DNA of 64,000 bases from Paenibacillus kyungheensis. Its GTDB lineage: Bacteria; Bacillota; Bacilli; Paenibacillales; Paenibacillaceae. The stretch is from positions 3,262,001-3,326,000 of the forward strand of contig NZ_CP117416.1 in the NCBI RefSeq assembly GCF_028606985.1, read 5' to 3'. Position 1 is the first letter of the stretch, and every line of letters begins with the position of its first letter. The position numbers and the translations under genes were made by a program. Shown in pieces: positions 1-64,000 of this stretch. The notes beneath the pieces were generated by a model that worked only from the letters and a program-made list of their open reading frames with translations, was not told the DNA's origin and did not search any database.

Positions 1-1099
1 CAGCTTTCATTCCTACAGCGAATGTACCTACATCATTCAAAAATACAGATCTTGCACCGTATTCAGTACCCATTTTCAATGCTTCTAATGCAGGCACAGC
101 TGTTGGATCGCCGGATACTCCTTTGTGAATAAGAGCAGCCAAACGCATTTCTTCAAACATATCCAGATTGTTATTACTTGCCGGGCCATCTGTTCCCAAA
201 GACACAACAACGCCTGCACGCAACAGATCCGGCACACGTGCTACACCACTTGCTAATTTGAGGTTACTACCCGGGTTATGAGAAATCGCTACTTTATTCT
301 CAGCAAGTACTTCGATCTCTTCATCATTCAAATGAACAGCATGCGCTAACAATGCTGGACGAGTGAAAAATCCTAATTTCTCCAAATGAGCTACAGGACG
401 TAATCCATAATCTGTAACGTTTAATTGAACTTCTGCTAGTGTCTCAGACATATGTGTATGCAGCGGCAAATCCAAATCATGAGCTGCTTGTACAAATTGT
501 TCGATGTATGCAGGTGGACAAGTATAAGGTGCATGTGGAGACATCATCGTTGTAATACGTCCATTCGCTTGACCATGCCAATCACGTGCAAAGTCGATTG
601 ATTGTTTTAGCTTTTGCTTTTGTTCTTCTTCTGAACACAAGCCGATTACACCACGCATCAATACTGCACGCATACCCGATTGTTCTACCACTTCGGCTAC
701 ACGTTCTGAGCGATCATACATATCGAGGAATGTAGTTGTACCGCCTTTTAACATTTCTAATACAGACAGAGCAGTTCCCCAGTATACATCGTCACTTGTA
801 AATTTCGCTTCCATCGGCCACATTTTTTCTTGTAACCATACTTGTAGAGCAAGATCATCTCCATATCCGCGTAACAACGACATCGCTGCATGACCATGAC
901 TGTTGACTAGACCCGGAATAAAGAACAAATGATTGCCATCCACTACGGTTGTGTCTTCTTCGATCACAGGTTCTTCTTCTCCAAGATACGTAATCCATCC
1001 ATCTTCAATCACCATATGTCCAAAAAGCATTGATTTCTCTTCGCTCATTACAGCAAACATACCGTTTTTGATGACCCATTTGTTCGAGGTGTTATTCAT
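1..1099 (-). CDS. mtaD: 5-methylthioadenosine/S-adenosylhomocysteine deaminase (3' end off the window)
   Basis: The minus-strand frame reads from an ATG at 1099 to the window edge, so the C-terminus is missing. The translation looks like an amidohydrolase of the MtaD/SsnA group: the metal-binding HGH motif lies in LVNSHGHAAMSLLRG, followed by SPHAPYTCPP, LHTHMSET and LGTDGPASNNNLDMF, the usual order of metal and substrate ligands. The family deaminates methylthioadenosine or S-adenosylhomocysteine in methionine salvage; the exact substrate is inferred. The start overlaps the rex stop in ATGAATAA, so the two genes are probably translationally coupled. Confidence 0.85.
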   Translation of the reverse strand, partial: MNNTSNKWVIKNGMFAVMSEEKSMLFGHMVIEDGWITYLGEEEPVIEEDTTVVDGNHLFFIPGLVNSHGHAAMSLLRGYGDDLALQVWLQEKMWPMEAKFTSDDVYWGTALSVLEMLKGGTTTFLDMYDRSERVAEVVEQSGMRAVLMRGVIGLCSEEEQKQKLKQSIDFARDWHGQANGRITTMMSPHAPYTCPPAYIEQFVQAAHDLDLPLHTHMSETLAEVQLNVTDYGLRPVAHLEKLGFFTRPALLAHAVHLNDEEIEVLAENKVAISHNPGSNLKLASGVARVPDLLRAGVVVSLGTDGPASNNNLDMFEEMRLAALIHKGVSGDPTAVPALEALKMGTEYGARSVFLNDVGTFAVGMKA

Positions 1100-1739
1100 T
1101 AGTTTCATGTTCCTTTCCATCTTCCAGATAATAGGCAAGGCTTAATAAATCCGTTGTAAAATCAGCAGTATGCACACGAATATGCGGTGGAGCTTTCAAA
1201 ATAATCGGTGCAAAGTTCAAAATAGCCTCAACCCCTGCTTCAATTAACTGATCCGCTACACGCTGTGCTTCAACATTAGGCACTGTAACAATTCCGATAC
1301 GAATACTTCTCGCTTTGACTGTAATTCCAAGTTCATCAATAGGCTGGACGACTAATGTATTGATTAAAGAGCCTACTTTCGAATCGTTGGAATCAAACAC
1401 AGCTACGATTTTCATTGTTTCTTTTAGATACATATTATAGTTAGAAAGGGCATGCCCTAGATTACCAGCGCCTACAAGTGCCACATTGATTTGTTGATCT
1501 AATTTTAAAATATGACGTATTTTCTCAATCAAATATGATACATCATAACCGATCCCTTTACGTCCAAAATCTCCAAAATAAGCTAAATCTTTGCGAATTT
1601 GTGCTGGATTCAAGTCTAGTTTTTGTCCCAGTTCTTGCGAAGACACTGTAGGAACTTCACGTGTGTGAAGTTCGTTCAGATATCTAAGGTATACAGGTAG
1701 TCTTCGCACGACTGCTTCTGATATTTTGTCGGATTTCAT
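1092..1739 (-). CDS. rex: redox-sensing transcriptional repressor Rex
   Basis: The 215-residue protein has the Rex architecture: an N-terminal winged helix (RLPVYLRYLNEL, then the recognition region DLNPAQIRKDLAYFGDFGRKG) and a Rossmann domain with the NAD(H) motif VGAGNLGHAL near residue 90. Rex represses fermentation and respiration genes when NADH/NAD+ is low and releases DNA when NADH rises. Length and motifs are normal for the family. The start overlaps the dinG stop by four bases (ATGA) and the 3' end overlaps the deaminase start by eight, so these three genes look like one transcript. I saw no clear Rex operator in the window. Confidence 0.95.
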   Translation of the reverse strand: MKSDKISEAVVRRLPVYLRYLNELHTREVPTVSSQELGQKLDLNPAQIRKDLAYFGDFGRKGIGYDVSYLIEKIRHILKLDQQINVALVGAGNLGHALSNYNMYLKETMKIVAVFDSNDSKVGSLINTLVVQPIDELGITVKARSIRIGIVTVPNVEAQRVADQLIEAGVEAILNFAPIILKAPPHIRVHTADFTTDLLSLAYYLEDGKEHETNE

Positions 1740-4630
1740 GCTTGCTCCCCCTCTTGATTTACAGTTTCCTTTTCAGGTTCGGCCTGGCTAAGCCATTCTG
1801 TAATACGGGGTACCATCTGCTCTGTCGGCATATGTTCCATTTTGGGACCGGGCAATGAATATAGAAAATGCTTGCCATAATAGGACTCGATCACACGAGT
1901 GTCATAGACAATAACGATTCCCCGATCACTAGATGTCCGTACTAATCTACCAAAACCTTGTTTGAAACGGATAACTGCTTGCGGTACAGATAATTTCATA
2001 AATGGATTTTTCTTTTCTTTTTTCAGCCGTTCACTTTTGGCTTCAAGCAATGGATGATTGGGCGGTTGAAAAGGTAAACGTACGATTGCCAGACAGGTTA
2101 ATGCTTCGCCTGGAATATCGACTCCTTCCCAGAAGCTACTTGTACCCAGTAACACCGAAGCTGAACGCTCTTGGAATCTTCGAGTGAGCTTGGTACGACT
2201 TCCTCCATCGACCCCTTGTCCAAATACTGCAATATCGCTATGTGATAACTTCTCTTTCAATGGCTCATACACCTGCTTGAGCATCCGATAAGAGGTAAAT
2301 AACACCATCATTCGTCCATTGGTCGCTTTGGCAGTCTCCGCTAATGAGTTCGCTAACGTATCTACAAAGAACGCATCACCAACACTGCCTTTGACACTTG
2401 GAAAATCGCGCGGAATTAACAACAGCGATTGCTCACGATAATTGAAAGGTGAAGATAACTGTTCGGTCATCAATCGACCTTCTTTTTCCGCTTCTACAAG
2501 CCCTAACTGTTCAATCATATATTGGAATTTCTTTTCTATTGATAATGTCGCTGATGTCAAAATAATACTTTTCTTTTTATCAAAAAAGTACTCTTTCAAT
2601 TGCTTGCTCACATCTACCGGTACAGCATACATCTGTAAAGACTTGCTACGGTAATTCCCATTAGCTTCATACCAGTAGACTGTATCTGTACTTTCCAGCT
2701 TCACAAATTGACGCAGATCATCTCGTACCACTGTTAAGTCTTTGAATAGACCTGATACGTCTGTTACCAGACTATCTGTGCCTAACTGCTCATCGCTGTC
2801 TTTGATCTGATTCATCACTTGCTCGCCTTTACGAATCAACTGGCTCAGTCCGATATGAATCTGATTCTCAAGCTCTGTAATCACATTCCATTCGGTCGGT
2901 TGCTTTTCCGGTAAAAGACGAAGCGTAAACTGCCCTGCTTCACCAGGAGCGGCATCACTACGCTGAGGCAACAAAGCAAATAGTAACTCACTTAATTTAT
3001 CCCAGTTTTCTTTAACATCTACAATTTCAGGATATAGATTATCAATCGCTATCGCCCAATCCATACCACGTTCATTGCCAGAAGAGCCTAATTGTTGACG
3101 CAAAATCGCTAACTGACCATTTTTGCTGTCTTTGAACAATCGTAACAGTGGATGAACCAATGTGAAATATTTCATATGCATACCCAAGTGCTTGCCTGCG
3201 ACATCTTCTAAATGATGTGCTTCATCAATAACCAAGCGATCATAAGCAGGTAACAATTGATGTCCTGCTTTGACATCGGTAAATAATTTCGAGTGATTGG
3301 TGATGACTACATCTGCTGTACCTGCTTCATGCTTCGCACGATGGTAAAAACATTTGCGGAACCATGGACATGCACGACCCAGACAAGAATCGGTATCACT
3401 GGCTACCGTTTCCCAGAAGTCAGCACCACGATTACCCATATTGAGTTCTTCATCATCTCCGGTTTCTGTCGCATTTAACCAGACAATCATTTGAGCTGCA
3501 ATCAATACATCTTCTTTAGGGCTTTGAAATTCTTTTGTATTTATTTTATGCTCAAATTTGCGCAGACACAAATAATGCTGGCGTCCTTTGAATACGGCAG
3601 CACGAAATGCAAATGGAACAACTTGAGTCAATAATGGAATATCGCGTTCTCGCAACTGTTCTTGCAAGTTAATCGTATGCGTACTTACCATCACACGATC
3701 GTTTTCTTTGACACTATGATAAATCGAAGGTAATAAGTACCCTAGCGATTTGCCTGTTCCTGTTCCTGCTTCGATCAATAGATGCTTATCATTGGTCATC
3801 GCTTTGATCACTTCTTCAAACATACGATTCTGCGGTTCCCGTTCTTCATAGTTAGGAAGCAGATTACGTAAGTTTTGTTTCACTTGCTCTAAAAATTCAT
3901 CAAATGAAACATCTGCAAGTGGCATATTACCTCGCTCTTCATGAGCCGGCAAAATTTCATTCCAATCGCCTACTTTTAATGCCAATTGACGGAAAAAGCG
4001 ATGTTCGTCTAAATCTTGAATCGGCTGTGCTTCTTTCTCCATCCGTACGCCATCAAAATACCAACCCAGATCACTATCCTGATTATCAAATAATTCAGAT
4101 AGACGCTGGACTGTAATCAATGGTAGATCATTTAACTCTTCCAAGCACTTTAGAAATACATGAGCGGTCGCTAACGCATCACTATCTGCTTGATGAGGAC
4201 GATCATGAACGAATCCCAAGTCTTTACTTACCATGCTTAACTGGTAGCTCGATAGATTCGGGAAAAAGATACGTAACAGATCCATCGTATCCAGCACTCG
4301 ACCTGTAAATGCTAAATATCCAGTCTGATCTAAAGCACGTTGCAAAAATCCTAAATCAAAACCGACATTGTGCCCGACAAGCACAGCATCTTCTAATAGA
4401 GGAATCATCTCCAAAATAACATCGTCTAACTCTGGAGCGTTCTCTACATCTTCATTTTTAATTCCTGTTAAACCTTCTATAAAAGGAGGAATCGGCACTC
4501 CCGGCTTCACCATAGAAGAATATACAGTAGAAATACTTAAATCATGATCTATAATGGCAAGCCCAACTTGAATAATATCATCGGTGGACTGAGTACCTGT
4601 GGTCTCAAAATCCAGTACGGCAAATTTCAT
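1736..4630 (-). CDS. dinG: DinG-type ATP-dependent helicase with N-terminal DEDDh 3'-5' exonuclease domain
   Basis: The 964-residue protein starts with a DEDDh exonuclease domain (about residues 1-170: VLDFETTGT, GHNVGFDLGFL, HQADSDALA). A superfamily 2 helicase of the DinG/XPD group follows, with Walker A EAGTGTGKS near 290, DEAHH near 448, GTSSFWEGVDIPGE and QGFGRLVRT. Four cysteines near residues 354, 415, 420 and 426, the last three spaced C-x4-C-x5-C, match the iron-sulfur ligand spacing of E. coli DinG, so the helicase may be iron-sulfur dependent. The role is in DNA repair or resolving structured DNA. Start at 4630; it is first in an operon with rex. Confidence 0.92.
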   Translation of the reverse strand: MKFAVLDFETTGTQSTDDIIQVGLAIIDHDLSISTVYSSMVKPGVPIPPFIEGLTGIKNEDVENAPELDDVILEMIPLLEDAVLVGHNVGFDLGFLQRALDQTGYLAFTGRVLDTMDLLRIFFPNLSSYQLSMVSKDLGFVHDRPHQADSDALATAHVFLKCLEELNDLPLITVQRLSELFDNQDSDLGWYFDGVRMEKEAQPIQDLDEHRFFRQLALKVGDWNEILPAHEERGNMPLADVSFDEFLEQVKQNLRNLLPNYEEREPQNRMFEEVIKAMTNDKHLLIEAGTGTGKSLGYLLPSIYHSVKENDRVMVSTHTINLQEQLRERDIPLLTQVVPFAFRAAVFKGRQHYLCLRKFEHKINTKEFQSPKEDVLIAAQMIVWLNATETGDDEELNMGNRGADFWETVASDTDSCLGRACPWFRKCFYHRAKHEAGTADVVITNHSKLFTDVKAGHQLLPAYDRLVIDEAHHLEDVAGKHLGMHMKYFTLVHPLLRLFKDSKNGQLAILRQQLGSSGNERGMDWAIAIDNLYPEIVDVKENWDKLSELLFALLPQRSDAAPGEAGQFTLRLLPEKQPTEWNVITELENQIHIGLSQLIRKGEQVMNQIKDSDEQLGTDSLVTDVSGLFKDLTVVRDDLRQFVKLESTDTVYWYEANGNYRSKSLQMYAVPVDVSKQLKEYFFDKKKSIILTSATLSIEKKFQYMIEQLGLVEAEKEGRLMTEQLSSPFNYREQSLLLIPRDFPSVKGSVGDAFFVDTLANSLAETAKATNGRMMVLFTSYRMLKQVYEPLKEKLSHSDIAVFGQGVDGGSRTKLTRRFQERSASVLLGTSSFWEGVDIPGEALTCLAIVRLPFQPPNHPLLEAKSERLKKEKKNPFMKLSVPQAVIRFKQGFGRLVRTSSDRGIVIVYDTRVIESYYGKHFLYSLPGPKMEHMPTEQMVPRITEWLSQAEPEKETVNQEGEQA

Positions 4631-4761
4631 GGATGTCTAAATCCTCTCCTTGCTGTCGTCTCAACCTGATGTCGAAATGTTCACCTATCAGCATACCAGA
4701 AGAAGACCGTTTTGAAAATCAAAGGGTGGGGAGTTATTCAAATTTTAGATTTTTTATGGGA

Positions 4762-4893
4762 GACGCTGCGAGGAGGAAATCGTTCTTGTCGTCGCTTGTT
4801 GCAAATGAATCCTTTGAATGACTGCTTCGCAATCAGGATTCGTTTACAAAGGCGAGCGCTTCGCTCTTTCAGAACGATTTTCTCGTCTCCGCT
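4762..4893 (+). repeat. palindromic dispersed element, copy 1, in the dinG/SLH-protein intergenic region
   Basis: The 454-base divergent gap between dinG and the SLH gene holds a nested palindrome. The outer arms are AAATCGTTCT (4777-4786) and AGAACGATTT (4871-4880), a perfect 10-bp match with longer imperfect flanks. The inner arms are GAATCC (4807-4812) and GGATTC (4836-4841), and a hairpin GAGCG-CTT-CGCTC lies at 4854-4866. Related copies lie at 9096-9251 (opposite orientation) and 19120-19245. No gene is seen in the gap; the rest is AT-rich promoter-like DNA. Confidence 0.75.
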
Positions 4894-4996
4894 GGTGCAG
4901 GTGGATAAGCATAATGTTGAATAACTCGTTTAGGAGGAAGCAAGAAATGAGGAATAGATATAGAGTTACATAAAATATCATACAGCTTTAAATTGT

Positions 4997-5012
4997 GTAA
5001 ATTTTAATTTAC
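4997..5012. promoter_or_regulatory. inverted repeat upstream of the SLH-protein gene
   Basis: GTAAATT-TT-AATTTAC is a perfect 7-bp dyad with a 2-base spacer, 72 bases upstream of the start codon at 5085. It could be an operator or part of the promoter region, but AT-rich dyads of this size also arise by chance. A TATAAT-like box follows at about 5053-5058 without a convincing -35. Confidence 0.25.
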
Positions 5013-5084
5013 CCATATTGAGTAGCATCTGTTATATTAGTAAAGGATTTCAATATAATTATAAATGGAGGGAATTTAAGTAAA

Positions 5085-8000
5085 ATGAGAAAGTTTATGA
5101 TGATGTTTTTGGTTTTGGTGGTGACATTAATAGGGTCAGCGCCTGCTACGCTTTTTGCAAGTGAGGAAGGAACAAGTAATTTGGTAGCAAGTAAAGAAAG
5201 CCAGGATTCAAGTTTCTTAAATTTATTTCTTTATGGAGACTATAATATGACATTAAAACAAGGAGAACCTTTTATTGAAGAAGGTTGGAGTGTAGCAGAC
5301 AGTGTATATAGTGAAAATGAGTTAAAAATAAATATTACATATACATTAAATTCTGTTCCAGTAAATCAAATTGATACTAATATACCTGGAATATACGTAA
5401 TCACATATATTGCAGAAAATCCAGCTGGAAAACGTTCTTATCCTCAACAACGTACTATTGATGTTGTTGCTACTGAAAAACAGAAAGATCTTGATCAGCT
5501 AAATATCCGTGGTGCGTTAGGTATGGCATATCATAATGGTTCTGTCTATGTTGCACAAGGCAGTTCAGGAATATCAAAAGTCGAATTAAGCTCTGGAACA
5601 GTTACTTCTATCGTGTACGGTGGATACTATGCCGATAATGTTGTTACTGTTGCTTTCAATCAAGCTGGCGACCTATTTTATACTTTAGAAAACAAGTCAA
5701 TCATCAACAAGATAGATGCTCAATATTTACAGGATGCTGCGTTAACTCCAGAACAATTTAAGAAATATAGTTCACTTTATTTAGACCTTAGTGACAAAGC
5801 ATCTGATGGTAACGATCCTATAAAAAATATTTCTAATATTGCATTCAATTCTCAAGATCAGCTTTACATTGCTATTCCGCTTGATTTTTTTGACACTACT
5901 CTGTATAGATGGAATTCAAATGATCAATTGTTGGAAAGAGTCACACAAGAAGACCTTGAAGATTTACAAGTGATGACATTCGACGAAAATGATAATCTAT
6001 TCTTTAAAGCTACTTTATATAAACCAGATTTTTCAGACCGTGGATTTTTCAAAATTTCTGCCAATGAATTAAAAAACTTACCAGTAGCTGATACATCTTT
6101 CAAATCATATCTCGAAATTAATACAATGAATATTAATTCAGACGGCATCGTTTTTTTACCTGATGGTCGAGGTTATTATAGTGAAAATGGTAAAATAAAA
6201 GCAATTTTTCCTCGCTCCGCACCTTTAATTGCCTTAAAAGGAAATTATAATCCTGTTCTTTTTGCTGGAGATACTTATATTGAAGAAGGAGTAACAGTAC
6301 AAGATGCTACCTATTCTAAACTGGATGTAAAAGTCACTTATACTTTAGATAGTAAAGCTATATCTTCTATAAATACGTCTATTCCAGGCGAGTACACGGT
6401 TCATTACAACGTGACCAATCCTGCAAATATCTCAGCGCTAGAAGTAACAAGAAGAGTAACTGTTAAACCTCTTCCTTTAAGTATAGAAGGATTAGATATT
6501 CGCAAGATAGCAACTATGACTGCTTGGAAAGATCACTTATATATTGCAGATTTTCAAAAAGGATTTTATGAGGTTATTAAAACCAGTACTGGTTACAAAA
6601 GATCGTTGCTTGCTGCAACGCCTCTGGCAAATGCTGTAGCTGTAGATCAACAAGGAAATTTATTTTTCTCAATGAATGCTTATCATTATATCTTTAAATT
6701 AGATGCTCAATATTTAAATCGCTCAACCCCATTAACTCAAGAAGAGCTCTTAACATTAAGTCAACCTTATTATCATTTTACAGATACAGGAGCAGTTTTT
6801 ATAGATGGGTTAGCTTTTGACCATCAAAATCAGTTGTATATGTCTGTAACTAAAAATAAGACGAGTCAAATTTTGAAAATGGATGGTTCTACTGCTACCA
6901 CTCCGATATTAGTAATTGATTACCCTAGTCGCACAAATGATATTGATATAAGTCCTGCTGGAAATTTATATATTAATGCAAATAACACACATATATTTCA
7001 AGCAACATCTGCATTATTAAAAAACTTGCCACTTGATATTAATGATTTAGTAGACATGGGAAGAAATAATGAGGATAACAGCATCGTTTTCTTACCTGAT
7101 GGTACTGCTTATGGAAGTAGTATTCAGCGCAGTGTAACTGGAGAACAAGTTATTCAAAAACTAGACTTTACAGATCCTAAGCAAACTGTAGATGTTACAG
7201 GTATTACACTAAGTACTTCTACACTTACAATCAACAAAAAAGATCAACCTTTCACTCTTCAAGCAACAGTTGCTCCTGTTAACGCAACTCAAGCGGATAT
7301 CACTTGGATGAGTAGCAATGAGAAAGTCGCACTGGTGAAAAATGGAGTGGTTACACCTATCGCTAAAGGAACTGCAATCATTACAGCAACGACTGTAGAT
7401 GGCAATTTTAAAGCAACTGCAACAGTGAACGTCAAAGAATCTGATGATAAAAATACCAATTCATCGAATACAAATAGTAATTCTAATGTAGCAACCAATA
7501 CTGGTAAATCAACTGTACTATCTGCTAATAATATAAGTAGCACAACACAAATATCTTCAGCAAATGGACAGCCACAATCCAGTATTTTATTTTCTACAGA
7601 CAAATTGCAAACAGAAATTAATAAATTACAAGCAAACAATCAGAAAACAGCAACTATTACTATTCCAAACACTGCTAATTCATTGAAAATGACGATGCCA
7701 CAAACAGCTATAAACAGTCTAAATCAAGCTAATATGAACTTGGACTTTAATACAGAACATGTTCAATTGGCTATTCCAACAGCATCCTTACAATCGTTGA
7801 AAAACGATTTGCAATTTCAAGTCATTCCTTTAACTTCTTCTACCGATCAAAATGCTGTGAAGTTACGTGCACAACAACAATCACTTGTTAAAAATGTATC
7901 CAAAGATGGAAATATCACAGTCGTTGGTACACCGATGAATATTGAAACGAATTTGCAGAATCAGTCAGTAGATCTGGTTATGCCTGTAGATGCTAACGCT

Positions 8001-8804
8001 ATTCCTCAAAATGCGATTGCTAAAACAGCATGGTTACAACAACTTCGCATTTTTGTAGAACATAGCAATGGAGAGCATGAGTTAATTCAACCGACTGTAG
8101 TTAATGAAGCTAACGGTCAGACAGGTTTGAAATTTACAGTGACTGCGTTTAGCACATTTACGATTTTGGATATACCCTCTCCAAAATTGGAAGCAACGAC
8201 TCCAGTACCAGCTAACCCATCAACAGTTAGCCAGAATGTGTATCAAGCGTATATTCAAGGATATAGCGATCAAACATTCCGTCCAAATCAAAAAGTGACT
8301 CGTGCTGAAATGGCTTCTATGCTATCTCGATTAAGTACACACTCTACATCTGATCCAACTACAACGCATTACTCAGATGTTCCGAGTTCTCTGTGGGCAT
8401 ACAAAGCGATTCAAGAGGTTCAAACCAATGGCTTAATGAGTGGACTGCCTGATGGTACATTTAAGCCAAATCAAGCGATTACACGTGCTGAGATGGCAAC
8501 GATCATTAGCCGCTGGCAAAAACTAAGCGGTACAGGAACATCAAATGCGACAGATATTCAAAACAACTGGGCTGTTTCTGATATTAAACGAGTAACTCAA
8601 GCTGGATTTATGCAAGGTTTAACGCCAACAACGTTTAAACCCAACCAACCACTCACTCGTGCTGAAGCTGTAACCACTCTTAACCGAATTCTCAAATTAG
8701 ATAAAACTCAACCATCAACAACCCAATGGACTGACGTGCCATCCACCCACTGGGCAAAAGCAGATATTATAGCCGCTTCATCTAACTACACCACTACTAA
8801 TTAA
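5085..8804 (+). CDS. secreted S-layer-homology (SLH) domain surface protein with duplicated Ig-like/propeller modules
   Basis: The 1239-residue protein has a signal peptide (basic MRK, hydrophobic core, likely cleavage after LFA). Two copies of a composite module follow. Each begins with an Ig-like domain of DUF5011/Cry22 type (about residues 50-132 and 380-464; both contain FIEEG or YIEEG and GxYxxxY) and continues with an NHL/propeller-like stretch. A Big_2 domain lies near 704-785, then a low-complexity Asn/Ser linker, a beta-rich region ending FTAFSTFTILD-like, and three C-terminal SLH repeats near 1051, 1095 and 1155 with a truncated fourth at 1213. SLH repeats anchor proteins to pyruvylated cell-wall polymer. 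The ligand or function is unknown. The first two thirds are more AT-rich than neighbouring genes. Confidence 0.9.
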   Translation: MRKFMMMFLVLVVTLIGSAPATLFASEEGTSNLVASKESQDSSFLNLFLYGDYNMTLKQGEPFIEEGWSVADSVYSENELKINITYTLNSVPVNQIDTNIPGIYVITYIAENPAGKRSYPQQRTIDVVATEKQKDLDQLNIRGALGMAYHNGSVYVAQGSSGISKVELSSGTVTSIVYGGYYADNVVTVAFNQAGDLFYTLENKSIINKIDAQYLQDAALTPEQFKKYSSLYLDLSDKASDGNDPIKNISNIAFNSQDQLYIAIPLDFFDTTLYRWNSNDQLLERVTQEDLEDLQVMTFDENDNLFFKATLYKPDFSDRGFFKISANELKNLPVADTSFKSYLEINTMNINSDGIVFLPDGRGYYSENGKIKAIFPRSAPLIALKGNYNPVLFAGDTYIEEGVTVQDATYSKLDVKVTYTLDSKAISSINTSIPGEYTVHYNVTNPANISALEVTRRVTVKPLPLSIEGLDIRKIATMTAWKDHLYIADFQKGFYEVIKTSTGYKRSLLAATPLANAVAVDQQGNLFFSMNAYHYIFKLDAQYLNRSTPLTQEELLTLSQPYYHFTDTGAVFIDGLAFDHQNQLYMSVTKNKTSQILKMDGSTATTPILVIDYPSRTNDIDISPAGNLYINANNTHIFQATSALLKNLPLDINDLVDMGRNNEDNSIVFLPDGTAYGSSIQRSVTGEQVIQKLDFTDPKQTVDVTGITLSTSTLTINKKDQPFTLQATVAPVNATQADITWMSSNEKVALVKNGVVTPIAKGTAIITATTVDGNFKATATVNVKESDDKNTNSSNTNSNSNVATNTGKSTVLSANNISSTTQISSANGQPQSSILFSTDKLQTEINKLQANNQKTATITIPNTANSLKMTMPQTAINSLNQANMNLDFNTEHVQLAIPTASLQSLKNDLQFQVIPLTSSTDQNAVKLRAQQQSLVKNVSKDGNITVVGTPMNIETNLQNQSVDLVMPVDANAIPQNAIAKTAWLQQLRIFVEHSNGEHELIQPTVVNEANGQTGLKFTVTAFSTFTILDIPSPKLEATTPVPANPSTVSQNVYQAYIQGYSDQTFRPNQKVTRAEMASMLSRLSTHSTSDPTTTHYSDVPSSLWAYKAIQEVQTNGLMSGLPDGTFKPNQAITRAEMATIISRWQKLSGTGTSNATDIQNNWAVSDIKRVTQAGFMQGLTPTTFKPNQPLTRAEAVTTLNRILKLDKTQPSTTQWTDVPSTHWAKADIIAASSNYTTTN

Positions 8805-8820
8805 TAGGTATCATATAAAA

Positions 8821-8858
8821 AAAGAAGAAGTATCCTCACAAGGATACTTCTTCTTTTT
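8821..8858 (+). terminator. intrinsic terminator of the SLH-protein gene
   Basis: A perfect 16-bp stem (AAAGAAGAAGTATCCT with its complement) with loop CACA starts 17 bases after the stop codon and ends in T-rich sequence. The A-rich 5' arm would also allow function in the other direction. Confidence 0.9.
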
Positions 8859-8942
8859 GCATTATCTACAGCATTCATTTCTATAACTTCCAAACAAAAG
8901 AACCTAGTCACTTACCCACTAGATCCTCTCACTAATACAATC

Positions 8943-9030
8943 CTTCATCCTTCAATCCTTCAATCCTTCAATCCTTCAATCCTTCAATCCTTCAATCCTT
9001 CAATCCTTCAATCCTTCAATCCTTCAATGT
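8943..9030. repeat. octanucleotide microsatellite (TTCAATCC)n
   Basis: Nine perfect head-to-tail copies of TTCAATCC occupy 8951-9022, with a degenerate copy on each side (8943 and 9023). The array lies outside any supported gene, within the 483-base gap between the SLH gene and panD. Such arrays change length by slippage, so copy number probably varies between strains. Confidence 0.97.
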
Positions 9031-9095
9031 ATAAAATGTTCTCCTGCCAAGAATGTCCTGGCAAGCCAACCTGAATAAAATCTTTGGATAGCGTA

Positions 9096-9251
9096 GTAGA
9101 TACCTCCTCTAGCGAAGGGAATGGAAATTGTTCTGAAAGAGCGAAGCGATCGCCTTTTTACTATAATCCCTACCGCTATGCGGTATATTCAAGGGATTCT
9201 AGTAAACCAGTGACGACAAGAACAATTCCATTCCCGAAGCGAGGTACCTAC
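9096..9251 (-). repeat. palindromic dispersed element, copy 2
   Basis: Imperfect terminal inverted repeats run inward from GTAGATACCTC (9096-9106) and GAGGTACCTAC (9241-9251) to GGAAATTGTTCT (9123-9134) and AGAACAATTCC (9219-9229). On the minus strand the interior matches copy 1 at 4762-4893 (GTTCTTGTCGTC, AATCCCTTGAATA versus AATCCTTTGAATG, CGCTTCGCTCTTTCAGAAC). It sits just downstream of panD, which is read from the minus strand. Confidence 0.75.
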
Positions 9252-9287
9252 CAACACTACCAACCCACTTTTATTCAACCCTCATTC

Positions 9288-9671
9288 TCACATGATGGTT
9301 GCGTGTACTTCTTTATGAGCTTCCATGACAGGTTTGTTTGTTTCATCTACAAATACAACCGTTGGGCGGTGAGTCGCTAATTCTTCAGAACTCATCATCG
9401 CATACGAGATAATAATTACAGTGTCTCCCGGCTGTACTAGGCGTGCTGCTGCTCCGTTCAAGCACACTACACCACTACCACGTTCACCAACGATAACATA
9501 CGTTTCTAAGCGAGCACCGTTGTTGTTATTAACGATTTGTACTTTTTCATTTTCAAGCAAATCCGCTGCATCCATCAAATCTTCATCTATCGTAATACTA
9601 CCTACATAATTTAGATTAGCTTCAGTTACAGTAGCGCGGTGAATCTTGGATTTCATCATCGTTCTATACAT
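9288..9671 (-). CDS. panD: aspartate 1-decarboxylase (beta-alanine synthesis)
   Basis: PanD makes beta-alanine from aspartate for pantothenate. Starting at the ATG at 9671 ([13 protein letters not shown]) gives 127 residues, the normal length; an upstream in-frame start would add eleven residues lying inside panC. The self-processing site is GS in NYVGSITID, where the serine becomes the pyruvoyl cofactor. The start overlaps the panC stop in ATGTATAG. It is the last gene of panB-panC-panD, all in the same direction. Confidence 0.96.
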
Positions 9672-10569
9672 GTAAGGCAACACCTTTCGTTTCCAAAATA
9701 ACATTATCGATCAGACGCGTACGTCCAAATTTCACAGCTAGTGCAATAATCACTTCATGATCCAATGTAGCTAAAAGGGTATCTTCTGCTAATGATTCTA
9801 ATCGTGGAAAACTTAAAATGTCTGCATAATCGATTTCAGCAATATCGGACTGACCGATCGAGGTACGCAGAAATGCTCGTACTTGTCCTGCTGTCATCTC
9901 TTCTTGCTCACGCATTTGTTGCTGTACCTGATGTAAAGAACGTGAAAGTACTAATGCTTGCTCCCGTTCTTCACGAGATAGGTACACGTTACGAGAACTA
10001 AGCGCTAGACCATCTTGTTCACGTACAATAGGGCAAGGGACAATTTCAATATCCATATTCAAATCAGTCACCATTTGACGAAGCACAGCGACTTGCTGCG
10101 CATCTTTGGTACCGAAGAAGGCATAATCTGGTTTCACAATATTAAAAAGCTTGGTCACTACTGTAGATACACCATCAAAATGACCGGGACGCGAAGCACC
10201 ACATAGGGTATCGGTAAGATCTGCTACAGTAACATGAGTTTTGATCGGTGTAGGATACATATCTTCTACACTAGGCATAAATACCAAATCGACTCCATTT
10301 TTTTCAGCTAAGGCTAAATCACGTTTTTCATCACGAGGGTAACGTTCGAAATCTTCATTCGGTCCAAATTGAATCGGATTAACAAAAATACTGATTGCTA
10401 CGATATCGCTCATTTCAGTTGCTTTTTGCATAAGGCTTGCATGTCCATCATGCAAAAATCCCATCGTGGGAACAAGTCCAACTGTTGCTTCATGATCTAT
10501 AGTAGAACGCTGTTTGCGTAATTGTTTGACTTCTGCTCTCATTTCGGTGATGCTACGTACAACTTTCAC
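9664..10569 (-). CDS. panC: pantothenate synthetase (pantoate-beta-alanine ligase)
   Basis: The 301-residue protein joins pantoate and beta-alanine using ATP, forming pantothenate in the cytoplasm. The HIGH-type nucleotidyltransferase signature is [12 protein letters not shown] near residue 35; the pantoate/ATP-binding [13 protein letters not shown] and the [10 protein letters not shown] loop are intact. Its start overlaps the panB stop by four bases (ATGA) and its stop overlaps panD, indicating a tightly coupled operon. Confidence 0.97.
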
Positions 10570-11438
10570 GATTGAGTCTCCACCTTCCGTTTGGCTCCAT
10601 ATAACGATCCCAAAGCTTCTTGATCTCCACTGAATACATGCTGTTCAGCTGGAAATGCACCGCTTCTCACTTCATTAACGTACTCTTGCAAAGCAGCACG
10701 AATCGTATTCCCTACATCTGCATACGTTTTGACAAACCGTTTTTCACGGTAAGACGATGTGTACTTCACAGCATCATGAAAAACAAGCACTTGACCATCA
10801 CAGCCACGCCCTGCTCCAATACCAATCGTTGGGATCGATAATTGTTGGCTAATTGTGGTAGCTGCTTCTTCGGTAACCAATTCCAATACAATTCCGAATG
10901 CGCCTGCCGCTTCTAATGCAAGTGCATCATCCAATAAACGTTGTGCATCTTTTTCGTCTTTCCCTTGAATCCGGTATCCACCAATTTGGTGTACAGACTG
11001 TGGAGTTAGACCGATATGCGCAATCACAGGTACCCCTGCTTGCACAATAGCTTTGACTGTATCTGCAATCTCTGCGCCACCTTCAAGCTTGATCGCATGA
11101 GCATGACCTTCTTGCATTAATCGACGTACACTTTTCAGTGTCTCATCAATACTTCCGTGATACGTCATAAACGGCAGATCAGCTACAATAAATGTTGATC
11201 CCGCACCGCGAGCAACTGCACGCGAATGGTACACAATATCATCTATAGTGACAGGAATCGTCGAATCATATCCAAGCACGACATTACCTAACGAATCTCC
11301 AATGAGTAACATATCTACGCCTGCTTCTTCAGCAAGCTGAGCGGTTGGATAATCGTAGGCTGTAATCATCGTAATGGGATGACCTTCCTGTTTCATTTTT
11401 TTCATTTTCAAAATATTAAGCGGCATTTTGGCTGCCAT
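10566..11438 (-). CDS. panB: 3-methyl-2-oxobutanoate hydroxymethyltransferase (ketopantoate synthesis)
   Basis: PanB adds a hydroxymethyl group from methylene-tetrahydrofolate to ketoisovalerate, the first committed step to pantothenate. The 290 residues show the family signatures TAYDYPTAQLAEEAG, LIGDSLGNVVLGYDST, KLEGG and IGIGAGRGCDGQ. It is first in panB-panC-panD and preceded by a ribosome site (AAGGAG) and a long structured leader containing an intrinsic terminator, so the operon is probably attenuated. Confidence 0.97.
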   Translation of the reverse strand: MAAKMPLNILKMKKMKQEGHPITMITAYDYPTAQLAEEAGVDMLLIGDSLGNVVLGYDSTIPVTIDDIVYHSRAVARGAGSTFIVADLPFMTYHGSIDETLKSVRRLMQEGHAHAIKLEGGAEIADTVKAIVQAGVPVIAHIGLTPQSVHQIGGYRIQGKDEKDAQRLLDDALALEAAGAFGIVLELVTEEAATTISQQLSIPTIGIGAGRGCDGQVLVFHDAVKYTSSYREKRFVKTYADVGNTIRAALQEYVNEVRSGAFPAEQHVFSGDQEALGSLYGAKRKVETQS

Positions 11439-11482
11439 GGTGACATCAAGCTCCTTTTAAGTTGGGTATAGTCTTTCGGACA

Positions 11483-11522
11483 AAATAAAAAACCTTTTAG
11501 TCTAGTCGTTCACTAAAAAGGT
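11483..11522 (-). terminator. intrinsic terminator inside the panB leader (attenuator candidate)
   Basis: On the minus strand ACCTTTTTAGT and ACTAAAAGGT form a stem of about ten pairs, followed by TTTTTTATTTT. It lies 45 bases before the panB start, so transcription of pan genes must read through it. Confidence 0.8.
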
Positions 11523-11558
11523 CCTGAGTCCAAAAAAGAGTCACTTTGCGATCATCTC

Positions 11559-11594
11559 TTCTGTCTCGGTCCTATAAAACGGCTCAGAGCAGAA
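11559..11594 (-). ncRNA. candidate pan RNA motif (hairpin with two bulged adenosines)
   Basis: The minus-strand RNA folds as UUCUG/CAGAA, a bulged A, CUC/GAG, a short irregular G-C segment, a second bulged A, CC/GG, and loop GUUUUAUA. The published pan motif upstream of pantothenate genes is recalled as a hairpin with two conserved bulged adenosines, which this resembles in shape and context. The match is by eye only; an Rfam covariance search would settle it. Confidence 0.45.
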
Positions 11595-11782
11595 TTGAAT
11601 GTAAGCCAACACCTCGCTTCACATATGTATCCTGGATGGGATACCTATTCAGTTAGTACTCTAATTAGCGACTCAAAAATTGTAGGTTTATTTCTGCTGA
11701 ATGACAGTGATGTATTCAACAGACAGATAACCCCGGTTATTGAGCTAATCCTTAGAGTGGCTTGCATAATGTGTTTCTAGTG

Positions 11783-11940
11783 CCAAGCGCTGATGGAAAG
11801 ATATTTTGCTTTGCAAAAATCATTTTCCTATTGAACTTGGTCACGCTTATAACGCCAAGCGCTAATAGAAAGATATTTTGCTTTGCAAAAATCACTTTTC
11901 CATTGAACTTGGTCGCGCTTATAACGCCAAGCGCTGGTAA
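11783..11940. repeat. 72-bp tandem repeat, 2.2 copies
   Basis: CCAAGCGCT starts units at 11783, 11855 and 11927, an exact 72-bp period. Units 1 and 2 differ at only a few positions; the third is cut after the first few bases. Each unit contains TTTTGC-TTT-GCAAAA and CCAAG...CTTGG, so it is internally palindromic. The array fills the gap between the panB leader and birA. Both strands are open across it, but no ribosome site or family match supports coding. Confidence 0.9.
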
Positions 11941-12051
11941 CATCAAGTTAACATCAGAAAGTACGGTTCGGTCTTGCCGATACCGTCTTCCGATATAGTA
12001 TACCAGAACAAATGGTTAAATTCACTATTTTATCTAACAATTATTTCTAGA

Positions 12052-13023
12052 TTAAAATTCAATATCTCCAGAATAAATAGGAACAACCCGATCATCAGCA
12101 AGACGTAGTAAAAGTTCACCGTTCATTCCTAAACCTTGAGCGATCCCTTGAAAAGAACCTTGAGCATTGTGTACTTGAATCGATTTGCCGATCGAAATCG
12201 CCATACTTTCCCATAGCGCAGCAATCGGGGTAAAGCCTTCGTCTGTATACAATTGATACAATGACTCTAATTCAGAAATAACTTCTGCTACTACAGCTGT
12301 ACGATCTATCACTTGACCGGATTCGATACGCAATGAAGTCGCGATCGATTGCAAATGCTCTGGCAAATCTTCTGCTGTTAAATTCGCATCTATACCGATG
12401 CCTGCAATCGCATAACGTACACGCCCATCTTCTGCAGCCGATTCAATCAGAATTCCGCATACTTTGCGTCCATCAATTAATAGATCATTCGGCCATTTGA
12501 TCCCGATATCTAATTGTGTAGTGTTACGTAACGCTCTACATACCGCTACAGCAGCCAGTAATGTCAATTGAGACATATACTGCAAAGGTTGTACTGGACG
12601 CATCACTAAGCTCATCCAGATGCCTCTACCGGATGGTGAGTAAAAAGGTCTGCCTTGTCTGCCACGACCTGCTGTCTGTTCTTCAGCAATTACTAACGTT
12701 CCTTCAGCAGTCTGTTGTTCTGCAAGCATGCGTGCTTCATCTTGTGTAGAAGCCACCGATTCAAACAAATGTAACGGCTGACCCCATGATCCTTTTTGAC
12801 TCAAAGCTAGTTGCAAAGCTGTCACATCGAATCGATCCGGTCGACGTGTGATTCGATATCCTTTGCGAGACGTTGATTCAAATTCATAGCCTTTTTCTTT
12901 CAAACGATTAATACCTTTCCAAATCGCTGTACGACTAACAGACATTCGGCGACTGATTTCTTCGCCTGAAATGTATTGTCCTGGATGTTCATTCAGCAGT
13001 TGAAGCAGATGTTCATCATTCAT
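12052..13023 (-). CDS. birA: bifunctional biotin-protein ligase / biotin operon repressor BirA
   Basis: The 323 residues contain an N-terminal helix-turn-helix (about 1-60: YISGEEISRRMSVSRTAIWKGINRLKEKG), so this is the regulatory two-function form. The catalytic ligase domain follows, with the biotinyl-AMP loop GRGRQGRPFYSPSG, KWPNDLLI and a C-terminal cap. It biotinylates acetyl-CoA carboxylase and pyruvate carboxylase, and with biotinyl-AMP represses biotin genes. The start overlaps the cca stop by four bases. No bio genes are in the window. Confidence 0.96.
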   Translation of the reverse strand: MNDEHLLQLLNEHPGQYISGEEISRRMSVSRTAIWKGINRLKEKGYEFESTSRKGYRITRRPDRFDVTALQLALSQKGSWGQPLHLFESVASTQDEARMLAEQQTAEGTLVIAEEQTAGRGRQGRPFYSPSGRGIWMSLVMRPVQPLQYMSQLTLLAAVAVCRALRNTTQLDIGIKWPNDLLIDGRKVCGILIESAAEDGRVRYAIAGIGIDANLTAEDLPEHLQSIATSLRIESGQVIDRTAVVAEVISELESLYQLYTDEGFTPIAALWESMAISIGKSIQVHNAQGSFQGIAQGLGMNGELLLRLADDRVVPIYSGDIEF

Positions 13024-14348
13024 CGTAATCCCTTCCTTCCTGAGGCTTGATCCGCATAATGCAATATAACCTCTTTGTTATTGTCCAATTGTCCTGTAGC
13101 AACTAGAAGTAAAATTTCATGCAGTAGTTCACCTAGCCATTTGCCTGCGGCAATTTCTAAATGTTGAAGAACGTCTTGCCCTTTGACAGGTAAATCAGCC
13201 AGACTATATACCGTTAACTGTTCTAACCATCTATCTGCTTGATTGCCTATGATCGCTAAATGTTGTTGATAGGCGTGCGGCAATACAGGAAAAAGAGCAT
13301 GCCAGTATTGTGCAATCTCTTTGCCATAGTCCAATACACAACTTACAAATAGCACATACGAGTGATGTCTATTTGCATCTGTATCTATAGACTCTTTATG
13401 TTCTATAGTAGCTAAAGGTACAGCTTCACGTTGTACTATCCCATTATATAAACGCTCATTCATCCGTATTATTTTGGAGACTTGATCGGTTATGATATTC
13501 GGAAATGTCCAGGATTTGAAAACAATTTTGATCTGCTGTTCATCCATGCCAAGTCCTAGTGCAATTAAAGCCCAGCGCAAAATAGATGGTGATGCAGGTA
13601 ATTGTTCTAATGAACGAAGCAGATCCTGATCTAATGCCTCACAAGGTACAGACACTTTCATATGTGGAATCAATCCACTGCTTAATAGTAGTTCAATACC
13701 CTGATAAGGATAAGGCCCAGCAATCATTTTTTCCATTTCGACACGAATGCGTTCAGTAGCAATATGATAGATTAATGCTTGATGATGCAGAAGAGCTTGC
13801 CAGGTCTGCTGTTCTATTTCAAAATGAAATACAGACGCAAATCGAATCCCTCTTACCATGCGTAACGCATCTTCTTCAAAACGTTCATCAGCGATACCTA
13901 CACAGCGAATAATTCCTTTATTCAAATCATCAATCCCATGAAAAGGATCGGTATATTCTCCATCAATTCCACGTGCAATAGCGTTCATCGTAAAATCACG
14001 ACGACGTAAATCTTCACTCAATTCTCGCACAAATTGTACTTGTTCTGGACGGCGATGATCAACATATTCAGTTTCAGTACGGTATGTAGTGACTTCAAAA
14101 GGCTCATTGTCAATCAAAACGGTAATCGTGCCATGTTCTAGTCCTGTAGGAATCGTACGTTCAAATAGAGCAATCACCTGTTCTGGTGTTGCATTGGTTG
14201 CAATATCCATATCATTGACCGGTCGTCCTAATAATTCATCACGTACACATCCACCTACAAAGTATCCTTCATATCCCTGATCAGTCAAACGGCGGAGCAG
14301 AGATTGCCCCCGCTCCGCCGTCTGCGGATCTACCCAATTCCATTGCAT
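13020..14348 (-). CDS. cca: CCA tRNA nucleotidyltransferase
   Basis: The enzyme adds or repairs the 3' CCA of tRNAs. The 442-residue protein shows the class II head motif FVGGCVRDELLGRPVNDMDIAT (DxD metal ligands), the RRDFTMNAIA motif, and DEDALRMVRGIRFAS-type segments. The helical C-terminal half is divergent, as usual. It lies between bshA and birA, the same neighbours as in B. subtilis. The bshA gap is 12 bases. Confidence 0.95.
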   Translation of the reverse strand: MQWNWVDPQTAERGQSLLRRLTDQGYEGYFVGGCVRDELLGRPVNDMDIATNATPEQVIALFERTIPTGLEHGTITVLIDNEPFEVTTYRTETEYVDHRRPEQVQFVRELSEDLRRRDFTMNAIARGIDGEYTDPFHGIDDLNKGIIRCVGIADERFEEDALRMVRGIRFASVFHFEIEQQTWQALLHHQALIYHIATERIRVEMEKMIAGPYPYQGIELLLSSGLIPHMKVSVPCEALDQDLLRSLEQLPASPSILRWALIALGLGMDEQQIKIVFKSWTFPNIITDQVSKIIRMNERLYNGIVQREAVPLATIEHKESIDTDANRHHSYVLFVSCVLDYGKEIAQYWHALFPVLPHAYQQHLAIIGNQADRWLEQLTVYSLADLPVKGQDVLQHLEIAAGKWLGELLHEILLLVATGQLDNNKEVILHYADQASGRKGLR

Positions 14349-14360
14349 GGTATAATCCCC

Positions 14361-15521
14361 TCAACCACATACCGGAGAAGGCTGAGACAATTCACGTCCA
14401 AGTACCCGGTAATAAATTTTTTCGTATTCAGCCATCATACGTTCATTGCTGAACTCACTTTGTGAACGATCCAGACAATTTTTGATCATCGTCTGCATCA
14501 ATTGATGGTTGGTTAATAATTCGATAGCATGTTCTGCCATCTTGTCTGTATCACCGATTGGCGCAAGAAATCCAGTCTCTCCATGAATAATCAATTCCGG
14601 AATACCACCTGCTTGTGATCCTACGGTTGGAACACCACATGCCATTGCTTCCAGTGCTACCAGACCGAAGCTTTCTTTTTCAGAAGGAAGCAACAAAATA
14701 TCAGCTAGTGAAATCACTTGCGGGATATCATCTTGTTTCCCTAGAAACATAACGCGCTCGGTTAAGCCTAGTTCTTGAATCTGAAATTGAATTTTGGGCA
14801 GATCAGGGCCTTCGCCAACCAGTAGCAACCTTGAAGGAATCTTCTCATTGACTTTGGCAAAAATCTCTACCACATCGCTAACACGTTTGACCGGGCGAAA
14901 GTTAGAGACATGCATTAGCACACGATCATCACCGAACGCATAATCTTTGTGCAGTTCTGTTGTATCGCGTGGATAGTACATTCGTTTATCTACAAAATTG
15001 TAAGTTAGATCAATATTACGTGTAATATCTAACAATTCATGTGTCTCACGAATCAAATCTTTGGATACCGCTGTTACAGCATCACTTTCATTGATCGCTA
15101 GCCGAATCAAGTCTTTTAACGATTCATCCTGTGCAAGCACTGTAATATCTGTACCATGTAAAGTGGTTACGACTTTTAAATGATCGCCTACCATTTGCTT
15201 CGCTAAAAAAGCACACACGGCATGAGGCACAGCATAATGCACATGTAACACATCCAACTGCTGCATTTTAGCCACTTGAGCCATTTTATTAGCTAACGTT
15301 AGATCATACGGTGGATATTTAAACACATAATAATCATTAACTTCTACTTCATGATAAAAAATATTTTTATGAAATGTTCCTAATCGAAAAGGAACACTGT
15401 GCGAAATAAAATGCACTTGATGCCCTTTTTCAGCAAGTAATTTGCCTAATTCTGTTGCCACGACGCCAGAGCCGCCAAGCGACGGATAACATGTGATGCC
15501 GATTTTGAGCATCGTGTCCAT
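14361..15521 (-). CDS. bshA: N-acetyl-alpha-D-glucosaminyl L-malate synthase (bacillithiol, step 1)
   Basis: This GT4 glycosyltransferase of 386 residues couples GlcNAc from UDP-GlcNAc to malate, starting bacillithiol synthesis. [16 protein letters not shown] at the N-terminus is the BshA signature, and the donor-site motif [18 protein letters not shown] is intact. The neighbours bshB1 and mgsA match the B. subtilis cluster. The final ligase gene bshC is not in the window. Confidence 0.95.
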
Positions 15522-15644
15522 AAGGGCTGTCTCCTTTCACTTACCTCATTAATCATGATGTAAGCTCTACGTTTTATATCAGTAAGTTCATTACTTTATA
15601 TTATATACATACTCTTTATAATTGTGTTAGCAAAAAAAGAGATT

Positions 15645-16343
15645 TTAACGAAAAAGATCAACGACAAAAGGAGTCTTAGTTACAAACCCTTCCGCATATT
15701 GAATCTGACTGCGTTGACCTGCCAGACTATCCCGATATCGAACACGCTCTACGTATCCTTGGGTAAGTGGCGTCTCTACCATATCTACATCTGCTAAGCC
15801 GCCAAATTGGGAACGATAACAAAGCAATGCTTGCTCTTTCTGTTCATATACATCGGTGACATCTACAAGTAGATCTGTAGGTGCAGGATCATTAATAAAA
15901 TAATAATACGTCTGTTGTACGGTGACTGGAGGTAGTTCTGGCATATAACGGCGTAGCTTCGCATTGAATACTGCTTCTTCTACAAGCTGACTACAGATCA
16001 TATGATCTGGATGACGATCAATCCAATAAGGAGCAAATACAATCTTAGGCGACAACTTACGAATCTCCGCAGTAATCGCATCCAGTTGCTCTGTAGAACG
16101 TGCTAACCGGCGATCTGGCAATCCTAAATTACTGCGATACGCTAATCCCAATACTTTGCCAGCGGCTTCTGCTTCTTGCTTACGCAATTCTACATTCCCG
16201 TTAGAAGACATCTCTGCTTCAGTCAAATCACAAATACCTACTTTTAGACCTGCGGCGGCATGCTTGGCAATCGTACCTGCCATTCCAATCTCTGCATCAT
16301 CTGCATGAGCACCAAATACAAGAATATCGACAGAAACACTCAT
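15645..16343 (-). CDS. bshB1: N-acetylglucosaminyl-malate deacetylase BshB1 (bacillithiol, step 2)
   Basis: The LmbE/PIG-L zinc deacetylase fold is shown by FGAHADDAEIGMAGT at the N-terminus and DRHPDH near residue 111, which supply the metal ligands. It removes the acetyl group from GlcNAc-malate. At 232 residues the length is typical. The start overlaps the mgsA stop in TAATG. A 123-base gap before bshA contains no terminator I could see, so bshA probably continues on the same transcript. Confidence 0.95.
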   Translation of the reverse strand: MSVSVDILVFGAHADDAEIGMAGTIAKHAAAGLKVGICDLTEAEMSSNGNVELRKQEAEAAGKVLGLAYRSNLGLPDRRLARSTEQLDAITAEIRKLSPKIVFAPYWIDRHPDHMICSQLVEEAVFNAKLRRYMPELPPVTVQQTYYYFINDPAPTDLLVDVTDVYEQKEQALLCYRSQFGGLADVDMVETPLTQGYVERVRYRDSLAGQRSQIQYAEGFVTKTPFVVDLFR

Positions 16344-16762
16344 TATAGTGTCTCCGGCTTGTATTTATGAACTAACTCACGCCATGCAAAATCGCCACGA
16401 TCTAACGCTTTGACCAGAATCTCAGCTGTTGCAATATTGGTAGCAACAGGAATTCCTTGTACATCACAGATGCGAAGCAATGCACTAATATCCGGTTCAT
16501 GAGGCTGTGCCATCAATGGATCACGTAAAAAAATAATCAAATCCATATCATTTTGCGCGACCATCGCACCAATCTGCTGATCTCCACCTAATGGGCCTGA
16601 TAGATAACGATGGATTTTCAAATTCGTATGTTCCATAATACGCATACCTGTAGTACCGGTAGAATATAATTGATGCCCGTCAAAAACATTTTCATATGCA
16701 ATCACAAAGTTGACCATCTCATCTTTTTTGCGGTCATGGGCAATAAAAGCGATATTAAACAT
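16343..16762 (-). CDS. mgsA: methylglyoxal synthase
   Basis: MgsA converts dihydroxyacetone phosphate to methylglyoxal and phosphate, a bypass that relieves sugar-phosphate stress. The 139 residues carry [19 protein letters not shown] and [12 protein letters not shown] with the phosphate-binding and catalytic Asp residues. It sits directly before bshB1; bacillithiol is a cofactor for methylglyoxal detoxification in Bacilli, so the pairing makes physiological sense. Confidence 0.96.
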
Positions 16763-16795
16763 CGAAATCTCCCCTATACTTCTGTATTATTCAAA

Positions 16796-17602
16796 TTAAT
16801 CGATAAAACGCTCAAATCCATACACCATACCGCTATATTCCATTACTTTCTGAATACCTAGCTTCACGCCTGGCATATAGCTAGAACGCTCATACGAATC
16901 ATTACGGATTTTGAGTGATTCTCCAGCACCGCCAAAAATCACTTCTTGTTGAGCAAATACGCCTGGCAAACGGACACTGTGAATACGGAATCCATCATAT
17001 TCTCCGCCCCGAGCGCCTTGTATATTCTCTTTTTCATTAGGGTTACCTTGTTTGATCGGTTGACGAACTTCTGAGATCATTTCTGCTGTTTTGACAGCTG
17101 TACCGGAAGGAGCATCTAATTTCTGATCTCCATGATATTCAATAATCTCTACATTTGGAAAATGCTTCGCCGCTTGCGTTGCAAAACGCATCATCAAAAT
17201 AGCTCCAATCGAGAAGTTCGGAGCAATCAGTCCGCCTAGACCGGCTGTCTGGCATTTCTGATCTAATTCTTGTATTTGCTCCGGTGTATATCCTGTAGTA
17301 CCCATAACCGGACGAACCCCTGCTTCAATCGCTAACAACGCATGTTCATAAGCAAATTCAGGTGTTGTGAAATCCACCAGTACATCTGCTGGATAATCTG
17401 CTAATGCTTGCTTCAGATCAGCCACTACTTCTATATTAGCTGTCGGCATGCCAACCAACTGACCTGCATCTTTCCCGGCATCAGAACGCCCGATCGCTGC
17501 GGCTAATTCTAACTGTTTGTCACCTAGTACTAATTTTACAACCTCTTTACCCATACGACCGCCTGCTCCGGCGACAATTACTTTAATCAATGTTGTCATC
17601 AT
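16796..17602 (-). CDS. dapB: 4-hydroxy-tetrahydrodipicolinate reductase
   Basis: DapB reduces hydroxy-tetrahydrodipicolinate with NAD(P)H in the lysine and diaminopimelate pathway that supplies peptidoglycan and spore dipicolinate. The Rossmann motif VAGAGGRMGKEV is near the N-terminus and the catalytic signature EYHGDQKLDAPSGTA is complete. Length (268) is normal. It lies between the MazG-like gene and mgsA, as in B. subtilis. Confidence 0.97.
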   Translation of the reverse strand: MMTTLIKVIVAGAGGRMGKEVVKLVLGDKQLELAAAIGRSDAGKDAGQLVGMPTANIEVVADLKQALADYPADVLVDFTTPEFAYEHALLAIEAGVRPVMGTTGYTPEQIQELDQKCQTAGLGGLIAPNFSIGAILMMRFATQAAKHFPNVEIIEYHGDQKLDAPSGTAVKTAEMISEVRQPIKQGNPNEKENIQGARGGEYDGFRIHSVRLPGVFAQQEVIFGGAGESLKIRNDSYERSSYMPGVKLGIQKVMEYSGMVYGFERFID

Positions 17603-17636
17603 AGACTCCTTTTACTTGGGAATAGATTTCTTGCAC

Positions 17637-17984
17637 TTATTTTTCTTTCGTATTATTTTCTTCTATACGTGTCCAGCGATCTTTATCGCGTGTATTAAAT
17701 TTATGCATTACTTGATTGTGTGCTTGTGTCAGATCAATTCCTAGTGAATTGGCAAAACACATCGTAATAAATAAAATATCACCAAGTTCCAGTTCAATCG
17801 AATTGTCATCTTCATCATTTTTTTTAGGTTTTTCGCCAAATGAATGATTGACTTCACGCGCCAATTCCCCTACTTCTTCAGACATGCGCGCTAACATTGC
17901 AAGTGGTGAAAAATAGCCTTCTTTAAATTGCGAGATATACGCATCAACTTCACGTTGCATTTCTGCTAAAGATTTCTCTGTCAT
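17637..17984 (-). CDS. MazG-like nucleotide pyrophosphohydrolase (YpjD family)
   Basis: This small all-alpha MazG-type protein (115 residues) contains SEEVGELAREVNHSFG and ELELGDILFITMCFAN, the two helices supplying the EExxE and ExxD magnesium ligands. The family hydrolyses nucleoside triphosphates to monophosphates, often for house-cleaning; the true substrate is not known here. Position before dapB matches B. subtilis ypjD. Confidence 0.9.
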   Translation of the reverse strand: MTEKSLAEMQREVDAYISQFKEGYFSPLAMLARMSEEVGELAREVNHSFGEKPKKNDEDDNSIELELGDILFITMCFANSLGIDLTQAHNQVMHKFNTRDKDRWTRIEENNTKEK

Positions 17985-18203
17985 TAATTATAGCCTCCAT
18001 TGCACATTTTCAATCTTATGTACCTTTTATACCCAACAAATAAACGGTATTCATTGTTACTACAATGTTATCCTAAAGCGATTTTGAACACAAATCAATA
18101 TTTTCAATATTTATTCACTTGCTTATTTTTATAACTTTTATGCAATTATGCATAAAAAAATGTATACTATTAAAGGTTAGTTTATTTTACGGAGGTATCG
18201 GCG

Positions 18204-19076
18204 ATGTCGAAGCACAAATATTGGAATCAGCTCAGATTGATTATTCCGATCATATTCGGAGCCAGCGTGTATGCATTTGGTTTGTTGTATTTTATTATTC
18301 CCAACACCTTGATGGAAGGTGGAGTTACAGGAATTACAGTGCTTTTGAATTATGCGTTTGGTATATCGCCCTCCTTATCTACATTAATTCTCAATATTCC
18401 TTTATTTTTAATTGGGCTCAAATTGCTAGGTAAACGTCAAATGATTTATACCGGAGTCGGAATCGCTTCGCTTACCTTTTTTTTATGGTTATTTGAACGA
18501 ATGATCAAAATAGGCTGGATTGGTACATTTCAGACCAAAAATGATTATATTTTAGCTGCTTTGTATGCTGGGGTAACGTTAGGTACAGGGCTGGGAATTG
18601 TTTTCCGCTTTGGTGGGACTACAGGTGGTTCGGATATTATTGCACGTATTCTTCATTTGAAGTTCGGCTGGAGTATGGGACAGATTATGCTTGTGATTGA
18701 TATTGTGATTATAGGCTCGTCGTTATTTTTTATTAGCAAAGAATTAGTATTGTACACATTAGTGACTGTCTATATTGCTTCGAAATTAATAGATTTTATT
18801 CAAGATGGTGCTTATTCCGGAAAAGCATTTACGATTATTAGCGATCATGCTGGTGAAATTGCTGAAATTATTATGAAAGAACTGGATCGAGGAGTAACTT
18901 TGATTCCTGCAATCGGCGCCTACTCCAAGCATGCCAAAGAAATTGCGTATTGCGTTGTATCCAGACAAGAGATTCGACGTGTACAAATGATTGTACGCTC
19001 TATTGATCCACGTGCTTTTATGATTATTAATGAAGTCAATGATGTGCATGGCGAAGGATTTCGTGAAGATAGCTGA
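18204..19076 (+). CDS. YitT family membrane protein (DUF161/DUF2179)
   Basis: The 290-residue protein has five or six hydrophobic segments in its first 200 residues, including the glycine-rich family motif GGTTGGSDIIARI, and a soluble C-terminal DUF2179 domain (about 210-290). YitT proteins are conserved in Firmicutes, but their transport or sensing role is not established. A good ribosome site (GGAGG) precedes the ATG. It stands alone on the plus strand between minus-strand genes and ends at a bidirectional terminator. Confidence 0.9.
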   Translation: MSKHKYWNQLRLIIPIIFGASVYAFGLLYFIIPNTLMEGGVTGITVLLNYAFGISPSLSTLILNIPLFLIGLKLLGKRQMIYTGVGIASLTFFLWLFERMIKIGWIGTFQTKNDYILAALYAGVTLGTGLGIVFRFGGTTGGSDIIARILHLKFGWSMGQIMLVIDIVIIGSSLFFISKELVLYTLVTVYIASKLIDFIQDGAYSGKAFTIISDHAGEIAEIIMKELDRGVTLIPAIGAYSKHAKEIAYCVVSRQEIRRVQMIVRSIDPRAFMIINEVNDVHGEGFREDS

Positions 19077-19119
19077 GTTGGTAAAATTGAAGTAAACGAA
19101 ATATTCGCTTTTGCATCAT

Positions 19120-19245
19120 CCACTCTAGCAACATCGCTGTTGTCATCGTCGCTGTTGTAAACGAACACTTTGCTTAACTGCTTAGCAGTCGGTATTCGTT
19201 TACAACAGCGAGCGATTCGCTCTCCAGAACAATGATTTTACTTAC
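19120..19245 (+). repeat. palindromic dispersed element, copy 3
   Basis: Arms GTTGTAAACGAA (19154-19165) and TTCGTTTACAAC (19195-19206) are perfectly complementary over 12 bp, followed by the hairpin GAGCG-ATT-CGCTC (19210-19222) and CCAGAACAATGATTTT. The order matches copy 1 at 4762-4893 (TTCGTTTACAA, GCGAGCG, TTCGCTCT, CAGAAC). It lies in the 337-base gap between the convergent yitT and DUF1405 genes, otherwise holding only a terminator. Confidence 0.7.
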
Positions 19246-19289
19246 GCTACGCTATGTTGTGAAGTGCTATATGTTTCTTTTCATAGATA

Positions 19290-19328
19290 AAAAGAAACAC
19301 AATCCTTTTTAAGGTTTGTGTTTCTTTT
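19290..19328. terminator. bidirectional terminator between yitT and the DUF1405 gene
   Basis: AAAAGAAACACAA and TTGTGTTTCTTTT form a perfect 13-bp stem extended by CCTT/AAGG, with A- and T-runs on both sides. It can end the convergent transcripts from both sides. Confidence 0.88.
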
Positions 19329-19413
19329 GTTAAATATACTATTTTAGTGAATCTTTGTAACGTGTTCTTACATTTGCAGGTTTTTTCAACTTCTACAGAT
19401 ATGCAAAAGTCTA

Positions 19414-20052
19414 TTAATCAAACGACCTTATTTTATGGGCTTGCCGTAATGCTAATGATCCAGCTAATGCAGATACAAAAGTTAGCACCACTGTGAAATT
19501 ACGGACTTGATCTAGACGTTCGACTAAAAGTGGAGTCAGCCACGGATAGATATGTTGTGAATAATCCATATAATCGTTAAGTAATGTCCATGCCAGAGCG
19601 ATCACAAGATATTTCCAACCAAAAACAAAAAAACGAACAAATAACAGCGATTCTATTGCCATAGTCAAATGTGAAGCGGTTAACATCCAATCTTGCCAGT
19701 ATAATGGATCACCTAATGCTACGCCCCAGAAGATCATAACGACTGCCCAGACCCCGTATTTAACAGAAGTGACAACAGCCAGTGCTTCAAATAATTTACG
19801 AATAACAATCAGCCATTGCTGCTTGGGTGGATATAAAATAAAAGCTAATGCTACTGTAAAAAATAAACTTGCGGTTGGACTATCAGGTACAAAGATAATC
19901 ATCCAGGTTGGCTTGATCTCTAATGTGTATTCCAACTGTAATCCATACCATATGTATCCATACACTGTTCCTATCGCATTACAGATAAGCAGTAACCATA
20001 ACACTCTACGATCGGTTAACAGCGCTTTACTCCACAATAATGAAATCGACAT
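19414..20052 (-). CDS. DUF1405 integral membrane protein (YpjA-like)
   Basis: The protein of about 212 residues is almost entirely hydrophobic with six or so transmembrane helices and the family-type segment FVPDSPTASLFFTVAL near residue 55. B. subtilis ypjA lies in the same neighbourhood (ypi/ypj genes before dapB). The start at 20052 (MSISLLW) is preferred because AAGGGGA lies seven bases upstream; the ATG two codons earlier touches the ribosome site. Function unknown. Confidence 0.82.
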   Translation of the reverse strand: MSISLLWSKALLTDRRVLWLLLICNAIGTVYGYIWYGLQLEYTLEIKPTWMIIFVPDSPTASLFFTVALAFILYPPKQQWLIVIRKLFEALAVVTSVKYGVWAVVMIFWGVALGDPLYWQDWMLTASHLTMAIESLLFVRFFVFGWKYLVIALAWTLLNDYMDYSQHIYPWLTPLLVERLDQVRNFTVVLTFVSALAGSLALRQAHKIRSFD

Positions 20053-20177
20053 AAACATTCCCCTTTATCTATTACCACTCTGCTGTATTCTTGGTTAGCC
20101 ACGAATCTATATCATTTTAATAGGATGTCTAATTACACGCAAGTGCTATGAAATTTTTATCATTTATGAATACGCAC

Positions 20178-20205
20178 AAAAAAGCCTGCCTGATATAGGC
20201 AGACT
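20178..20205 (-). terminator. terminator after the IDEAL gene and small ORF
   Basis: Minus-strand GTCTGCC and GGCAGGC pair with one mismatch around TATATCA, followed by TTTTTT. It ends about 30 bases after the small ORF at 20236-20343. Confidence 0.75.
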
Positions 20206-20235
20206 CCGCCGGCTAGTATACATTGCCTTTTATAA

Positions 20236-20343
20236 TCAAATTCCGTTTCTTCCTAAACGTCCGACAACGGCATCCATACGACTTCTGATGATTCTGCTTG
20301 TTACGCTTACAAACAGATATTGAGCATCATACACTTTTGGCAT
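20236..20343 (-). CDS. candidate 35-residue basic small protein, coupled to the IDEAL gene
   Basis: An ATG overlaps the stop of the upstream IDEAL-domain gene in TAATG, and 35 codons follow before TGA, reading MPKVYDAQYLFVSVTSRI... and ending GRLGRNGI. The frame is followed at once by a terminator. The peptide is basic in its second half (RIIRSRMDAVVGRLGRN) with an amphipathic look. It lacks its own strong ribosome site, so translation would rely on coupling. No family is recognised, and chance occurrence is possible. Confidence 0.45.
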   Translation of the reverse strand: MPKVYDAQYLFVSVTSRIIRSRMDAVVGRLGRNGI

Positions 20344-20582
20344 TAAAACGATAATGATTTGCGTTCAACGATTTCGACAACAGGCTCTAACACTACAACC
20401 GCAGAAGCTAACGTACGCAATTCATTCGTTAAACGTTGAAAAGCATCTTCGTCTCTTTCTGCAAGTGCTTGATCAATCAATAAGTGTAATTCATTCATAC
20501 GATGCTCACGTAGTACTTGATCCCATACCATTTCAGCCGCTAGTCCCAGCATAACTTCATAGGTTACTTTCATCTTGTACAT
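20343..20582 (-). CDS. IDEAL-domain small protein
   Basis: The protein has 79 residues with a C-terminal IDEAL-type motif (LHLLIDQALAERDEDAFQRLTNEL, residues about 32-55), named for the I-D-x-A-L pattern and found in B. subtilis YpiB and ComK-region proteins. The start at 20582 (MYKMKVTYEV) is chosen because GGAGGT lies seven bases upstream; an upstream ATG lies within that site. Function not known; it may mediate protein interactions. The next gene in the same direction is the carbonic anhydrase-like gene 24 bases upstream. Confidence 0.8.
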   Translation of the reverse strand: MYKMKVTYEVMLGLAAEMVWDQVLREHRMNELHLLIDQALAERDEDAFQRLTNELRTLASAVVVLEPVVEIVERKSLSF

Positions 20583-20606
20583 AGGGCGCACCTCCATAAT
20601 GCTATT

Positions 20607-21113
20607 TCATGGATTCCTGAACTCTGCTCCTTTGTCCACATAACTCTGTGTTGTACGTGCCATCCGCTCTAAATCTTGTTCGGTTAGCTCTCGTATAACG
20701 CGTGCCGGTGAACCTAAAGAAAGAGTATAAGGTGGTATTATTGTGTTCTCAGTGACAAGTGAACCTGCACCAATCAATGCATACTCTCCAATATCAGCGC
20801 CGTTCAGAATAATAGCTCCCATTCCAATAAGAGAACCTTTACCTATTCGGCAACCATGTACGATAGCGGAGTGTCCGACAGAGACATCATCTTCGATCCA
20901 TAACGGATGTTTCTCATGTACATGTCCTACAACTAAATCTTGAATATTGCAGCGTTCCCCAATGATGACTGGAGCTAGATCGCCACGCAGTACAGCATTG
21001 AACCAGATACTGCTATCTTTGCTAGCAGTCACATTACCAATTAATTTGGCACCTTCTGCAACAAAAACACTGGGATCGATATTCGGTAGTTGATTATGAT
21101 AAGGCAATAACAT
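20607..21113 (-). CDS. gamma-carbonic anhydrase family hexapeptide-repeat protein
   Basis: The 168 residues are built of left-handed beta-helix hexapeptide turns (I/V-G-x-x-x-x repeats from about 10 to 140) and a short C-terminal helix. The histidines expected to bind metal are present in VVGHVHEKHPLW and VGHSAIVHGC. Homologues (YrdA, YtoA, PaaY) bind zinc or iron, but carbonic anhydrase activity is not shown for most. Probably cotranscribed with the IDEAL gene. Confidence 0.88.
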   Translation of the reverse strand: MLLPYHNQLPNIDPSVFVAEGAKLIGNVTASKDSSIWFNAVLRGDLAPVIIGERCNIQDLVVGHVHEKHPLWIEDDVSVGHSAIVHGCRIGKGSLIGMGAIILNGADIGEYALIGAGSLVTENTIIPPYTLSLGSPARVIRELTEQDLERMARTTQSYVDKGAEFRNP

Positions 21114-21189
21114 GTGATTAACCCCTTAATGGCATTTAACCAATTTATTTGTAAGCGCATCACTTATTATACAAAAAAATAAAATAAAA

Positions 21190-21216
21190 AATAACCCGTC
21201 AAAAGAAGGGTTATTC
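21190..21216 (-). terminator. terminator of the histidine phosphatase gene
   Basis: Minus-strand AATAACCC and GGGTTATT pair over eight bases and are followed by a T-rich tract. The 5' arm overlaps the stop codon at 21211. Confidence 0.7.
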
Positions 21217-21792
21217 TAAATGCTGGATATTGTTGTACAAAATCGTAGTCCATTCCTGTTCGGTACGCTCCAAAATCGTCAACGACAGATTACCTATTCG
21301 CTCGGTATGAGCCTCTTTTAACAGGAGAGTAAACAGTTGAGACAGAAATCCGCCATGACTAACCACTAGAATATTTTGCTCAGGATATTGCTCTATCGTC
21401 TGATTCAAAAATTCCATACCCCGGGCTTGAATATCTTCTATTTTTTCTTGACCTAGTTCTAATGTCTCCCAATCTGTACCCCACTTTTCTTCGCGCTCTT
21501 GCCATGTTAATCCTTCAACTTGTCCAAAAGCACGTTCTTTTAAACGTTGATCTGGTTCCAAAAGTGGAATATGTAACCGATCTGCTATAATTTGAGCGGT
21601 CTCTTGTGCGCGGGATAATTCACTAGCCACTATAAAATCCCATGATATAGCTTCACTTTCTGTAGCCAAACGTTCTGCTAATCGTCTCGCTTGACTTCTG
21701 CCTTCATCATTTAATGGAATATCGCTATGTCCTTGAATACGTCCCAAAGCATTCCAATCGGTTAGTCCATGTCTGATTAATCCTATACGCAT
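21211..21792 (-). CDS. histidine phosphatase family protein (phosphoglycerate mutase-like)
   Basis: The N-terminal LIRHGLTDWN contains the phospho-accepting histidine (RHG), and VVSHGGF near residue 143 gives the second catalytic histidine; GRIQGHSDIPLNDEG and LKERAFGQVEG match the cofactor-independent phosphatase branch (YhfR/CobC-like). At 193 residues it is typical. The substrate cannot be told from sequence. It appears to be a single-gene unit, with its own terminator. Confidence 0.87.
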   Translation of the reverse strand: MRIGLIRHGLTDWNALGRIQGHSDIPLNDEGRSQARRLAERLATESEAISWDFIVASELSRAQETAQIIADRLHIPLLEPDQRLKERAFGQVEGLTWQEREEKWGTDWETLELGQEKIEDIQARGMEFLNQTIEQYPEQNILVVSHGGFLSQLFTLLLKEAHTERIGNLSLTILERTEQEWTTILYNNIQHLE

Positions 21793-21881
21793 CGATAAAT
21801 ATCCTACTTTCTATTGATATTGAATATAAAAGTGATACAAATGAATAATCTATACTACCACAGTTTGCACCTATTCCAAAC

Positions 21882-21936
21882 AAAAAAGCAGTTCACAATC
21901 TCCATGTTCCGTTCATGGATACGATTGTGAACTGCT
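21882..21936 (-). terminator. terminator of the sigma/anti-sigma operon
   Basis: AGCAGTTCACAATC (21887-21900) and GATTGTGAACTGCT (21923-21936) form a perfect 14-bp stem, with an inner CCATG/CATGG stem, and a T-run on the minus strand follows. Confidence 0.9.
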
Positions 21937-21950
21937 CTGATACCTATCAA

Positions 21951-22580
21951 TTATGAATGACGTGCTTTGGCAAGCCATCGTAATGAAAGTAATGCTAGCA
22001 TCATACCTACTACTGATAAAATCATCCAGTATTGAGGATGACTTGGACTCATAGGAATAACCAAAGGATCGATCAGACCGCGCTCAGAGCCTACAAAATG
22101 TAACGAAGAATTCGCTACTGTTGCATTATCGCTTGTAGCAATCGCTGTAGGTACAATCCCTGATACACGCTCTTGTGCTGCATCCCGATCGAATGTTCCT
22201 GAGAAATCGAGTGTTAGATATAATGAACTACATACAAATATAGCAAACAAGCAGAGAATCCAGGCCGATAAACGACGGCGGAACAAACGCAATATAGGTC
22301 CATGCTTACGATCAGTCTGTAACACCCATGGAGATTCAGCGTAAATACGATCCATAACTGTAAGGTTTATTTTTTCTGCCTCAGCAGTCATTATCAGCTC
22401 AGAAGCTTTGTCTTCTTCCACCTGAGCCTGAATTAAATCATAACTTTCCTGCCATATTTGAAATTCCGCCGCACAAGCCGGACACTGTTCTATATGACGG
22501 TCAAGTGCCTGGCGGCGCGAATCATTTTTCGGAAGATCATGATATATCCCGAATAACTCTTCGGCCTCTCTGCAATTCAT
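21951..22580 (-). CDS. membrane anti-sigma factor with N-terminal zinc finger (zf-HC2)
   Basis: The first 40 residues carry a ZAS zinc-binding motif (H-x3-C-x2-C in HIEQCPAC, with an upstream Cys in MNCREAEELF). Two transmembrane helices follow (near 108-125 and 180-200) with an external loop between. Such proteins hold an ECF sigma factor at the membrane until a surface signal triggers release. The start overlaps the sigma gene stop by four bases (ATGA), the classic arrangement. The signal is unknown. Confidence 0.88.
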   Translation of the reverse strand: MNCREAEELFGIYHDLPKNDSRRQALDRHIEQCPACAAEFQIWQESYDLIQAQVEEDKASELIMTAEAEKINLTVMDRIYAESPWVLQTDRKHGPILRLFRRRLSAWILCLFAIFVCSSLYLTLDFSGTFDRDAAQERVSGIVPTAIATSDNATVANSSLHFVGSERGLIDPLVIPMSPSHPQYWMILSVVGMMLALLSLRWLAKARHS

Positions 22581-23176
22581 TTTCTTTTCATCCCTTCAAT
22601 AGGCTCATCATAGACCGAATCATAGAAGTACGGTTCTAACCGAACTTTTACACTCGCTCTTGCCCGGAACAAAAGAGACTTGACGGAGCTTACACTCTGA
22701 GAAAGAATTTCAGCGATTTCCTGATAATCCATCTGGTCATATTCGCGGAGGATCAATGCAGATCTTTGCTTTTCAGGTAAAAGATCAATTGCTTCACGTA
22801 CCATCTGTACACGTTCGTTACGCAATGCAGCTTGTTCTGGCACCATGCTGTTCGGTGCTAAAGGAACAAAACCACTTTCTTCGAGTGGTACACTGCCATT
22901 TTTTTGTTTGCGCAGTTCACTAAGTACGGTATTGCGTGCAATTGTATATAACCATGTCGAGAACGAAGCATCTACTTCCCGGAAGGAATGAAGGCTTTTG
23001 TAAGCCTTGTAGAACGTCTCTGAACATAAATCTTCTGCCATCATCTCGAGATTGGAGTTTTTAAGCATATGATATACAAATGCCAAAATTTTGCGCTGAT
23101 AACGACGCATCAGCTCTGAATATAACTCCACGTCACCGTTTTTAATTTCCTGAATCAACAGGGAATCATCTGTCAT
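22577..23176 (-). CDS. ECF-type RNA polymerase sigma factor
   Basis: From the ATG at 23176 (MTDDSLLIQEIKNGD) the protein has 199 residues. GAGGAGGG lies a suitable distance upstream; the open frame continues 36 codons earlier without a ribosome site. Region 2 (YSELMRRYQRKILAFVYHM, DLCSETFYKAYKSL, FSTWLYTIARNTVLSELRK) and region 4 (LLPEKQRSALILREYDQMDYQEIAEIL) are complete. It pairs with the overlapping anti-sigma gene. Target promoters are not known; autoregulation is likely, but I could not assign its promoter. Confidence 0.9.
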   Translation of the reverse strand: MTDDSLLIQEIKNGDVELYSELMRRYQRKILAFVYHMLKNSNLEMMAEDLCSETFYKAYKSLHSFREVDASFSTWLYTIARNTVLSELRKQKNGSVPLEESGFVPLAPNSMVPEQAALRNERVQMVREAIDLLPEKQRSALILREYDQMDYQEIAEILSQSVSSVKSLLFRARASVKVRLEPYFYDSVYDEPIEGMKRK

Positions 23177-23741
23177 TCTAATGCGACCCTCCTCGTTGCT
23201 GCCGCCGCATCTTTCCGTTCCTTGTATATTAAGTAATACCGAAACGGACGGCAAAAGTTGCGGTAGAAAACGAATTTCCCACAACTTTACAACAACTTCT
23301 CTAGTTTAAAATGGATTTGAAATGATAAAACTACGAATGTGACTAAACTGCAATATAATAAGCGATGAATTATCGTTAGTTGGTACGATTGAGAGAGCTT
23401 TATTTAATAAAATAAGTCTCAGAAAAATGTCCTTTTGTATCCTATCTAATTATCAGACGGAGTACAAACAAAAAAGGTTGCTGATTTTAGAAAAAAAATT
23501 TAAAAATTCATTATTCTTTTTGAAGCTCGATTGCAAGATGGACAAAGAGGATGTTGTGAAGGTGATACATTCCCTTGATTTTGCTGTATCTATGCTTCTT
23601 TATGTAGGTCTCCTTTTGACTATAAATCATTATCGGTTAGAGATAGATATTTTATGAAGTTATTTAGCAAGGGAATTAAAATAAATCTAAAACATTTAAT
23701 AAAAAAAGACTGCTGATTTTCAGCAATCTTTTTTGTAATAA
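23177..23741. other. gene-free stretch upstream of the sigma gene
   Basis: No supported gene lies here. The stretch holds the upstream region of the sigma gene, AT-rich DNA, a weak 76-codon plus-strand frame (23427-23657) without a ribosome site, and the terminator at 23701-23734. Confidence 0.6.
23701..23734 (-). terminator. terminator of the secreted-protein gene
   Basis: Minus-strand AAGATTGCTGA and TCAGCAGTCTT form a stem with one mismatch and loop AAA, flanked by A- and T-runs, seven bases after the stop at 23742. Confidence 0.8.
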
Positions 23742-24584
23742 TTATTTTGAATATTCACTTACTTCAAAAGTAAGAACTTTATTAAAAATGATATAGTCTT
23801 TCCGACTAGTAAAAGGCCCTTTATTATTATCATGTTTATCTATAGCATATACTGCTTTCCCTGTTCCTGCTTCTTTCAATTCATACCATGTAATGAAATC
23901 CTGTACTTCAGCGCTAGTTAGATCAAACTCTTTTTCAAGACCTGTATCCAAAGTTACTACTAGAAGAGCACGTTTACCACTTGGTTGAGGTGAAGTAGTT
24001 GGTTCTTCCGGCGTTGTTGGTGTAGGATCTTCTGATGGTGCTGGGATAGTTTCATCGGGAGTTGTAGGTACAGGTGTATTGGGATCAAGAAAGATGCCTG
24101 TAGCATCTATATCTATAGCATCTAAAGTTAAGTCTAGCTCATATTTCCCACTTGTTTGTTTACTAATCTCTACAATATGGAATCCCTTACTTAATCCTTG
24201 TTTTTCATAAGTCAAAGCTTGGTTTGTATCTGATGAAGCTGTTTGTGCATATTTTTCTGATACTCCATCTATAGTTACTAATAAATTATCCGTATAGCCA
24301 GAATAAGCTGAGCTGATAATTCTAAACTTTGTTCCTTCAAACTTTATAATAATCTTATCATTGAGTTGCTTGTTTGTTGAATTATGTCTTGAACCCAAAT
24401 AATATTCTGATCTATTAAGTACACTCCATCCACTTCCAACATATTGAATATTACTATTCTTATCATCTATTCTTTGCCAACCTTCTTCTGGTGCCTTTAA
24501 AACCTGCCCTAATGTAGCAGCATAAGTGTAGTTAGGCAAAGCGAAACAAAATACTACAACAAATAATAAAGCTAATTTTTTCAT
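23742..24584 (-). CDS. secreted protein of unknown function with beta-sandwich-like N-terminal domain and Pro/Thr linker
   Basis: The 280-residue protein starts with a clear signal peptide (MKKLALLFVVVFCFALPNYTYA, likely cut after TYA). Residues about 25-165 form a beta-rich domain resembling carbohydrate-binding sandwich modules (GSGWSVLNRSEYYLGS, FHIVEISKQTSGKYELDLTLDAIDI). A linker rich in Pro, Thr and Glu covers about 168-205. The last 75 residues (LVVTLDTGLEKEFDLTSAEVQDFITWY) resemble a small C-terminal domain seen in other Paenibacillus exoproteins. No enzymatic motif is visible. It is flanked by its own terminator and probably monocistronic. Confidence 0.8.
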   Translation of the reverse strand: MKKLALLFVVVFCFALPNYTYAATLGQVLKAPEEGWQRIDDKNSNIQYVGSGWSVLNRSEYYLGSRHNSTNKQLNDKIIIKFEGTKFRIISSAYSGYTDNLLVTIDGVSEKYAQTASSDTNQALTYEKQGLSKGFHIVEISKQTSGKYELDLTLDAIDIDATGIFLDPNTPVPTTPDETIPAPSEDPTPTTPEEPTTSPQPSGKRALLVVTLDTGLEKEFDLTSAEVQDFITWYELKEAGTGKAVYAIDKHDNNKGPFTSRKDYIIFNKVLTFEVSEYSK

Positions 24585-24661
24585 ATGTATTTCCCCCTAA
24601 ATTTTTATTAACTTCTTTAATATACCCTAAAAAGAATCTAATTATCTATAGTTAACACAAA

Positions 24662-25105
24662 TTAAATGCTACTTTTTTCCCAATGCCAAAGACTCAAATA
24701 TCCTTTAGCAGGTACAGGATTTTGCAATCTTTTCATTTGATCCAATTCCCACGCGTAACGGCCTTCCGTATAATCCCCTACTTGTTCTTCAAAATCTGTA
24801 ATTGATCTCATTCTTCCTGCCGATTCTAGAATTACCTGATCTTCCTGTGTAAAAGACTGCCAGCAATCGATTAACATTCCTGTGGCAATAATAGCTCCTG
24901 TCGGAAGATCACCTGGCGTCATATATCCATGCTTGGTCAATATGATTTTTATAGCTGGATCTTCACAAGCTTTTTTATCTATGGCTTTGCCAGCATGAAT
25001 CGCTATTTCTCCGCGATGTTTGGTTGCCCAACTACGAGTTTCAAATCTTTTTTCTCCGATAGCAATCAATGTTGCCCATGGTTGTCTGATCGTGACTGCT
25101 CTCAT
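24662..25105 (-). CDS. ASCH domain protein
   Basis: The 147 residues show an ASCH (PUA-like) fold: AVTIRQPWATLIAIGEKRFETRSWATKHRG at the start, typical of the family's ligand-binding groove with TRSW, then ATGMLIDCWQSF and YAWELDQMKRL. ASCH proteins bind RNA or modified nucleosides; some are cytidine-derivative amidohydrolases. No specific role can be given. It stands alone; the same-strand secreted-protein gene begins 78 bases downstream. Confidence 0.85.
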   Translation of the reverse strand: MRAVTIRQPWATLIAIGEKRFETRSWATKHRGEIAIHAGKAIDKKACEDPAIKIILTKHGYMTPGDLPTGAIIATGMLIDCWQSFTQEDQVILESAGRMRSITDFEEQVGDYTEGRYAWELDQMKRLQNPVPAKGYLSLWHWEKSSI

Positions 25106-25331
25106 CTTTGCCTCCTGTTACGATAAATATTCATATATAATCTGATAACTGTAGTCCATAGGAATTGTAAGATAGATTAGATCATTCTACATCAGACACT
25201 CCCTGACTATTATATTCAATCTTATCGTCTATATACAATCTTGTTCAAAGATCGTTTCTTATAGTGTATGTATTTGGGGTATAACAAAGTATTAACTATC
25301 CATTTTACTGTAGTCTTACGATATCAAAATA

Positions 25332-25422
25332 CAAAAAGAAACCGCTAACATAAGTTAGCGGTTTGTTCCCACCTAAGAAGGGGGAGCTAGTATTGGATAG
25401 GAGTGGAGAGAAACCATACTGT
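25332..25422 (-). ncRNA. candidate independent small RNA with pyrimidine-rich anti-Shine-Dalgarno segment
   Basis: A near-consensus sigma-A promoter lies just upstream (TTGACA at 25453-25458, 18-base spacer, TATACT at 25429-25434), giving a predicted start near 25422. The transcript would end at a perfect intrinsic terminator (AAACCGCTAAC/GTTAGCGGTTT, 25339-25364, then CTTTTTG) after about 91 bases. It carries CUCUCCACUCCUAUCC and CUCCCCCUUCUU, both complementary to purine-rich ribosome sites. The only frame is 14 codons without a ribosome site. The upstream tyrA gene has its own terminator, so this is not its 3' end. Confidence 0.6.
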
Positions 25423-25428
25423 ACTTTC

Positions 25429-25458
25429 AGTATACTGTATACGCTTTCATTCTGTCAA
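25429..25458 (-). promoter_or_regulatory. sigma-A promoter of the candidate small RNA
   Basis: TTGACA and TATACT are separated by 18 bases on the minus strand; this is among the best matches to a housekeeping promoter noticed in the window. There is no protein-coding gene between it and the terminator 65 bases downstream. Confidence 0.7.
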
Positions 25459-25513
25459 CACTCTTAGCTAATATTTTCATAATTTCCTAAAAATAATTTA
25501 AAAATCCATATTT

Positions 25514-25549
25514 GGAAGCCAGTTTACTGTGAGATGTAGACTGGTTTCC
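25514..25549 (-). terminator. probable terminator of tyrA
   Basis: Minus-strand GGAAACCAGT and ACTGGCTTCC pair with one mismatch, followed by an AT-rich tract with TTTTT. It lies about 60 bases after the tyrA stop at 25608. Confidence 0.55.
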
Positions 25550-25607
25550 TTAATATTTTACTTTTGATGTTTCGATTATTCGCTGAACAAATGGTTGCTC
25601 TTACTAC

Positions 25608-26705
25608 TTATACAAACACACTGTATTGTTGATCTTGAAGCATAATCTTCGCTTTTTCCATATCGTGTTCTTGTCTAAATGATAACCGCATAACGCCCGG
25701 TACATCTTCTCGGCTCTCTACGATCTGAACATTGCTAATATTGATACCTTGATTACCGATTTCCGTCGTGATTTTGCCTATGATCCCTGGATGATCGGGA
25801 ACTTCCAAATATAGATCATATAACGAAGCAATCATGCCTTTGCGGCGTTCAGGCAATTGATCTCGAAAAGCACCGGCTTTTTCAAATTGTTCTTCAATGC
25901 CACGAGAATCTTGTTGACGTAATAGCTCGATAAATTCAGCTATCCCACTATTCCAATCTTCTAGCAAAGACAAGATAATCTGCCGATTATTGAGCAAAAT
26001 ATCGCGCCAGACGATCGGATCACTTGAAGCGATACGTGTGATATCACGAAATCCACCTGCGGCTAACATACGATATAATGGATTTTCTTGATTGTACTGA
26101 CGAATCTGATTGACCAGTGCTACAGCAATCACATGTGGTAAATGACTAATGGCTCCCACAATCTCATCGTGCATCACAGGTTCTACTTTTACAATCTGTG
26201 CTCTTGTTGTCTGCTCTATCAGATTCCCTAATCGGTCTACAACGTCCTGTGGTACGTTTTCAGGAGGAGTCAGTACATAATATGCATTTTCAAATAAAAG
26301 CGCTGAAGCCGCTCCTACTCCTGCTCGTTCTGAACCCGCCATAGGATGGCCACCTATAAAATAAACGGAATCTAGATTCAATTGTGCAGCATGAGCAATA
26401 ACAGATGCTTTGGTACTACCTACGTCTGTAATAATGCAACCTTGTTTCAGAGGTAAATGGCTTAATTTATCCAAATAAGTACCGATCAGACTCACAGGCA
26501 CACATAAAAAAATAAAGTCGGCATCCAGTGCCGCCTCTTCGATCGAAAGTGTAGCATGGTCAACAACTTCCCGTTCTTGATACGTATGTATTAATTCCGG
26601 GAGGTGCGTGTAGCCCGTTACATATAGATCAGGCTTGCCTTTAAAACATAGTGCAAGCGAGCCACCAATCAGCCCTACACCGAAAATTGCAATTTTAGTT
26701 GTCAT
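25608..26705 (-). CDS. tyrA: prephenate dehydrogenase with C-terminal ACT domain
   Basis: TyrA oxidises prephenate to hydroxyphenylpyruvate for tyrosine. The N-terminal NAD-binding motif is FGVGLIGGSLAL, IGGHPMAGSERAG supplies active-site residues, and an ACT domain at about 295-365 (LYLEVPDHPGIIGKITTEIG) suggests feedback control by tyrosine. I chose the ATG at 26705 (MTTKIAIFG); a GTG four codons upstream is possible. It follows hisC, as in the B. subtilis aromatic supraoperon. Confidence 0.95.
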   Translation of the reverse strand: MTTKIAIFGVGLIGGSLALCFKGKPDLYVTGYTHLPELIHTYQEREVVDHATLSIEEAALDADFIFLCVPVSLIGTYLDKLSHLPLKQGCIITDVGSTKASVIAHAAQLNLDSVYFIGGHPMAGSERAGVGAASALLFENAYYVLTPPENVPQDVVDRLGNLIEQTTRAQIVKVEPVMHDEIVGAISHLPHVIAVALVNQIRQYNQENPLYRMLAAGGFRDITRIASSDPIVWRDILLNNRQIILSLLEDWNSGIAEFIELLRQQDSRGIEEQFEKAGAFRDQLPERRKGMIASLYDLYLEVPDHPGIIGKITTEIGNQGINISNVQIVESREDVPGVMRLSFRQEHDMEKAKIMLQDQQYSVFV

Positions 26706-26822
26706 CACATATCCCACTCATTCTTTATCTGATATCAAGTATGATCAATATCAGGACCATGTCTGCTTATCGTTACAAAAGTTGGCATAGATCCTGATAT
26801 TGTTATACTTGCACTTACGAAG

Positions 26823-27920
26823 TTACACTGTTGTTGATTGCTCTTGCATAGATTCTTCTAATGCACGAATAAAGATTTCATTTTCACGTGCTGTTCCGAC
26901 AGTAACACGAATGTACGTTGGGTATTTCTGATGCCCTGCACGTACAATAACGCCGCGACGCAGCATCGATTGGAATATTTCCAGTGCTTGATGCTTCACA
27001 TCTACCATAATGAAATTAGTCTGTGACGGGAAGTAATGAAGTCCTAGACGATCAAATTCTGCTGTTAAATATTGAATGCCTTCTTTGTTTTTATCATGAC
27101 ATTCTTGAACAAAATGTTGATCTGCTAATGCTTGACGTGCCGCAGCTTGACCAATTCGAGACGTATTGAACGGTTCACGTACTTGGTTGATCAACTTGAT
27201 CACATCAGCATGACCTACACCATAACCAATACGAAGCGCAGCCAGACCATAAATTTTGGAGAATGTACGCAAAATGACGACATTTGTATATTTTTCTAGT
27301 AACTTAAGACTTTGCGGGTAAGCCGCATCTGTTACATATTCATAGTAAGCTTCATCCAGAACAACCATTACACTACTCGGAACCTGTTCCAAAAAGCCGA
27401 TTAATTCTTCATGCGATACAATCGTACCTGTTGGATTATTGGGATTACACACCCAGATAATTTTAGTACGTCCATTGACTTGCGCCATCATACCTTCTAG
27501 ATCGTGTACACCGTCTTTTAAAGGCACTTCATGGACAAGTGCGCCTTCGATATCGGCATTGCTTTTATATACCGAAAACGTCTGATCTGCCATAATAGTC
27601 TCATCACCCGGCTCTAAAAAAGCACGTGTAATCAAAGCAATAATTTCATCTGAACCACAACCAAAAATAATCTGATTCGGTTCAACACCCAAATGTGCAC
27701 CTAGCTGTGCTGTTAATTCTACAGCTCCACCATCAGGATAAATATGTAGCTGAGTTAATTCTTTAGCAATCGCTTCTTGTACTGATGGAGCAGAACCGTA
27801 AGGATTTTCGTTAGATGCTAATTTGATCACTTCACTTAGACCGAGCTCACGTTTAACTTCTTCTAAAGGTTTACCTGGTTGGTATACAGGAATGTTAACA
27901 ATACGAGATTTAGGCTTCAT
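26823..27920 (-). CDS. hisC: histidinol-phosphate / aromatic aminotransferase
   Basis: This class I/II PLP aminotransferase has its PLP lysine in RTFSKIYGLAALRIGYG and the cofactor aspartate/tyrosine in VLDEAYYEY. In B. subtilis the same-position hisC serves both histidine synthesis and the last step of Tyr/Phe synthesis; that dual role is inferred here from the location between trpA and tyrA. The ATG at 27920 (MKPKSRIVNIP) has AAGGAG upstream; a further in-frame start 17 codons earlier lacks one. Length 365 fits the family. Confidence 0.95.
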   Translation of the reverse strand: MKPKSRIVNIPVYQPGKPLEEVKRELGLSEVIKLASNENPYGSAPSVQEAIAKELTQLHIYPDGGAVELTAQLGAHLGVEPNQIIFGCGSDEIIALITRAFLEPGDETIMADQTFSVYKSNADIEGALVHEVPLKDGVHDLEGMMAQVNGRTKIIWVCNPNNPTGTIVSHEELIGFLEQVPSSVMVVLDEAYYEYVTDAAYPQSLKLLEKYTNVVILRTFSKIYGLAALRIGYGVGHADVIKLINQVREPFNTSRIGQAAARQALADQHFVQECHDKNKEGIQYLTAEFDRLGLHYFPSQTNFIMVDVKHQALEIFQSMLRRGVIVRAGHQKYPTYIRVTVGTARENEIFIRALEESMQEQSTTV

Positions 27921-27992
27921 TCTTTTTAACTCCTTCATGTAAAAGTTGGAGCCGCTATGATAGGGCTCCATCTTTATTAATATAGTAATTTT

Positions 27993-28820
27993 TTATTCTT
28001 TTAATTCTGCCACAAATTTGCGAATTTGCAATAATCCTTCGATTTTGCGTTCAGGATTGGTTAAAAGAGGAATTTGTGATTCGATCTGACGTACAATCGC
28101 ACTACCTACTACCACGCCATCACAGAATTTAGAAAATTCTCTTACTTGTTCGCTACTCGAAATCCCAAATCCAACGGCTACTGGAAGATCGGTATTGCTT
28201 TTCACATCGCGGATAAATTGCTCTACATTATTATGAAACGAAGCTCGTTCTCCGGTTACTCCCAGTGAAGATACGCAATATACGAATCCTTGAGCACCAT
28301 CTAGAATCGCTGCGATTCGGTCATTGGATGTAGGAGCTACAAGAGGAATCAAGCTCACACCTGCTGCTTTGGCACGTTCTCTCATTTCACCAGACTCTTC
28401 AACAGGTAGATCAGGAATAATCATCCCGCTGATCCCATGAGCTTGCATCGTTTCAAAAAAAGTATCCAATCCAAATTGCAATATCGGATTATAATACGTA
28501 AACAAAATAAATGGCATTTCTACTCCGCGCTGACGTGCTCCATCTGCTACTTCTAGACAAGTATGAATCGTCACCTGATGAGTAAGCGCACGCTGAGAAG
28601 CACGCTGAATTACAGGTCCATCTGCTAGTGGATCGGAATAAGGTACTCCTAACTCCAAAATATCGGCTCCAGCCGCTTCCATTTCTACAATAATATCAAT
28701 AGTAGTCTGTGGATCAGGATCACCTACTGTAAGAAAAGGAATTAAAGCTGTTTTGCCTTCTTCTTTTAGGCGGGCAAACGTAGCATCCATACGATTCTGA
28801 CTTTGATCGGTCATGCTCAT
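27993..28820 (-). CDS. trpA: tryptophan synthase alpha chain
   Basis: TrpA splits indole-3-glycerol phosphate to indole, which is channelled to TrpB. The catalytic segments [17 protein letters not shown] and the phosphate site [11 protein letters not shown] are present in a 275-residue TIM barrel. The ATG overlaps the trpB stop by four bases (ATGA). It is the last trp gene before hisC. Confidence 0.97.
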
Positions 28821-30010
28821 TGTACGCCCTCCTCATACTGCATAATGGACTCTACATCTTTGTCGCCACGACCAGACAGGCAGATCACTAGAAGTTGATC
28901 ACTGCTCATATCTTTTGCGATTTTGACTACATGCGCAATCGCATGCGAAGATTCTAAAGCAGGAATAATACCTTCGGTACGGCAAAGTAATTTCAAAGCA
29001 TCCAAAGCTTCTGCATCGGTTACAGGCACATACTGTACACGCTTGATGTCTTTTAGATAAGAGTGTTCAGGGCCTACTCCCGGATAATCGAGACCGGCTG
29101 AGATCGAATGTGCAGGTTGAACCTGTCCGTATTCATCTTGCAATAGATAACTCATCGATCCTTGAAAAACACCTTTGGTTCCCAGACTCATCGTTGCTGC
29201 ATGTAGAGGTGTATCAATACCTCGTCCAGCGGCTTCGACACCGATCAGGTTAACATCTGTATCTTCTATAAACGGGTAAAACATACCGATTGCATTACTA
29301 CCGCCTCCGATACAAGCAACAACTGTATCTGGTAAACGATTTTCGATGTCTAAAATTTGACGGCGTGTCTCGTCTCCAATAATGCGTTGGAAATTACGTA
29401 CCATCATTGGATATGGATGAGGCCCTACTGCTGAACCTAGGATATAAAATGTATCTTCTACATTACTTACCCAGTAGCGTAATGCTTCATTTCCAGCATC
29501 TTTAAGGGTCATTGTACCCGAAGTAACGGGAACCACTTCTGCTCCTAACAATTTCATCCGAAATACATTTAACTGCTGACGACGAATATCTTCTTCGCCC
29601 ATAAATACTTTACATTCAAGCCCGAACAATGCCGCTACAGTAGCTGTAGCTACACCATGTTGACCTGCACCCGTTTCAGCAATCACTTTCTTTTTCCCTG
29701 TGCGCTTAGCGAGTAACCCTTGAGCAAGTGCGTTATTGATTTTATGAGCCCCTGTATGATTCAAATCTTCACGTTTTAGATAGATTTTAGGGCCGCCCAA
29801 TTCTTCGCTCAACCGTTGTGCATAATATAATGGTGTTTCCCGTCCAGAATATTCTTTAAGCAAATATTTGAGTTCTGTCTGAAATTCTTCATCTTCTGCA
29901 TATTGATAATAAGATTGTTCCAATTCGATAAGTGCATTCATCAGAGTCTCAGGCACATATCTTCCTCCAAAATCGCCGAAACGTCCTTTTGCATCTGGTA
30001 ATGTAGTCAT
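28817..30010 (-). CDS. trpB: tryptophan synthase beta chain
   Basis: TrpB condenses indole with serine using PLP. The PLP lysine is in [11 protein letters not shown], and the phosphate-binding loop is [26 protein letters not shown] at the N-terminus identifies the TrpB1 type that works with TrpA. The 397-residue length is standard. It abuts trpF (1-base overlap) and overlaps trpA, so expression is closely coupled. Confidence 0.97.
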
Positions 30011-30717
30011 TATGCCTTCACCCTTTCTACAAATGTTGTTATTTTCGTGATGTCTTTCATTCCGTCCGTTTCTACTCCACTTGATACATCGACGCCTTCA
30101 AGCGAATGATGATGGAGCAGAGATGATACATTGTCTGGTGTTAATCCTCCAGCAACAAGCAATGGAATATTATGTGTAACTGTCCACTGATGATAAGGTT
30201 CTATTTGGTCCCAGGCAAACGTTTTACCTGAACCTCCTCCATATAGAGGATCATACGTATCTAATAAAAAGGCATCGACAACGCCTTGATAAGGTAAAAG
30301 TTGTTGTTCTACAGATTGTTGTTGTGCTGTATTTGTCAGTGAAATCACTTTGAATACCTGCTTCTGCAATTGCTCTTGAATCTGTCTGCACAGTTCAGGA
30401 GACTCTTGACCATGAAGCTGGATCACATCAAGTGGTGCTACCTCAACGATATCTTTTAATTCATCCAATGTCGGATTTACAAACACACCGACACTTTGAG
30501 GAACTGTATCGTTTTGCCATTGATGCAACGTTTTGATCAGCATAGCTGCTTGATCACGATTCACTTGACGCTTGCTTGTAGCAAAAACGAAACCGATGTA
30601 ATCAATCGGTAATTGTATCATAGATTTTAGCACTTCAACGCTTTGAAGTCCACAAATTTTTACGTATTTTTTTTCGCTGTTACTTTGCTCAGTGGATGAT
30701 TGTTGAGCTTTATTCAT
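30010..30717 (-). CDS. trpF: phosphoribosylanthranilate isomerase
   Basis: The family signature KICGLQ lies close to the N-terminus, and [20 protein letters not shown] with [12 protein letters not shown] gives the catalytic Asp and phosphate site. It isomerises phosphoribosylanthranilate in tryptophan synthesis. The ATG at 30717 (MNKAQQ) overlaps the trpC stop in ATGAATAA; a start six codons upstream is also open. A hydrophilic lead of about 17 residues precedes the core. Confidence 0.94.
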
Positions 30718-31546
30718 GTGTGCTTTTGGAATCATTGAAGTTGGCAGTTTTGGTAGGTTCCATAAGCGTTGTTACAGCGTTACGGATATCGTCTTTACGC
30801 ATAAAGTACTCTCCAACCAATACGCCTTTAGCTCCTGCACCTGATAAATAAATCATATCATCCACTCCAGAAATTCCACTTTCACTGATCAAAGGAACAT
30901 TGGCTGGAACGAGATTAATCAGTTCAACCGTAGTCGCAAGTGATGTCTCAAATGTTTTGAGATTGCGATTATTTACACCAATTAATCCATGTTCAGCGGC
31001 TCCTTTAATTTGTAATACGGTCGCTAGTTCTTCGCGATCATGTACTTCAATCAATACATCCAGTCCAATAGATAATGCCAGATCAAAAAACGATTGTAAT
31101 TGTTCTGGTGTCAAAATAGCTGCGATTAACAAAATAGCATCTGCACCGATTAAGCGTGCTTCATAAATCTGCACCTCATCAATAATAAAGTCTTTACGCA
31201 GTAACGGAAGCTGTACTGCATGGTGAATAGCGGTTAAGTATTCTTTATTTCCCTGGAAATAATCGACATCTGTTAATACAGAGATACAATCTGCCCCTGC
31301 ATCTTCATACGCTTTAGCAATTTCAACAGGATCAAAGTCCGGACGAATCAATCCTTTCGATGGCGAAGCTTTTTTCACTTCAGCAATCAATCCCATCGAA
31401 TGATGAGGATGTTGGATTAATGCTTTTCGAAAACCTTTTGTTGCAGGTAAAGTTTTAATCTGCTCTTTGGCTTGTTCTACCGAAAATGACTTTTTCAATT
31501 GTTCAACTTCCTGTTGTTTGGTTACTACAATACGATCAAGATACAT
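30710..31546 (-). CDS. trpC: indole-3-glycerol phosphate synthase
   Basis: TrpC closes the indole ring in tryptophan synthesis. The 278-residue TIM barrel contains EVKKASPSKGLI (catalytic Lys), LLRKDFIIDEVQIYEAR, GVNNRNLKTF and SESGISGVDD. The start overlaps the trpD 3' end by eleven bases and the stop overlaps trpF by eight. Confidence 0.97.
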   Translation of the reverse strand: MYLDRIVVTKQQEVEQLKKSFSVEQAKEQIKTLPATKGFRKALIQHPHHSMGLIAEVKKASPSKGLIRPDFDPVEIAKAYEDAGADCISVLTDVDYFQGNKEYLTAIHHAVQLPLLRKDFIIDEVQIYEARLIGADAILLIAAILTPEQLQSFFDLALSIGLDVLIEVHDREELATVLQIKGAAEHGLIGVNNRNLKTFETSLATTVELINLVPANVPLISESGISGVDDMIYLSGAGAKGVLVGEYFMRKDDIRNAVTTLMEPTKTANFNDSKSTHE

Positions 31547-32576
31547 GGCTTAATCCCTCCGTTGTGTCTATTAATTGTTGTAACTTATGAGCAGCAGCTC
31601 CTGAATCGATAGCTTGAGCTGCTATAACGGCTCCTTGCGCAAGTGAATCGGCCTGACCTGAAAGGTAGATACAGGCTGCACTATTTGCGACTACGACATC
31701 ACGATAAGCACTTTCTTCTCCGCGCAGTACACTGCGAATAATATCAGCATTTTCCATAGCGTCTCCGCCTAATGTATGTTCTATTGGATGTGTAGGTAGA
31801 CCAAAATCTGCCGGGCTAATCTCATAGGTGTGTACTTGACCATCTTTTAGCTCTGCTACTCTTGTAGGGGCAGATATACTAATTTCATCAAGTCCATCCA
31901 GACTAGCTACAACCAGTGCACGCTTCAATCCTAGTAAATGAAGTGTATGGGCTACTGTCTCAATCTTACTAATATCGTACAACCCAATCAACTGACGGTC
32001 GGCTCCGGCTGGATTCGTTAAAGGCCCTAACATATTAAAGACCGTACGCACCCCTAACTCACGACGTGTAGCAGCGGCATACTTCATAGATGGATGAAAC
32101 ACTTGCGCAAACATAAAGCAAATACCGATATCTTCCAAACATGCAGCCGCTTGCTCGGGATTTAGCGTAATATTCACACCGAGAGCTTCTAATACATCTG
32201 CACTTCCTGCTTTCCCAGAAGCAGATCGATTACCATGCTTGGCAACACGTACACCGATAGAAGAAGCAATAATCGCAGATACCGTTGAAATATTAAATTT
32301 ATGAATCCCCGAGCCACCTGTTCCGCAAGTATCTAACAACCCATCTGATAATACAGGAACACTACCTCCATTAGTACGCATCGCTTCTGCTAGACCCGTA
32401 ATTTCTTCTACTGTTTCTCCTTTGATTCGAAGAGCTGTCAGTAAGCCTCCGATTTGAGAAGGAGTAGCAATACCGCTCATAATTACATTCATCACTTGAC
32501 TCGACTGTTCGCGTGTTAAGTGCTTGCCTTCAATAATGGTAGCAATTGCTTGTTGCATCAGTTCATTTCCAACCAT
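31536..32576 (-). CDS. trpD: anthranilate phosphoribosyltransferase
   Basis: TrpD transfers phosphoribosyl from PRPP to anthranilate. The glycine-rich PRPP site DTCGTGGSGIHKFNIST and the KHGNRSASGKAGSADVLEALG segment are intact in 346 residues. It lies 52 bases after trpE. It is the stand-alone form, with no fused glutaminase. Confidence 0.97.
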   Translation of the reverse strand: MVGNELMQQAIATIIEGKHLTREQSSQVMNVIMSGIATPSQIGGLLTALRIKGETVEEITGLAEAMRTNGGSVPVLSDGLLDTCGTGGSGIHKFNISTVSAIIASSIGVRVAKHGNRSASGKAGSADVLEALGVNITLNPEQAAACLEDIGICFMFAQVFHPSMKYAAATRRELGVRTVFNMLGPLTNPAGADRQLIGLYDISKIETVAHTLHLLGLKRALVVASLDGLDEISISAPTRVAELKDGQVHTYEISPADFGLPTHPIEHTLGGDAMENADIIRSVLRGEESAYRDVVVANSAACIYLSGQADSLAQGAVIAAQAIDSGAAAHKLQQLIDTTEGLSHVS

Positions 32577-32628
32577 CTCTGTCTCTCCTTTACCTCTTTT
32601 ATCTTTATCTATTTATTTACAAGGATGT

Positions 32629-34185
32629 TTAACGATCATATCCGTACATGTAATCTTGATTGATTTCAGACTCGTTTTCTTGCTCTTTTGGTAAAAACAT
32701 CGCTTCAGCAACACGAATCGATTTGAGCATTCCTTTAGCTTTGTTCACTGTTTCTTCGTATTCTTTTTCTGGAACCGAATCCCAGACGATACCTGCTCCT
32801 GCTTGTACATAAGCTTTCCCGTTTTTGAAAATAATCGTTCGAATCGTAATACAAGCATCCATATTGCCGGAGAATCCTAGATAACCGATTGCTCCTGCAT
32901 AAGCACCACGTGCTTCATTTTCGATTTCAGCAATAATTTCCATCGCTCTTAATTTCGGTGCACCAGATACGGTTCCAGCAGGCAGACAGGATAAGAACGC
33001 ATCGAAAAAGTCTTTATCTTTGTGCAATGTACCTGATACGCCAGATACAATATGCATCACATGGGAATACCGTTCGATTTCCATAAATGTATCTGTTTTG
33101 ACACTTCCGAATTCAGATACTCGTCCTAGATCGTTACGACCGAGATCGACTAACATTAGATGTTCTGCACGTTCTTTCTCGTCTTGAAGCAATTCTTCAG
33201 CTAATGCTTGGTCTTCGGCTTCTGTCTGACCACGAGGACGCGTTCCGGCGATAGGACGTGCCTCTAAGCGATCTCCTGCTACTTTTACAAGTGCTTCTGG
33301 CGATGTACCTACAATAATCTCATCATCCATTTTCAAATAATACATATACGGTGATGGATTCATTGTGCGTAATACACGATATACTTCAAGCGGCGATACT
33401 TCTGTCTCAATATGAAACCGTTGAGATAAAACCACTTGAAAAATATCACCAGCACGAATATATTCTTTTGCCCGATCTACACCGTCCAAATATTCTTCTT
33501 TGGTCATATTGGATTGAATTTCGCCCATCTCTACATCTTCTGATACCGGGCTACGTCCCATCGTACTGATAGAAGGCTGCGTTTTTAATAAATCTTCTGT
33601 CGCTTCTAGCTTACGGCTCGCTTTGATATAAGCTTCACGAATTTGTTGTTCTGTAGCGTTATCCGGCACATGCACATTACCAACTAACAAAATATGTTGT
33701 TTTACATGGTCAAATACCACAATCTGATCACAGAACATAAATTGAATATCATCCATCTGCATATCATCTATCCGATGAGCAGGTAATTTTTCATAATACT
33801 GTTGTAGATCATAGCCGAAAAATCCGATCGCTCCGCCTGTAAATGGAGGCAATCCATCTACTTTGGGACTACGGTAACGTTGCAATAATGTTTTGAGTTG
33901 TTCAATAGGCTTGCCTGCTAATTCGGCTTCCTGACCGTTGATTTCAAGTTTGATTCTGCCCTTTTTGCCAGAGATCAGAAGAAATGGATCACTACCGATA
34001 AACGAATATCGCGCCCATTTACTACCGCCTTCTACACTTTCCAGTAGAAAGGCACGCTTATGATCAGCATAACGTTGAAAAATCCGAATCGGGGTCTCCA
34101 TATCGCCTAGCAAACGTTTGACAATAGGAATCAAATTATATTCTTTCGATGTTGCAATCACTTGTTCAATATTGGGCTGAATCAT
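32629..34185 (-). CDS. trpE: anthranilate synthase component I
   Basis: TrpE makes anthranilate from chorismate. The chorismate-binding core is intact (IAGTRPRGQTEAED, LVDLGRNDLGRVSEFG, FLSCLPAGTVSGAPK), and LLESVEGGSKWARYSF near residue 48 is the tryptophan feedback site. It is 518 residues long. No glutaminase gene (trpG/pabA) is present in the operon, as in B. subtilis where PabA is shared with folate synthesis. A ribosome site GAGGAG and an intrinsic terminator lie upstream. Confidence 0.97.
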   Translation of the reverse strand: MIQPNIEQVIATSKEYNLIPIVKRLLGDMETPIRIFQRYADHKRAFLLESVEGGSKWARYSFIGSDPFLLISGKKGRIKLEINGQEAELAGKPIEQLKTLLQRYRSPKVDGLPPFTGGAIGFFGYDLQQYYEKLPAHRIDDMQMDDIQFMFCDQIVVFDHVKQHILLVGNVHVPDNATEQQIREAYIKASRKLEATEDLLKTQPSISTMGRSPVSEDVEMGEIQSNMTKEEYLDGVDRAKEYIRAGDIFQVVLSQRFHIETEVSPLEVYRVLRTMNPSPYMYYLKMDDEIIVGTSPEALVKVAGDRLEARPIAGTRPRGQTEAEDQALAEELLQDEKERAEHLMLVDLGRNDLGRVSEFGSVKTDTFMEIERYSHVMHIVSGVSGTLHKDKDFFDAFLSCLPAGTVSGAPKLRAMEIIAEIENEARGAYAGAIGYLGFSGNMDACITIRTIIFKNGKAYVQAGAGIVWDSVPEKEYEETVNKAKGMLKSIRVAEAMFLPKEQENESEINQDYMYGYDR

Positions 34186-34684
34186 AGTATTCGCTCCTCA
34201 GATTTGTATTTTGGGTACTAAAAAAGCCTTCACGCGTGTCGACGCATGAAGGCTGCAATAGACGTACAAAATGTACAAATGTCAGAATCGATTACTTGGG
34301 ATTCCGGCAGAATCGAAGTATTCCCACTACAAATAGTACAAAGAAATAAGTAAACAGATATTATACATCTGCATACTGATATTCATCATCTGTCAGCTAT
34401 CTAGTTAGCACCACTTTGATATGATTACCCATTTATGATAACAGTGATACACTCTTGTATCTCTCGTTATATCCATCATTCTGATAATCATCATTTTAGG
34501 TGATACTTACGATTGTGCTATACAGATACTTCTATTGTCTATTTCTAGCTGTACCACGTTATACTGCTTGAAACGTCTTCGCTATTGTCTTCCTGCTGGC
34601 ACACGATCCGAATTGAATAACATACAGTGTCTTCACACTTATGGATCAATCCGCTCTGCCCGCCGACAAGGCTTACGTTTCATT
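34186..34684 (-). promoter_or_regulatory. long trp leader between the TRAP site and trpE
   Basis: About 500 bases contain no supported gene on the minus strand. Hairpins seen include AGTGT/ACACT (around 34627-34641) and GATTC-TGCCG-GAATC (around 34300-34315). A second GATTC lies downstream and could compete for pairing. No T-box sequence was found. A TATAAT-like box near 34360 could mark a second promoter but lacks a good -35. Confidence 0.4.
34219..34253 (-). terminator. intrinsic terminator in the trp leader (attenuator candidate)
   Basis: Minus-strand GCCTTCATGCGT and ACGCGTGAAGGC form a 12-bp stem (one G-T pair) with loop CGAC, followed by TTTTTT. It lies about 35 bases before the trpE start, so readthrough is required for trp expression. 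Confidence 0.88.
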
Positions 34685-34743
34685 CTCATCTATACTCTTC
34701 TCTACCTCTACTTGCATCTCAGCTCATTACACGGCTCTTACTA
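34685..34743 (-). promoter_or_regulatory. TRAP-binding site: (G/U)AG triplet array in the trp leader
   Basis: On the minus-strand RNA, canonical GAG or UAG triplets start at the plus-strand equivalents 34741, 34735, 34723, 34718, 34706 or 34708, 34700 or 34702, 34695, 34690 and 34685, mostly two or three bases apart. Two wider gaps each hold a degenerate triplet, which would give eleven, the number of TRAP subunits. TRAP (mtrB) is encoded at 44629-44865. The array begins about ten bases after a predicted transcription start. Confidence 0.72.
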
Positions 34744-34758
34744 TTTATCTTAACGACT

Positions 34759-34788
34759 ACTATACAGCAAAAGAAACGTCTAACGCAA
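34759..34788 (-). promoter_or_regulatory. candidate trp promoter
   Basis: TTGCGT (34783-34788) and TATAGT (34759-34764) are 18 bases apart on the minus strand, just after the aroH stop codon. A start near 34752 would place the TRAP triplets at the very 5' end of the RNA. Confidence 0.45.
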
Positions 34789-34804
34789 CCCTTACATCCT
34801 ATCC

Positions 34805-35176
34805 CTATTCTGAAATGACTAAATCTGGACGTAATCGCTTGGCTTCGTTTAAATAAACATGTTTGATTTCTTGTTGTGATTTTGTCGTATTTACTTGAAT
34901 CATCAGTCGGATACATTTAGGTAAGCTGTTCTGTACTGCTGCTTCCACCGCACACATTAAAGGAACCATATTCCAACCTTCCATTTCACGAATCGCTAAT
35001 GCTGGAAAAATAGCATCCAGATCAGGTGTCATCGTAATCCAGATACAGCTGATATCTTCAGGTTCAAATTGATTACGGCCTACAATCTCCTTCAGCAATA
35101 CTACGGTTTCATCCAATATTTCCTGTTTGTCATTATTGATTACTGTAGTAGCCCCACGAATTCCTCGATTGTACAT
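34805..35176 (-). CDS. aroH: chorismate mutase, AroH type
   Basis: The 123-residue protein is the small trimeric AroH-type chorismate mutase: RGIRGATTVINNDKQEILDET at the N-terminus holds the catalytic Arg of the B. subtilis enzyme, and FPALAIREMEGWNMVPLMC supplies further active-site residues. It converts chorismate to prephenate for Phe and Tyr. It lies four bases after aroB, immediately before the trp promoter region, matching B. subtilis order. Confidence 0.95.
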   Translation of the reverse strand: MYNRGIRGATTVINNDKQEILDETVVLLKEIVGRNQFEPEDISCIWITMTPDLDAIFPALAIREMEGWNMVPLMCAVEAAVQNSLPKCIRLMIQVNTTKSQQEIKHVYLNEAKRLRPDLVISE

Positions 35177-35179
35177 CGT

Positions 35180-36283
35180 TTACACCTCTTCCTTTAATTG
35201 CTCGACTACACGGCGTACCAGATCATAATCAACATTGTGATTGATCTCTACAACACCAATCGATTTGGGAACGATAAATGTCATTGATCCTTCTTGAAAT
35301 TTTTTATCATGCATCATCGCTTCCATAATCCGATCAGTATCCAGACGTTCAGGCAATACAGTAGGCAGTCCAAGTGCTGTTAACATACGACGTGTCGTAT
35401 CCACCAGACCGGGTTCTCCACCTAATTGTTCACCGATCAGCGCAGAACCGACCATACCAATAGAGATCGCTTCTCCATGAATAATCTCACCATATCCTGC
35501 TACCGCTTCAATAGCATGTCCTATAGTGTGTCCTAGATTAAGAATTGCTCGTAGATCATTTTCGCGTTCATCACGTGAAACGACGATTGCTTTGATCGAA
35601 CATCCTTTTTCCAATCCATAACCCATCACTGTCATGTCTACAGATTTCAATTCTTCAGCATGCTCCAGACACCAATAAGCAAATTCTTTATCCCAGATTA
35701 AACCATGCTTCACCATCTCTGCAAGTCCAGCATTAATTTCACGTTTGGGTAATGTTTGAAGTGTTGTCAGATCATATAATACGAACTCTGGTTGATGAAA
35801 AACACCGATCATATTTTTAGCCAGACGATGATTAATCGCTACTTTTCCACCTACACTGCTATCATGTGCAAGTACGCTAGTCGGCATCTGAATAAACCGG
35901 ATACCGCGCATATAGGAGCCAGCGACAAACCCAGCCAGATCACCTACTACACCGCCACCCAAAGCGATGACAGTCGATTTGCGATCCAGACCACCTTGAA
36001 TCGCTTTGGTCATGACTTCTTCAAATACAGACATCGATTTGGACTGTTCCCCTGCACCTACAATCGCGGTCACGACTGTAAATCCAGAAGCAGTCAATGA
36101 CTGCTCCACAATATTCAGATAAGGATCAGCCACATGTTCATCGGTAACGATCAATACCGGGCTTTGCTTAGAAATGTGATGATTGTCTAAATAATTTCCT
36201 GCCTGTTGCAACAAATCTTCTCCAATATAGATTGGATAGGAACGTTCGCCAAGTTGGACATCAACGGTTCTCACCGCAGACAT
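35180..36283 (-). CDS. aroB: 3-dehydroquinate synthase
   Basis: AroB makes 3-dehydroquinate in the shikimate pathway, using NAD+ and a divalent metal. The NAD-binding ALGGGVVGDLAGFVAGSYMRG and metal ligands in AGLAEMVKHG, ILNLGHTIGHAIE and GYGEIIHGEAISIGM are all present. Length 367. It overlaps the aroC stop by one base (TAATG-type junction). Confidence 0.97.
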   Translation of the reverse strand: MSAVRTVDVQLGERSYPIYIGEDLLQQAGNYLDNHHISKQSPVLIVTDEHVADPYLNIVEQSLTASGFTVVTAIVGAGEQSKSMSVFEEVMTKAIQGGLDRKSTVIALGGGVVGDLAGFVAGSYMRGIRFIQMPTSVLAHDSSVGGKVAINHRLAKNMIGVFHQPEFVLYDLTTLQTLPKREINAGLAEMVKHGLIWDKEFAYWCLEHAEELKSVDMTVMGYGLEKGCSIKAIVVSRDERENDLRAILNLGHTIGHAIEAVAGYGEIIHGEAISIGMVGSALIGEQLGGEPGLVDTTRRMLTALGLPTVLPERLDTDRIMEAMMHDKKFQEGSMTFIVPKSIGVVEINHNVDYDLVRRVVEQLKEEV

Positions 36284-37452
36284 TAGTATTGCTCCACTTG
36301 AGTAAGGTAATTTTTAAGATTGTTACGAATCTCATCCATTGAATCGCCGCCAAATTTCTCAAGGAAAGCCTTGGCTACTTCCCAGGCAACAACACTTTCA
36401 AGCACAACGCTAGCGGCAGGTACAGCACAAGCATCAGAACGTTCCACTTGAGCAGTAAATGCTTCTTTGGTATCGATATCTACACTTTGTAGCGGTTTGT
36501 ACAATGTTGGAATAGGCTTCATTACTCCGCGGACAACGATCGGCATACCATTCGTCATTCCACCTTCAAATCCACCCAGACGGTTGCTAGCACGATGATA
36601 TCCACGCTCTTCGTTATATAAAATCTCATCATGTACTTGTGAACCACGAAGTTCTCCTGCTTCAAAACCAATACCGATCTCTACACCTTTAAAAGCATTG
36701 ATCGACATAACGGCTTGAGCGATACGTGCATCAAGCTTACGGTCATATTGAACAAAACTTCCCAGACCGACAGGAACGCCTTCAATAATGCATTCAACCA
36801 CTCCACCGATCGAGTCGCCTTCTTTTTTGATTTGTTCGATATAAGCTTCCATTTTTTGCTCGGTTTCTTTATCAACCACACGTACAGAAGATTCTTCCGT
36901 TTGCGCAATTAACTCATCCAGTGGAAGATTATGAGGTGGTGCTACAATTTCACCGATACGAATGACTTGTCCGGCAACTTTGATACCAAATGCTTCAAGA
37001 AATTGACGTGCCACAGCTCCACAAGCGACACGAATCGCTGTCTCACGTGCACTAGAACGCTCTAACACGTTACGCAAATCTTTGTGATTATATTTAAGAC
37101 CGCCATTCAGATCAGCATGACCTGGACGTGGACGATGTACACGACGTTTTTCTTCGTCTGTACCTTCCATCGGCTCAATATTCATAATTTTAGTCCAGTG
37201 CTTCCAGTCATTATTAGCTACAACCAAGGCTACAGGTGCTCCTGTTGTATATCCATGACGTACACCGCCTACGATATCGGCTGTATCTTTTTCAATTTGC
37301 ATGCGGCGACCTCGTCCATACCCTTTCTGACGACGTGCCAATTGGAAATTCAATGCTTCAAAATCCAGCTCTAGCTGGCTTGGTAATCCTTCAATAATCG
37401 CAGTCAATTGGGGACCATGTGTCTCCCCTGCTGTTAAATAACGTAAACTCAT
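36283..37452 (-). CDS. aroC: chorismate synthase
   Basis: AroC makes chorismate, the branch point for Trp, Tyr/Phe and (here) menaquinone. Signatures [17 protein letters not shown] at the N-terminus, [14 protein letters not shown], and [16 protein letters not shown] are intact over 389 residues. It is the gene called aroF in older B. subtilis maps. A ribosome site AAGGGGGA precedes the ATG, and a strong promoter lies about 65-95 bases upstream. Confidence 0.97.
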
Positions 37453-37515
37453 TGTTGCGTTCCCCCTTTAAACTGTTAAACTGTGCATTGCTAAAATCCG
37501 TAATTATCTTTGCTT

Positions 37516-37545
37516 ATTATAGTACAGCATCTATTGGTTTGACAA
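37516..37545 (-). promoter_or_regulatory. sigma-A promoter of the aroC-aroB-aroH operon
   Basis: TTGTCA (37540-37545) and a perfect TATAAT (37516-37521) are 18 bases apart on the minus strand; start near 37509 gives a leader of about 57 bases. The 311-base gap to cheR contains only this and the cheR terminator. Confidence 0.75.
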
Positions 37546-37593
37546 GAAAGGGTAAAACATTGATGTAATCTATTGTTACTAGCTATTTATCAT

Positions 37594-37644
37594 AAAAAAC
37601 ACGCCACCTTTTCGTCATAGACGATACCAGCAGCGTGTTTTTAT
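37594..37644 (-). terminator. terminator between cheR and aroC
   Basis: AAAAACACGC and GCGTGTTTTT pair over ten bases, with an inner CGTC/GACG stem, and are followed by T-runs. It separates the cheR unit from the aromatic operon. Confidence 0.8.
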
Positions 37645-37763
37645 TTAAATGGATTGCATAGATTCTCTGTAGATTAGGTCTAGAAAATGAGTCTATACAT
37701 GAATAAGTATCGCGTATTTCTAGCCTCAATCATGTGCACTTTTTATTACAGATCAAGCGAAAA

Positions 37764-38567
37764 TCAGCCTTTTTTGTAATAAAAGAATGTTTCCGATGTC
37801 TCGAACCCATATTGTGCCGGAGAAAAAATCTGCTCCGTACTGCCTACAAATAATACTCCACCAGGACGCAGACTGTTTGCGAATTTATGATACAGCATGT
37901 TTTTGGCTTCTTCTGTAAAATAAATCATCACGTTGCGACATACGATTAGATCGTATCCTGTTTCAAACGTATCGGTCAGTAGGTTACCTTTACGGAAATT
38001 TACCGCTTTTTTCAGCGAGTCACTAATATGGAACATGTGACCATCTGCTGTAAAATGGCGTTTGGCAACATCAGCAGGAACATCTTTTAATGAACGTTCC
38101 AAATACATTCCTTTTTTAGCTTTTTCCAATGCACCGTCATCAATATCCGTAGCATGTAAAGTAGTACTGGATAAAAGATTTTTGTCAGACAGGATCATCG
38201 ACAATGTATATGGCTCTTCACCTGTAGAACAAGCTGCGCTCCATACTTTTAAGTTTTTACCGTTGTTTTTTTGCAATTGCGGTAAAATCGAATCACGCAA
38301 TACTTCCCAACGGTTCGGGTTACGCCAAAATTCAGATACGTTGATCGTCATACGATCCAAAAATTCATAAAATAACGTTTTGTCTTTCAACATTGCATCG
38401 AAAAACGCGCTAAATGTAGAAAATCCATTTTTGGTACGTAATGTTGTCAGACGGCGCTTCATTTGAGCTTCTTTGTATTGAGACAAATCGATTCCAGTAT
38501 TATCTTTTACTTTTTTTATAAAACCTACATAGTCCGGGTCTGAATGAATAGTATCATTAATAAGCAT
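37764..38567 (-). CDS. cheR: chemotaxis protein-glutamate O-methyltransferase
   Basis: CheR methylates glutamates on chemoreceptors using S-adenosylmethionine. The N-terminal helical domain ([19 protein letters not shown]) and the catalytic domain with [34 protein letters not shown] and [12 protein letters not shown] are complete. The ATG at 38567 ([13 protein letters not shown]) has AAGGAAGTG upstream; an earlier start adds 13 residues without a ribosome site. It follows ndk as in B. subtilis. Confidence 0.95.
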
Positions 38568-38618
38568 GGGATCACTTCCTTGATCATCATTATAAGTGCA
38601 GTCCATGCGAGGGTATGT

Positions 38619-39062
38619 TTAGATCCATGCTGAAATATTTTTGTCGTAAACGCTTAATTCGTTCTCGTCAAAAAAATTAGCAATCTCCCGTTCAGCACTT
38701 TCAACTGAATCGGAACCGTGAATCAGATTGAGTGGAGTATGATTAGCAAAGTCACCACGAATCGTTCCAGGTTGTGCTTCAGTTACTTTGGTTTTGCCGA
38801 TAACCATGCGAGAGATTGTGATAATATCATCACCTTCCCAGACCATAGCGAACACCGGACCTGAAGTAATAAAGCTGATCAAACCATCATAGAATGCTTT
38901 GCCTTCGTGCTCTGCATAATGACGCTTTGCCTGTTCCTCTGTTGCGGTTACGAACTTGCCACCTACCAGCTTAAAGCCTTTGTCCTCCAAACGACTGACA
39001 ATGCGTCCTATTAACCCCCGCTGCACACCATCAGGTTTAATCATCAAAAATGTGCGTTCCAT
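38619..39062 (-). CDS. ndk: nucleoside diphosphate kinase
   Basis: Ndk balances nucleoside triphosphate pools by phosphate transfer through a phosphohistidine. The active-site signature NLIHGSDSVESAEREI is present near residue 113, and the N-terminus RTFLMIKPDGVQRGL is standard. Length 147. Lies between hepT and cheR, with a 355-base gap upstream. Confidence 0.97.
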   Translation of the reverse strand: MERTFLMIKPDGVQRGLIGRIVSRLEDKGFKLVGGKFVTATEEQAKRHYAEHEGKAFYDGLISFITSGPVFAMVWEGDDIITISRMVIGKTKVTEAQPGTIRGDFANHTPLNLIHGSDSVESAEREIANFFDENELSVYDKNISAWI

Positions 39063-39417
39063 TGGTTCACTCTCCCATTATCTACAATGTGATCTGCTAC
39101 TGGGCATAGTTGGTAATGATGCCCACCTGTGTATTCTAACAGAAACCACTGTTTACAGAAAGGAAGCGTTTCATAGCAATTTTCGACATTTTCTGATTGT
39201 ACTCAAACCTGAACGGTATACATTACTGGACATATCGAATATTTGGACAAAATAGTGATTTGAACCGCTATTCAATATGCTTTGTAATGTATATATCGAC
39301 CGTATGATCCCACTCTATTAGCAATTAGTAAATATTTTACGTATAGCCAAGCATTTTATTTTGCACAATCTTCTATATTCTGCAATAAAACATAAAATTG
39401 TCGAACATTGTTGTAGA
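39063..39417. other. gene-free stretch between hepT and ndk
   Basis: AT-rich, no supported gene, no clear terminator. It probably carries the ndk promoter, but I could not pick convincing boxes. Confidence 0.5.
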
Positions 39418-40392
39418 TTAATGTGAACGATTAGCTACAAATTTAGCAATCTCTTGCAAGTGCTTTTGCGTTCTACCTGCTGGCAACTGACTAAGCGCAT
39501 GCATCGCTTTTTGAATATAACGATCCGCTAATAATTCAGCTTCTTGTATTCCCTGACTTTCACGTACCATACGTACTGCTGTAGTGACATCTGTCTCGCC
39601 ATTAGCATTATGGATTCTTGTAATCTCTGCAAGTAACGGCTCTCTACGTGATTCATCTTGAAGTGCATACAAAACAGGAATCGTAATATTCCCTTGACGC
39701 AGATCGCTACCAGGTGGTTTACCTAGTTGTTTCTCGGTTCCGCAGAGATCCAGCACATCATCACGAATCTGAAAAGCCATACCGACGTTATAACCGTATC
39801 GGTATAATTCACGCGTGATTTCTTTGGGCGCATTAGCAGCAATTCCACCCAATTGACAACTGATTGCGATCAATAGCGCTGTTTTGCGACGAATCCGTAG
39901 TAAATAACGACGAATACTTTGTCCTGTATTGAAAAAGTCTCTAATCTGTTCCATCTCACCAATAGACATCTGTACCATCGCTTTCGATAATACCTGATGA
40001 ATTTGCGGATTTTCCAAACGTGCTACAATCATCAATGCTTTGGCATAAATATAATCGCCTGTGTACATGGCAATCCGGTTATCCCATTTGGATTTGACGG
40101 TCGGTTGACCGCGGCGTGTGTCTGCATCATCAATTACATCATCATGTACAAGTGAAGCCATATGAATCAATTCCAAAGCAACGGCTACATTGCTTAGACG
40201 ATCCAGATCGTACGTACCATACTTGCCTCCAAGCAACACAAAAGCGGGACGAAGCCGTTTGCCTCCCGCTTTGAGCAAATGAAGTGATGTTTCATTTAAT
40301 AGAGGATGTTCACTGTCTATACTATGACTAAGCTGTCGTTCTATCACATTCATGTCTTTTTTTAGTGTCCCGAAAATATCCAGTAGTTTCAT
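39418..40392 (-). CDS. hepT: heptaprenyl (polyprenyl) diphosphate synthase component II
   Basis: This trans-prenyltransferase is the catalytic subunit that makes the menaquinone tail. The two Asp-rich motifs are LVHDDVIDDADTRRG (near 85) and QIRDDVLD (near 215). The length is 324. It works with the non-catalytic HepS encoded upstream. The start overlaps the mqnA stop by four bases (ATGA). Chain length (C35) is inferred from Bacillus. Confidence 0.95.
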   Translation of the reverse strand: MKLLDIFGTLKKDMNVIERQLSHSIDSEHPLLNETSLHLLKAGGKRLRPAFVLLGGKYGTYDLDRLSNVAVALELIHMASLVHDDVIDDADTRRGQPTVKSKWDNRIAMYTGDYIYAKALMIVARLENPQIHQVLSKAMVQMSIGEMEQIRDFFNTGQSIRRYLLRIRRKTALLIAISCQLGGIAANAPKEITRELYRYGYNVGMAFQIRDDVLDLCGTEKQLGKPPGSDLRQGNITIPVLYALQDESRREPLLAEITRIHNANGETDVTTAVRMVRESQGIQEAELLADRYIQKAMHALSQLPAGRTQKHLQEIAKFVANRSH

Positions 40393-41258
40393 TCGTTCAC
40401 CCGTGTTAGTGTATTGTCAGTCCATAATTCCATGTGTACTTCATGATCTAGCAATCCAAGCTCATATGCATATTGAAAATACAATGCTAAACCTTTTTGC
40501 TCTGCTTCTCCAAAATCATACCATAATTGCTGAAAATAGTGTTTCCAATACGCATGATCGCCACCCATTTTTTGCTGAGCCTCTTGAATCACTGGATTCA
40601 GATCGGCGATAGAACGCTGTTTACTTTTTACCAATTGCTGTGCTGTTTCGGTTACAAATTCAGGATATGTAGCTGCAAATTGTTTGTTAACAGCCCATAC
40701 AGCAAATGTCATACTTAGTCCTGTCCATGACTTCCATTCTTGTCCTAGATCAGTCACGATATAACCTGTATCTTTTTGCGCGGCGGCAATCGCATGATCA
40801 CCGATCAATAAAGCTGCATCCGCTTGTTCCATCATTTCATCCAAGCTCGGATCCATCGAAATGTATTCTGGCGTAAGGTGATAACGCTTATTCAGAATAA
40901 TTTTGAGAAGATTGATAGAAGTAGCTGACGTATTAGTCAGCGCGATCGTTCCATTTCCCAGTTCTGCAATTGGCTTTCTGGAAAACAGAAGAATCGATCC
41001 GACTGCATTTTTAGCACTCACAGATAGATCAGGCAATAACCAGAAATCAGACGAGCGCGTACCATAAGCAAATGAAGACACCGGTGTAAGATACAATGTT
41101 TCTTCTAACAAACCCCGATTCAAGTTAGCAGGAAGATCGCTATGAATCTCTGCGGGCAAGGATAGAGCCGACGGATCAAAATGATGATACACCGGCCAAT
41201 CGTTTGTATATTCTATTTTACCAATTTTGAAAGGTTGTTTAAAACTTTTCACGACCAT
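40389..41258 (-). CDS. mqnA: menaquinone biosynthesis protein MqnA (chorismate dehydratase, futalosine pathway)
   Basis: The 289-residue protein is of the MqnA/MqnD periplasmic-binding-like family. IGKIEYTNDWPVYHHF at the start, PVSSFAYGTRSSDFWLLPDL and ALTNTSATSINLLKIIL are typical. MqnA dehydrates chorismate to 3-enolpyruvylbenzoate, the first step of the futalosine route. The ATG at 41258 (MVVKSFKQPF) is chosen because longer starts run deep into ubiX; it still overlaps ubiX by 20 bases. mqnB-D are not in the window. Confidence 0.88.
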   Translation of the reverse strand: MVVKSFKQPFKIGKIEYTNDWPVYHHFDPSALSLPAEIHSDLPANLNRGLLEETLYLTPVSSFAYGTRSSDFWLLPDLSVSAKNAVGSILLFSRKPIAELGNGTIALTNTSATSINLLKIILNKRYHLTPEYISMDPSLDEMMEQADAALLIGDHAIAAAQKDTGYIVTDLGQEWKSWTGLSMTFAVWAVNKQFAATYPEFVTETAQQLVKSKQRSIADLNPVIQEAQQKMGGDHAYWKHYFQQLWYDFGEAEQKGLALYFQYAYELGLLDHEVHMELWTDNTLTRVNE

Positions 41259-41871
41259 TCCCCCATCGTTCAAATAATTGATGTTCGATGTCCAGAATAT
41301 CGAGCACCTTGCCAACCATGAAGTCGACCGTATCATCCAATGTTTTGGGACGATAATAAAAAGCAGGCATAGCCGGAACAATACTCACGCCCATACGTGC
41401 TAGTTTTAACATATTTTCTAAATGTATCGCTTGAAGTGGAGTCTCTCTTGGTACTATAACCAATTTACGCTCCTCTTTAAGCACAACATCTGCTGCTCGT
41501 GTCATTAAGTTCGCTGACATTCCACCTGCAATATTAGCAAGAGTCCCCATCGAACAAGGAACAATGATCATCGCTTTAACCCGAAAAGAACCGCTAGCAA
41601 TCGTTGCTCCGATATCAGAAAAGGAGTGATATACCAATTGTTCTGACCATTCACCGAAATATTGCTCTAACATTTCTTCTCTGCTAGACGCTTCCCAGTC
41701 CATCTCTTCTTTAAGTACGCGCCAACCCGCATTTGAGATCACTAAATGAACAGTATAACCGAGGGATAACAACACCTCGGTTAATCGAATACCGTATATA
41801 GAACCACTAGCTCCTGTAATTCCTACAATATAGCGTTGTTTCGCTGTATGTTCTGTAGAATTTACCACCAC
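41239..41871 (-). CDS. ubiX: UbiX-type flavin prenyltransferase
   Basis: The flavoprotein fold is shown by VGITGASGSIYGIRLTEVLL and VPCSMGTLANIAGGMSANLMTRAADV. UbiX makes the prenylated FMN cofactor needed by UbiD-type decarboxylases, used in menaquinone synthesis by the futalosine route. The 210-residue length is normal. The start overlaps the ubiA stop by ten bases, and the stop overlaps mqnA. Confidence 0.93.
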   Translation of the reverse strand: MVVNSTEHTAKQRYIVGITGASGSIYGIRLTEVLLSLGYTVHLVISNAGWRVLKEEMDWEASSREEMLEQYFGEWSEQLVYHSFSDIGATIASGSFRVKAMIIVPCSMGTLANIAGGMSANLMTRAADVVLKEERKLVIVPRETPLQAIHLENMLKLARMGVSIVPAMPAFYYRPKTLDDTVDFMVGKVLDILDIEHQLFERWGNGREKF

Positions 41872-42737
41872 TGTTTCACCACCAGATCGATCAATGTAAA
41901 TACAAATACGATCAGACTAAGTGTACTATTTAAGGTGAAAAAGGATGTTTGTAGACGGCTTAAATCTTTTGGTGTCAAAATATAATGCTGATAGAACAAG
42001 ATAGCCAGTGCGATCACAGCACCGATAAAATACCACCAGCCCAGTCCAGCCATAACGCCAATCGCAATCAGACCGATTGCTGTAATCACATGAAATCCTT
42101 GCGCAATTTTAAGTGCTTTAGCAATTCCGAAGCGACTTGGAATCGAATATAATCCTTCTTCGCGGTCAAATTCTTCATCAGCACAAGCATAAATCACATC
42201 AAAACCTGCTGTCCAAAACGTAATCGCAATATAAAATACAATCGCTGTCCAGCTAAATTGACCGGTTACCGCTATCCAACCACCAAGTGGTGCTAGACCT
42301 AGCGTCATACCAAGCACGACATGACACAGCCAAGTAAAACGTTTGGTATAGGAATAGATCACAAGCATAAAGATAGCAATCGGTAATAATTTTAATGCTA
42401 ACGGATCTAATTGTGTTACTGCCCAGAAAAAGATAACTAACGAAATTAGTGTAAATAGTACAACTTCGCTTGAACGCAAAAGACCAGCTGGAATCGCACG
42501 CATCATTGTACGTGGATTTTTACCATCAAACACCTGATCAATTAGACGGTTAAGACTCATTGCAGCAGTACGCGCACCAATCATCGCTAGCAAAATCCAA
42601 CCAATCTGTATCCATGAAGGCAAGTGACCATTGATTACATATGATCCTAAAATGGTTCCCATAAAAGCAAAAGGCAACGCAAACAGCGTATGCTCTATTT
42701 TAATCATTTCTAAAAACACTTTAAATTTCTTAAACAT
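41862..42737 (-). CDS. UbiA-family prenyltransferase (4-hydroxybenzoate polyprenyltransferase-like, probable MqnP)
   Basis: This membrane prenyltransferase has eight or so helices and two Asp-rich motifs, NRLIDQVFDGKNPRT and DVIYACADEEFDREE. It would attach the HepS/HepT-made tail to the aromatic ring precursor. In the futalosine context the acceptor is probably 1,4-dihydroxy-6-naphthoate (MqnP role), an inference from neighbours. The ATG at 42737 (MFKKFKVFLE) has AAGGAG seven bases upstream within the menG 3' end. Confidence 0.9.
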   Translation of the reverse strand: MFKKFKVFLEMIKIEHTLFALPFAFMGTILGSYVINGHLPSWIQIGWILLAMIGARTAAMSLNRLIDQVFDGKNPRTMMRAIPAGLLRSSEVVLFTLISLVIFFWAVTQLDPLALKLLPIAIFMLVIYSYTKRFTWLCHVVLGMTLGLAPLGGWIAVTGQFSWTAIVFYIAITFWTAGFDVIYACADEEFDREEGLYSIPSRFGIAKALKIAQGFHVITAIGLIAIGVMAGLGWWYFIGAVIALAILFYQHYILTPKDLSRLQTSFFTLNSTLSLIVFVFTLIDLVVKQWW

Positions 42738-42738
42738 T

Positions 42739-43461
42739 CTACTTCTCCTTGATCCCAATATGAAGTGCCGCAATACCGCCTGTTAAGGGGTACGCCTGAA
42801 CATTATCTAGCCCAACATCTCGGAATATTTGCGCCAGTTCTGCACGTCCCGGGAACAGCTTGAGTGAATCAGGCAGCCATTTGTATTGCTCGTAATGTTT
42901 GGCTACAAGTTTGCCCATAAGTGGCAATAAGTTTTGGAAATAAAAATAATACAGCCCTTTAAACGGTTGCCATGTTGGTTTGGATAGTTCTAAACAAACA
43001 ACCATACCGCCAGGCTTTACCACACGCTGCATTTCTTTTAACACTTGTACCAGATCTGGCACATTACGTAGTCCGAATCCTATCGTTACATAATCAAAAG
43101 AATTATCTTCGTATGGAAGATCCATTGCATTCCCTTGAGTAAGTGTAATATTATCTCTCCAGCCATCACGATTGATTTTGTTCTGACCGACTTGTAACAT
43201 ATTTGGACTGAAATCCAGCCCTTTGATTTGACCGGTACCGCTAGCTTCAGCAATACTGAGTGTCCAATCACATGTTCCACAACATACATCCAGTGCTGAA
43301 CTGCCTGGTTGTACATTCATTTTTTTCATTGTAAATTTGCGCCATGCTTTGTGACGACGGAAACTAAGCAAATCGTTCATCATATCGTATTTTGGAGCAA
43401 TCGACTCAAAAACGGATTGTACGAATTGCTCTTTCGGTTTGACAGCTTCTGGTTTGGTCAC
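42739..43461 (-). CDS. menG: demethylmenaquinone methyltransferase
   Basis: MenG (UbiE family) methylates demethylmenaquinone with S-adenosylmethionine, the last step of menaquinone synthesis. Signatures: FDSIAPKYDMMNDLLSFRRHK-like segment at 18-38, DVCCGTCDW, GLDFSPNML, and YVTIGFGLRNVPD. Length 240. It lies between hepS and the ubiA-like gene; in B. subtilis hepS, menG and hepT are adjacent, so three genes are inserted here. Confidence 0.95.
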   Translation of the reverse strand: MTKPEAVKPKEQFVQSVFESIAPKYDMMNDLLSFRRHKAWRKFTMKKMNVQPGSSALDVCCGTCDWTLSIAEASGTGQIKGLDFSPNMLQVGQNKINRDGWRDNITLTQGNAMDLPYEDNSFDYVTIGFGLRNVPDLVQVLKEMQRVVKPGGMVVCLELSKPTWQPFKGLYYFYFQNLLPLMGKLVAKHYEQYKWLPDSLKLFPGRAELAQIFRDVGLDNVQAYPLTGGIAALHIGIKEK

Positions 43462-43520
43462 GATACAATCACCTCATTTTAAAATAGGTACTCTGGCAAT
43501 ATTCTGCTTTCGCACTAACA

Positions 43521-44381
43521 TTATTGCTCTTGATTCAACACTAATGCTTGATAAGAGTCCGTTAACTGTAATACTTCAGTCTGCAACTCCGCATGACCTG
43601 CTTGTTCTAGACGTTGTGAGATATCTGCTAATACACTGCTTAGCTCTGAACGAAGATGTGCAGTGATCTGATAAGTCTGATCCCATTCATTCCATTGTTG
43701 TACTGTTACGTGATCACTCACTAGATGTTCTTTAGTCTGTGCTTGTACATGCTCAAGTACCTGATACAAAGCAAAGCTGCCAAATGGACCTTGTTCTCCA
43801 TGTAGACGTGTTAATTCGTTAGCCAGAATCTCAGCGCGGCTAAAATCAGTTAACAACGCTTGCCACAATGAAGATACTTCTGTAGAAATATACGGTGTAA
43901 ACAAAATAAACAGCTCCATTTTAAGCTGTGTAAGCGACTGCACATATTGCTCAGCAGTAAAGTGTTTACTTTGAACATCATGATATAAATTCATTTTAAG
44001 ACGGTTCGTTTCGCAGATTGCCGCGCTAAGCAAAGAAATCATCTCAATCTCGCCAGCTTTAGCTAACAACTCGTAAAAGCGGCTACTGAAAAAGTCTCCT
44101 GCTAATACATTCAACTGTCGAGAACGCATCGCTTCTTCTTCCTGATGGACAGCCAGTGTATCGATCATATCATGAGTATCCATTGCCATCTGCACAATAC
44201 CTGCTACAAGTGGGAATAATTCTCCACGATGTGAGACACTTTCATCGTGATCTGTCATATTCAAAAAGGCATGAAGTAAATGTACACGAGTGTCTGGAAA
44301 CTCGGGAACTCCTGTATGCTTTTGAATCATATCGTATTCTGTGTATTTTCGGGATGTTTCCAACAAACGGTATGGTTTCAT
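43521..44381 (-). CDS. hepS: heptaprenyl diphosphate synthase component I
   Basis: HepS is the small regulatory subunit of the polyprenyl diphosphate synthase. The family is poorly conserved; support comes from HLLHAFLNMTDHDESVSHRGELFPLVAGIVQMAMDTHDMID-like content near residues 27-67 and from its place before menG and hepT. The ATG at 44381 (MKPYRLLETS) follows GGAGG by seven bases; a 61-codon upstream extension has no ribosome site and looks spurious. The resulting 286 residues fit the family. Confidence 0.88.
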   Translation of the reverse strand: MKPYRLLETSRKYTEYDMIQKHTGVPEFPDTRVHLLHAFLNMTDHDESVSHRGELFPLVAGIVQMAMDTHDMIDTLAVHQEEEAMRSRQLNVLAGDFFSSRFYELLAKAGEIEMISLLSAAICETNRLKMNLYHDVQSKHFTAEQYVQSLTQLKMELFILFTPYISTEVSSLWQALLTDFSRAEILANELTRLHGEQGPFGSFALYQVLEHVQAQTKEHLVSDHVTVQQWNEWDQTYQITAHLRSELSSVLADISQRLEQAGHAELQTEVLQLTDSYQALVLNQEQ

Positions 44382-44534
44382 CTCAGCCTCCGACGCCTTT
44401 ATAGTGCAAGTCTTTATTTTCACAAACATAGTATAGCCTAAAACATAACTTTTAAGCCATTTCAGTTCATTATACCATATGTTTTTTTGACAAGACAGGG
44501 CTAGTGAAGATTTGTAAGTCAATGAATGGCATAG

Positions 44535-44590
44535 AAAAATACTGGTTTCCTCAACCTTAATCAACTATTAAACATGAGGAAGCCAGTATT
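44535..44590 (-). terminator. terminator of mtrB
   Basis: AATACTGGCTTCCTCA and TGAGGAAACCAGTATT pair over 16 bases with one mismatch and are followed by TTTT on the minus strand. It separates mtrB from hepS, so TRAP is expressed independently of the menaquinone operon. Confidence 0.85.
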
Positions 44591-44628
44591 TAGGTAGATT
44601 GTTTATTTGCGATCAACCGTAACATATA

Positions 44629-44865
44629 TCAATCTTCTGTATTCATAGAGCCATGCTTGGTCATCACTTCTGCTTTGCCACGTACTTTAATCGCTGATGT
44701 ATTCTCTGTAAATTGAACGACCATGATTTCGCCTTTATCTAACTTCTCTGTATGATGAAAACGAGTATCGCGTCCGCGAGTTAGACCGATTACCTGTACT
44801 CCGTTGTCTTTCGCCTTGATCACAATATAGTCACTATTCGTATAATGGTTGTCCGGTGATTCCAT
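44629..44865 (-). CDS. mtrB: trp RNA-binding attenuation protein TRAP
   Basis: The 78 residues match [25 protein letters not shown], then [31 protein letters not shown], including the Lys-x-Lys and Arg residues that contact (G/U)AG RNA and the Thr/Gly residues of the tryptophan pocket. An eleven-subunit ring bound to tryptophan wraps the trp leader RNA. The matching target array is at 34685-34743. In B. subtilis mtrB follows folE (mtrA); here no folE lies between HU and mtrB. Confidence 0.96.
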
Positions 44866-44908
44866 AAATGTTATCCCCTTTTCGTATTTAACGTAGATCA
44901 GATATGGA

Positions 44909-44939
44909 AAAGACCGTGAACATGATCGTCACGGTCTTT
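44909..44939 (-). terminator. terminator of the HU gene
   Basis: AAAGACCGTGA and TCACGGTCTTT form a perfect 11-bp stem with a nine-base loop, 25 bases after the HU stop codon. Confidence 0.88.
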
Positions 44940-44963
44940 CCTGCACATGGAATATGTAATAAC

Positions 44964-45236
44964 TTATTTAATTCCATCTTTCAATGCTTTACCAGGTTTA
45001 AAAGCCGGGATTTTACTAGCTGCGATATCGATCTCTTCACCTGTTTGTGGGTTACGTCCTTTACGTGCAGAACGCTCACGAACTTCGAAGTTACCAAATC
45101 CAACCAATTGTACTTTATCACCACTTTGTAGTGCACCAGCGATAGCTTCAAAAACAGCATCAACTGCTTTAGTTACATCTTTTTTCGGCAAATCAGTCGT
45201 TTCTGATACTTGCGCGATCAATTCGGATTTGTTCAT
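44964..45236 (-). CDS. hbs: DNA-binding protein HU
   Basis: The 90-residue histone-like protein has the HU signature [24 protein letters not shown]-type beta arms and an N-terminal [12 protein letters not shown]. It bends and compacts DNA as a homodimer. The ATG at 45236 follows GGGAGGTG at a good distance; a GTG three codons earlier sits on that site. The gene lies upstream of mtrB, as hbs does in Bacillus. Confidence 0.97.
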
Positions 45237-45424
45237 ATATTTCACCTCCCAAAGTATTTATATCGATTGCTCCACTTGCTGCTTGGTTTTTCGTTTGCAC
45301 GAAATATAAGTAAACACCGCGGAATTTTCGAAAATATCACCTGCTGCCTATAGAGCGCAGAAGGCGGAACAAACCTATAGTAATATACTCAACCTTTAAT
45401 TTCAAGCATTTTGCGCTTTTTTGT

Positions 45425-45799
45425 CTACCAATCACTCAGATCTTCGTTTTGTTGCTCCATTTGTTTGCGAATCGCGGCTTTTAGTCGATCTTCGGGTACT
45501 TCCACTGTCAAATCACCAAGTACTCTAGCCTGACAGGATAATCGTACACCTTGTCCTATCGAACTTCCTAATTTACGTGATTCGGCTGGCTCTGCGGCTG
45601 AAATACACAAATGACCTTCATCATCATAAGGATGAGGGGTATTCACTTTGCACATCAAACAAGCAGCTTTGCCGTCACAACGCACTGCAATATGAACTCC
45701 TGCTTTGCGTGCAGCTGTCAGCACTGTTGTTCCTGTATTGACCTGAATAGATTTACCGGATGGCAAAAAGGTGACTTGAGCTTTGTCTGTTCTGGACAT
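45425..45799 (-). CDS. 2Fe-2S ferredoxin
   Basis: The 124-residue protein has an adrenodoxin-type cysteine set: C-x5-C-x2-C in RCDGKAACLMCK and a fourth Cys in RLSCQARV. It begins with a beta-grasp segment (AQVTFLPSGKSIQVNTGTTVL). It is a likely soluble electron carrier; its partner is unknown. It starts 12 bases after the nucleotidyltransferase-fold gene and is probably cotranscribed with it. Confidence 0.9.
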   Translation of the reverse strand: MSRTDKAQVTFLPSGKSIQVNTGTTVLTAARKAGVHIAVRCDGKAACLMCKVNTPHPYDDEGHLCISAAEPAESRKLGSSIGQGVRLSCQARVLGDLTVEVPEDRLKAAIRKQMEQQNEDLSDW

Positions 45800-45811
45800 T
45801 GTTTTCTCCTT

Positions 45812-46429
45812 TTACCGTTCTATTCCAGCTAATCGAAGGATACGTTGTCTAAATTGAGGATGAAATCCATTATGTTGTATCATCTGCTCGATAAGTAACG
45901 CATGATCCTGAGAGTTCTCACGTATTCGTTCACTAATCGGCTCATAGCGATCTGGTCGATCACGTAATAGATTAAAAATCAATTCATGTGCTAATGGCAT
46001 CAAATGAACATTTCCAGCCTCTAGCGTATATACAGGAGCAGCAGGATAAAGAACAGGCTCTACATGTACACGATAATACGATTCTCTCGCCCGCACTTCA
46101 AATCCACCGACTAATTCGACGGTGTACGCATCTAACTGGTAATGACTAAGTGTCGAGCGATATGTTCTTGTCTCGTCAAGTACTGGATAATCTAACACAG
46201 GCAATTTACTAGCTAACTGTCCATGAATATGTTCTATTCGAATCTCATCTGTATAAAGATCTATATCGCGTGGAGCTTTATCTAACTTCACACCATGTAG
46301 TAAAAGACCACAGCTTCCACCAAGCAACCAGGGAGATTGCTCCTCCAACGGTTGAAGCAGACGAACAAGCTGCTCCAGAGATGGTATCAGCTCTTTTTTC
46401 TGCTGTACCTGCTGCTGCGTTTCCACCAT
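45812..46429 (-). CDS. nucleotidyltransferase-fold protein
   Basis: WLLGGSCGLLLHG followed by PRDIDLYTDE gives the GGS and DxD pattern of minimal nucleotidyltransferases (DUF1814/MNT-like). The rest of the 205 residues is helical and undescribed (LAHELIFNLLRDRPDRYEPIS). It could modify a small molecule or protein, or be a resistance-type enzyme; I cannot assign a substrate. No antitoxin partner adjoins, so a toxin-antitoxin role is not supported. Confidence 0.7.
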   Translation of the reverse strand: MVETQQQVQQKKELIPSLEQLVRLLQPLEEQSPWLLGGSCGLLLHGVKLDKAPRDIDLYTDEIRIEHIHGQLASKLPVLDYPVLDETRTYRSTLSHYQLDAYTVELVGGFEVRARESYYRVHVEPVLYPAAPVYTLEAGNVHLMPLAHELIFNLLRDRPDRYEPISERIRENSQDHALLIEQMIQHNGFHPQFRQRILRLAGIER

Positions 46430-46502
46430 GATTTCCTACTCCTTCCTGTGCAAAAAGAACGAAAGGATTATTGATACCCCATCGTTCCTGCCTAATTCTT
46501 TA

Positions 46503-47546
46503 TTAGGAATGCCATTGTTGCCATGTTTCTAGCTTCATGACTTCCATTTCATTTTTGGGATTACGTCCCATAAGTGTCTCGACGGCTGTACGAGGATCAC
46601 TTTGCTCAAATAACACATGATACAACTGCTCTGCGATCGGCATTTGTACATTGTATTTTAGCGAAATATCACGTGCTGCTTCTGTAGTGCGTACACCTTC
46701 GACTACCATATTCATCGAAGCCATCACTTCATCTAGTGATTTGCCTTGACCTAACATATAGCCAGCTCTCCAGTTACGACTGTGTTGACTGCTTGCAGTT
46801 ACCATTAAGTCACCAATACCTGCAAGTCCAGAAAAGGTCAACGGATTAGCACCCATTTCACTACCAACACGTACCATTTCAGCCAATCCGCGGGTAAGTA
46901 AAGCCGCTTTGGCATTATCACCAAATCCAAGACCATCTACCATACCGGCTCCCAATGCAATAATATTTTTAAGTGCACCGGCAAGCTCTACTCCGACCAG
47001 ATCCAGATTCGTATACACACGGAAATATTCTTCATTCATAAATAAAGATTGTGCCGCTGCTGCCGCTTTGGCATTGTGAGAAGCGACAACTACCGTAGTC
47101 GGTAGACGCTTAACCACTTCTTCCGCATGGCTAGGACCAGACAAGACCACTACATCTGACTCTAGACAGTCCAGTTCTTCGCTGATGACAGTAGACATAC
47201 GTTTGAGTGTCTTCGTTTCGAATCCTTTGGTAGCATGAATACAGAGCATATCAGGATGGTAATATGGTTTAAGATCGCTACATACTTGACGCATCGCTTT
47301 GGAAGGTGCCACAATCACAACTGCTTTTGTTCCATCCATAGCAGCAGCAAGATCAGAAGTTGCTGTAATTTGAGTGGACAGAACTGCATCTGGCAAATAC
47401 TTTGTATTGGTGTGCTGTTGATTAATCTCGGCAACTTGCTCTTCACTGCGTGCCCATATTGTCACTTGTAGACCATTGTCTGCAAGAACAGAAGCAAGCG
47501 CAGTTCCCCAACTACCAGCTACTAGAACGGTCACTTTTTCAGACAA
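46503..47546 (-). CDS. gpsA: NAD(P)-dependent glycerol-3-phosphate dehydrogenase
   Basis: GpsA makes glycerol 3-phosphate for phospholipids. The NAD motif VAGSWGTALASVLADNG, KGFETKTLKRM, and LKNIIALGAGMVDGLGFGDN are intact. A TTG start at 47546 is chosen: it gives the usual N-terminus (SEKVTVLVAG), has GGGAGG eight bases upstream, and overlaps the plsY stop in TTGTCTGA. Longer frames run about 100 bases into plsY. Length 347. plsY and gpsA sit together in one lipid-precursor unit. Confidence 0.95.
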   Translation of the reverse strand: MSEKVTVLVAGSWGTALASVLADNGLQVTIWARSEEQVAEINQQHTNTKYLPDAVLSTQITATSDLAAAMDGTKAVVIVAPSKAMRQVCSDLKPYYHPDMLCIHATKGFETKTLKRMSTVISEELDCLESDVVVLSGPSHAEEVVKRLPTTVVVASHNAKAAAAAQSLFMNEEYFRVYTNLDLVGVELAGALKNIIALGAGMVDGLGFGDNAKAALLTRGLAEMVRVGSEMGANPLTFSGLAGIGDLMVTASSQHSRNWRAGYMLGQGKSLDEVMASMNMVVEGVRTTEAARDISLKYNVQMPIAEQLYHVLFEQSDPRTAVETLMGRNPKNEMEVMKLETWQQWHS

Positions 47547-48174
47547 CTTTGTTTCCTCCCTTGTCCGCTTTGGATCCGATTTTATTTTCAGTGCCTTTGA
47601 ATATTTTGACAATATTCGTCTGATGCCGCCATACTGCAAGCAACCAGATGATAATGCTCACTGTAATGATCGGTGCAGAGTAACCCTGAATCAGTAAAAC
47701 AATAGGTGTTAACGTTACAAAAATTAACGATCCTAAAGATACATAACGAGTGATAACAATCGATGCAATCGCAAATACACCTGCAATTAATGTAGGCACA
47801 ATACATAATGTTGCCAACACACCAATTGTTGTCGCAATTCCTTTACCTCCGCGAAAACGGAAATAAATCGGCCAGTTATGCCCTAAAATAGCAGCTATTC
47901 CGCACAAAGCAGGAACCCAGTACATGGTATGTCCTGATAACCCGATACTGAACCAAACGCCAAGCCATATAGCTGCCACACCTTTGAGCGCATCTAACAA
48001 AAGTACAAATATAGCAGGTCCTTTGCCTAGTACGCGCAATGTATTGGTTGCTCCGGCGTTGCCGCTTCCGTGATCACGGATATCGATTCCTTTCAGCCAT
48101 TTAGCAATAAGTACACTAAAGCTGATCGAACCAATCAGATAACTAATAATAATAGCCACGACTGATAAAATCAC
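47539..48174 (-). CDS. plsY: glycerol-3-phosphate acyltransferase PlsY
   Basis: PlsY acylates glycerol 3-phosphate using acyl-phosphate, the first step in phospholipid synthesis. The membrane protein of 211 residues has five or so helices and three conserved motifs: GSISFSVLIAKWLKGIDIRDHGSGNAGATN, GHNWPIYFRFRGGKGIATTIG-type glycine motif, and a C-terminal loop. Positioned between der and gpsA. Confidence 0.96.
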   Translation of the reverse strand: MILSVVAIIISYLIGSISFSVLIAKWLKGIDIRDHGSGNAGATNTLRVLGKGPAIFVLLLDALKGVAAIWLGVWFSIGLSGHTMYWVPALCGIAAILGHNWPIYFRFRGGKGIATTIGVLATLCIVPTLIAGVFAIASIVITRYVSLGSLIFVTLTPIVLLIQGYSAPIITVSIIIWLLAVWRHQTNIVKIFKGTENKIGSKADKGGNKVV

Positions 48175-48186
48175 ATGCTTCTCTCC

Positions 48187-49512
48187 TTAATTATCTGATG
48201 CTGATTTTCGACGTGTAAATATTCGAATCGGCGTACCGATAAAGTCAAATGCCGCTCGAATTTTATTTTCCAAATAACGTTCGTACGAAAAGTGCATCAT
48301 TTCAGGTTCATTTACAAATACGATAACGGTTGGTGGCTTAACTGCAACTTGAGTTACATAGTTAATACGCATCCGTTTTCCTTTATCTGTAGGTGGAGGA
48401 TTAATAGCAATTGCATCAGATACTACATCATTTAATAAATGAGTAGGAATACGCAATGCATGTTGTTCAGCAACTTGTTGTACAACCGGTAACAATTTGT
48501 GAACACGTTGTTTGGTCAATGCAGACAAAAATACAACAGGAGCATAACTCATAAATAAGAAATGATCGCGGATATTCGATTCGAATTGACGCATCGTTTT
48601 GTCATCTTTTTCAACAACATCCCATTTGTTTACTACAAATATAGCTGCTTTACCTGCATCATGTGCATATCCAGCTACGTGTTTGTCCTGGTCGATAATA
48701 CCTTCTTCACCATTGATTACAGTTAATACAACATCTGCACGTTCAATCGCTTTCATTGCACGCATTACACTGTATTTTTCTGTATTCTCATAGACTTTAC
48801 CACGCTTACGCATACCTGCTGTATCAATTAATACATAACGTTGTCCATCACGTTCAAAAGGCGTATCAATCGCATCACGAGTCGTACCTGCTACATTACT
48901 TACAATAACACGTTCTTCTCCCAAAATTGCATTCACCAATGAAGATTTACCTACGTTAGGACGACCGATTAGAGCTACACGAATGACATCATCGCCGTAC
49001 TCATCATCAACGGTTTCAGGTAATTCTTTGACAACCGCATCTAGCAAATCACCCATACCACTACCATGACTTCCTGAGATTCCAATCGGATCGCCAAATC
49101 CTAAATTATAAAATTCATAAATATCATTCATACGACCCATGTTATCTACTTTGTTAATCGCAACAACAATCGGCTTGCCTGAACGATATAGTATTCCAGC
49201 TACTTCTTCATCAGATTGAGTCAATCCGCTTTTGACATCACACATAAATACGATAACATCCGCTTCTTCGATTGCAAGTTCAGCTTGCATACGAATCGAC
49301 TTCAGCATCATATCTTCCCCATCTAATTCGATACCTCCGGTATCAATAACACTGAATGCTTTACCATTCCATTCAGATGTTCCATAGATACGGTCACGCG
49401 TAATACCAGGTTTATCTTCGACAATTGCTAGCCGATCACCGATCATGCGGTTAAATACTGTGGATTTTCCCACATTCGGGCGGCCCACGATTGCAACTAC
49501 AGGTCTTGCCAT
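48187..49512 (-). CDS. der: ribosome-associated GTPase Der (EngA)
   Basis: Der has two tandem GTPase domains ([14 protein letters not shown] at about residue 10 and [14 protein letters not shown] near 185) and a C-terminal KH-like domain. It is essential for 50S ribosome assembly. The ATG at 49512 ([10 protein letters not shown]) sits nine bases after AGGAGG; a start three codons earlier overlaps that site. Length 441. Confidence 0.97.
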
Positions 49513-49739
49513 ACGATCCATTCCTCCTGTTCATTCTTTCCGCTTTTCATCATAGCAAAAAACATTGCACTTGGCTAACATTATGATGAACTTTACAGCG
49601 GATTCATTTATTCCTTTAAAAGCAATAATCGACGAATCCATTGCGGATTCGCCGATTGATTGAGTGACTTTTACTAGAAAGGCGGTCGCTTTACTATCAA
49701 TGGACCGTCCATAAAAAGCCCGTGCTATGATTTAGATTA

Positions 49740-49965
49740 TTTTGCGAGAGGATCAATCGCTCTAATTTTGAATTTAAAGTAAAGCGTCTGTAAAACGTTA
49801 CAAACATTTAGGTTTGCGTTGCTTTACATTCTTTTTGTTCAAAACTTTGCAAACATCATTAAAACGTTGATATTTGCTTGAGCGAGAAAATCACTCGCTT
49901 ATGATTAAGGAGTAAACGTCATTAGAACGTTGACGTTTACCGAGCGAGAAGATCACTCGCTCGTA
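49740..49965. repeat. 63-bp tandem double-hairpin repeat downstream of rpsA
   Basis: Two clear units start at 49849 and 49912. Each has a first hairpin (GCAAACATC/GATATTTGC, then GTAAACGTC/GACGTTTAC) and a second (GAGCGAG with CTCGCT or CTCGCTC). A diverged third version lies upstream (GCGAGAGGATCAATCGCTC at about 49743-49761, GTAAAGC/GCTTTAC around 49790-49838). The block fills most of the 454-base gap between rpsA and der, which holds no gene. Confidence 0.8.
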
Positions 49966-49966
49966 A

Positions 49967-51202
49967 TCACTTGAATTTGCTTAGTTTGTCACCGAAACGT
50001 TCGCCAAGAGTGATGCTCAATCCCTGGTTGCTTAAAGATACGTTAGGGTTGTTTAATTCTTCTTGTTTAGGAGCTCTGTCGCCACGGTTGTTGCTGCGTT
50101 CTGGTTTAGCAGATTGCGCAGGAGCTTCTTCTGTTTCTTTAATACTCAAACTAACACGTTTTTCTTCAGTGTTCACATCAAGTACTTTAACAGAAACCGT
50201 TTGTCCTTCTTCAAGAACTTCTTGTGGAGTACCAATGTGTTTGTGAGAGATTTGGGAAATATGAACCAAACCTTCTACTCCTGGAGCGATCTCAACGAAA
50301 GCACCGAAGTTCACAAGACGTTTTACTTCACCAGTAACGATATCACCGATGTTGAATTTGTCAGAAGCTGAATCCCAAGGCCCTGGTTGAGCAGCTTTGA
50401 TACTCAAGCTGATTTTACCTTTTTCAGGGTCAACACGAAGTACTTTTACTTTAACTTCGTCGCCTTCAGACAATACATCAGATGGTTTGTCTACGTGATT
50501 CCAAGCGATCTCGGATACGTGAACCAAACCGTCTACGCCGCCAACGTCTACAAAAGCACCGAATTGAGTCAAGCGTTGTACTGTACCTGTCAATTCTTGT
50601 CCTTCTTTAAGACTTTCCATCACTGTGTGTTTGTTAGCTTCGTATTCAGCTTCCAAAACATCTTTTTGTGAAAGAATGACTTTGTTGTTTTCGCGATCCA
50701 ATTCTTTTACTTTAACGCGCAAAGTACGTCCTTTGTAATCGCTGAAATCTTCTACGAAATGACGTTCTACCATAGAAGCCGGGATAAAACCGCGTACGCC
50801 AACATCAGCAACTACGCCACCTTTAACCACGTCTGATACAGTCACTTCAAATACTTCGCCTGATTCGAAATTCTTTTCAAGAACTTCCCAAGCATTTTCG
50901 CTGTCAATCGCACGTTTGGAAAGAACCAATTTCTCTTTCTCATCGTCTATACTTACAACTTTACATTCTACTTCTTGTCCTACTTCAACAGCTGCAGCAG
51001 CATTGTCTACTTGTAGTGAAGAAAGTTCACGGATCGGAATGATACCGTCATATTTATATCCGATGCTTACATAAGCTTGGTTATCTTCAATTTTGACGAT
51101 CGTTCCTGTGACAGTGTCACCTTTGTTCAGTGAGACGAACTGATCAAGCGCCTCCTGGTTTGTAACTTCGGTAGTTTCTTGGTTATTATTTTCTTCCGAC
51201 AT
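49967..51202 (-). CDS. rpsA: 30S ribosomal protein S1 homologue
   Basis: The 411-residue protein contains four S1 RNA-binding domains (about 30-98, 115-183, 200-270 and 285-355; each with G-x-V/D-x-x-V-H-x-S). This is the short four-domain Firmicute form, called ypfD in B. subtilis. It helps translation but is less essential than the six-domain enterobacterial protein. Order cmk-rpsA-der is conserved. Confidence 0.94.
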   Translation of the reverse strand: MSEENNNQETTEVTNQEALDQFVSLNKGDTVTGTIVKIEDNQAYVSIGYKYDGIIPIRELSSLQVDNAAAAVEVGQEVECKVVSIDDEKEKLVLSKRAIDSENAWEVLEKNFESGEVFEVTVSDVVKGGVVADVGVRGFIPASMVERHFVEDFSDYKGRTLRVKVKELDRENNKVILSQKDVLEAEYEANKHTVMESLKEGQELTGTVQRLTQFGAFVDVGGVDGLVHVSEIAWNHVDKPSDVLSEGDEVKVKVLRVDPEKGKISLSIKAAQPGPWDSASDKFNIGDIVTGEVKRLVNFGAFVEIAPGVEGLVHISQISHKHIGTPQEVLEEGQTVSVKVLDVNTEEKRVSLSIKETEEAPAQSAKPERSNNRGDRAPKQEELNNPNVSLSNQGLSITLGERFGDKLSKFK

Positions 51203-51275
51203 GTCAATACCCTCCTCAATTCAAACCCCATTTATTTAAACCCGCAAAATGCAGAGTTCAAAACATCATTAAACA

Positions 51276-51854
51276 TTATTGATTTTCTTGAATTAATTGG
51301 CGTATAGCTAGCATGATTTTGTCTGTCGCTTCATCTACAGTACCTATTGCCCCTTTACCTCGATAATCATCAAGATTAATAGGTGGCCCATAGACTACTT
51401 TTGTTTTGCCGAATAGCTTGTAATGACCTACAATCGCTACAGGCACGACAGCCGCATCTGTTCGTAGTGCAAAGCTTGCAGCACCATTTTTGGCAGCAGC
51501 ATCCCCTGCATTACGACTACCTTCAGGAAAAATCCCCAACACACCGCCTTCACGTAAAATCAGAAGAGATGTTTTGATCGATTCTTTACTTACACCGCCA
51601 CGTTTGACAGGATAAGCACCAAGTTGTCTAATCAAAGGCCCCAAAACAGGAACTTTGAATAACTCTTCCTTAGCCATAAAGCGAACTTTACGATTCAGCA
51701 TAATGCCTACAGTAGGTGGATCTAAATTACTAATATGATTAGAACAAAGTAATACTCCACCTTGCTCGGGAACATGCTCTTTGCCTACAGCTTTTAGCCT
51801 AAATAAAAACATATACAAAATGCGTAGAATCGTACTACAAATGGTGTATACCAT
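51276..51854 (-). CDS. plsC: 1-acyl-sn-glycerol-3-phosphate acyltransferase
   Basis: The 192-residue membrane-associated acyltransferase carries the H-x4-D motif in CSNHISNLDPPT and the substrate motif FPEGSRNAG. It converts lysophosphatidate to phosphatidate. It lies three bases after cmk, so the two are cotranscribed, and precedes rpsA. The paralogue number in the genome is unknown; PlsC is the likely but not the only possible role. Confidence 0.9.
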   Translation of the reverse strand: MVYTICSTILRILYMFLFRLKAVGKEHVPEQGGVLLCSNHISNLDPPTVGIMLNRKVRFMAKEELFKVPVLGPLIRQLGAYPVKRGGVSKESIKTSLLILREGGVLGIFPEGSRNAGDAAAKNGAASFALRTDAAVVPVAIVGHYKLFGKTKVVYGPPINLDDYRGKGAIGTVDEATDKIMLAIRQLIQENQ

Positions 51855-51857
51855 GAA

Positions 51858-52526
51858 TCAGACTCTCCCTGACTGCACACTCTGTGCCATTGCAATAATA
51901 CTCTCAACAACTTCTTCGATAGACATCGAAGTCGTATCCAGCACTGTTGCGTCTTCTGCACAAACGAGCGGAGAAAATTCACGCTGTTCATCCAATTGAT
52001 CGCGCGCTGCAATTTCACGTTCAAGTTGCTCTAATGTAATACTTTCCGAACCATCCATTTCTGCAAATCTTCGTCTTGCTCGCTCTTGGACAGTAGCAGT
52101 CATAAATACTTTTACTTCTGCATCCGGAAGCACATGAGTACCGATATCGCGTCCATCCATTACAACGCCTTTGCGCAAAGCCATTTGCCGCTGTAAAGTT
52201 GCAAGCTTCACTCTCAGCCCCTCGATTTGCGCATATCGTGACACAATCCGGTTTACGGCAAGACTACGAATATCTGCTGTAACGTCTACTTCATTAGCTA
52301 GAACTTTTTGTCCATGTTCATCCGGTATCAATTCAATCACCAGATTCTTCGCCTCTTGAAGCACTTCTACAGTATTTTCTGGATCGATATTTCGCTGTAG
52401 CATATGCCATGTTACTGCTCTGTACATTGCACCGGTGTCCACATATACGTAACCGAGACGTTTAGCCACTAATCGGGCTATTGTACTTTTACCAGCCCCA
52501 GCAGGACCGTCAATCGCAATGTTCAT
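51858..52526 (-). CDS. cmk: cytidylate kinase
   Basis: Cmk phosphorylates CMP and dCMP. The P-loop is DGPAGAGKSTIARL near the N-terminus; VDTGAMYRA, GRDIGTHVLPDAEVK and RARRR complete the family pattern. The ATG at 52526 (MNIAIDGPAGAGKS) gives the standard 222 residues, though its ribosome site is weak (GCGGGA). In-frame starts 19 and 32 codons earlier remain possible. Confidence 0.94.
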   Translation of the reverse strand: MNIAIDGPAGAGKSTIARLVAKRLGYVYVDTGAMYRAVTWHMLQRNIDPENTVEVLQEAKNLVIELIPDEHGQKVLANEVDVTADIRSLAVNRIVSRYAQIEGLRVKLATLQRQMALRKGVVMDGRDIGTHVLPDAEVKVFMTATVQERARRRFAEMDGSESITLEQLEREIAARDQLDEQREFSPLVCAEDATVLDTTSMSIEEVVESIIAMAQSVQSGRV

Positions 52527-52669
52527 TTTCCCGCTATATTCTAATGCTTGGCGTACCAATCGGGAATCCCCCTCAACCTTCATACTACAACTCGCTAAAA
52601 AAGCAGGCATTGCCTGCGACAAGCAAATTATACCACAGTCCTATATAACATGCAAAAACCCCGAGTCAT

Positions 52670-53314
52670 TTACAACACTCTAAAATCGAATTGGCGTTCA
52701 AAACAATAGCGGATCATTTTTTGCCGATCGGTTTCCGATATCACTGTATACTCTAATAAATATCTTGGTGTAAGTGATGTGGAGTCAAGCACATTCATTA
52801 CTTTCGCTGTTAATGGAATATGATCGATCTTTCCATTTTTCATATGGATCAATAACCAGCATTCTAAAACATCATTTTTTTGCACTTTGTTCATTACATC
52901 TGTTGTAAATGATAAACCGCCAGCGCTTACATTATCAGTGATAGCTACAAATCGATGATCTTCTTTTTTGACTGCTACTTCTATTTGTGCTTTGACTCGT
53001 AAATATTGCCGTCTTTGAACGACTGAAATTTCTTCTTGAAGAGGTTTGCGAATACGACTCAAGGAAGAGGTGGAATCGAAGCCTGTTACAATAGTACTGA
53101 AATAATGTTTGATTTCGTTGTCGATTAAATAATAAGCATACAACTCTTCGCCCAACGTTAACTTTTTGCCAGAAGAAGATTTTTTATGACTTAATGGGCC
53201 GATATATAATGAATCGTTATCCGCTCGTCCTACAATCGATTGATATATCTCTGTCTGATCTCCTTCTACCGCTTGAAATTGAAAATAAATCATGTCACCT
53301 GACTTCACTGACAT
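52670..53314 (-). CDS. PilZ-domain c-di-GMP receptor (YpfA/MotI-like flagellar brake)
   Basis: A YcgR-type N-terminal domain (about 1-95) precedes a PilZ domain with the c-di-GMP motifs RQYLR (R-x3-R) and NVSAGG (N-x-S-x-x-G). In B. subtilis the cmk-adjacent homologue MotI (DgrA) slows flagellar rotation when c-di-GMP is high; the same role is inferred here. The ATG at 53314 (MSVKSGDMIYF) sits nine bases after GGGGGA. Confidence 0.88.
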   Translation of the reverse strand: MSVKSGDMIYFQFQAVEGDQTEIYQSIVGRADNDSLYIGPLSHKKSSSGKKLTLGEELYAYYLIDNEIKHYFSTIVTGFDSTSSLSRIRKPLQEEISVVQRRQYLRVKAQIEVAVKKEDHRFVAITDNVSAGGLSFTTDVMNKVQKNDVLECWLLIHMKNGKIDHIPLTAKVMNVLDSTSLTPRYLLEYTVISETDRQKMIRYCFERQFDFRVL

Positions 53315-53453
53315 CCTTTCTTCCCCCTTGAACAATATCTAACCATTTCTATACTTTTTCTATATTTCTGCCTTGTTTCTTTATGATCATATAGTTATAC
53401 GAATTATACCATCTTGTTGTATAAATGATACTTCATAAATTGCTATTTTAGAC

Positions 53454-53509
53454 AAAAAAAAGCAATCACACTTTTCTGTACTATAGCTACAGATTCGTGG
53501 ATTACTTTT
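53454..53509 (-). terminator. terminator of prsW
   Basis: Minus-strand AGTAATCCAC and GTGTGATTGCT pair imperfectly, with an inner CTGTAG/ctatag-like stem, followed by TTTTTTTT. It lies just after the prsW stop. Confidence 0.75.
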
Positions 53510-53519
53510 GATGACAATA

Positions 53520-54218
53520 TTACAAATTAACTTCTTCCTCACGTTTGATAAAGCGGAAAGGTGAACGGTTGCTCGCTCGGGTGATCTTACTCATTCCTCC
53601 ATACCAGAGAACGATCATCAACGGGATAATGTACCATAACCAATATTGACTCATCATATGCAAAATCAGATCATATAATCCATGCCAGAAAATAGGAAGA
53701 ATTAATCCTAAAGCAAGGAATATATTACGTTTGCGTTTGGTGGTAGTAAATTTGGCTTTACCAATATAGTCACCCATGATCACTCCAAAGAGCGCATGTC
53801 CTGAAACAGGAAGCAATCCCCGTAACAATAACGACATGACCGACATCGAGTTATATAAGGCATATAGCACATTTTCCAAAGTTGCAAATCCTAGTGATAG
53901 CGCTACTGTATACAGTATTCCATCATAAGGCTCGTCAAACTCCGTATGATTGTACAAAATATGATAGATAATAAACCATTTGGCAAATTCTTCTACACCT
54001 GCTGAAGTCAGAAAGGAAAACACATAAGGACTATCGCCTAATCCAAGCACCATAGCCCGTTGTATAATCATAAGCGGGAATACAATCGCCACGCCTAAGA
54101 AAAAGAATTTGATGACCAAATGGAGTGGTTCTGGTTCATATCTGTCCTTGAGGTAAAAATAGATCAACAGAGCAATACCCGGAGCTATTGCTGCCATCAT
54201 GATCGAAAATAAAGACAC
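53520..54218 (-). CDS. prsW: PrsW family intramembrane metalloprotease
   Basis: The protein is mostly transmembrane and carries the EEFAKW motif in SAGVEEFAKWFIIYH, plus a later GHALFGVIMGD with conserved His/Asp typical of PrsW proteases. B. subtilis PrsW cleaves anti-sigma-W. The GTG start at 54218 (SLFSIMMAAIAPG after the first residue) is favoured because GGAGGGAG lies eight bases upstream and begins inside an alternative ATG at 54236. An ECF sigma/anti-sigma pair exists in the window at 21951-23176, but a link is only speculative. Confidence 0.88.
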   Translation of the reverse strand: MSLFSIMMAAIAPGIALLIYFYLKDRYEPEPLHLVIKFFFLGVAIVFPLMIIQRAMVLGLGDSPYVFSFLTSAGVEEFAKWFIIYHILYNHTEFDEPYDGILYTVALSLGFATLENVLYALYNSMSVMSLLLRGLLPVSGHALFGVIMGDYIGKAKFTTTKRKRNIFLALGLILPIFWHGLYDLILHMMSQYWLWYIIPLMIVLWYGGMSKITRASNRSPFRFIKREEEVNL

Positions 54219-54347
54219 TCGATATTCTCCCTCCATTCTTGCGTAAACCCAGTCCGACGTTGTGCCAAATCATAATATTAGGAACTCCTTCCGGTCGGTT
54301 CACGCTATGAATATGAAGGATATACCTGAGGTGCCTTTATATTGGAC

Positions 54348-54959
54348 TTAGTCGTTACGATCAAAATGTTCACAGATTGTCGCAATTGCATTTTCTGCCA
54401 TAACAACTTTTCCGTATTCTTCTAATACTGCTTCCGTTAACGATGTGGTATCGCCAAATTCAGCTAATACCGCGATCAAAGCGGCGTGTTTGGTCAAATC
54501 AACATCCGCAGGATCCATAGTCAAAATCCATTTATCTTTATAATGGTACAGCCGTCCGGCTTCAGTGACATTTTTGGAGAGAGTATGAGCTGCTTCGATA
54601 AGAACTTCAAAATCTTTGAAAGAATACGCAATAAAATCAGTTTCTTCTAGCGTAACTTCCATTTCATATATTTCGTCAGCCATATCTTCTTCATTGATCG
54701 TGCCCAAGTGTTGGTCATACTTGCCACGCGTCACGATAACAACCATTCCTTGCGCAGGAAGTGCAAATACTTCGACTGCAAGAGGACCGGTAGCATCAAA
54801 TCCAAGCTCGCTATAAGCTTGATCCATCATTTCGGTAAAAAGATCATGGACTTTTGGAATTTCCTGCCACATGTCTTCTTTTTGAATTCCACGCTCAGTA
54901 AGATCATCAAACGTAAGGAAAATCCGTATTTTGTCTGAGCTTAGTCGTTCTATTTTCAT
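54348..54959 (-). CDS. MecA-family adaptor protein (YpbH/MecB-like)
   Basis: The N-terminal MKIERLSSDKIRIFLTFDDLTERG matches the MecA/MecB family, which delivers substrates to the ClpC-ClpP protease and restrains competence. The acidic middle (INEEDMADEIYEMEV) and C-terminal adaptor domain (about 125-203) fit. The ATG at 54959 follows AAGGGGGA. Position near prsW suggests the ypbH branch. Which substrates it handles is unknown. Confidence 0.87.
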   Translation of the reverse strand: MKIERLSSDKIRIFLTFDDLTERGIQKEDMWQEIPKVHDLFTEMMDQAYSELGFDATGPLAVEVFALPAQGMVVIVTRGKYDQHLGTINEEDMADEIYEMEVTLEETDFIAYSFKDFEVLIEAAHTLSKNVTEAGRLYHYKDKWILTMDPADVDLTKHAALIAVLAEFGDTTSLTEAVLEEYGKVVMAENAIATICEHFDRND

Positions 54960-55356
54960 AATAGGATCCCCCTTGGAAAACATAGGTCATAACCATCGTA
55001 GAATACAGGTTATGTCACTGCCTATTTATATCGATGATAGATATAGCAATGCTATATTAGGTATGTTACCATTTATTATCCTTAAATGCACGCACTAAAA
55101 CGCCTGAATAAGAATAATACGTATTGTCAATCTTTTTTTCGGAATTTGTTTCATTTCTTCCTCTTTTGGTTTAAAAGATAGTTTGTGCATTTAAGGTCGA
55201 CTGCTATTTATGGCTATATTGTAACTTATCGTTACATATTTATGGTTGACCTTACGTATGCTTTAAGGATTTAATTTACATATGCGGAATTTTGCTCCAC
55301 CGTGCTTTTGATTGATTTTATTTTCTAACAATTCAGACAGAAAAGAGCGTGAATGT
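54960..55356. promoter_or_regulatory. divergent promoter region of mecB-like and polysaccharide deacetylase genes
   Basis: A plus-strand promoter candidate is TTGACC (55246-55251), 18 bases, TTTAAT (55270-55275). Just upstream lies the dyad TGTAAC-N5-GTTACA (55220-55236). A palindrome AATACGTATT sits near 55118-55127 beside a minus-strand TTGACA. No gene is seen in these 397 bases. Confidence 0.4.
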
Positions 55357-56256
55357 ATGTTAAAAAAAACAGCAAGTTGGTTGTTGTTATCTGTAATTAT
55401 GTTGTCTGCTTGTAGCAATCAAGCTCCAGCATCCACTACAGAGACACCTGCCGCCACTACCGAACAAAGTACCAGTAACACACCTGCAACAACGCCAGAA
55501 AGTAGCGAAACAGCTACCACACCAGCAACCGAGGGTACAACTTCTACTGAAGCGACTACACCTGAGCAGTCTTCTGAAAGCACAACTGCTAAAGATACCG
55601 AAGCTACCGCTCCTGCTGAGTATACATATCATATGAACAAAAATTATGATATCGTACCTAACGAAGAATCTAAAGAAACTCCTAAAAAAGTAGTTCTTTT
55701 GACTTTTGATGACGGTCCGAAAGAGAAAAAAATGATCAATAGTATGATGGATACATTGGACAAACATCATGCCAAAGCGATCTTCTTCGTAAATGGCTAT
55801 CGGATCAAAACTCATCCAGAACTGTTAAAACTGATTCATGATCGTGGTGGTATTATCGGTAATCATACACAAGATCATATCGTACTTAAACATGAATCTA
55901 AAGCTAAAGTAACTCAGCAAATTGAAGACACTCAAAAGCTGATTGAAGATACGATCAATGAAGCACCACGCTTTTTACGTGCTCCAAATGGTGCTACCAA
56001 CGATACAGTACATGCATTAGCGAAAAAGCATGACATGCTGTATATGAACTGGTCTGTAGGTTCACTTGACTGGGTCAATCAAAAAGATCCGGACGCTGTT
56101 ATTTCGAACGTTATGGATCAATTGCACTCCGGCAGTATTATTTTGATGCATGAATTGCCTTGGACGGTAGAAGCTTTGGATGAACTTTTGACCAAGCTTG
56201 AAGCTAAAGGTTATACCTTTGTTGATCCAAATGCGATTGAACCTAAAATGCGTTAA
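55357..56256 (+). CDS. lipoprotein polysaccharide deacetylase (NodB domain)
   Basis: The 299-residue protein starts with a lipoprotein signal (LLSVIMLSACSNQ, lipobox LSAC), then a Thr/Ser/Pro/Glu-rich linker of about 75 residues, then a NodB deacetylase domain with the metal motif TFDDGPKEK, HTQDH and RAPNGATND. It would remove acetyl groups from peptidoglycan or another wall glycan at the cell surface. The ATG at 55357 (MLKKTASWLL) is the sensible start; an upstream TTG frame gives no signal peptide. Confidence 0.92.
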   Translation: MLKKTASWLLLSVIMLSACSNQAPASTTETPAATTEQSTSNTPATTPESSETATTPATEGTTSTEATTPEQSSESTTAKDTEATAPAEYTYHMNKNYDIVPNEESKETPKKVVLLTFDDGPKEKKMINSMMDTLDKHHAKAIFFVNGYRIKTHPELLKLIHDRGGIIGNHTQDHIVLKHESKAKVTQQIEDTQKLIEDTINEAPRFLRAPNGATNDTVHALAKKHDMLYMNWSVGSLDWVNQKDPDAVISNVMDQLHSGSIILMHELPWTVEALDELLTKLEAKGYTFVDPNAIEPKMR

Positions 56257-56275
56257 TTCACTTTAAACAACGATA

Positions 56276-56318
56276 AAAAGCAAGGGCACCGTTGAATAAC
56301 TGGTTCCCTTGCTTTTTT
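56276..56318. terminator. terminator of the deacetylase gene
   Basis: AAAAGCAAGGG(C)ACC and GGTTCCCTTGCTTTT pair over about 14 bases around an 11-base loop and end in a T-run. A-runs on the 5' side would let it stop the convergent minus-strand gene too. Confidence 0.87.
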
Positions 56319-56347
56319 CATGTTCATGATGATAACCAAGCTAGTTA

Positions 56348-56788
56348 TTATAGACCTGAACGACCCGCTAAATTCTGAAGCCAGTACCAATTCGGCATAA
56401 ACCCAGACAGCTTAATCCCCCACCATAACAACATAATCGTTAATGCAACAAATAAGAAAATAAGATACCCGTAAAAAAACTTGGCAATTTTAATTTTGCG
56501 AGATGGATAAATCGTACTTCTAGGTACGTAATCTTTATCTTTTTCGTTCTCTTCTTCGTCTGTTTCACTAACTTCACCTGTTCTAGAACGCGTCAACACT
56601 CCTTGTTCGTTAATAGCTCCACGAACAGTGTTGGTAGCATTCTTTTTACGACCCGCAGGTAAGCGAATACGACTTCCTGTTAGAAGCCCTTCTTCTCCAG
56701 AACTATATCTGGCTACTCTACTCGATTGTCTGCTTTCTCGTGTTGCTGTATTACTATAACGTTCTAACCTGCTTAGGCGCTCGCTCAT
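56348..56788 (-). CDS. basic, mostly disordered protein with a C-terminal transmembrane helix
   Basis: The first 100 of 146 residues are rich in Ser, Arg and Glu with no clear fold (SRLERYSNTATRESRQSSRVARY); a single hydrophobic helix follows (KFFYGYLIFLFVALTIMLLW) and a short tail ends WYWLQNLAGRSGL. No family is recognised. The start overlaps the stop of the CPBP protease gene by four bases (ATGA), so the two are probably made together. Confidence 0.65.
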   Translation of the reverse strand: MSERLSRLERYSNTATRESRQSSRVARYSSGEEGLLTGSRIRLPAGRKKNATNTVRGAINEQGVLTRSRTGEVSETDEEENEKDKDYVPRSTIYPSRKIKIAKFFYGYLIFLFVALTIMLLWWGIKLSGFMPNWYWLQNLAGRSGL

Positions 56789-57378
56789 TTTTCCCTCCGC
56801 AATGAAATAATTAGACCGGATATCAGGTCAATCGCAAAGTGACATAATATAGGTGCCCACAATGTTCCGGATTCAATATATATATACCCAAGTGCGTAGC
56901 TACTGACGAATACCCATGCTGTAGGAATCCAATGTCGTAGATAACGGAAATGAATAGCTGCAAATATAATGCTGGTCCAATAAGGCCCAACTGCATATTG
57001 AATAGCTCCACGGAACAATATTTCTTCGCAGACCCCTACCAGTAGTGTAATAATAATAATATGCCATAACGGGCGATTTTTGAAGATCATTTCATTAATT
57101 CCGCCATCATCCATACTATTTTCAGGAACAACTTTGGAAATAAATAGATCTACGACGAGCATCAGCGCTGCAAGTCCCAATCCCCATGCGATAAAAGTAA
57201 GTTCTGTTGGCAATTGTAATAATGTTAAAGGGTTGCGTCCTTGTAACCAAATCCATATCAGTCCAACAAGCAAGGTCAATCCTTGAGTTAAATACAAATT
57301 AATCAATAATAATTTATCGGTTAATTGTTCAGGTTGTACGCGTTTAATTTTGAATGAACGGAACTTGCTTTTTTTCAT
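56785..57378 (-). CDS. CPBP family intramembrane glutamic endopeptidase
   Basis: This membrane protein of about 197 residues shows the CPBP (Abi/Rce1-like) motifs CEEILFRGAIQ near residue 118, a later FAAIHFRYLRH and a C-terminal HFAIDLISG with the conserved His. Family members are membrane proteases; substrates are usually unknown. The ATG at 57378 (MKKSKFRSF) is preferred over a GTG two codons upstream. Confidence 0.86.
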   Translation of the reverse strand: MKKSKFRSFKIKRVQPEQLTDKLLLINLYLTQGLTLLVGLIWIWLQGRNPLTLLQLPTELTFIAWGLGLAALMLVVDLFISKVVPENSMDDGGINEMIFKNRPLWHIIIITLLVGVCEEILFRGAIQYAVGPYWTSIIFAAIHFRYLRHWIPTAWVFVSSYALGYIYIESGTLWAPILCHFAIDLISGLIISLRREK

Positions 57379-57605
57379 AATCACAATCCTTTGGCTGCAT
57401 AAAATAGTGTATCGGTCTATTATATCACTTTATTGAATACAAGCTTCTATCTCTGCTCCTAATTATTCAAGATTGGCTGTTCTCACATCTTTACGTTAGA
57501 ATACAATTATCGTTTCGTGTAAAATTCATTTTGAAATTTTCTGATTACTTTCTCTCTTTGCTGTATTGACATGATATGTAACCCATGTTACATTATGAAA
57601 AATTA

Positions 57606-57878
57606 AATGATTCTAACGTCTATGAAGGAAAAAAGTAGCATGATGGTTTTCAGAGAGCCGGTGGTTGGTGCAAACCGGTAAGCCAAATGTTATCTTTGAG
57701 CGATCCTGAGTCACTGTATTGAAACCAAGTAGGTACAGTCGGTTGATCCCGTTAGCGATCCGGTCAAAACATTGACCATAAGGCTGATTCTTGTGAGAGA
57801 ACAGCGAATTAGGGTGGTACCACGACAGCTCTCGTCCCTTTGCTACAGTAGTAGTGTGCGGATGAGTGCTTTTTTTGT
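57606..57878 (+). ncRNA. T-box riboswitch upstream of serA (serine-type)
   Basis: Stem I starts near 57606 and contains the AG-bulge sequence (AGAGAGCC around 57651-57658) and a terminal loop GGTTGGTGCAAACC. The T-box sequence AGGGTGGTACCACG is at 57811-57824. A candidate serine specifier TCC lies at 57704-57706, tentative. Downstream, GCTCTCGTCC (57828-57837) pairs with GGATGAGTGC (57860-57869) before T7, the terminator. Uncharged tRNA would favour readthrough into serA. Confidence 0.92.
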
Positions 57879-58050
57879 ATGATTTTCACTTTCACGCGGT
57901 AGTGCGTTCACCCGTTGAATTTTCAAATTCAATTAGGTACGATATTAACATTGTATCGCTGTTTTAGCGCTGACAGCAGATACGAATGTTTATATAGATG
58001 ATAACTCATTATTTTACAGAGACTGACCATTTTGGAGGAGGAAAGAAATA

Positions 58051-59643
58051 ATGTTTAAGGTATTGGTATCAGACCCGATCAGTGATCTAGGAATTCAACA
58101 ATTGGTAGACGCTCAAGATATTATTGTGGATAAGCAGACTGGACTTAGCGAAGATGAATTAGTCGGTATTATCGGTGACTACGATGCTCTACTTGTACGT
58201 AGCCAGACGACAGTAACCAAAAAAATCATGGAAGCTGCCACCAAGCTCAAAGTCGTTGGACGTGCGGGTGTAGGCGTAGACAATATTGATCTAAATGCTG
58301 CAACAGAACGCGGTATCATTGTGATTAATGCACCAGACGGTAACACCATTACTACCTGTGAACATACTTTTGCGATGATGATGGCTCTTGCTCGTCATAT
58401 CCCTCAAGCTTATGCCAAAACGATTAGCGGTACTTGGGATCGTAAATCTTTCCTCGGGGTTGAATTACGTAACAAAACATTAGGCGTACTGGGTATGGGC
58501 CGCATCGGTAGTGAAGTAGCGAAGCGTGCCAAAGCATTCGGTATGGAGATTCTAGGATATGATCCTTTCTTAACACAAGAACGTGCAGATAAAATGGGCG
58601 TTACTTTAGCGAGTGTCGATGAAATTATACGTAATGCTGATTTTATGACGGTACATACACCGTTAACACCAGAAACGAAACATATGATCTCTACAGCACA
58701 ATTCCAGGTCATGAAAAAAGGCATGCGTATTATTAACTGTGCACGCGGTGGTGTTATTGATGAGACGGCTTTGATTACGGCTGTGAATGATGGTATTGTT
58801 GCAGGTGCTGCTTTTGATGTATTCGAAAGCGAACCTCCTCAAGCTGATCATCCATTTTTGAGTCATCCGCAAATTATCGTTACTCCACATCTAGGTGCAT
58901 CTACGATTGAAGCACAGGAAAATGTAGCGATTGATGTATCCGAGCAAGTATTACACATTTTACGTGATGAGCCGTTCAAAAATGCGGTTAATATGCCTCC
59001 AGTCGCTGCAAGTGTGATGAACAAATTACAACCTTACTTCTCCCTGGGTGAGAAACTAGGTAGCTTTGCTGCTCAAATGGCAACACAAGCGATTCAAGAA
59101 ATTCGTATCGATTATGCAGGCGATCTATCTGAAGTCGATACACAACCATTAACACGTTATATTCTAAAAGGGATTCTTGCCCGTCATATGGGTGATGAAG
59201 CGAATATCGTGAACTCGATGCACCTTGCCAAAGTACGTGATCTTAATGTGATTATTACAAGCGCTCCATCGACAAAAGGCTTTACGAACTTGATCACTGT
59301 GAGTCTTAAAGGACAAAACGGTGAAGAACCTCGTGTAGCAGGAACATTGTTAGCAGGTTACGGCGAGCGTATCGTGCGTATCAATGATTACTCTGTCGAT
59401 GTATTGCCAAGCGGTCACCAAATCTTAATCTCTCATACAGATAAGCCGGGTATTATCGGTAATGTAGGTTCATTGCTTGGACAAAAAGATGTCAATATTG
59501 CTTCGATGCAAGTAGGACGTAAGCAAGAAGGCGGCGAAGCGATTATGATCTTAACAGTTGATAAAGATGTCAACAAAGATGTTCTATCCGCTCTTGTTGA
59601 ATTGCCTAACTTGAACAAAGCACAAGAAGTGGTACTGGTATAA
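58051..59643 (+). CDS. serA: D-3-phosphoglycerate dehydrogenase
   Basis: SerA oxidises 3-phosphoglycerate, the first step to serine. The NAD motif LGVLGMGRIGSEVAKRAKAFG, the catalytic PHLGAST segment and RAGVGVDNIDL are present. The 530 residues include an intervening regulatory domain and a C-terminal ACT domain (about 455-528: LISHTDKPGIIGNVGSLLG), suggesting serine feedback. GGAGGAGG precedes the ATG. Expression is controlled by the T-box upstream. Confidence 0.97.
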   Translation: MFKVLVSDPISDLGIQQLVDAQDIIVDKQTGLSEDELVGIIGDYDALLVRSQTTVTKKIMEAATKLKVVGRAGVGVDNIDLNAATERGIIVINAPDGNTITTCEHTFAMMMALARHIPQAYAKTISGTWDRKSFLGVELRNKTLGVLGMGRIGSEVAKRAKAFGMEILGYDPFLTQERADKMGVTLASVDEIIRNADFMTVHTPLTPETKHMISTAQFQVMKKGMRIINCARGGVIDETALITAVNDGIVAGAAFDVFESEPPQADHPFLSHPQIIVTPHLGASTIEAQENVAIDVSEQVLHILRDEPFKNAVNMPPVAASVMNKLQPYFSLGEKLGSFAAQMATQAIQEIRIDYAGDLSEVDTQPLTRYILKGILARHMGDEANIVNSMHLAKVRDLNVIITSAPSTKGFTNLITVSLKGQNGEEPRVAGTLLAGYGERIVRINDYSVDVLPSGHQILISHTDKPGIIGNVGSLLGQKDVNIASMQVGRKQEGGEAIMILTVDKDVNKDVLSALVELPNLNKAQEVVLV

Positions 59644-59690
59644 AACACTTCTATTATAGTAGTGACTCATATCTCACTTCATAAAATCAG

Positions 59691-59741
59691 CAAAAAGCCA
59701 ACTGTTTTAGGGTATCATACCTAACGACAGTTGGCTTTTTG
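59691..59741. terminator. terminator of serA
   Basis: CAAAAAGCCAACTGT and ACAGTTGGCTTTTTG form a perfect 15-bp stem with an inner GGTATcATACC-type hairpin, followed by TTTTGCTTTT. Symmetry lets it also serve the convergent alpha-galactosidase gene. Confidence 0.9.
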
Positions 59742-59773
59742 TTTTGCTTTTCAGAATAAATTATGAACCCGTT

Positions 59774-61882
59774 CTATATACCATGTATTTCATAAAGACG
59801 TGCCGAATATGCTGAAGGTAATTCTATACTGAGTAATCCAGTAATCGGATTCCACTCAAATGTACTGTCTTGTACAGCAGGATAAGCTTGTTTTATATGC
59901 AGTTGTTTATTAGTCCAATCAGATAAAGGTATAGATTGTACAGGTTCTCCTGTCATACGCCATACCGCCAAATAAATGACTTTATCACAATTCATTGCGA
60001 AGGCAAGCCAATCATCTCCAAAACTAGGTAAGCCTAATGGCCAAAAAGGTTGCCCTTGCGCTAACTGTTGACGAATCGTTTTGTAATACGTTATAGCTTC
60101 ACGAATAAAGGCTATATGATCTGCTTGAATTTCTGCTATATGTCCACTTTGATGAATACGCAATAATAACGTATTAACCATATTCATAATCACTTCTTCG
60201 CTATGCCCGTCACGCAATGGATAAGACCAGACAGCAGCTTGCTCTGGTGTCACAGCTGAAGCCGATGCAGCTGCAATCACAGCATTTTTGCGATAATCTG
60301 TTTGATCACTTGTTGATTGAATACTATGTCTACTGAGCAAAGCGTAATCCATTCTCAATCCACCACTACCACAGTTTTCAATCACAAGATCAGGATATTG
60401 TAACCAGATCTGATCAAGCCATTTAAGATAGGCTTGATTATGTTGTAACAATCCATCTCCAAAACTATCTGCTTGCCACTCGGTGCCTACACCTGCATTG
60501 ATATTATAATCCATTTTGATATAACCTACTTTGTATTCGTTCACTAAGCGGTTAATCACACGATCGGCATGCTCAATCACTCCTGGATGGCGGAAATCAA
60601 GCTGATAACGAGCATGATCAATGACACGATGTCCATGACGTGTAAAAAACCATTCGGCTGGTACTTGATCCGCTAACTGGCAAGCAACTCCCATCACTTC
60701 AAGCTCTAACCATAATCCCGGCACCATACCTTTTTGACGAATATATGCTAATACTTCTTCAATTCCATTAGGAAAACGAGCTTGAGAAGGCAACCATTCC
60801 CCTACTCCATCCCACCAATAACCGTCTGAATACCAACCACAATCAATACAATAATATTCACATCCTATTTCAGCAGCGGCATCAATTAAAGGAAGCAATG
60901 CTTCTGTAGTCGGTTCTCCAAACAGACAATTCATATAATCGTTAAAAATGACAGGCAATTGTTGATTATCTTTATTAGGTCTACGGATAACACGACGATA
61001 ATCTGTCAAAATGGCTAATGCTTGGTCTATACCTTTTGCTGATAAGGCAACACTAACAGGAACAGAAGTAAAACTCATACCTGGTTGTAGATTTTTCCAC
61101 CATTGATGTTCTTGTTCTGTCGGTCCGCTCGCCTGAATATACAACATGTCTACCATATCACTTATTTCCCAGTGCCAGGACCCGTTGTGCTCAATTTGCC
61201 ATGCTAGACCTGATCCCGTTTCTTTATTTTCGATATAAGCTAAAGGTAAATACTGAGAACTTGACCATGTTCCTGTCGATTGATAACTCAATCGTTTCAT
61301 CGAAAATTCATTGACATGATGCAATCCAAGCTGTGCTAGAGTATAGTGTTGCCATTGTACTTCACCGTACCACGTATTATGTGGAATCGATAATTGATAA
61401 CGCTGATCTCTCGGTTGCTTCCCGCCGGGCAATAACCCTGTATACGCAAACGATGAAACATATTCTAATCCAACTGATTGGTTTCCTTTATTCGTAATAG
61501 TGGTCCAACAACGAATTACTGGAATTTGATTATAAAACTGAATATGAACTTCTACTTCTAAATCTGTTTTTACATCTATCATCTGAAATACAAGTTTTCG
61601 ACCTTTATCTGTAGGCATATCTTCTATCTGCTGTAAACGAAGTCTTTTAGCAGGTAATGTACCGGTGTGCTTAGAACCATGATGATCATCGTGATTCTCA
61701 CCACTGGCTTGTATTTCTACCATTCTGAATTTAGCTCTCTTTTTTTCAGACCATTGCTTGGCTTCTGGATAAGCATGTGTCCCAATATACAATAATCGTA
61801 CATCTTGATCTTCAGTAATTTCGATTAATATATGAATACCATTTTCTTCAATTTCTAACCATTGAGTTGGTTGTAAAAACAT
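59774..61882 (-). CDS. alpha-galactosidase, GH36 family
   Basis: The 702-residue protein has the GH36 catalytic barrel: DCGWYSDGYWWDGVGEW, then the nucleophile Asp in YIKMDYN and the acid/base region in SDQTDYRKNAVIAA. N- and C-terminal beta domains flank it. It would release galactose from melibiose- or raffinose-type sugars. No signal peptide is seen, so it acts inside the cell on sugar brought in by the upstream ABC permeases, which are read in the same direction. Start at 61882 has TAGGAG upstream. Confidence 0.92.
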   Translation of the reverse strand: MFLQPTQWLEIEENGIHILIEITEDQDVRLLYIGTHAYPEAKQWSEKKRAKFRMVEIQASGENHDDHHGSKHTGTLPAKRLRLQQIEDMPTDKGRKLVFQMIDVKTDLEVEVHIQFYNQIPVIRCWTTITNKGNQSVGLEYVSSFAYTGLLPGGKQPRDQRYQLSIPHNTWYGEVQWQHYTLAQLGLHHVNEFSMKRLSYQSTGTWSSSQYLPLAYIENKETGSGLAWQIEHNGSWHWEISDMVDMLYIQASGPTEQEHQWWKNLQPGMSFTSVPVSVALSAKGIDQALAILTDYRRVIRRPNKDNQQLPVIFNDYMNCLFGEPTTEALLPLIDAAAEIGCEYYCIDCGWYSDGYWWDGVGEWLPSQARFPNGIEEVLAYIRQKGMVPGLWLELEVMGVACQLADQVPAEWFFTRHGHRVIDHARYQLDFRHPGVIEHADRVINRLVNEYKVGYIKMDYNINAGVGTEWQADSFGDGLLQHNQAYLKWLDQIWLQYPDLVIENCGSGGLRMDYALLSRHSIQSTSDQTDYRKNAVIAAASASAVTPEQAAVWSYPLRDGHSEEVIMNMVNTLLLRIHQSGHIAEIQADHIAFIREAITYYKTIRQQLAQGQPFWPLGLPSFGDDWLAFAMNCDKVIYLAVWRMTGEPVQSIPLSDWTNKQLHIKQAYPAVQDSTFEWNPITGLLSIELPSAYSARLYEIHGI

Positions 61883-61924
61883 AAAGTAGGCTCCTAGTTC
61901 ATTATTTTTATCATTGCGTTATAG

Positions 61925-62770
61925 TTAACCTTTTACTGCACCTGCTGTCATACCTTCTACAAGGAAACGTTGTAGAAATAAAAACATAATAACTACAGGA
62001 AGTACGCTCAATACAGAAGAAGCCATCATGCTACCCCAATCGGTCTGATACAATCCTTTAAATAAGTATATTCCCGGTGTTAGTGTACGGTGCTGTTCAT
62101 CATTAATAAATACGAATCCGAACATAAATTCATTCCATGAATTCAAAAACCCGAACATACTTGTAGAGACTAGACTGGGTAATGACACAGGTAACAAAAT
62201 CCGAAAAATAGTACCTACTCGTGTGCAACCATCGATTTCGGCAGACTCTTCCATATCAATTGGAATCGAGTCAAAAAAACCTTTCATCATAAATGTACAT
62301 AATGGCACTGTAAATGTTGTATACGCCAATATAAGCGAATTATACGTATTAATTAAATGCAGTTCTTTCATCGTTAGGTATAAAGGAATTAATAATAACA
62401 CTCCTGGAATCATCTGTGAGAGTAACATCGCTACCCCAAACAACTTCACACCGCGAAAGCGAACAAATCGACTTAACGCATATCCTGCAAAAATAGAAAT
62501 GATCAATGAAGCTGCTGTCACCACTAAAGAAACATACACGCTATTTTTGAAAAAGGTTAAAAAGCTAGAACCTGTTAATACATTAATAAAGTGTTCTATT
62601 GTAGGATGCTGAATCAAAAAACTGGGTGTTAATGTACGAATCTCATTATCAGGTTTTAATGAAGTCACTACCATCCATAAGAATGGAAACAAACAATAGA
62701 AAGAAAATCCGATGAGTACAATATAAGTAATACTTTGTACTATCCATTGTTTCCGTTTGCTTATAAGCAT
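61925..62770 (-). CDS. carbohydrate ABC transporter permease (MalG/MsmG-like)
   Basis: The 281-residue inner-membrane permease has six helices and the EAA loop (MEESAEIDGCTRVGTIFRILLPVSLPSL) near residue 188 that docks with the ATPase. It begins a short distance after the first permease gene and 42 bases before the alpha-galactosidase. Substrate is probably an alpha-galactoside, inferred from that neighbour. Confidence 0.93.
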   Translation of the reverse strand: MLISKRKQWIVQSITYIVLIGFSFYCLFPFLWMVVTSLKPDNEIRTLTPSFLIQHPTIEHFINVLTGSSFLTFFKNSVYVSLVVTAASLIISIFAGYALSRFVRFRGVKLFGVAMLLSQMIPGVLLLIPLYLTMKELHLINTYNSLILAYTTFTVPLCTFMMKGFFDSIPIDMEESAEIDGCTRVGTIFRILLPVSLPSLVSTSMFGFLNSWNEFMFGFVFINDEQHRTLTPGIYLFKGLYQTDWGSMMASSVLSVLPVVIMFLFLQRFLVEGMTAGAVKG

Positions 62771-62794
62771 ATCTATCTACTCCTTACCTATAGT

Positions 62795-63688
62795 CTAGTT
62801 TTTAGATTTACGACTATTGATCACATAATACATAATAAATGCTGTCATCATTACTCCAAGCATCATAGAAGATAATGCCGAAGCATTTCCAAAGTTATAA
62901 TCTTCCATCGCATAGCGATAAATCTGAATCGGCAACGTCTCTGAAGAATACAATGGGCCACCTTGTGTCATAATCCATATAAAGTCGAAGTTGATAGCTG
63001 TCCAAATTAAATGTACAAAAATAAGGGTTAACGATATCGTTTTTAACTGTGGTAATACGATATAAAAAAAGCGCACGCGGATGCCTGCACCATCAATAGC
63101 TGCTGCTTCCATCACTTCTTTGGATACAGTTTGTAATCCAGCTAATAAGCTGATTGTAAAGAAAGGAAAGCTTCTCCATATGTTCACAAAAACGATAGTG
63201 AATAAAGCAGTATTCATTTCTCCTAACCAATAGTACGGTTTATCAATGACACCTAATTGGATCAACCAATAGTTAATTACGCCATAATCAGGTGCAAGCA
63301 TCCATGTCCAAGTCATCCCTGCAATAACGATCGGCACTACCCACGGTATAATAATGATTCCACGAAATAATGTTCTCCCACGTATAGGTTGATTCAAAGC
63401 AATAGCTGAACTTAAACCAAGTATATATTCTCCAGTTACAGACAATAACGTCCAGATAATTGTATTTCGTAATGCAGTCAAAAAATATTCATTTGATAAT
63501 ACTTCTCGATAATTGGCTAAATGAGCAAAACCCGTTTGAGTTGCATTGAGCATATTTTTGAATTGAAAACTATCCCACACTACTGTAATTAAAGGGTACG
63601 CATTTAAAAGTAAAAAAAAAGCAAAAGCAGGTAAAACAAAATAATAAGCAACTAATCGTATTCGTTTTTCTCTCAATGTCAACATCAT
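62795..63688 (-). CDS. carbohydrate ABC transporter permease (MalF/MsmF-like)
   Basis: The 297-residue permease has about six helices and an EAA loop (KEVMEAAAIDGAGIRVRFFYIVLPQLK) near residue 190. It pairs with the MalG-like permease encoded 24 bases downstream. The ATG at 63688 (MLTLREKRIRL after the first residue) is chosen; a TTG six codons earlier is the only longer start. The ATPase gene (often a shared MsmX) is not in the window. Confidence 0.92.
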   Translation of the reverse strand: MMLTLREKRIRLVAYYFVLPAFAFFLLLNAYPLITVVWDSFQFKNMLNATQTGFAHLANYREVLSNEYFLTALRNTIIWTLLSVTGEYILGLSSAIALNQPIRGRTLFRGIIIIPWVVPIVIAGMTWTWMLAPDYGVINYWLIQLGVIDKPYYWLGEMNTALFTIVFVNIWRSFPFFTISLLAGLQTVSKEVMEAAAIDGAGIRVRFFYIVLPQLKTISLTLIFVHLIWTAINFDFIWIMTQGGPLYSSETLPIQIYRYAMEDYNFGNASALSSMMLGVMMTAFIMYYVINSRKSKN

Positions 63689-63776
63689 ATTCACCACTTT
63701 TTTCAAGATAGCCTAAATAAATAATGTGGTTTGAACAATATCTATTTAGGCTTTAGCTCGTTCAAGTTAAACGAAA

Positions 63777-64000
63777 TTAACTGCCACTCAATTGATTGGT
63801 TTTTTGCAAATTCTCATTAATAGCTTGTGACAACCAAGTAGCTATTTGTTCAGGTGAATCGTTTTTGAGCATCAAGCGAGCAATAGAGTCTTCCATTGAT
63901 TGACTGATCCCACTTAAAGATACTGGCGGAAACGAAACGCCTTGCGAGGTCAATTTCATAAACTCTTTGCCCCATTTATCACTTTCTACATCGGTTCGAG
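63777..64000 (-). CDS. extracellular sugar-binding protein of the ABC importer (5' part off the window)
   Basis: The open frame continues from the window edge to the stop at 63777, so only the last 74 residues are seen (ending NENLQKTNQLSGS). ARLMLKNDSPEQIATWLSQAIN is typical of the C-terminal helices of family 1 solute-binding proteins. Position just before two sugar permeases supports that role. The apparent internal ATG is not a gene start. Confidence 0.8.
   Translation of the reverse strand, partial: RTDVESDKWGKEFMKLTSQGVSFPPVSLSGISQSMEDSIARLMLKNDSPEQIATWLSQAINENLQKTNQLSGS

Follow-up and report, generated by a model that had tools for sequence, protein, structure and literature searches.

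RoxS/RsaE and FsrA are described as small RNAs (sRNAs) that act on the ribosome sites of mRNAs through C-rich segments. RoxS is reported to be controlled by Rex, and FsrA is controlled by Fur, not by CcpA. Repression by CcpA is described for RsaI (RsaOG) of Staphylococcus aureus, a stand-alone sRNA that blocks the Shine-Dalgarno (SD) sequences of mRNAs (PMC9266662); it uses a C-rich region for mRNAs, has G-rich regions as well, and reportedly does not occur outside Staphylococcus (PMC8216469). RosA of B. subtilis is also described as a CcpA-repressed stand-alone sRNA, but it is a G-rich sponge of ~229 nt for RoxS and FsrA and, as far as the cited text goes, has no C-rich region (PMC8216469). 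In lactic acid bacteria a cre (the CcpA operator) lies at the promoter of 6S RNA and, for some species, inside the gene as well (PMC8414754).

The locus studied here lies in a window of 64,000 nucleotides, by which we mean the whole stretch of Paenibacillus kyungheensis DNA that was analysed, and encodes a predicted C-rich RNA of ~91 nt, for which CcpA control is predicted as well. Its conserved part is C/U-rich, and the G-rich regions complementary to C-rich sRNAs that mark a RosA-type sponge were not found in it. At the gathering score Rfam gave nothing at the locus or at the RNA in 26 related loci, and the search of the whole window returned only a T-box leader elsewhere (57613-57842, plus strand, 105.3 bits with a gathering score of 93). 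A search of the 201-bp stretch at E <= 10 returned only weak matches, all far below the gathering scores, and none to RoxS/RsaE, FsrA, RsaI or 6S RNA, the last being a different RNA with a different function. The initial annotation had likened the RNA to RoxS/RsaE and FsrA; the likeness in C-rich segments holds, but no kinship emerged from the Rfam search of this stretch, and the seed is another one. The RNA would be most similar to RsaI in its proposed action and would occupy the same regulatory place as RosA, but it is a member of neither, since it has no Rfam match and carries another seed.

Among the papers listed in our literature searches (few subscription journals, main texts) none names this RNA or its sequence strings, and no such sRNA was found described for Paenibacillus, Brevibacillus, alkaliphilic bacilli or Thermoactinomyces. 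In P. riograndensis 27 small RNAs were reported, most of them given there as having no known function (PMC5670726), and one of the unnamed intergenic transcripts of that organism may correspond to the RNA described here.

The transcription unit and its neighbours

The whole unit of promoter, RNA and terminator occupies positions 25458-25332 of the window on the minus strand. The promoter scan found the -35 hexamer TTGACA at 25453..25458 and, 18 bases after it, the -10 hexamer TATACT at 25429..25434; with 11 of the 12 consensus positions it is the best promoter between 24000 and 27000. Sites with at least 9 of 12 positions are not above chance in this region (8 observed, shuffle mean 11.4), so the promoter by itself is no proof of the unit. 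The predicted RNA would run from 25422 to 25332, its start being placed from the -10 hexamer and the conserved ACAGUAUGG. The terminator scan and the fold place a Rho-independent terminator at 25332..25364, with an 11-bp stem (25364-25339) followed by the T-run CTTTTTGTAT, and the region holds 5 terminator-like sites compared to a shuffle mean of 1.6. The 94-nt stretch 25424-25331 folds with -29 kcal/mol (z -4.7). On the same strand tyrA (Pfam PDH_N and PDH_C) lies upstream and the ASCH gene downstream. The promoter, the terminator, which ends at about 25332, and the location between tyrA and the ASCH gene are as the initial annotation had given them. The terminator that it ascribed to tyrA is a weak claim, as the T-run that follows the hairpin at 25514-25549 belongs to the plus strand. 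This terminator-like hairpin lies between tyrA and the sRNA, and no obvious plus-strand gene was seen there.

It is the conservation that lifts the unit above chance, because the DNA search matched it in all 59 genomes of the order Paenibacillales (the genome of the window included) and the seed hardly varies while the linker and the stems change. When one copy from each of the 59 genomes is aligned, hardly any change is seen in the first 26 nt, ACAGTATGGTTTCTCTCCACTCCTAT, and the seed TTTCTCTCCACTCCTA departs in two copies only (L057 and L059, one base each). Sequence variation is found in the linker, in the small hairpin, often of the form GCAC...GTGC, and in the terminator stem. One would argue that the AUG, which stands at the conserved 5' end of most order copies, opens a tiny leaderless mRNA, AUG GUU UCU CUC CAC UCC UAU (MVSLHSY...). 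However, the f16 copies read CTG ATT TCT CTC CAC TCC TAG, with no ATG and with a stop, the f58 copies have TAG ahead of the seed, and the second copies of f37 are without the ATG. In addition, variation is no greater at third codon positions than at the other two, and there is no SD sequence. Thus we consider a leaderless mRNA to be extremely improbable.

The evidence for an independent gene extends to a larger set of 194 distinct copies, drawn from 213 loci (L001-L177 and 36 class loci) after those without the exact 16-mer, duplicates and those near a contig end had been dropped; since possession of the 16-mer was the selection criterion, its lack of variation in this set is by construction, and the unbiased figure is that of the 59-copy alignment. 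A promoter (at least 9 of 12 positions within 60 bases before the seed) was found in 194/194 copies and a hairpin with a T-run in 193/194, whereas 1979 random positions in the same loci gave 106 promoters, 86 terminators and 9 cases of both. The RNA therefore has its own promoter and terminator and lies between genes, which is what a trans-acting anti-SD sRNA should have.

The gene tyrA lies nearby in 52/59 order loci, in 102 of the 118 core-scan loci listed and in 13/40 class loci, and hence the locus looks old. Given this proximity, the RNA could belong to the gene downstream, as its leader or attenuator, or form the tail of the tyrA operon. Such a reading is very improbable, however: besides the RNA having its own signals, the gene next downstream varies between loci, and in L009, L086, L087, L093 and L132 the RNA stands on the strand opposite tyrA. 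The proposal of an independent small RNA is thereby strongly supported, and we are nearly certain that the locus holds a conserved sRNA gene. Elsewhere in the neighbourhood, at 21951-23284 of the window on the minus strand, an ECF-type sigma factor gene (Sigma70_r2, r4) is followed by a gene for a zf-HC2-like protein (below its cut-off); past the RNA, homologues of this sigma gene are found in 45/59 order loci.

The cre operator and the spread of the RNA across Bacilli

A cre, ATGAAAGCGTATACA, lies between the -35 and -10 hexamers at 25436..25450 on the minus strand and fits exactly the CcpA consensus WTGNAANCGNWNNCW quoted in PMC10989752. An exact cre near the seed was found in 57/59 order loci, compared to 0.1 expected from shuffles and to 16/6781 background windows of the same loci. 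The genome of the window encodes CcpA (494.6 bits, curated cut-off 442.35), so that a cre at the promoter and a genomic CcpA, as they would be seen together in a member of the CcpA regulon, are both present, the cre being exact in those 57 of 59 order loci. In B. subtilis a cre overlapping the promoter is reported to repress (PMC8414754).

The core-scan loci, a set that overlaps the order loci, have an exact cre in 92 of 117 (the core-scan total being at least 118). In the two sets of class loci the exact cre is confined to 4/20 and 6/16, and a cre with one mismatch was found in 12/20 and 9/16, with 1.0 expected in each set. Among the 22 named loci outside the order the cre is exact in 5, is present within one mismatch in 16 and is absent from 6. 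Its place is also not constant: the cre lies in the promoter in Shouchella and Marinococcus, but in Brevibacillus, Halalkalibacter and Alkalihalobacterium it makes up the stem of the terminator. That the cre persists in spite of these shifts in position speaks for selection on CcpA control, and on these sequence grounds we regard CcpA control of the RNA in Paenibacillales as very probable. A conserved but untranscribed DNA element, such as a protein site, would also be compatible with the cre, which is itself a DNA site. However, the sequences of promoter and terminator change around a core that stays between them, while the cre moves, and this makes a mere DNA element hardly credible. In f58 (L273, L274, L275, L287) and f46 (L251) a palindrome of the CCGAACG..TCGGTCG type occupies the sRNA promoter where other families have the cre, and therefore another regulator or repressor may act there.

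The cre and the spread through the class are both additions to the initial annotation. A covariance model built from the 59 order copies, which is mainly a sequence model as it holds only 3 base pairs, matched 147/398 Bacilli genomes, in 62/145 genera and under 27 family labels. The 19-nt pattern with up to two mismatches was found in 195/398 Bacilli genomes, with 13 places for the reversed control; this is an upper figure, because of 20 further pattern places inspected 16 resemble the RNA and 4 do not. Two of these four (L277, L283) fall in the start regions of mRNAs encoded on the opposite strand, and the other two (L284, L285) are without the unit. At least half of the 398 sampled Bacilli genomes gave no copy. 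In the collection of named genomes, at least 118 stretches contain the 22-nt core without a mismatch; the 80 matches listed include Paenibacillus, Cohnella, Saccharibacillus, Brevibacillus, Aneurinibacillus, Thermoactinomyces, Melghirimyces and Caldalkalibacillus, and also Shouchella, Halalkalibacter, Alkalihalobacterium, Alteribacillus, Marinococcus, Geomicrobium and Pseudalkalibacillus. The exact 16-mer was found in 0/192 genomes of the other classes of the phylum, and a 69-base query had no match in plasmids and phages. A second exact copy of the RNA is present in some f37 and f32 genomes. In Alteribacillus iranensis (L077) two Bacillaceae-1 RNAs (Rfam RF01690; 5601-5668 and 6171-6238) flank the sRNA core at 5970-5991.

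In general sRNAs are described as having a narrow species range (PMC8216469). Contrastingly, by the model count this one is present in well over a third of the sampled Bacilli genomes, and its seed barely changes.

The seed and its possible partners

The near-invariant seed UUUCUCUCCACUCCUA (25398..25413, minus strand) is anti-SD-like, being the reverse complement of the SD-like UAGGAGUGGAGAGAAA, and is identical over its 16 nt in 57/59 order copies. In predicted folds its unpaired probability is 0.80, compared to 0.46 for the rest of the RNA. The RNA thus has a conserved pyrimidine-rich seed that is complementary to the SD sequence and, in computed folds, accessible, as would be looked for in a trans-acting anti-SD sRNA, and this is consistent with pairing to ribosome sites.

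The initial annotation had proposed two anti-SD segments. The first, CACUCCUAUCC, was confirmed and coincides in part with the conserved, mostly unpaired seed, but the genome-wide count of long matches lends it no support, and the pairing with mRNAs is what we infer. The second, CUCCCCCUUCUU, lies in a lineage-specific hairpin (25367..25385, minus strand; defined by fold and alignment), which is replaced by a different hairpin in other lineages. This segment does pair locally with AGGUGGG, but among the 59 aligned orthologues it is shared only by L002, the closest relative; since it belongs to the variable part of the RNA and is common to L002 only, neither the segment nor its gating role is supported. 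A 5' hairpin presenting the seed as its loop was considered as well, as GUAUGG/CCAUAC in alkaliphilic bacilli and UUCUG/CAGAA in f16, and is attractive in single lineages only: native flanks fold no better than permuted ones (mean -2.79 versus -2.87, sd 0.08), and RNAalifold returned no more than 3 pairs and no two-sided change in any of them, which leaves a common 5' hairpin unsupported.

Target prediction with the seed, which had been suggested as a check, gave long matches no more often than a permuted control. Matches of 13 nt before AUG were found at 43 places in 40/398 genomes, and the permuted control gave 58 places, also in 40/398. One of the 43 places (G402) is the opposite strand of the RNA gene, and genomes that have such matches without having the RNA, as judged by the model and the 19-nt pattern, number 3/40 for the seed and 6/40 for the control, which offers no useful contrast. 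In the window's own genome the complement of the 17-nt pattern with up to two mismatches has no place beyond the RNA gene itself, and places with three mismatches equal the reversed control in number.

The lack of an excess of long mRNA matches (43 versus 58 places) would fit a decoy or sponge, that is, a real CcpA-controlled RNA whose seed binds a protein or another RNA instead of the ribosome sites of mRNAs, and so would the 16 nt of held seed, which exceed the need of most mRNA seeds. The seed, however, complements an SD-like sequence, and no partner RNA gene for the 17-nt pattern was found in the own genome within two mismatches; we regard the decoy as unlikely. Translational control by the seed is rather probable.

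Shorter matches offer a few leads. In the own genome 14 places (13 distinct sites) have a 9-nt match before a start, and the reversed control gave 6. Two of these places are the central carbon genes cggR (Pfam CggR_N), for the repressor of glycolysis, and glpX (FBPase_glpX), for fructose-bisphosphatase, which are candidate targets as leads only. The cggR match reaches at least 9 nt in 9/43 genomes, at least 8 nt in 12/43 and 15 nt in L366, and is broken in the others, including most genomes of the same genus. The pattern AGGAGTGGAGA..ATG occurs at 69 places in 38/59 relatives, of which 30 loci were inspected. One gene with this match (G000, G006 and G047, and the same letters in G055), which we take to be hisI-like, was rejected, as the matching letters encode the last residues and the stop of the frame before it, KGVEIR-stop (presumably hisF). 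Another, presumably RND-efflux-like, was set aside with its match found in genomes of the same genus only. In f21, acyl-CoA-dehydrogenase-like genes have seed matches in their start regions of 17 nt (L296/L297), 15 nt (L295) and 13 nt (L298). No NCBIfam model scored over its cut-off on the f21 gene, and no site was found at the chosen starts of 14 homologues in 7/43 relatives. These genes may be counted as a candidate target in f21 only.

A proposed link between sugar supply and translation

Our preferred reading, to which we assign a probability of about 0.65 from sequence comparisons, is that the locus encodes a CcpA-repressed, independently transcribed, trans-acting anti-SD sRNA of an old Bacilli family. 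When a preferred sugar is present, CcpA would bind the cre overlapping the promoter, or in some lineages the one in the terminator stem, and would keep the gene low. Once the sugar is exhausted the RNA would be transcribed, and its exposed seed would pair with SD regions of the AGGAGUGGA type and block the translation of selected mRNAs. A more far-reaching and tentative possibility, which we hold as doubtful, is that this is the ancestral catabolite-control sRNA of Bacilli, usually single-copy and situated near the trp-his-tyr locus since early in the class, whose cre moved between the promoter and the terminator stem and which tunes central carbon mRNAs when sugar is gone.

Direct testing is feasible, since seed, cre and locus are all precisely defined. 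The RNA is probably an old and so far unnamed sugar-responsive regulator of protein synthesis. Should the proposed mechanism prove true, CcpA and post-transcriptional control would be connected through this RNA in Paenibacillus, Brevibacillus, alkaliphilic bacilli and Thermoactinomyces.
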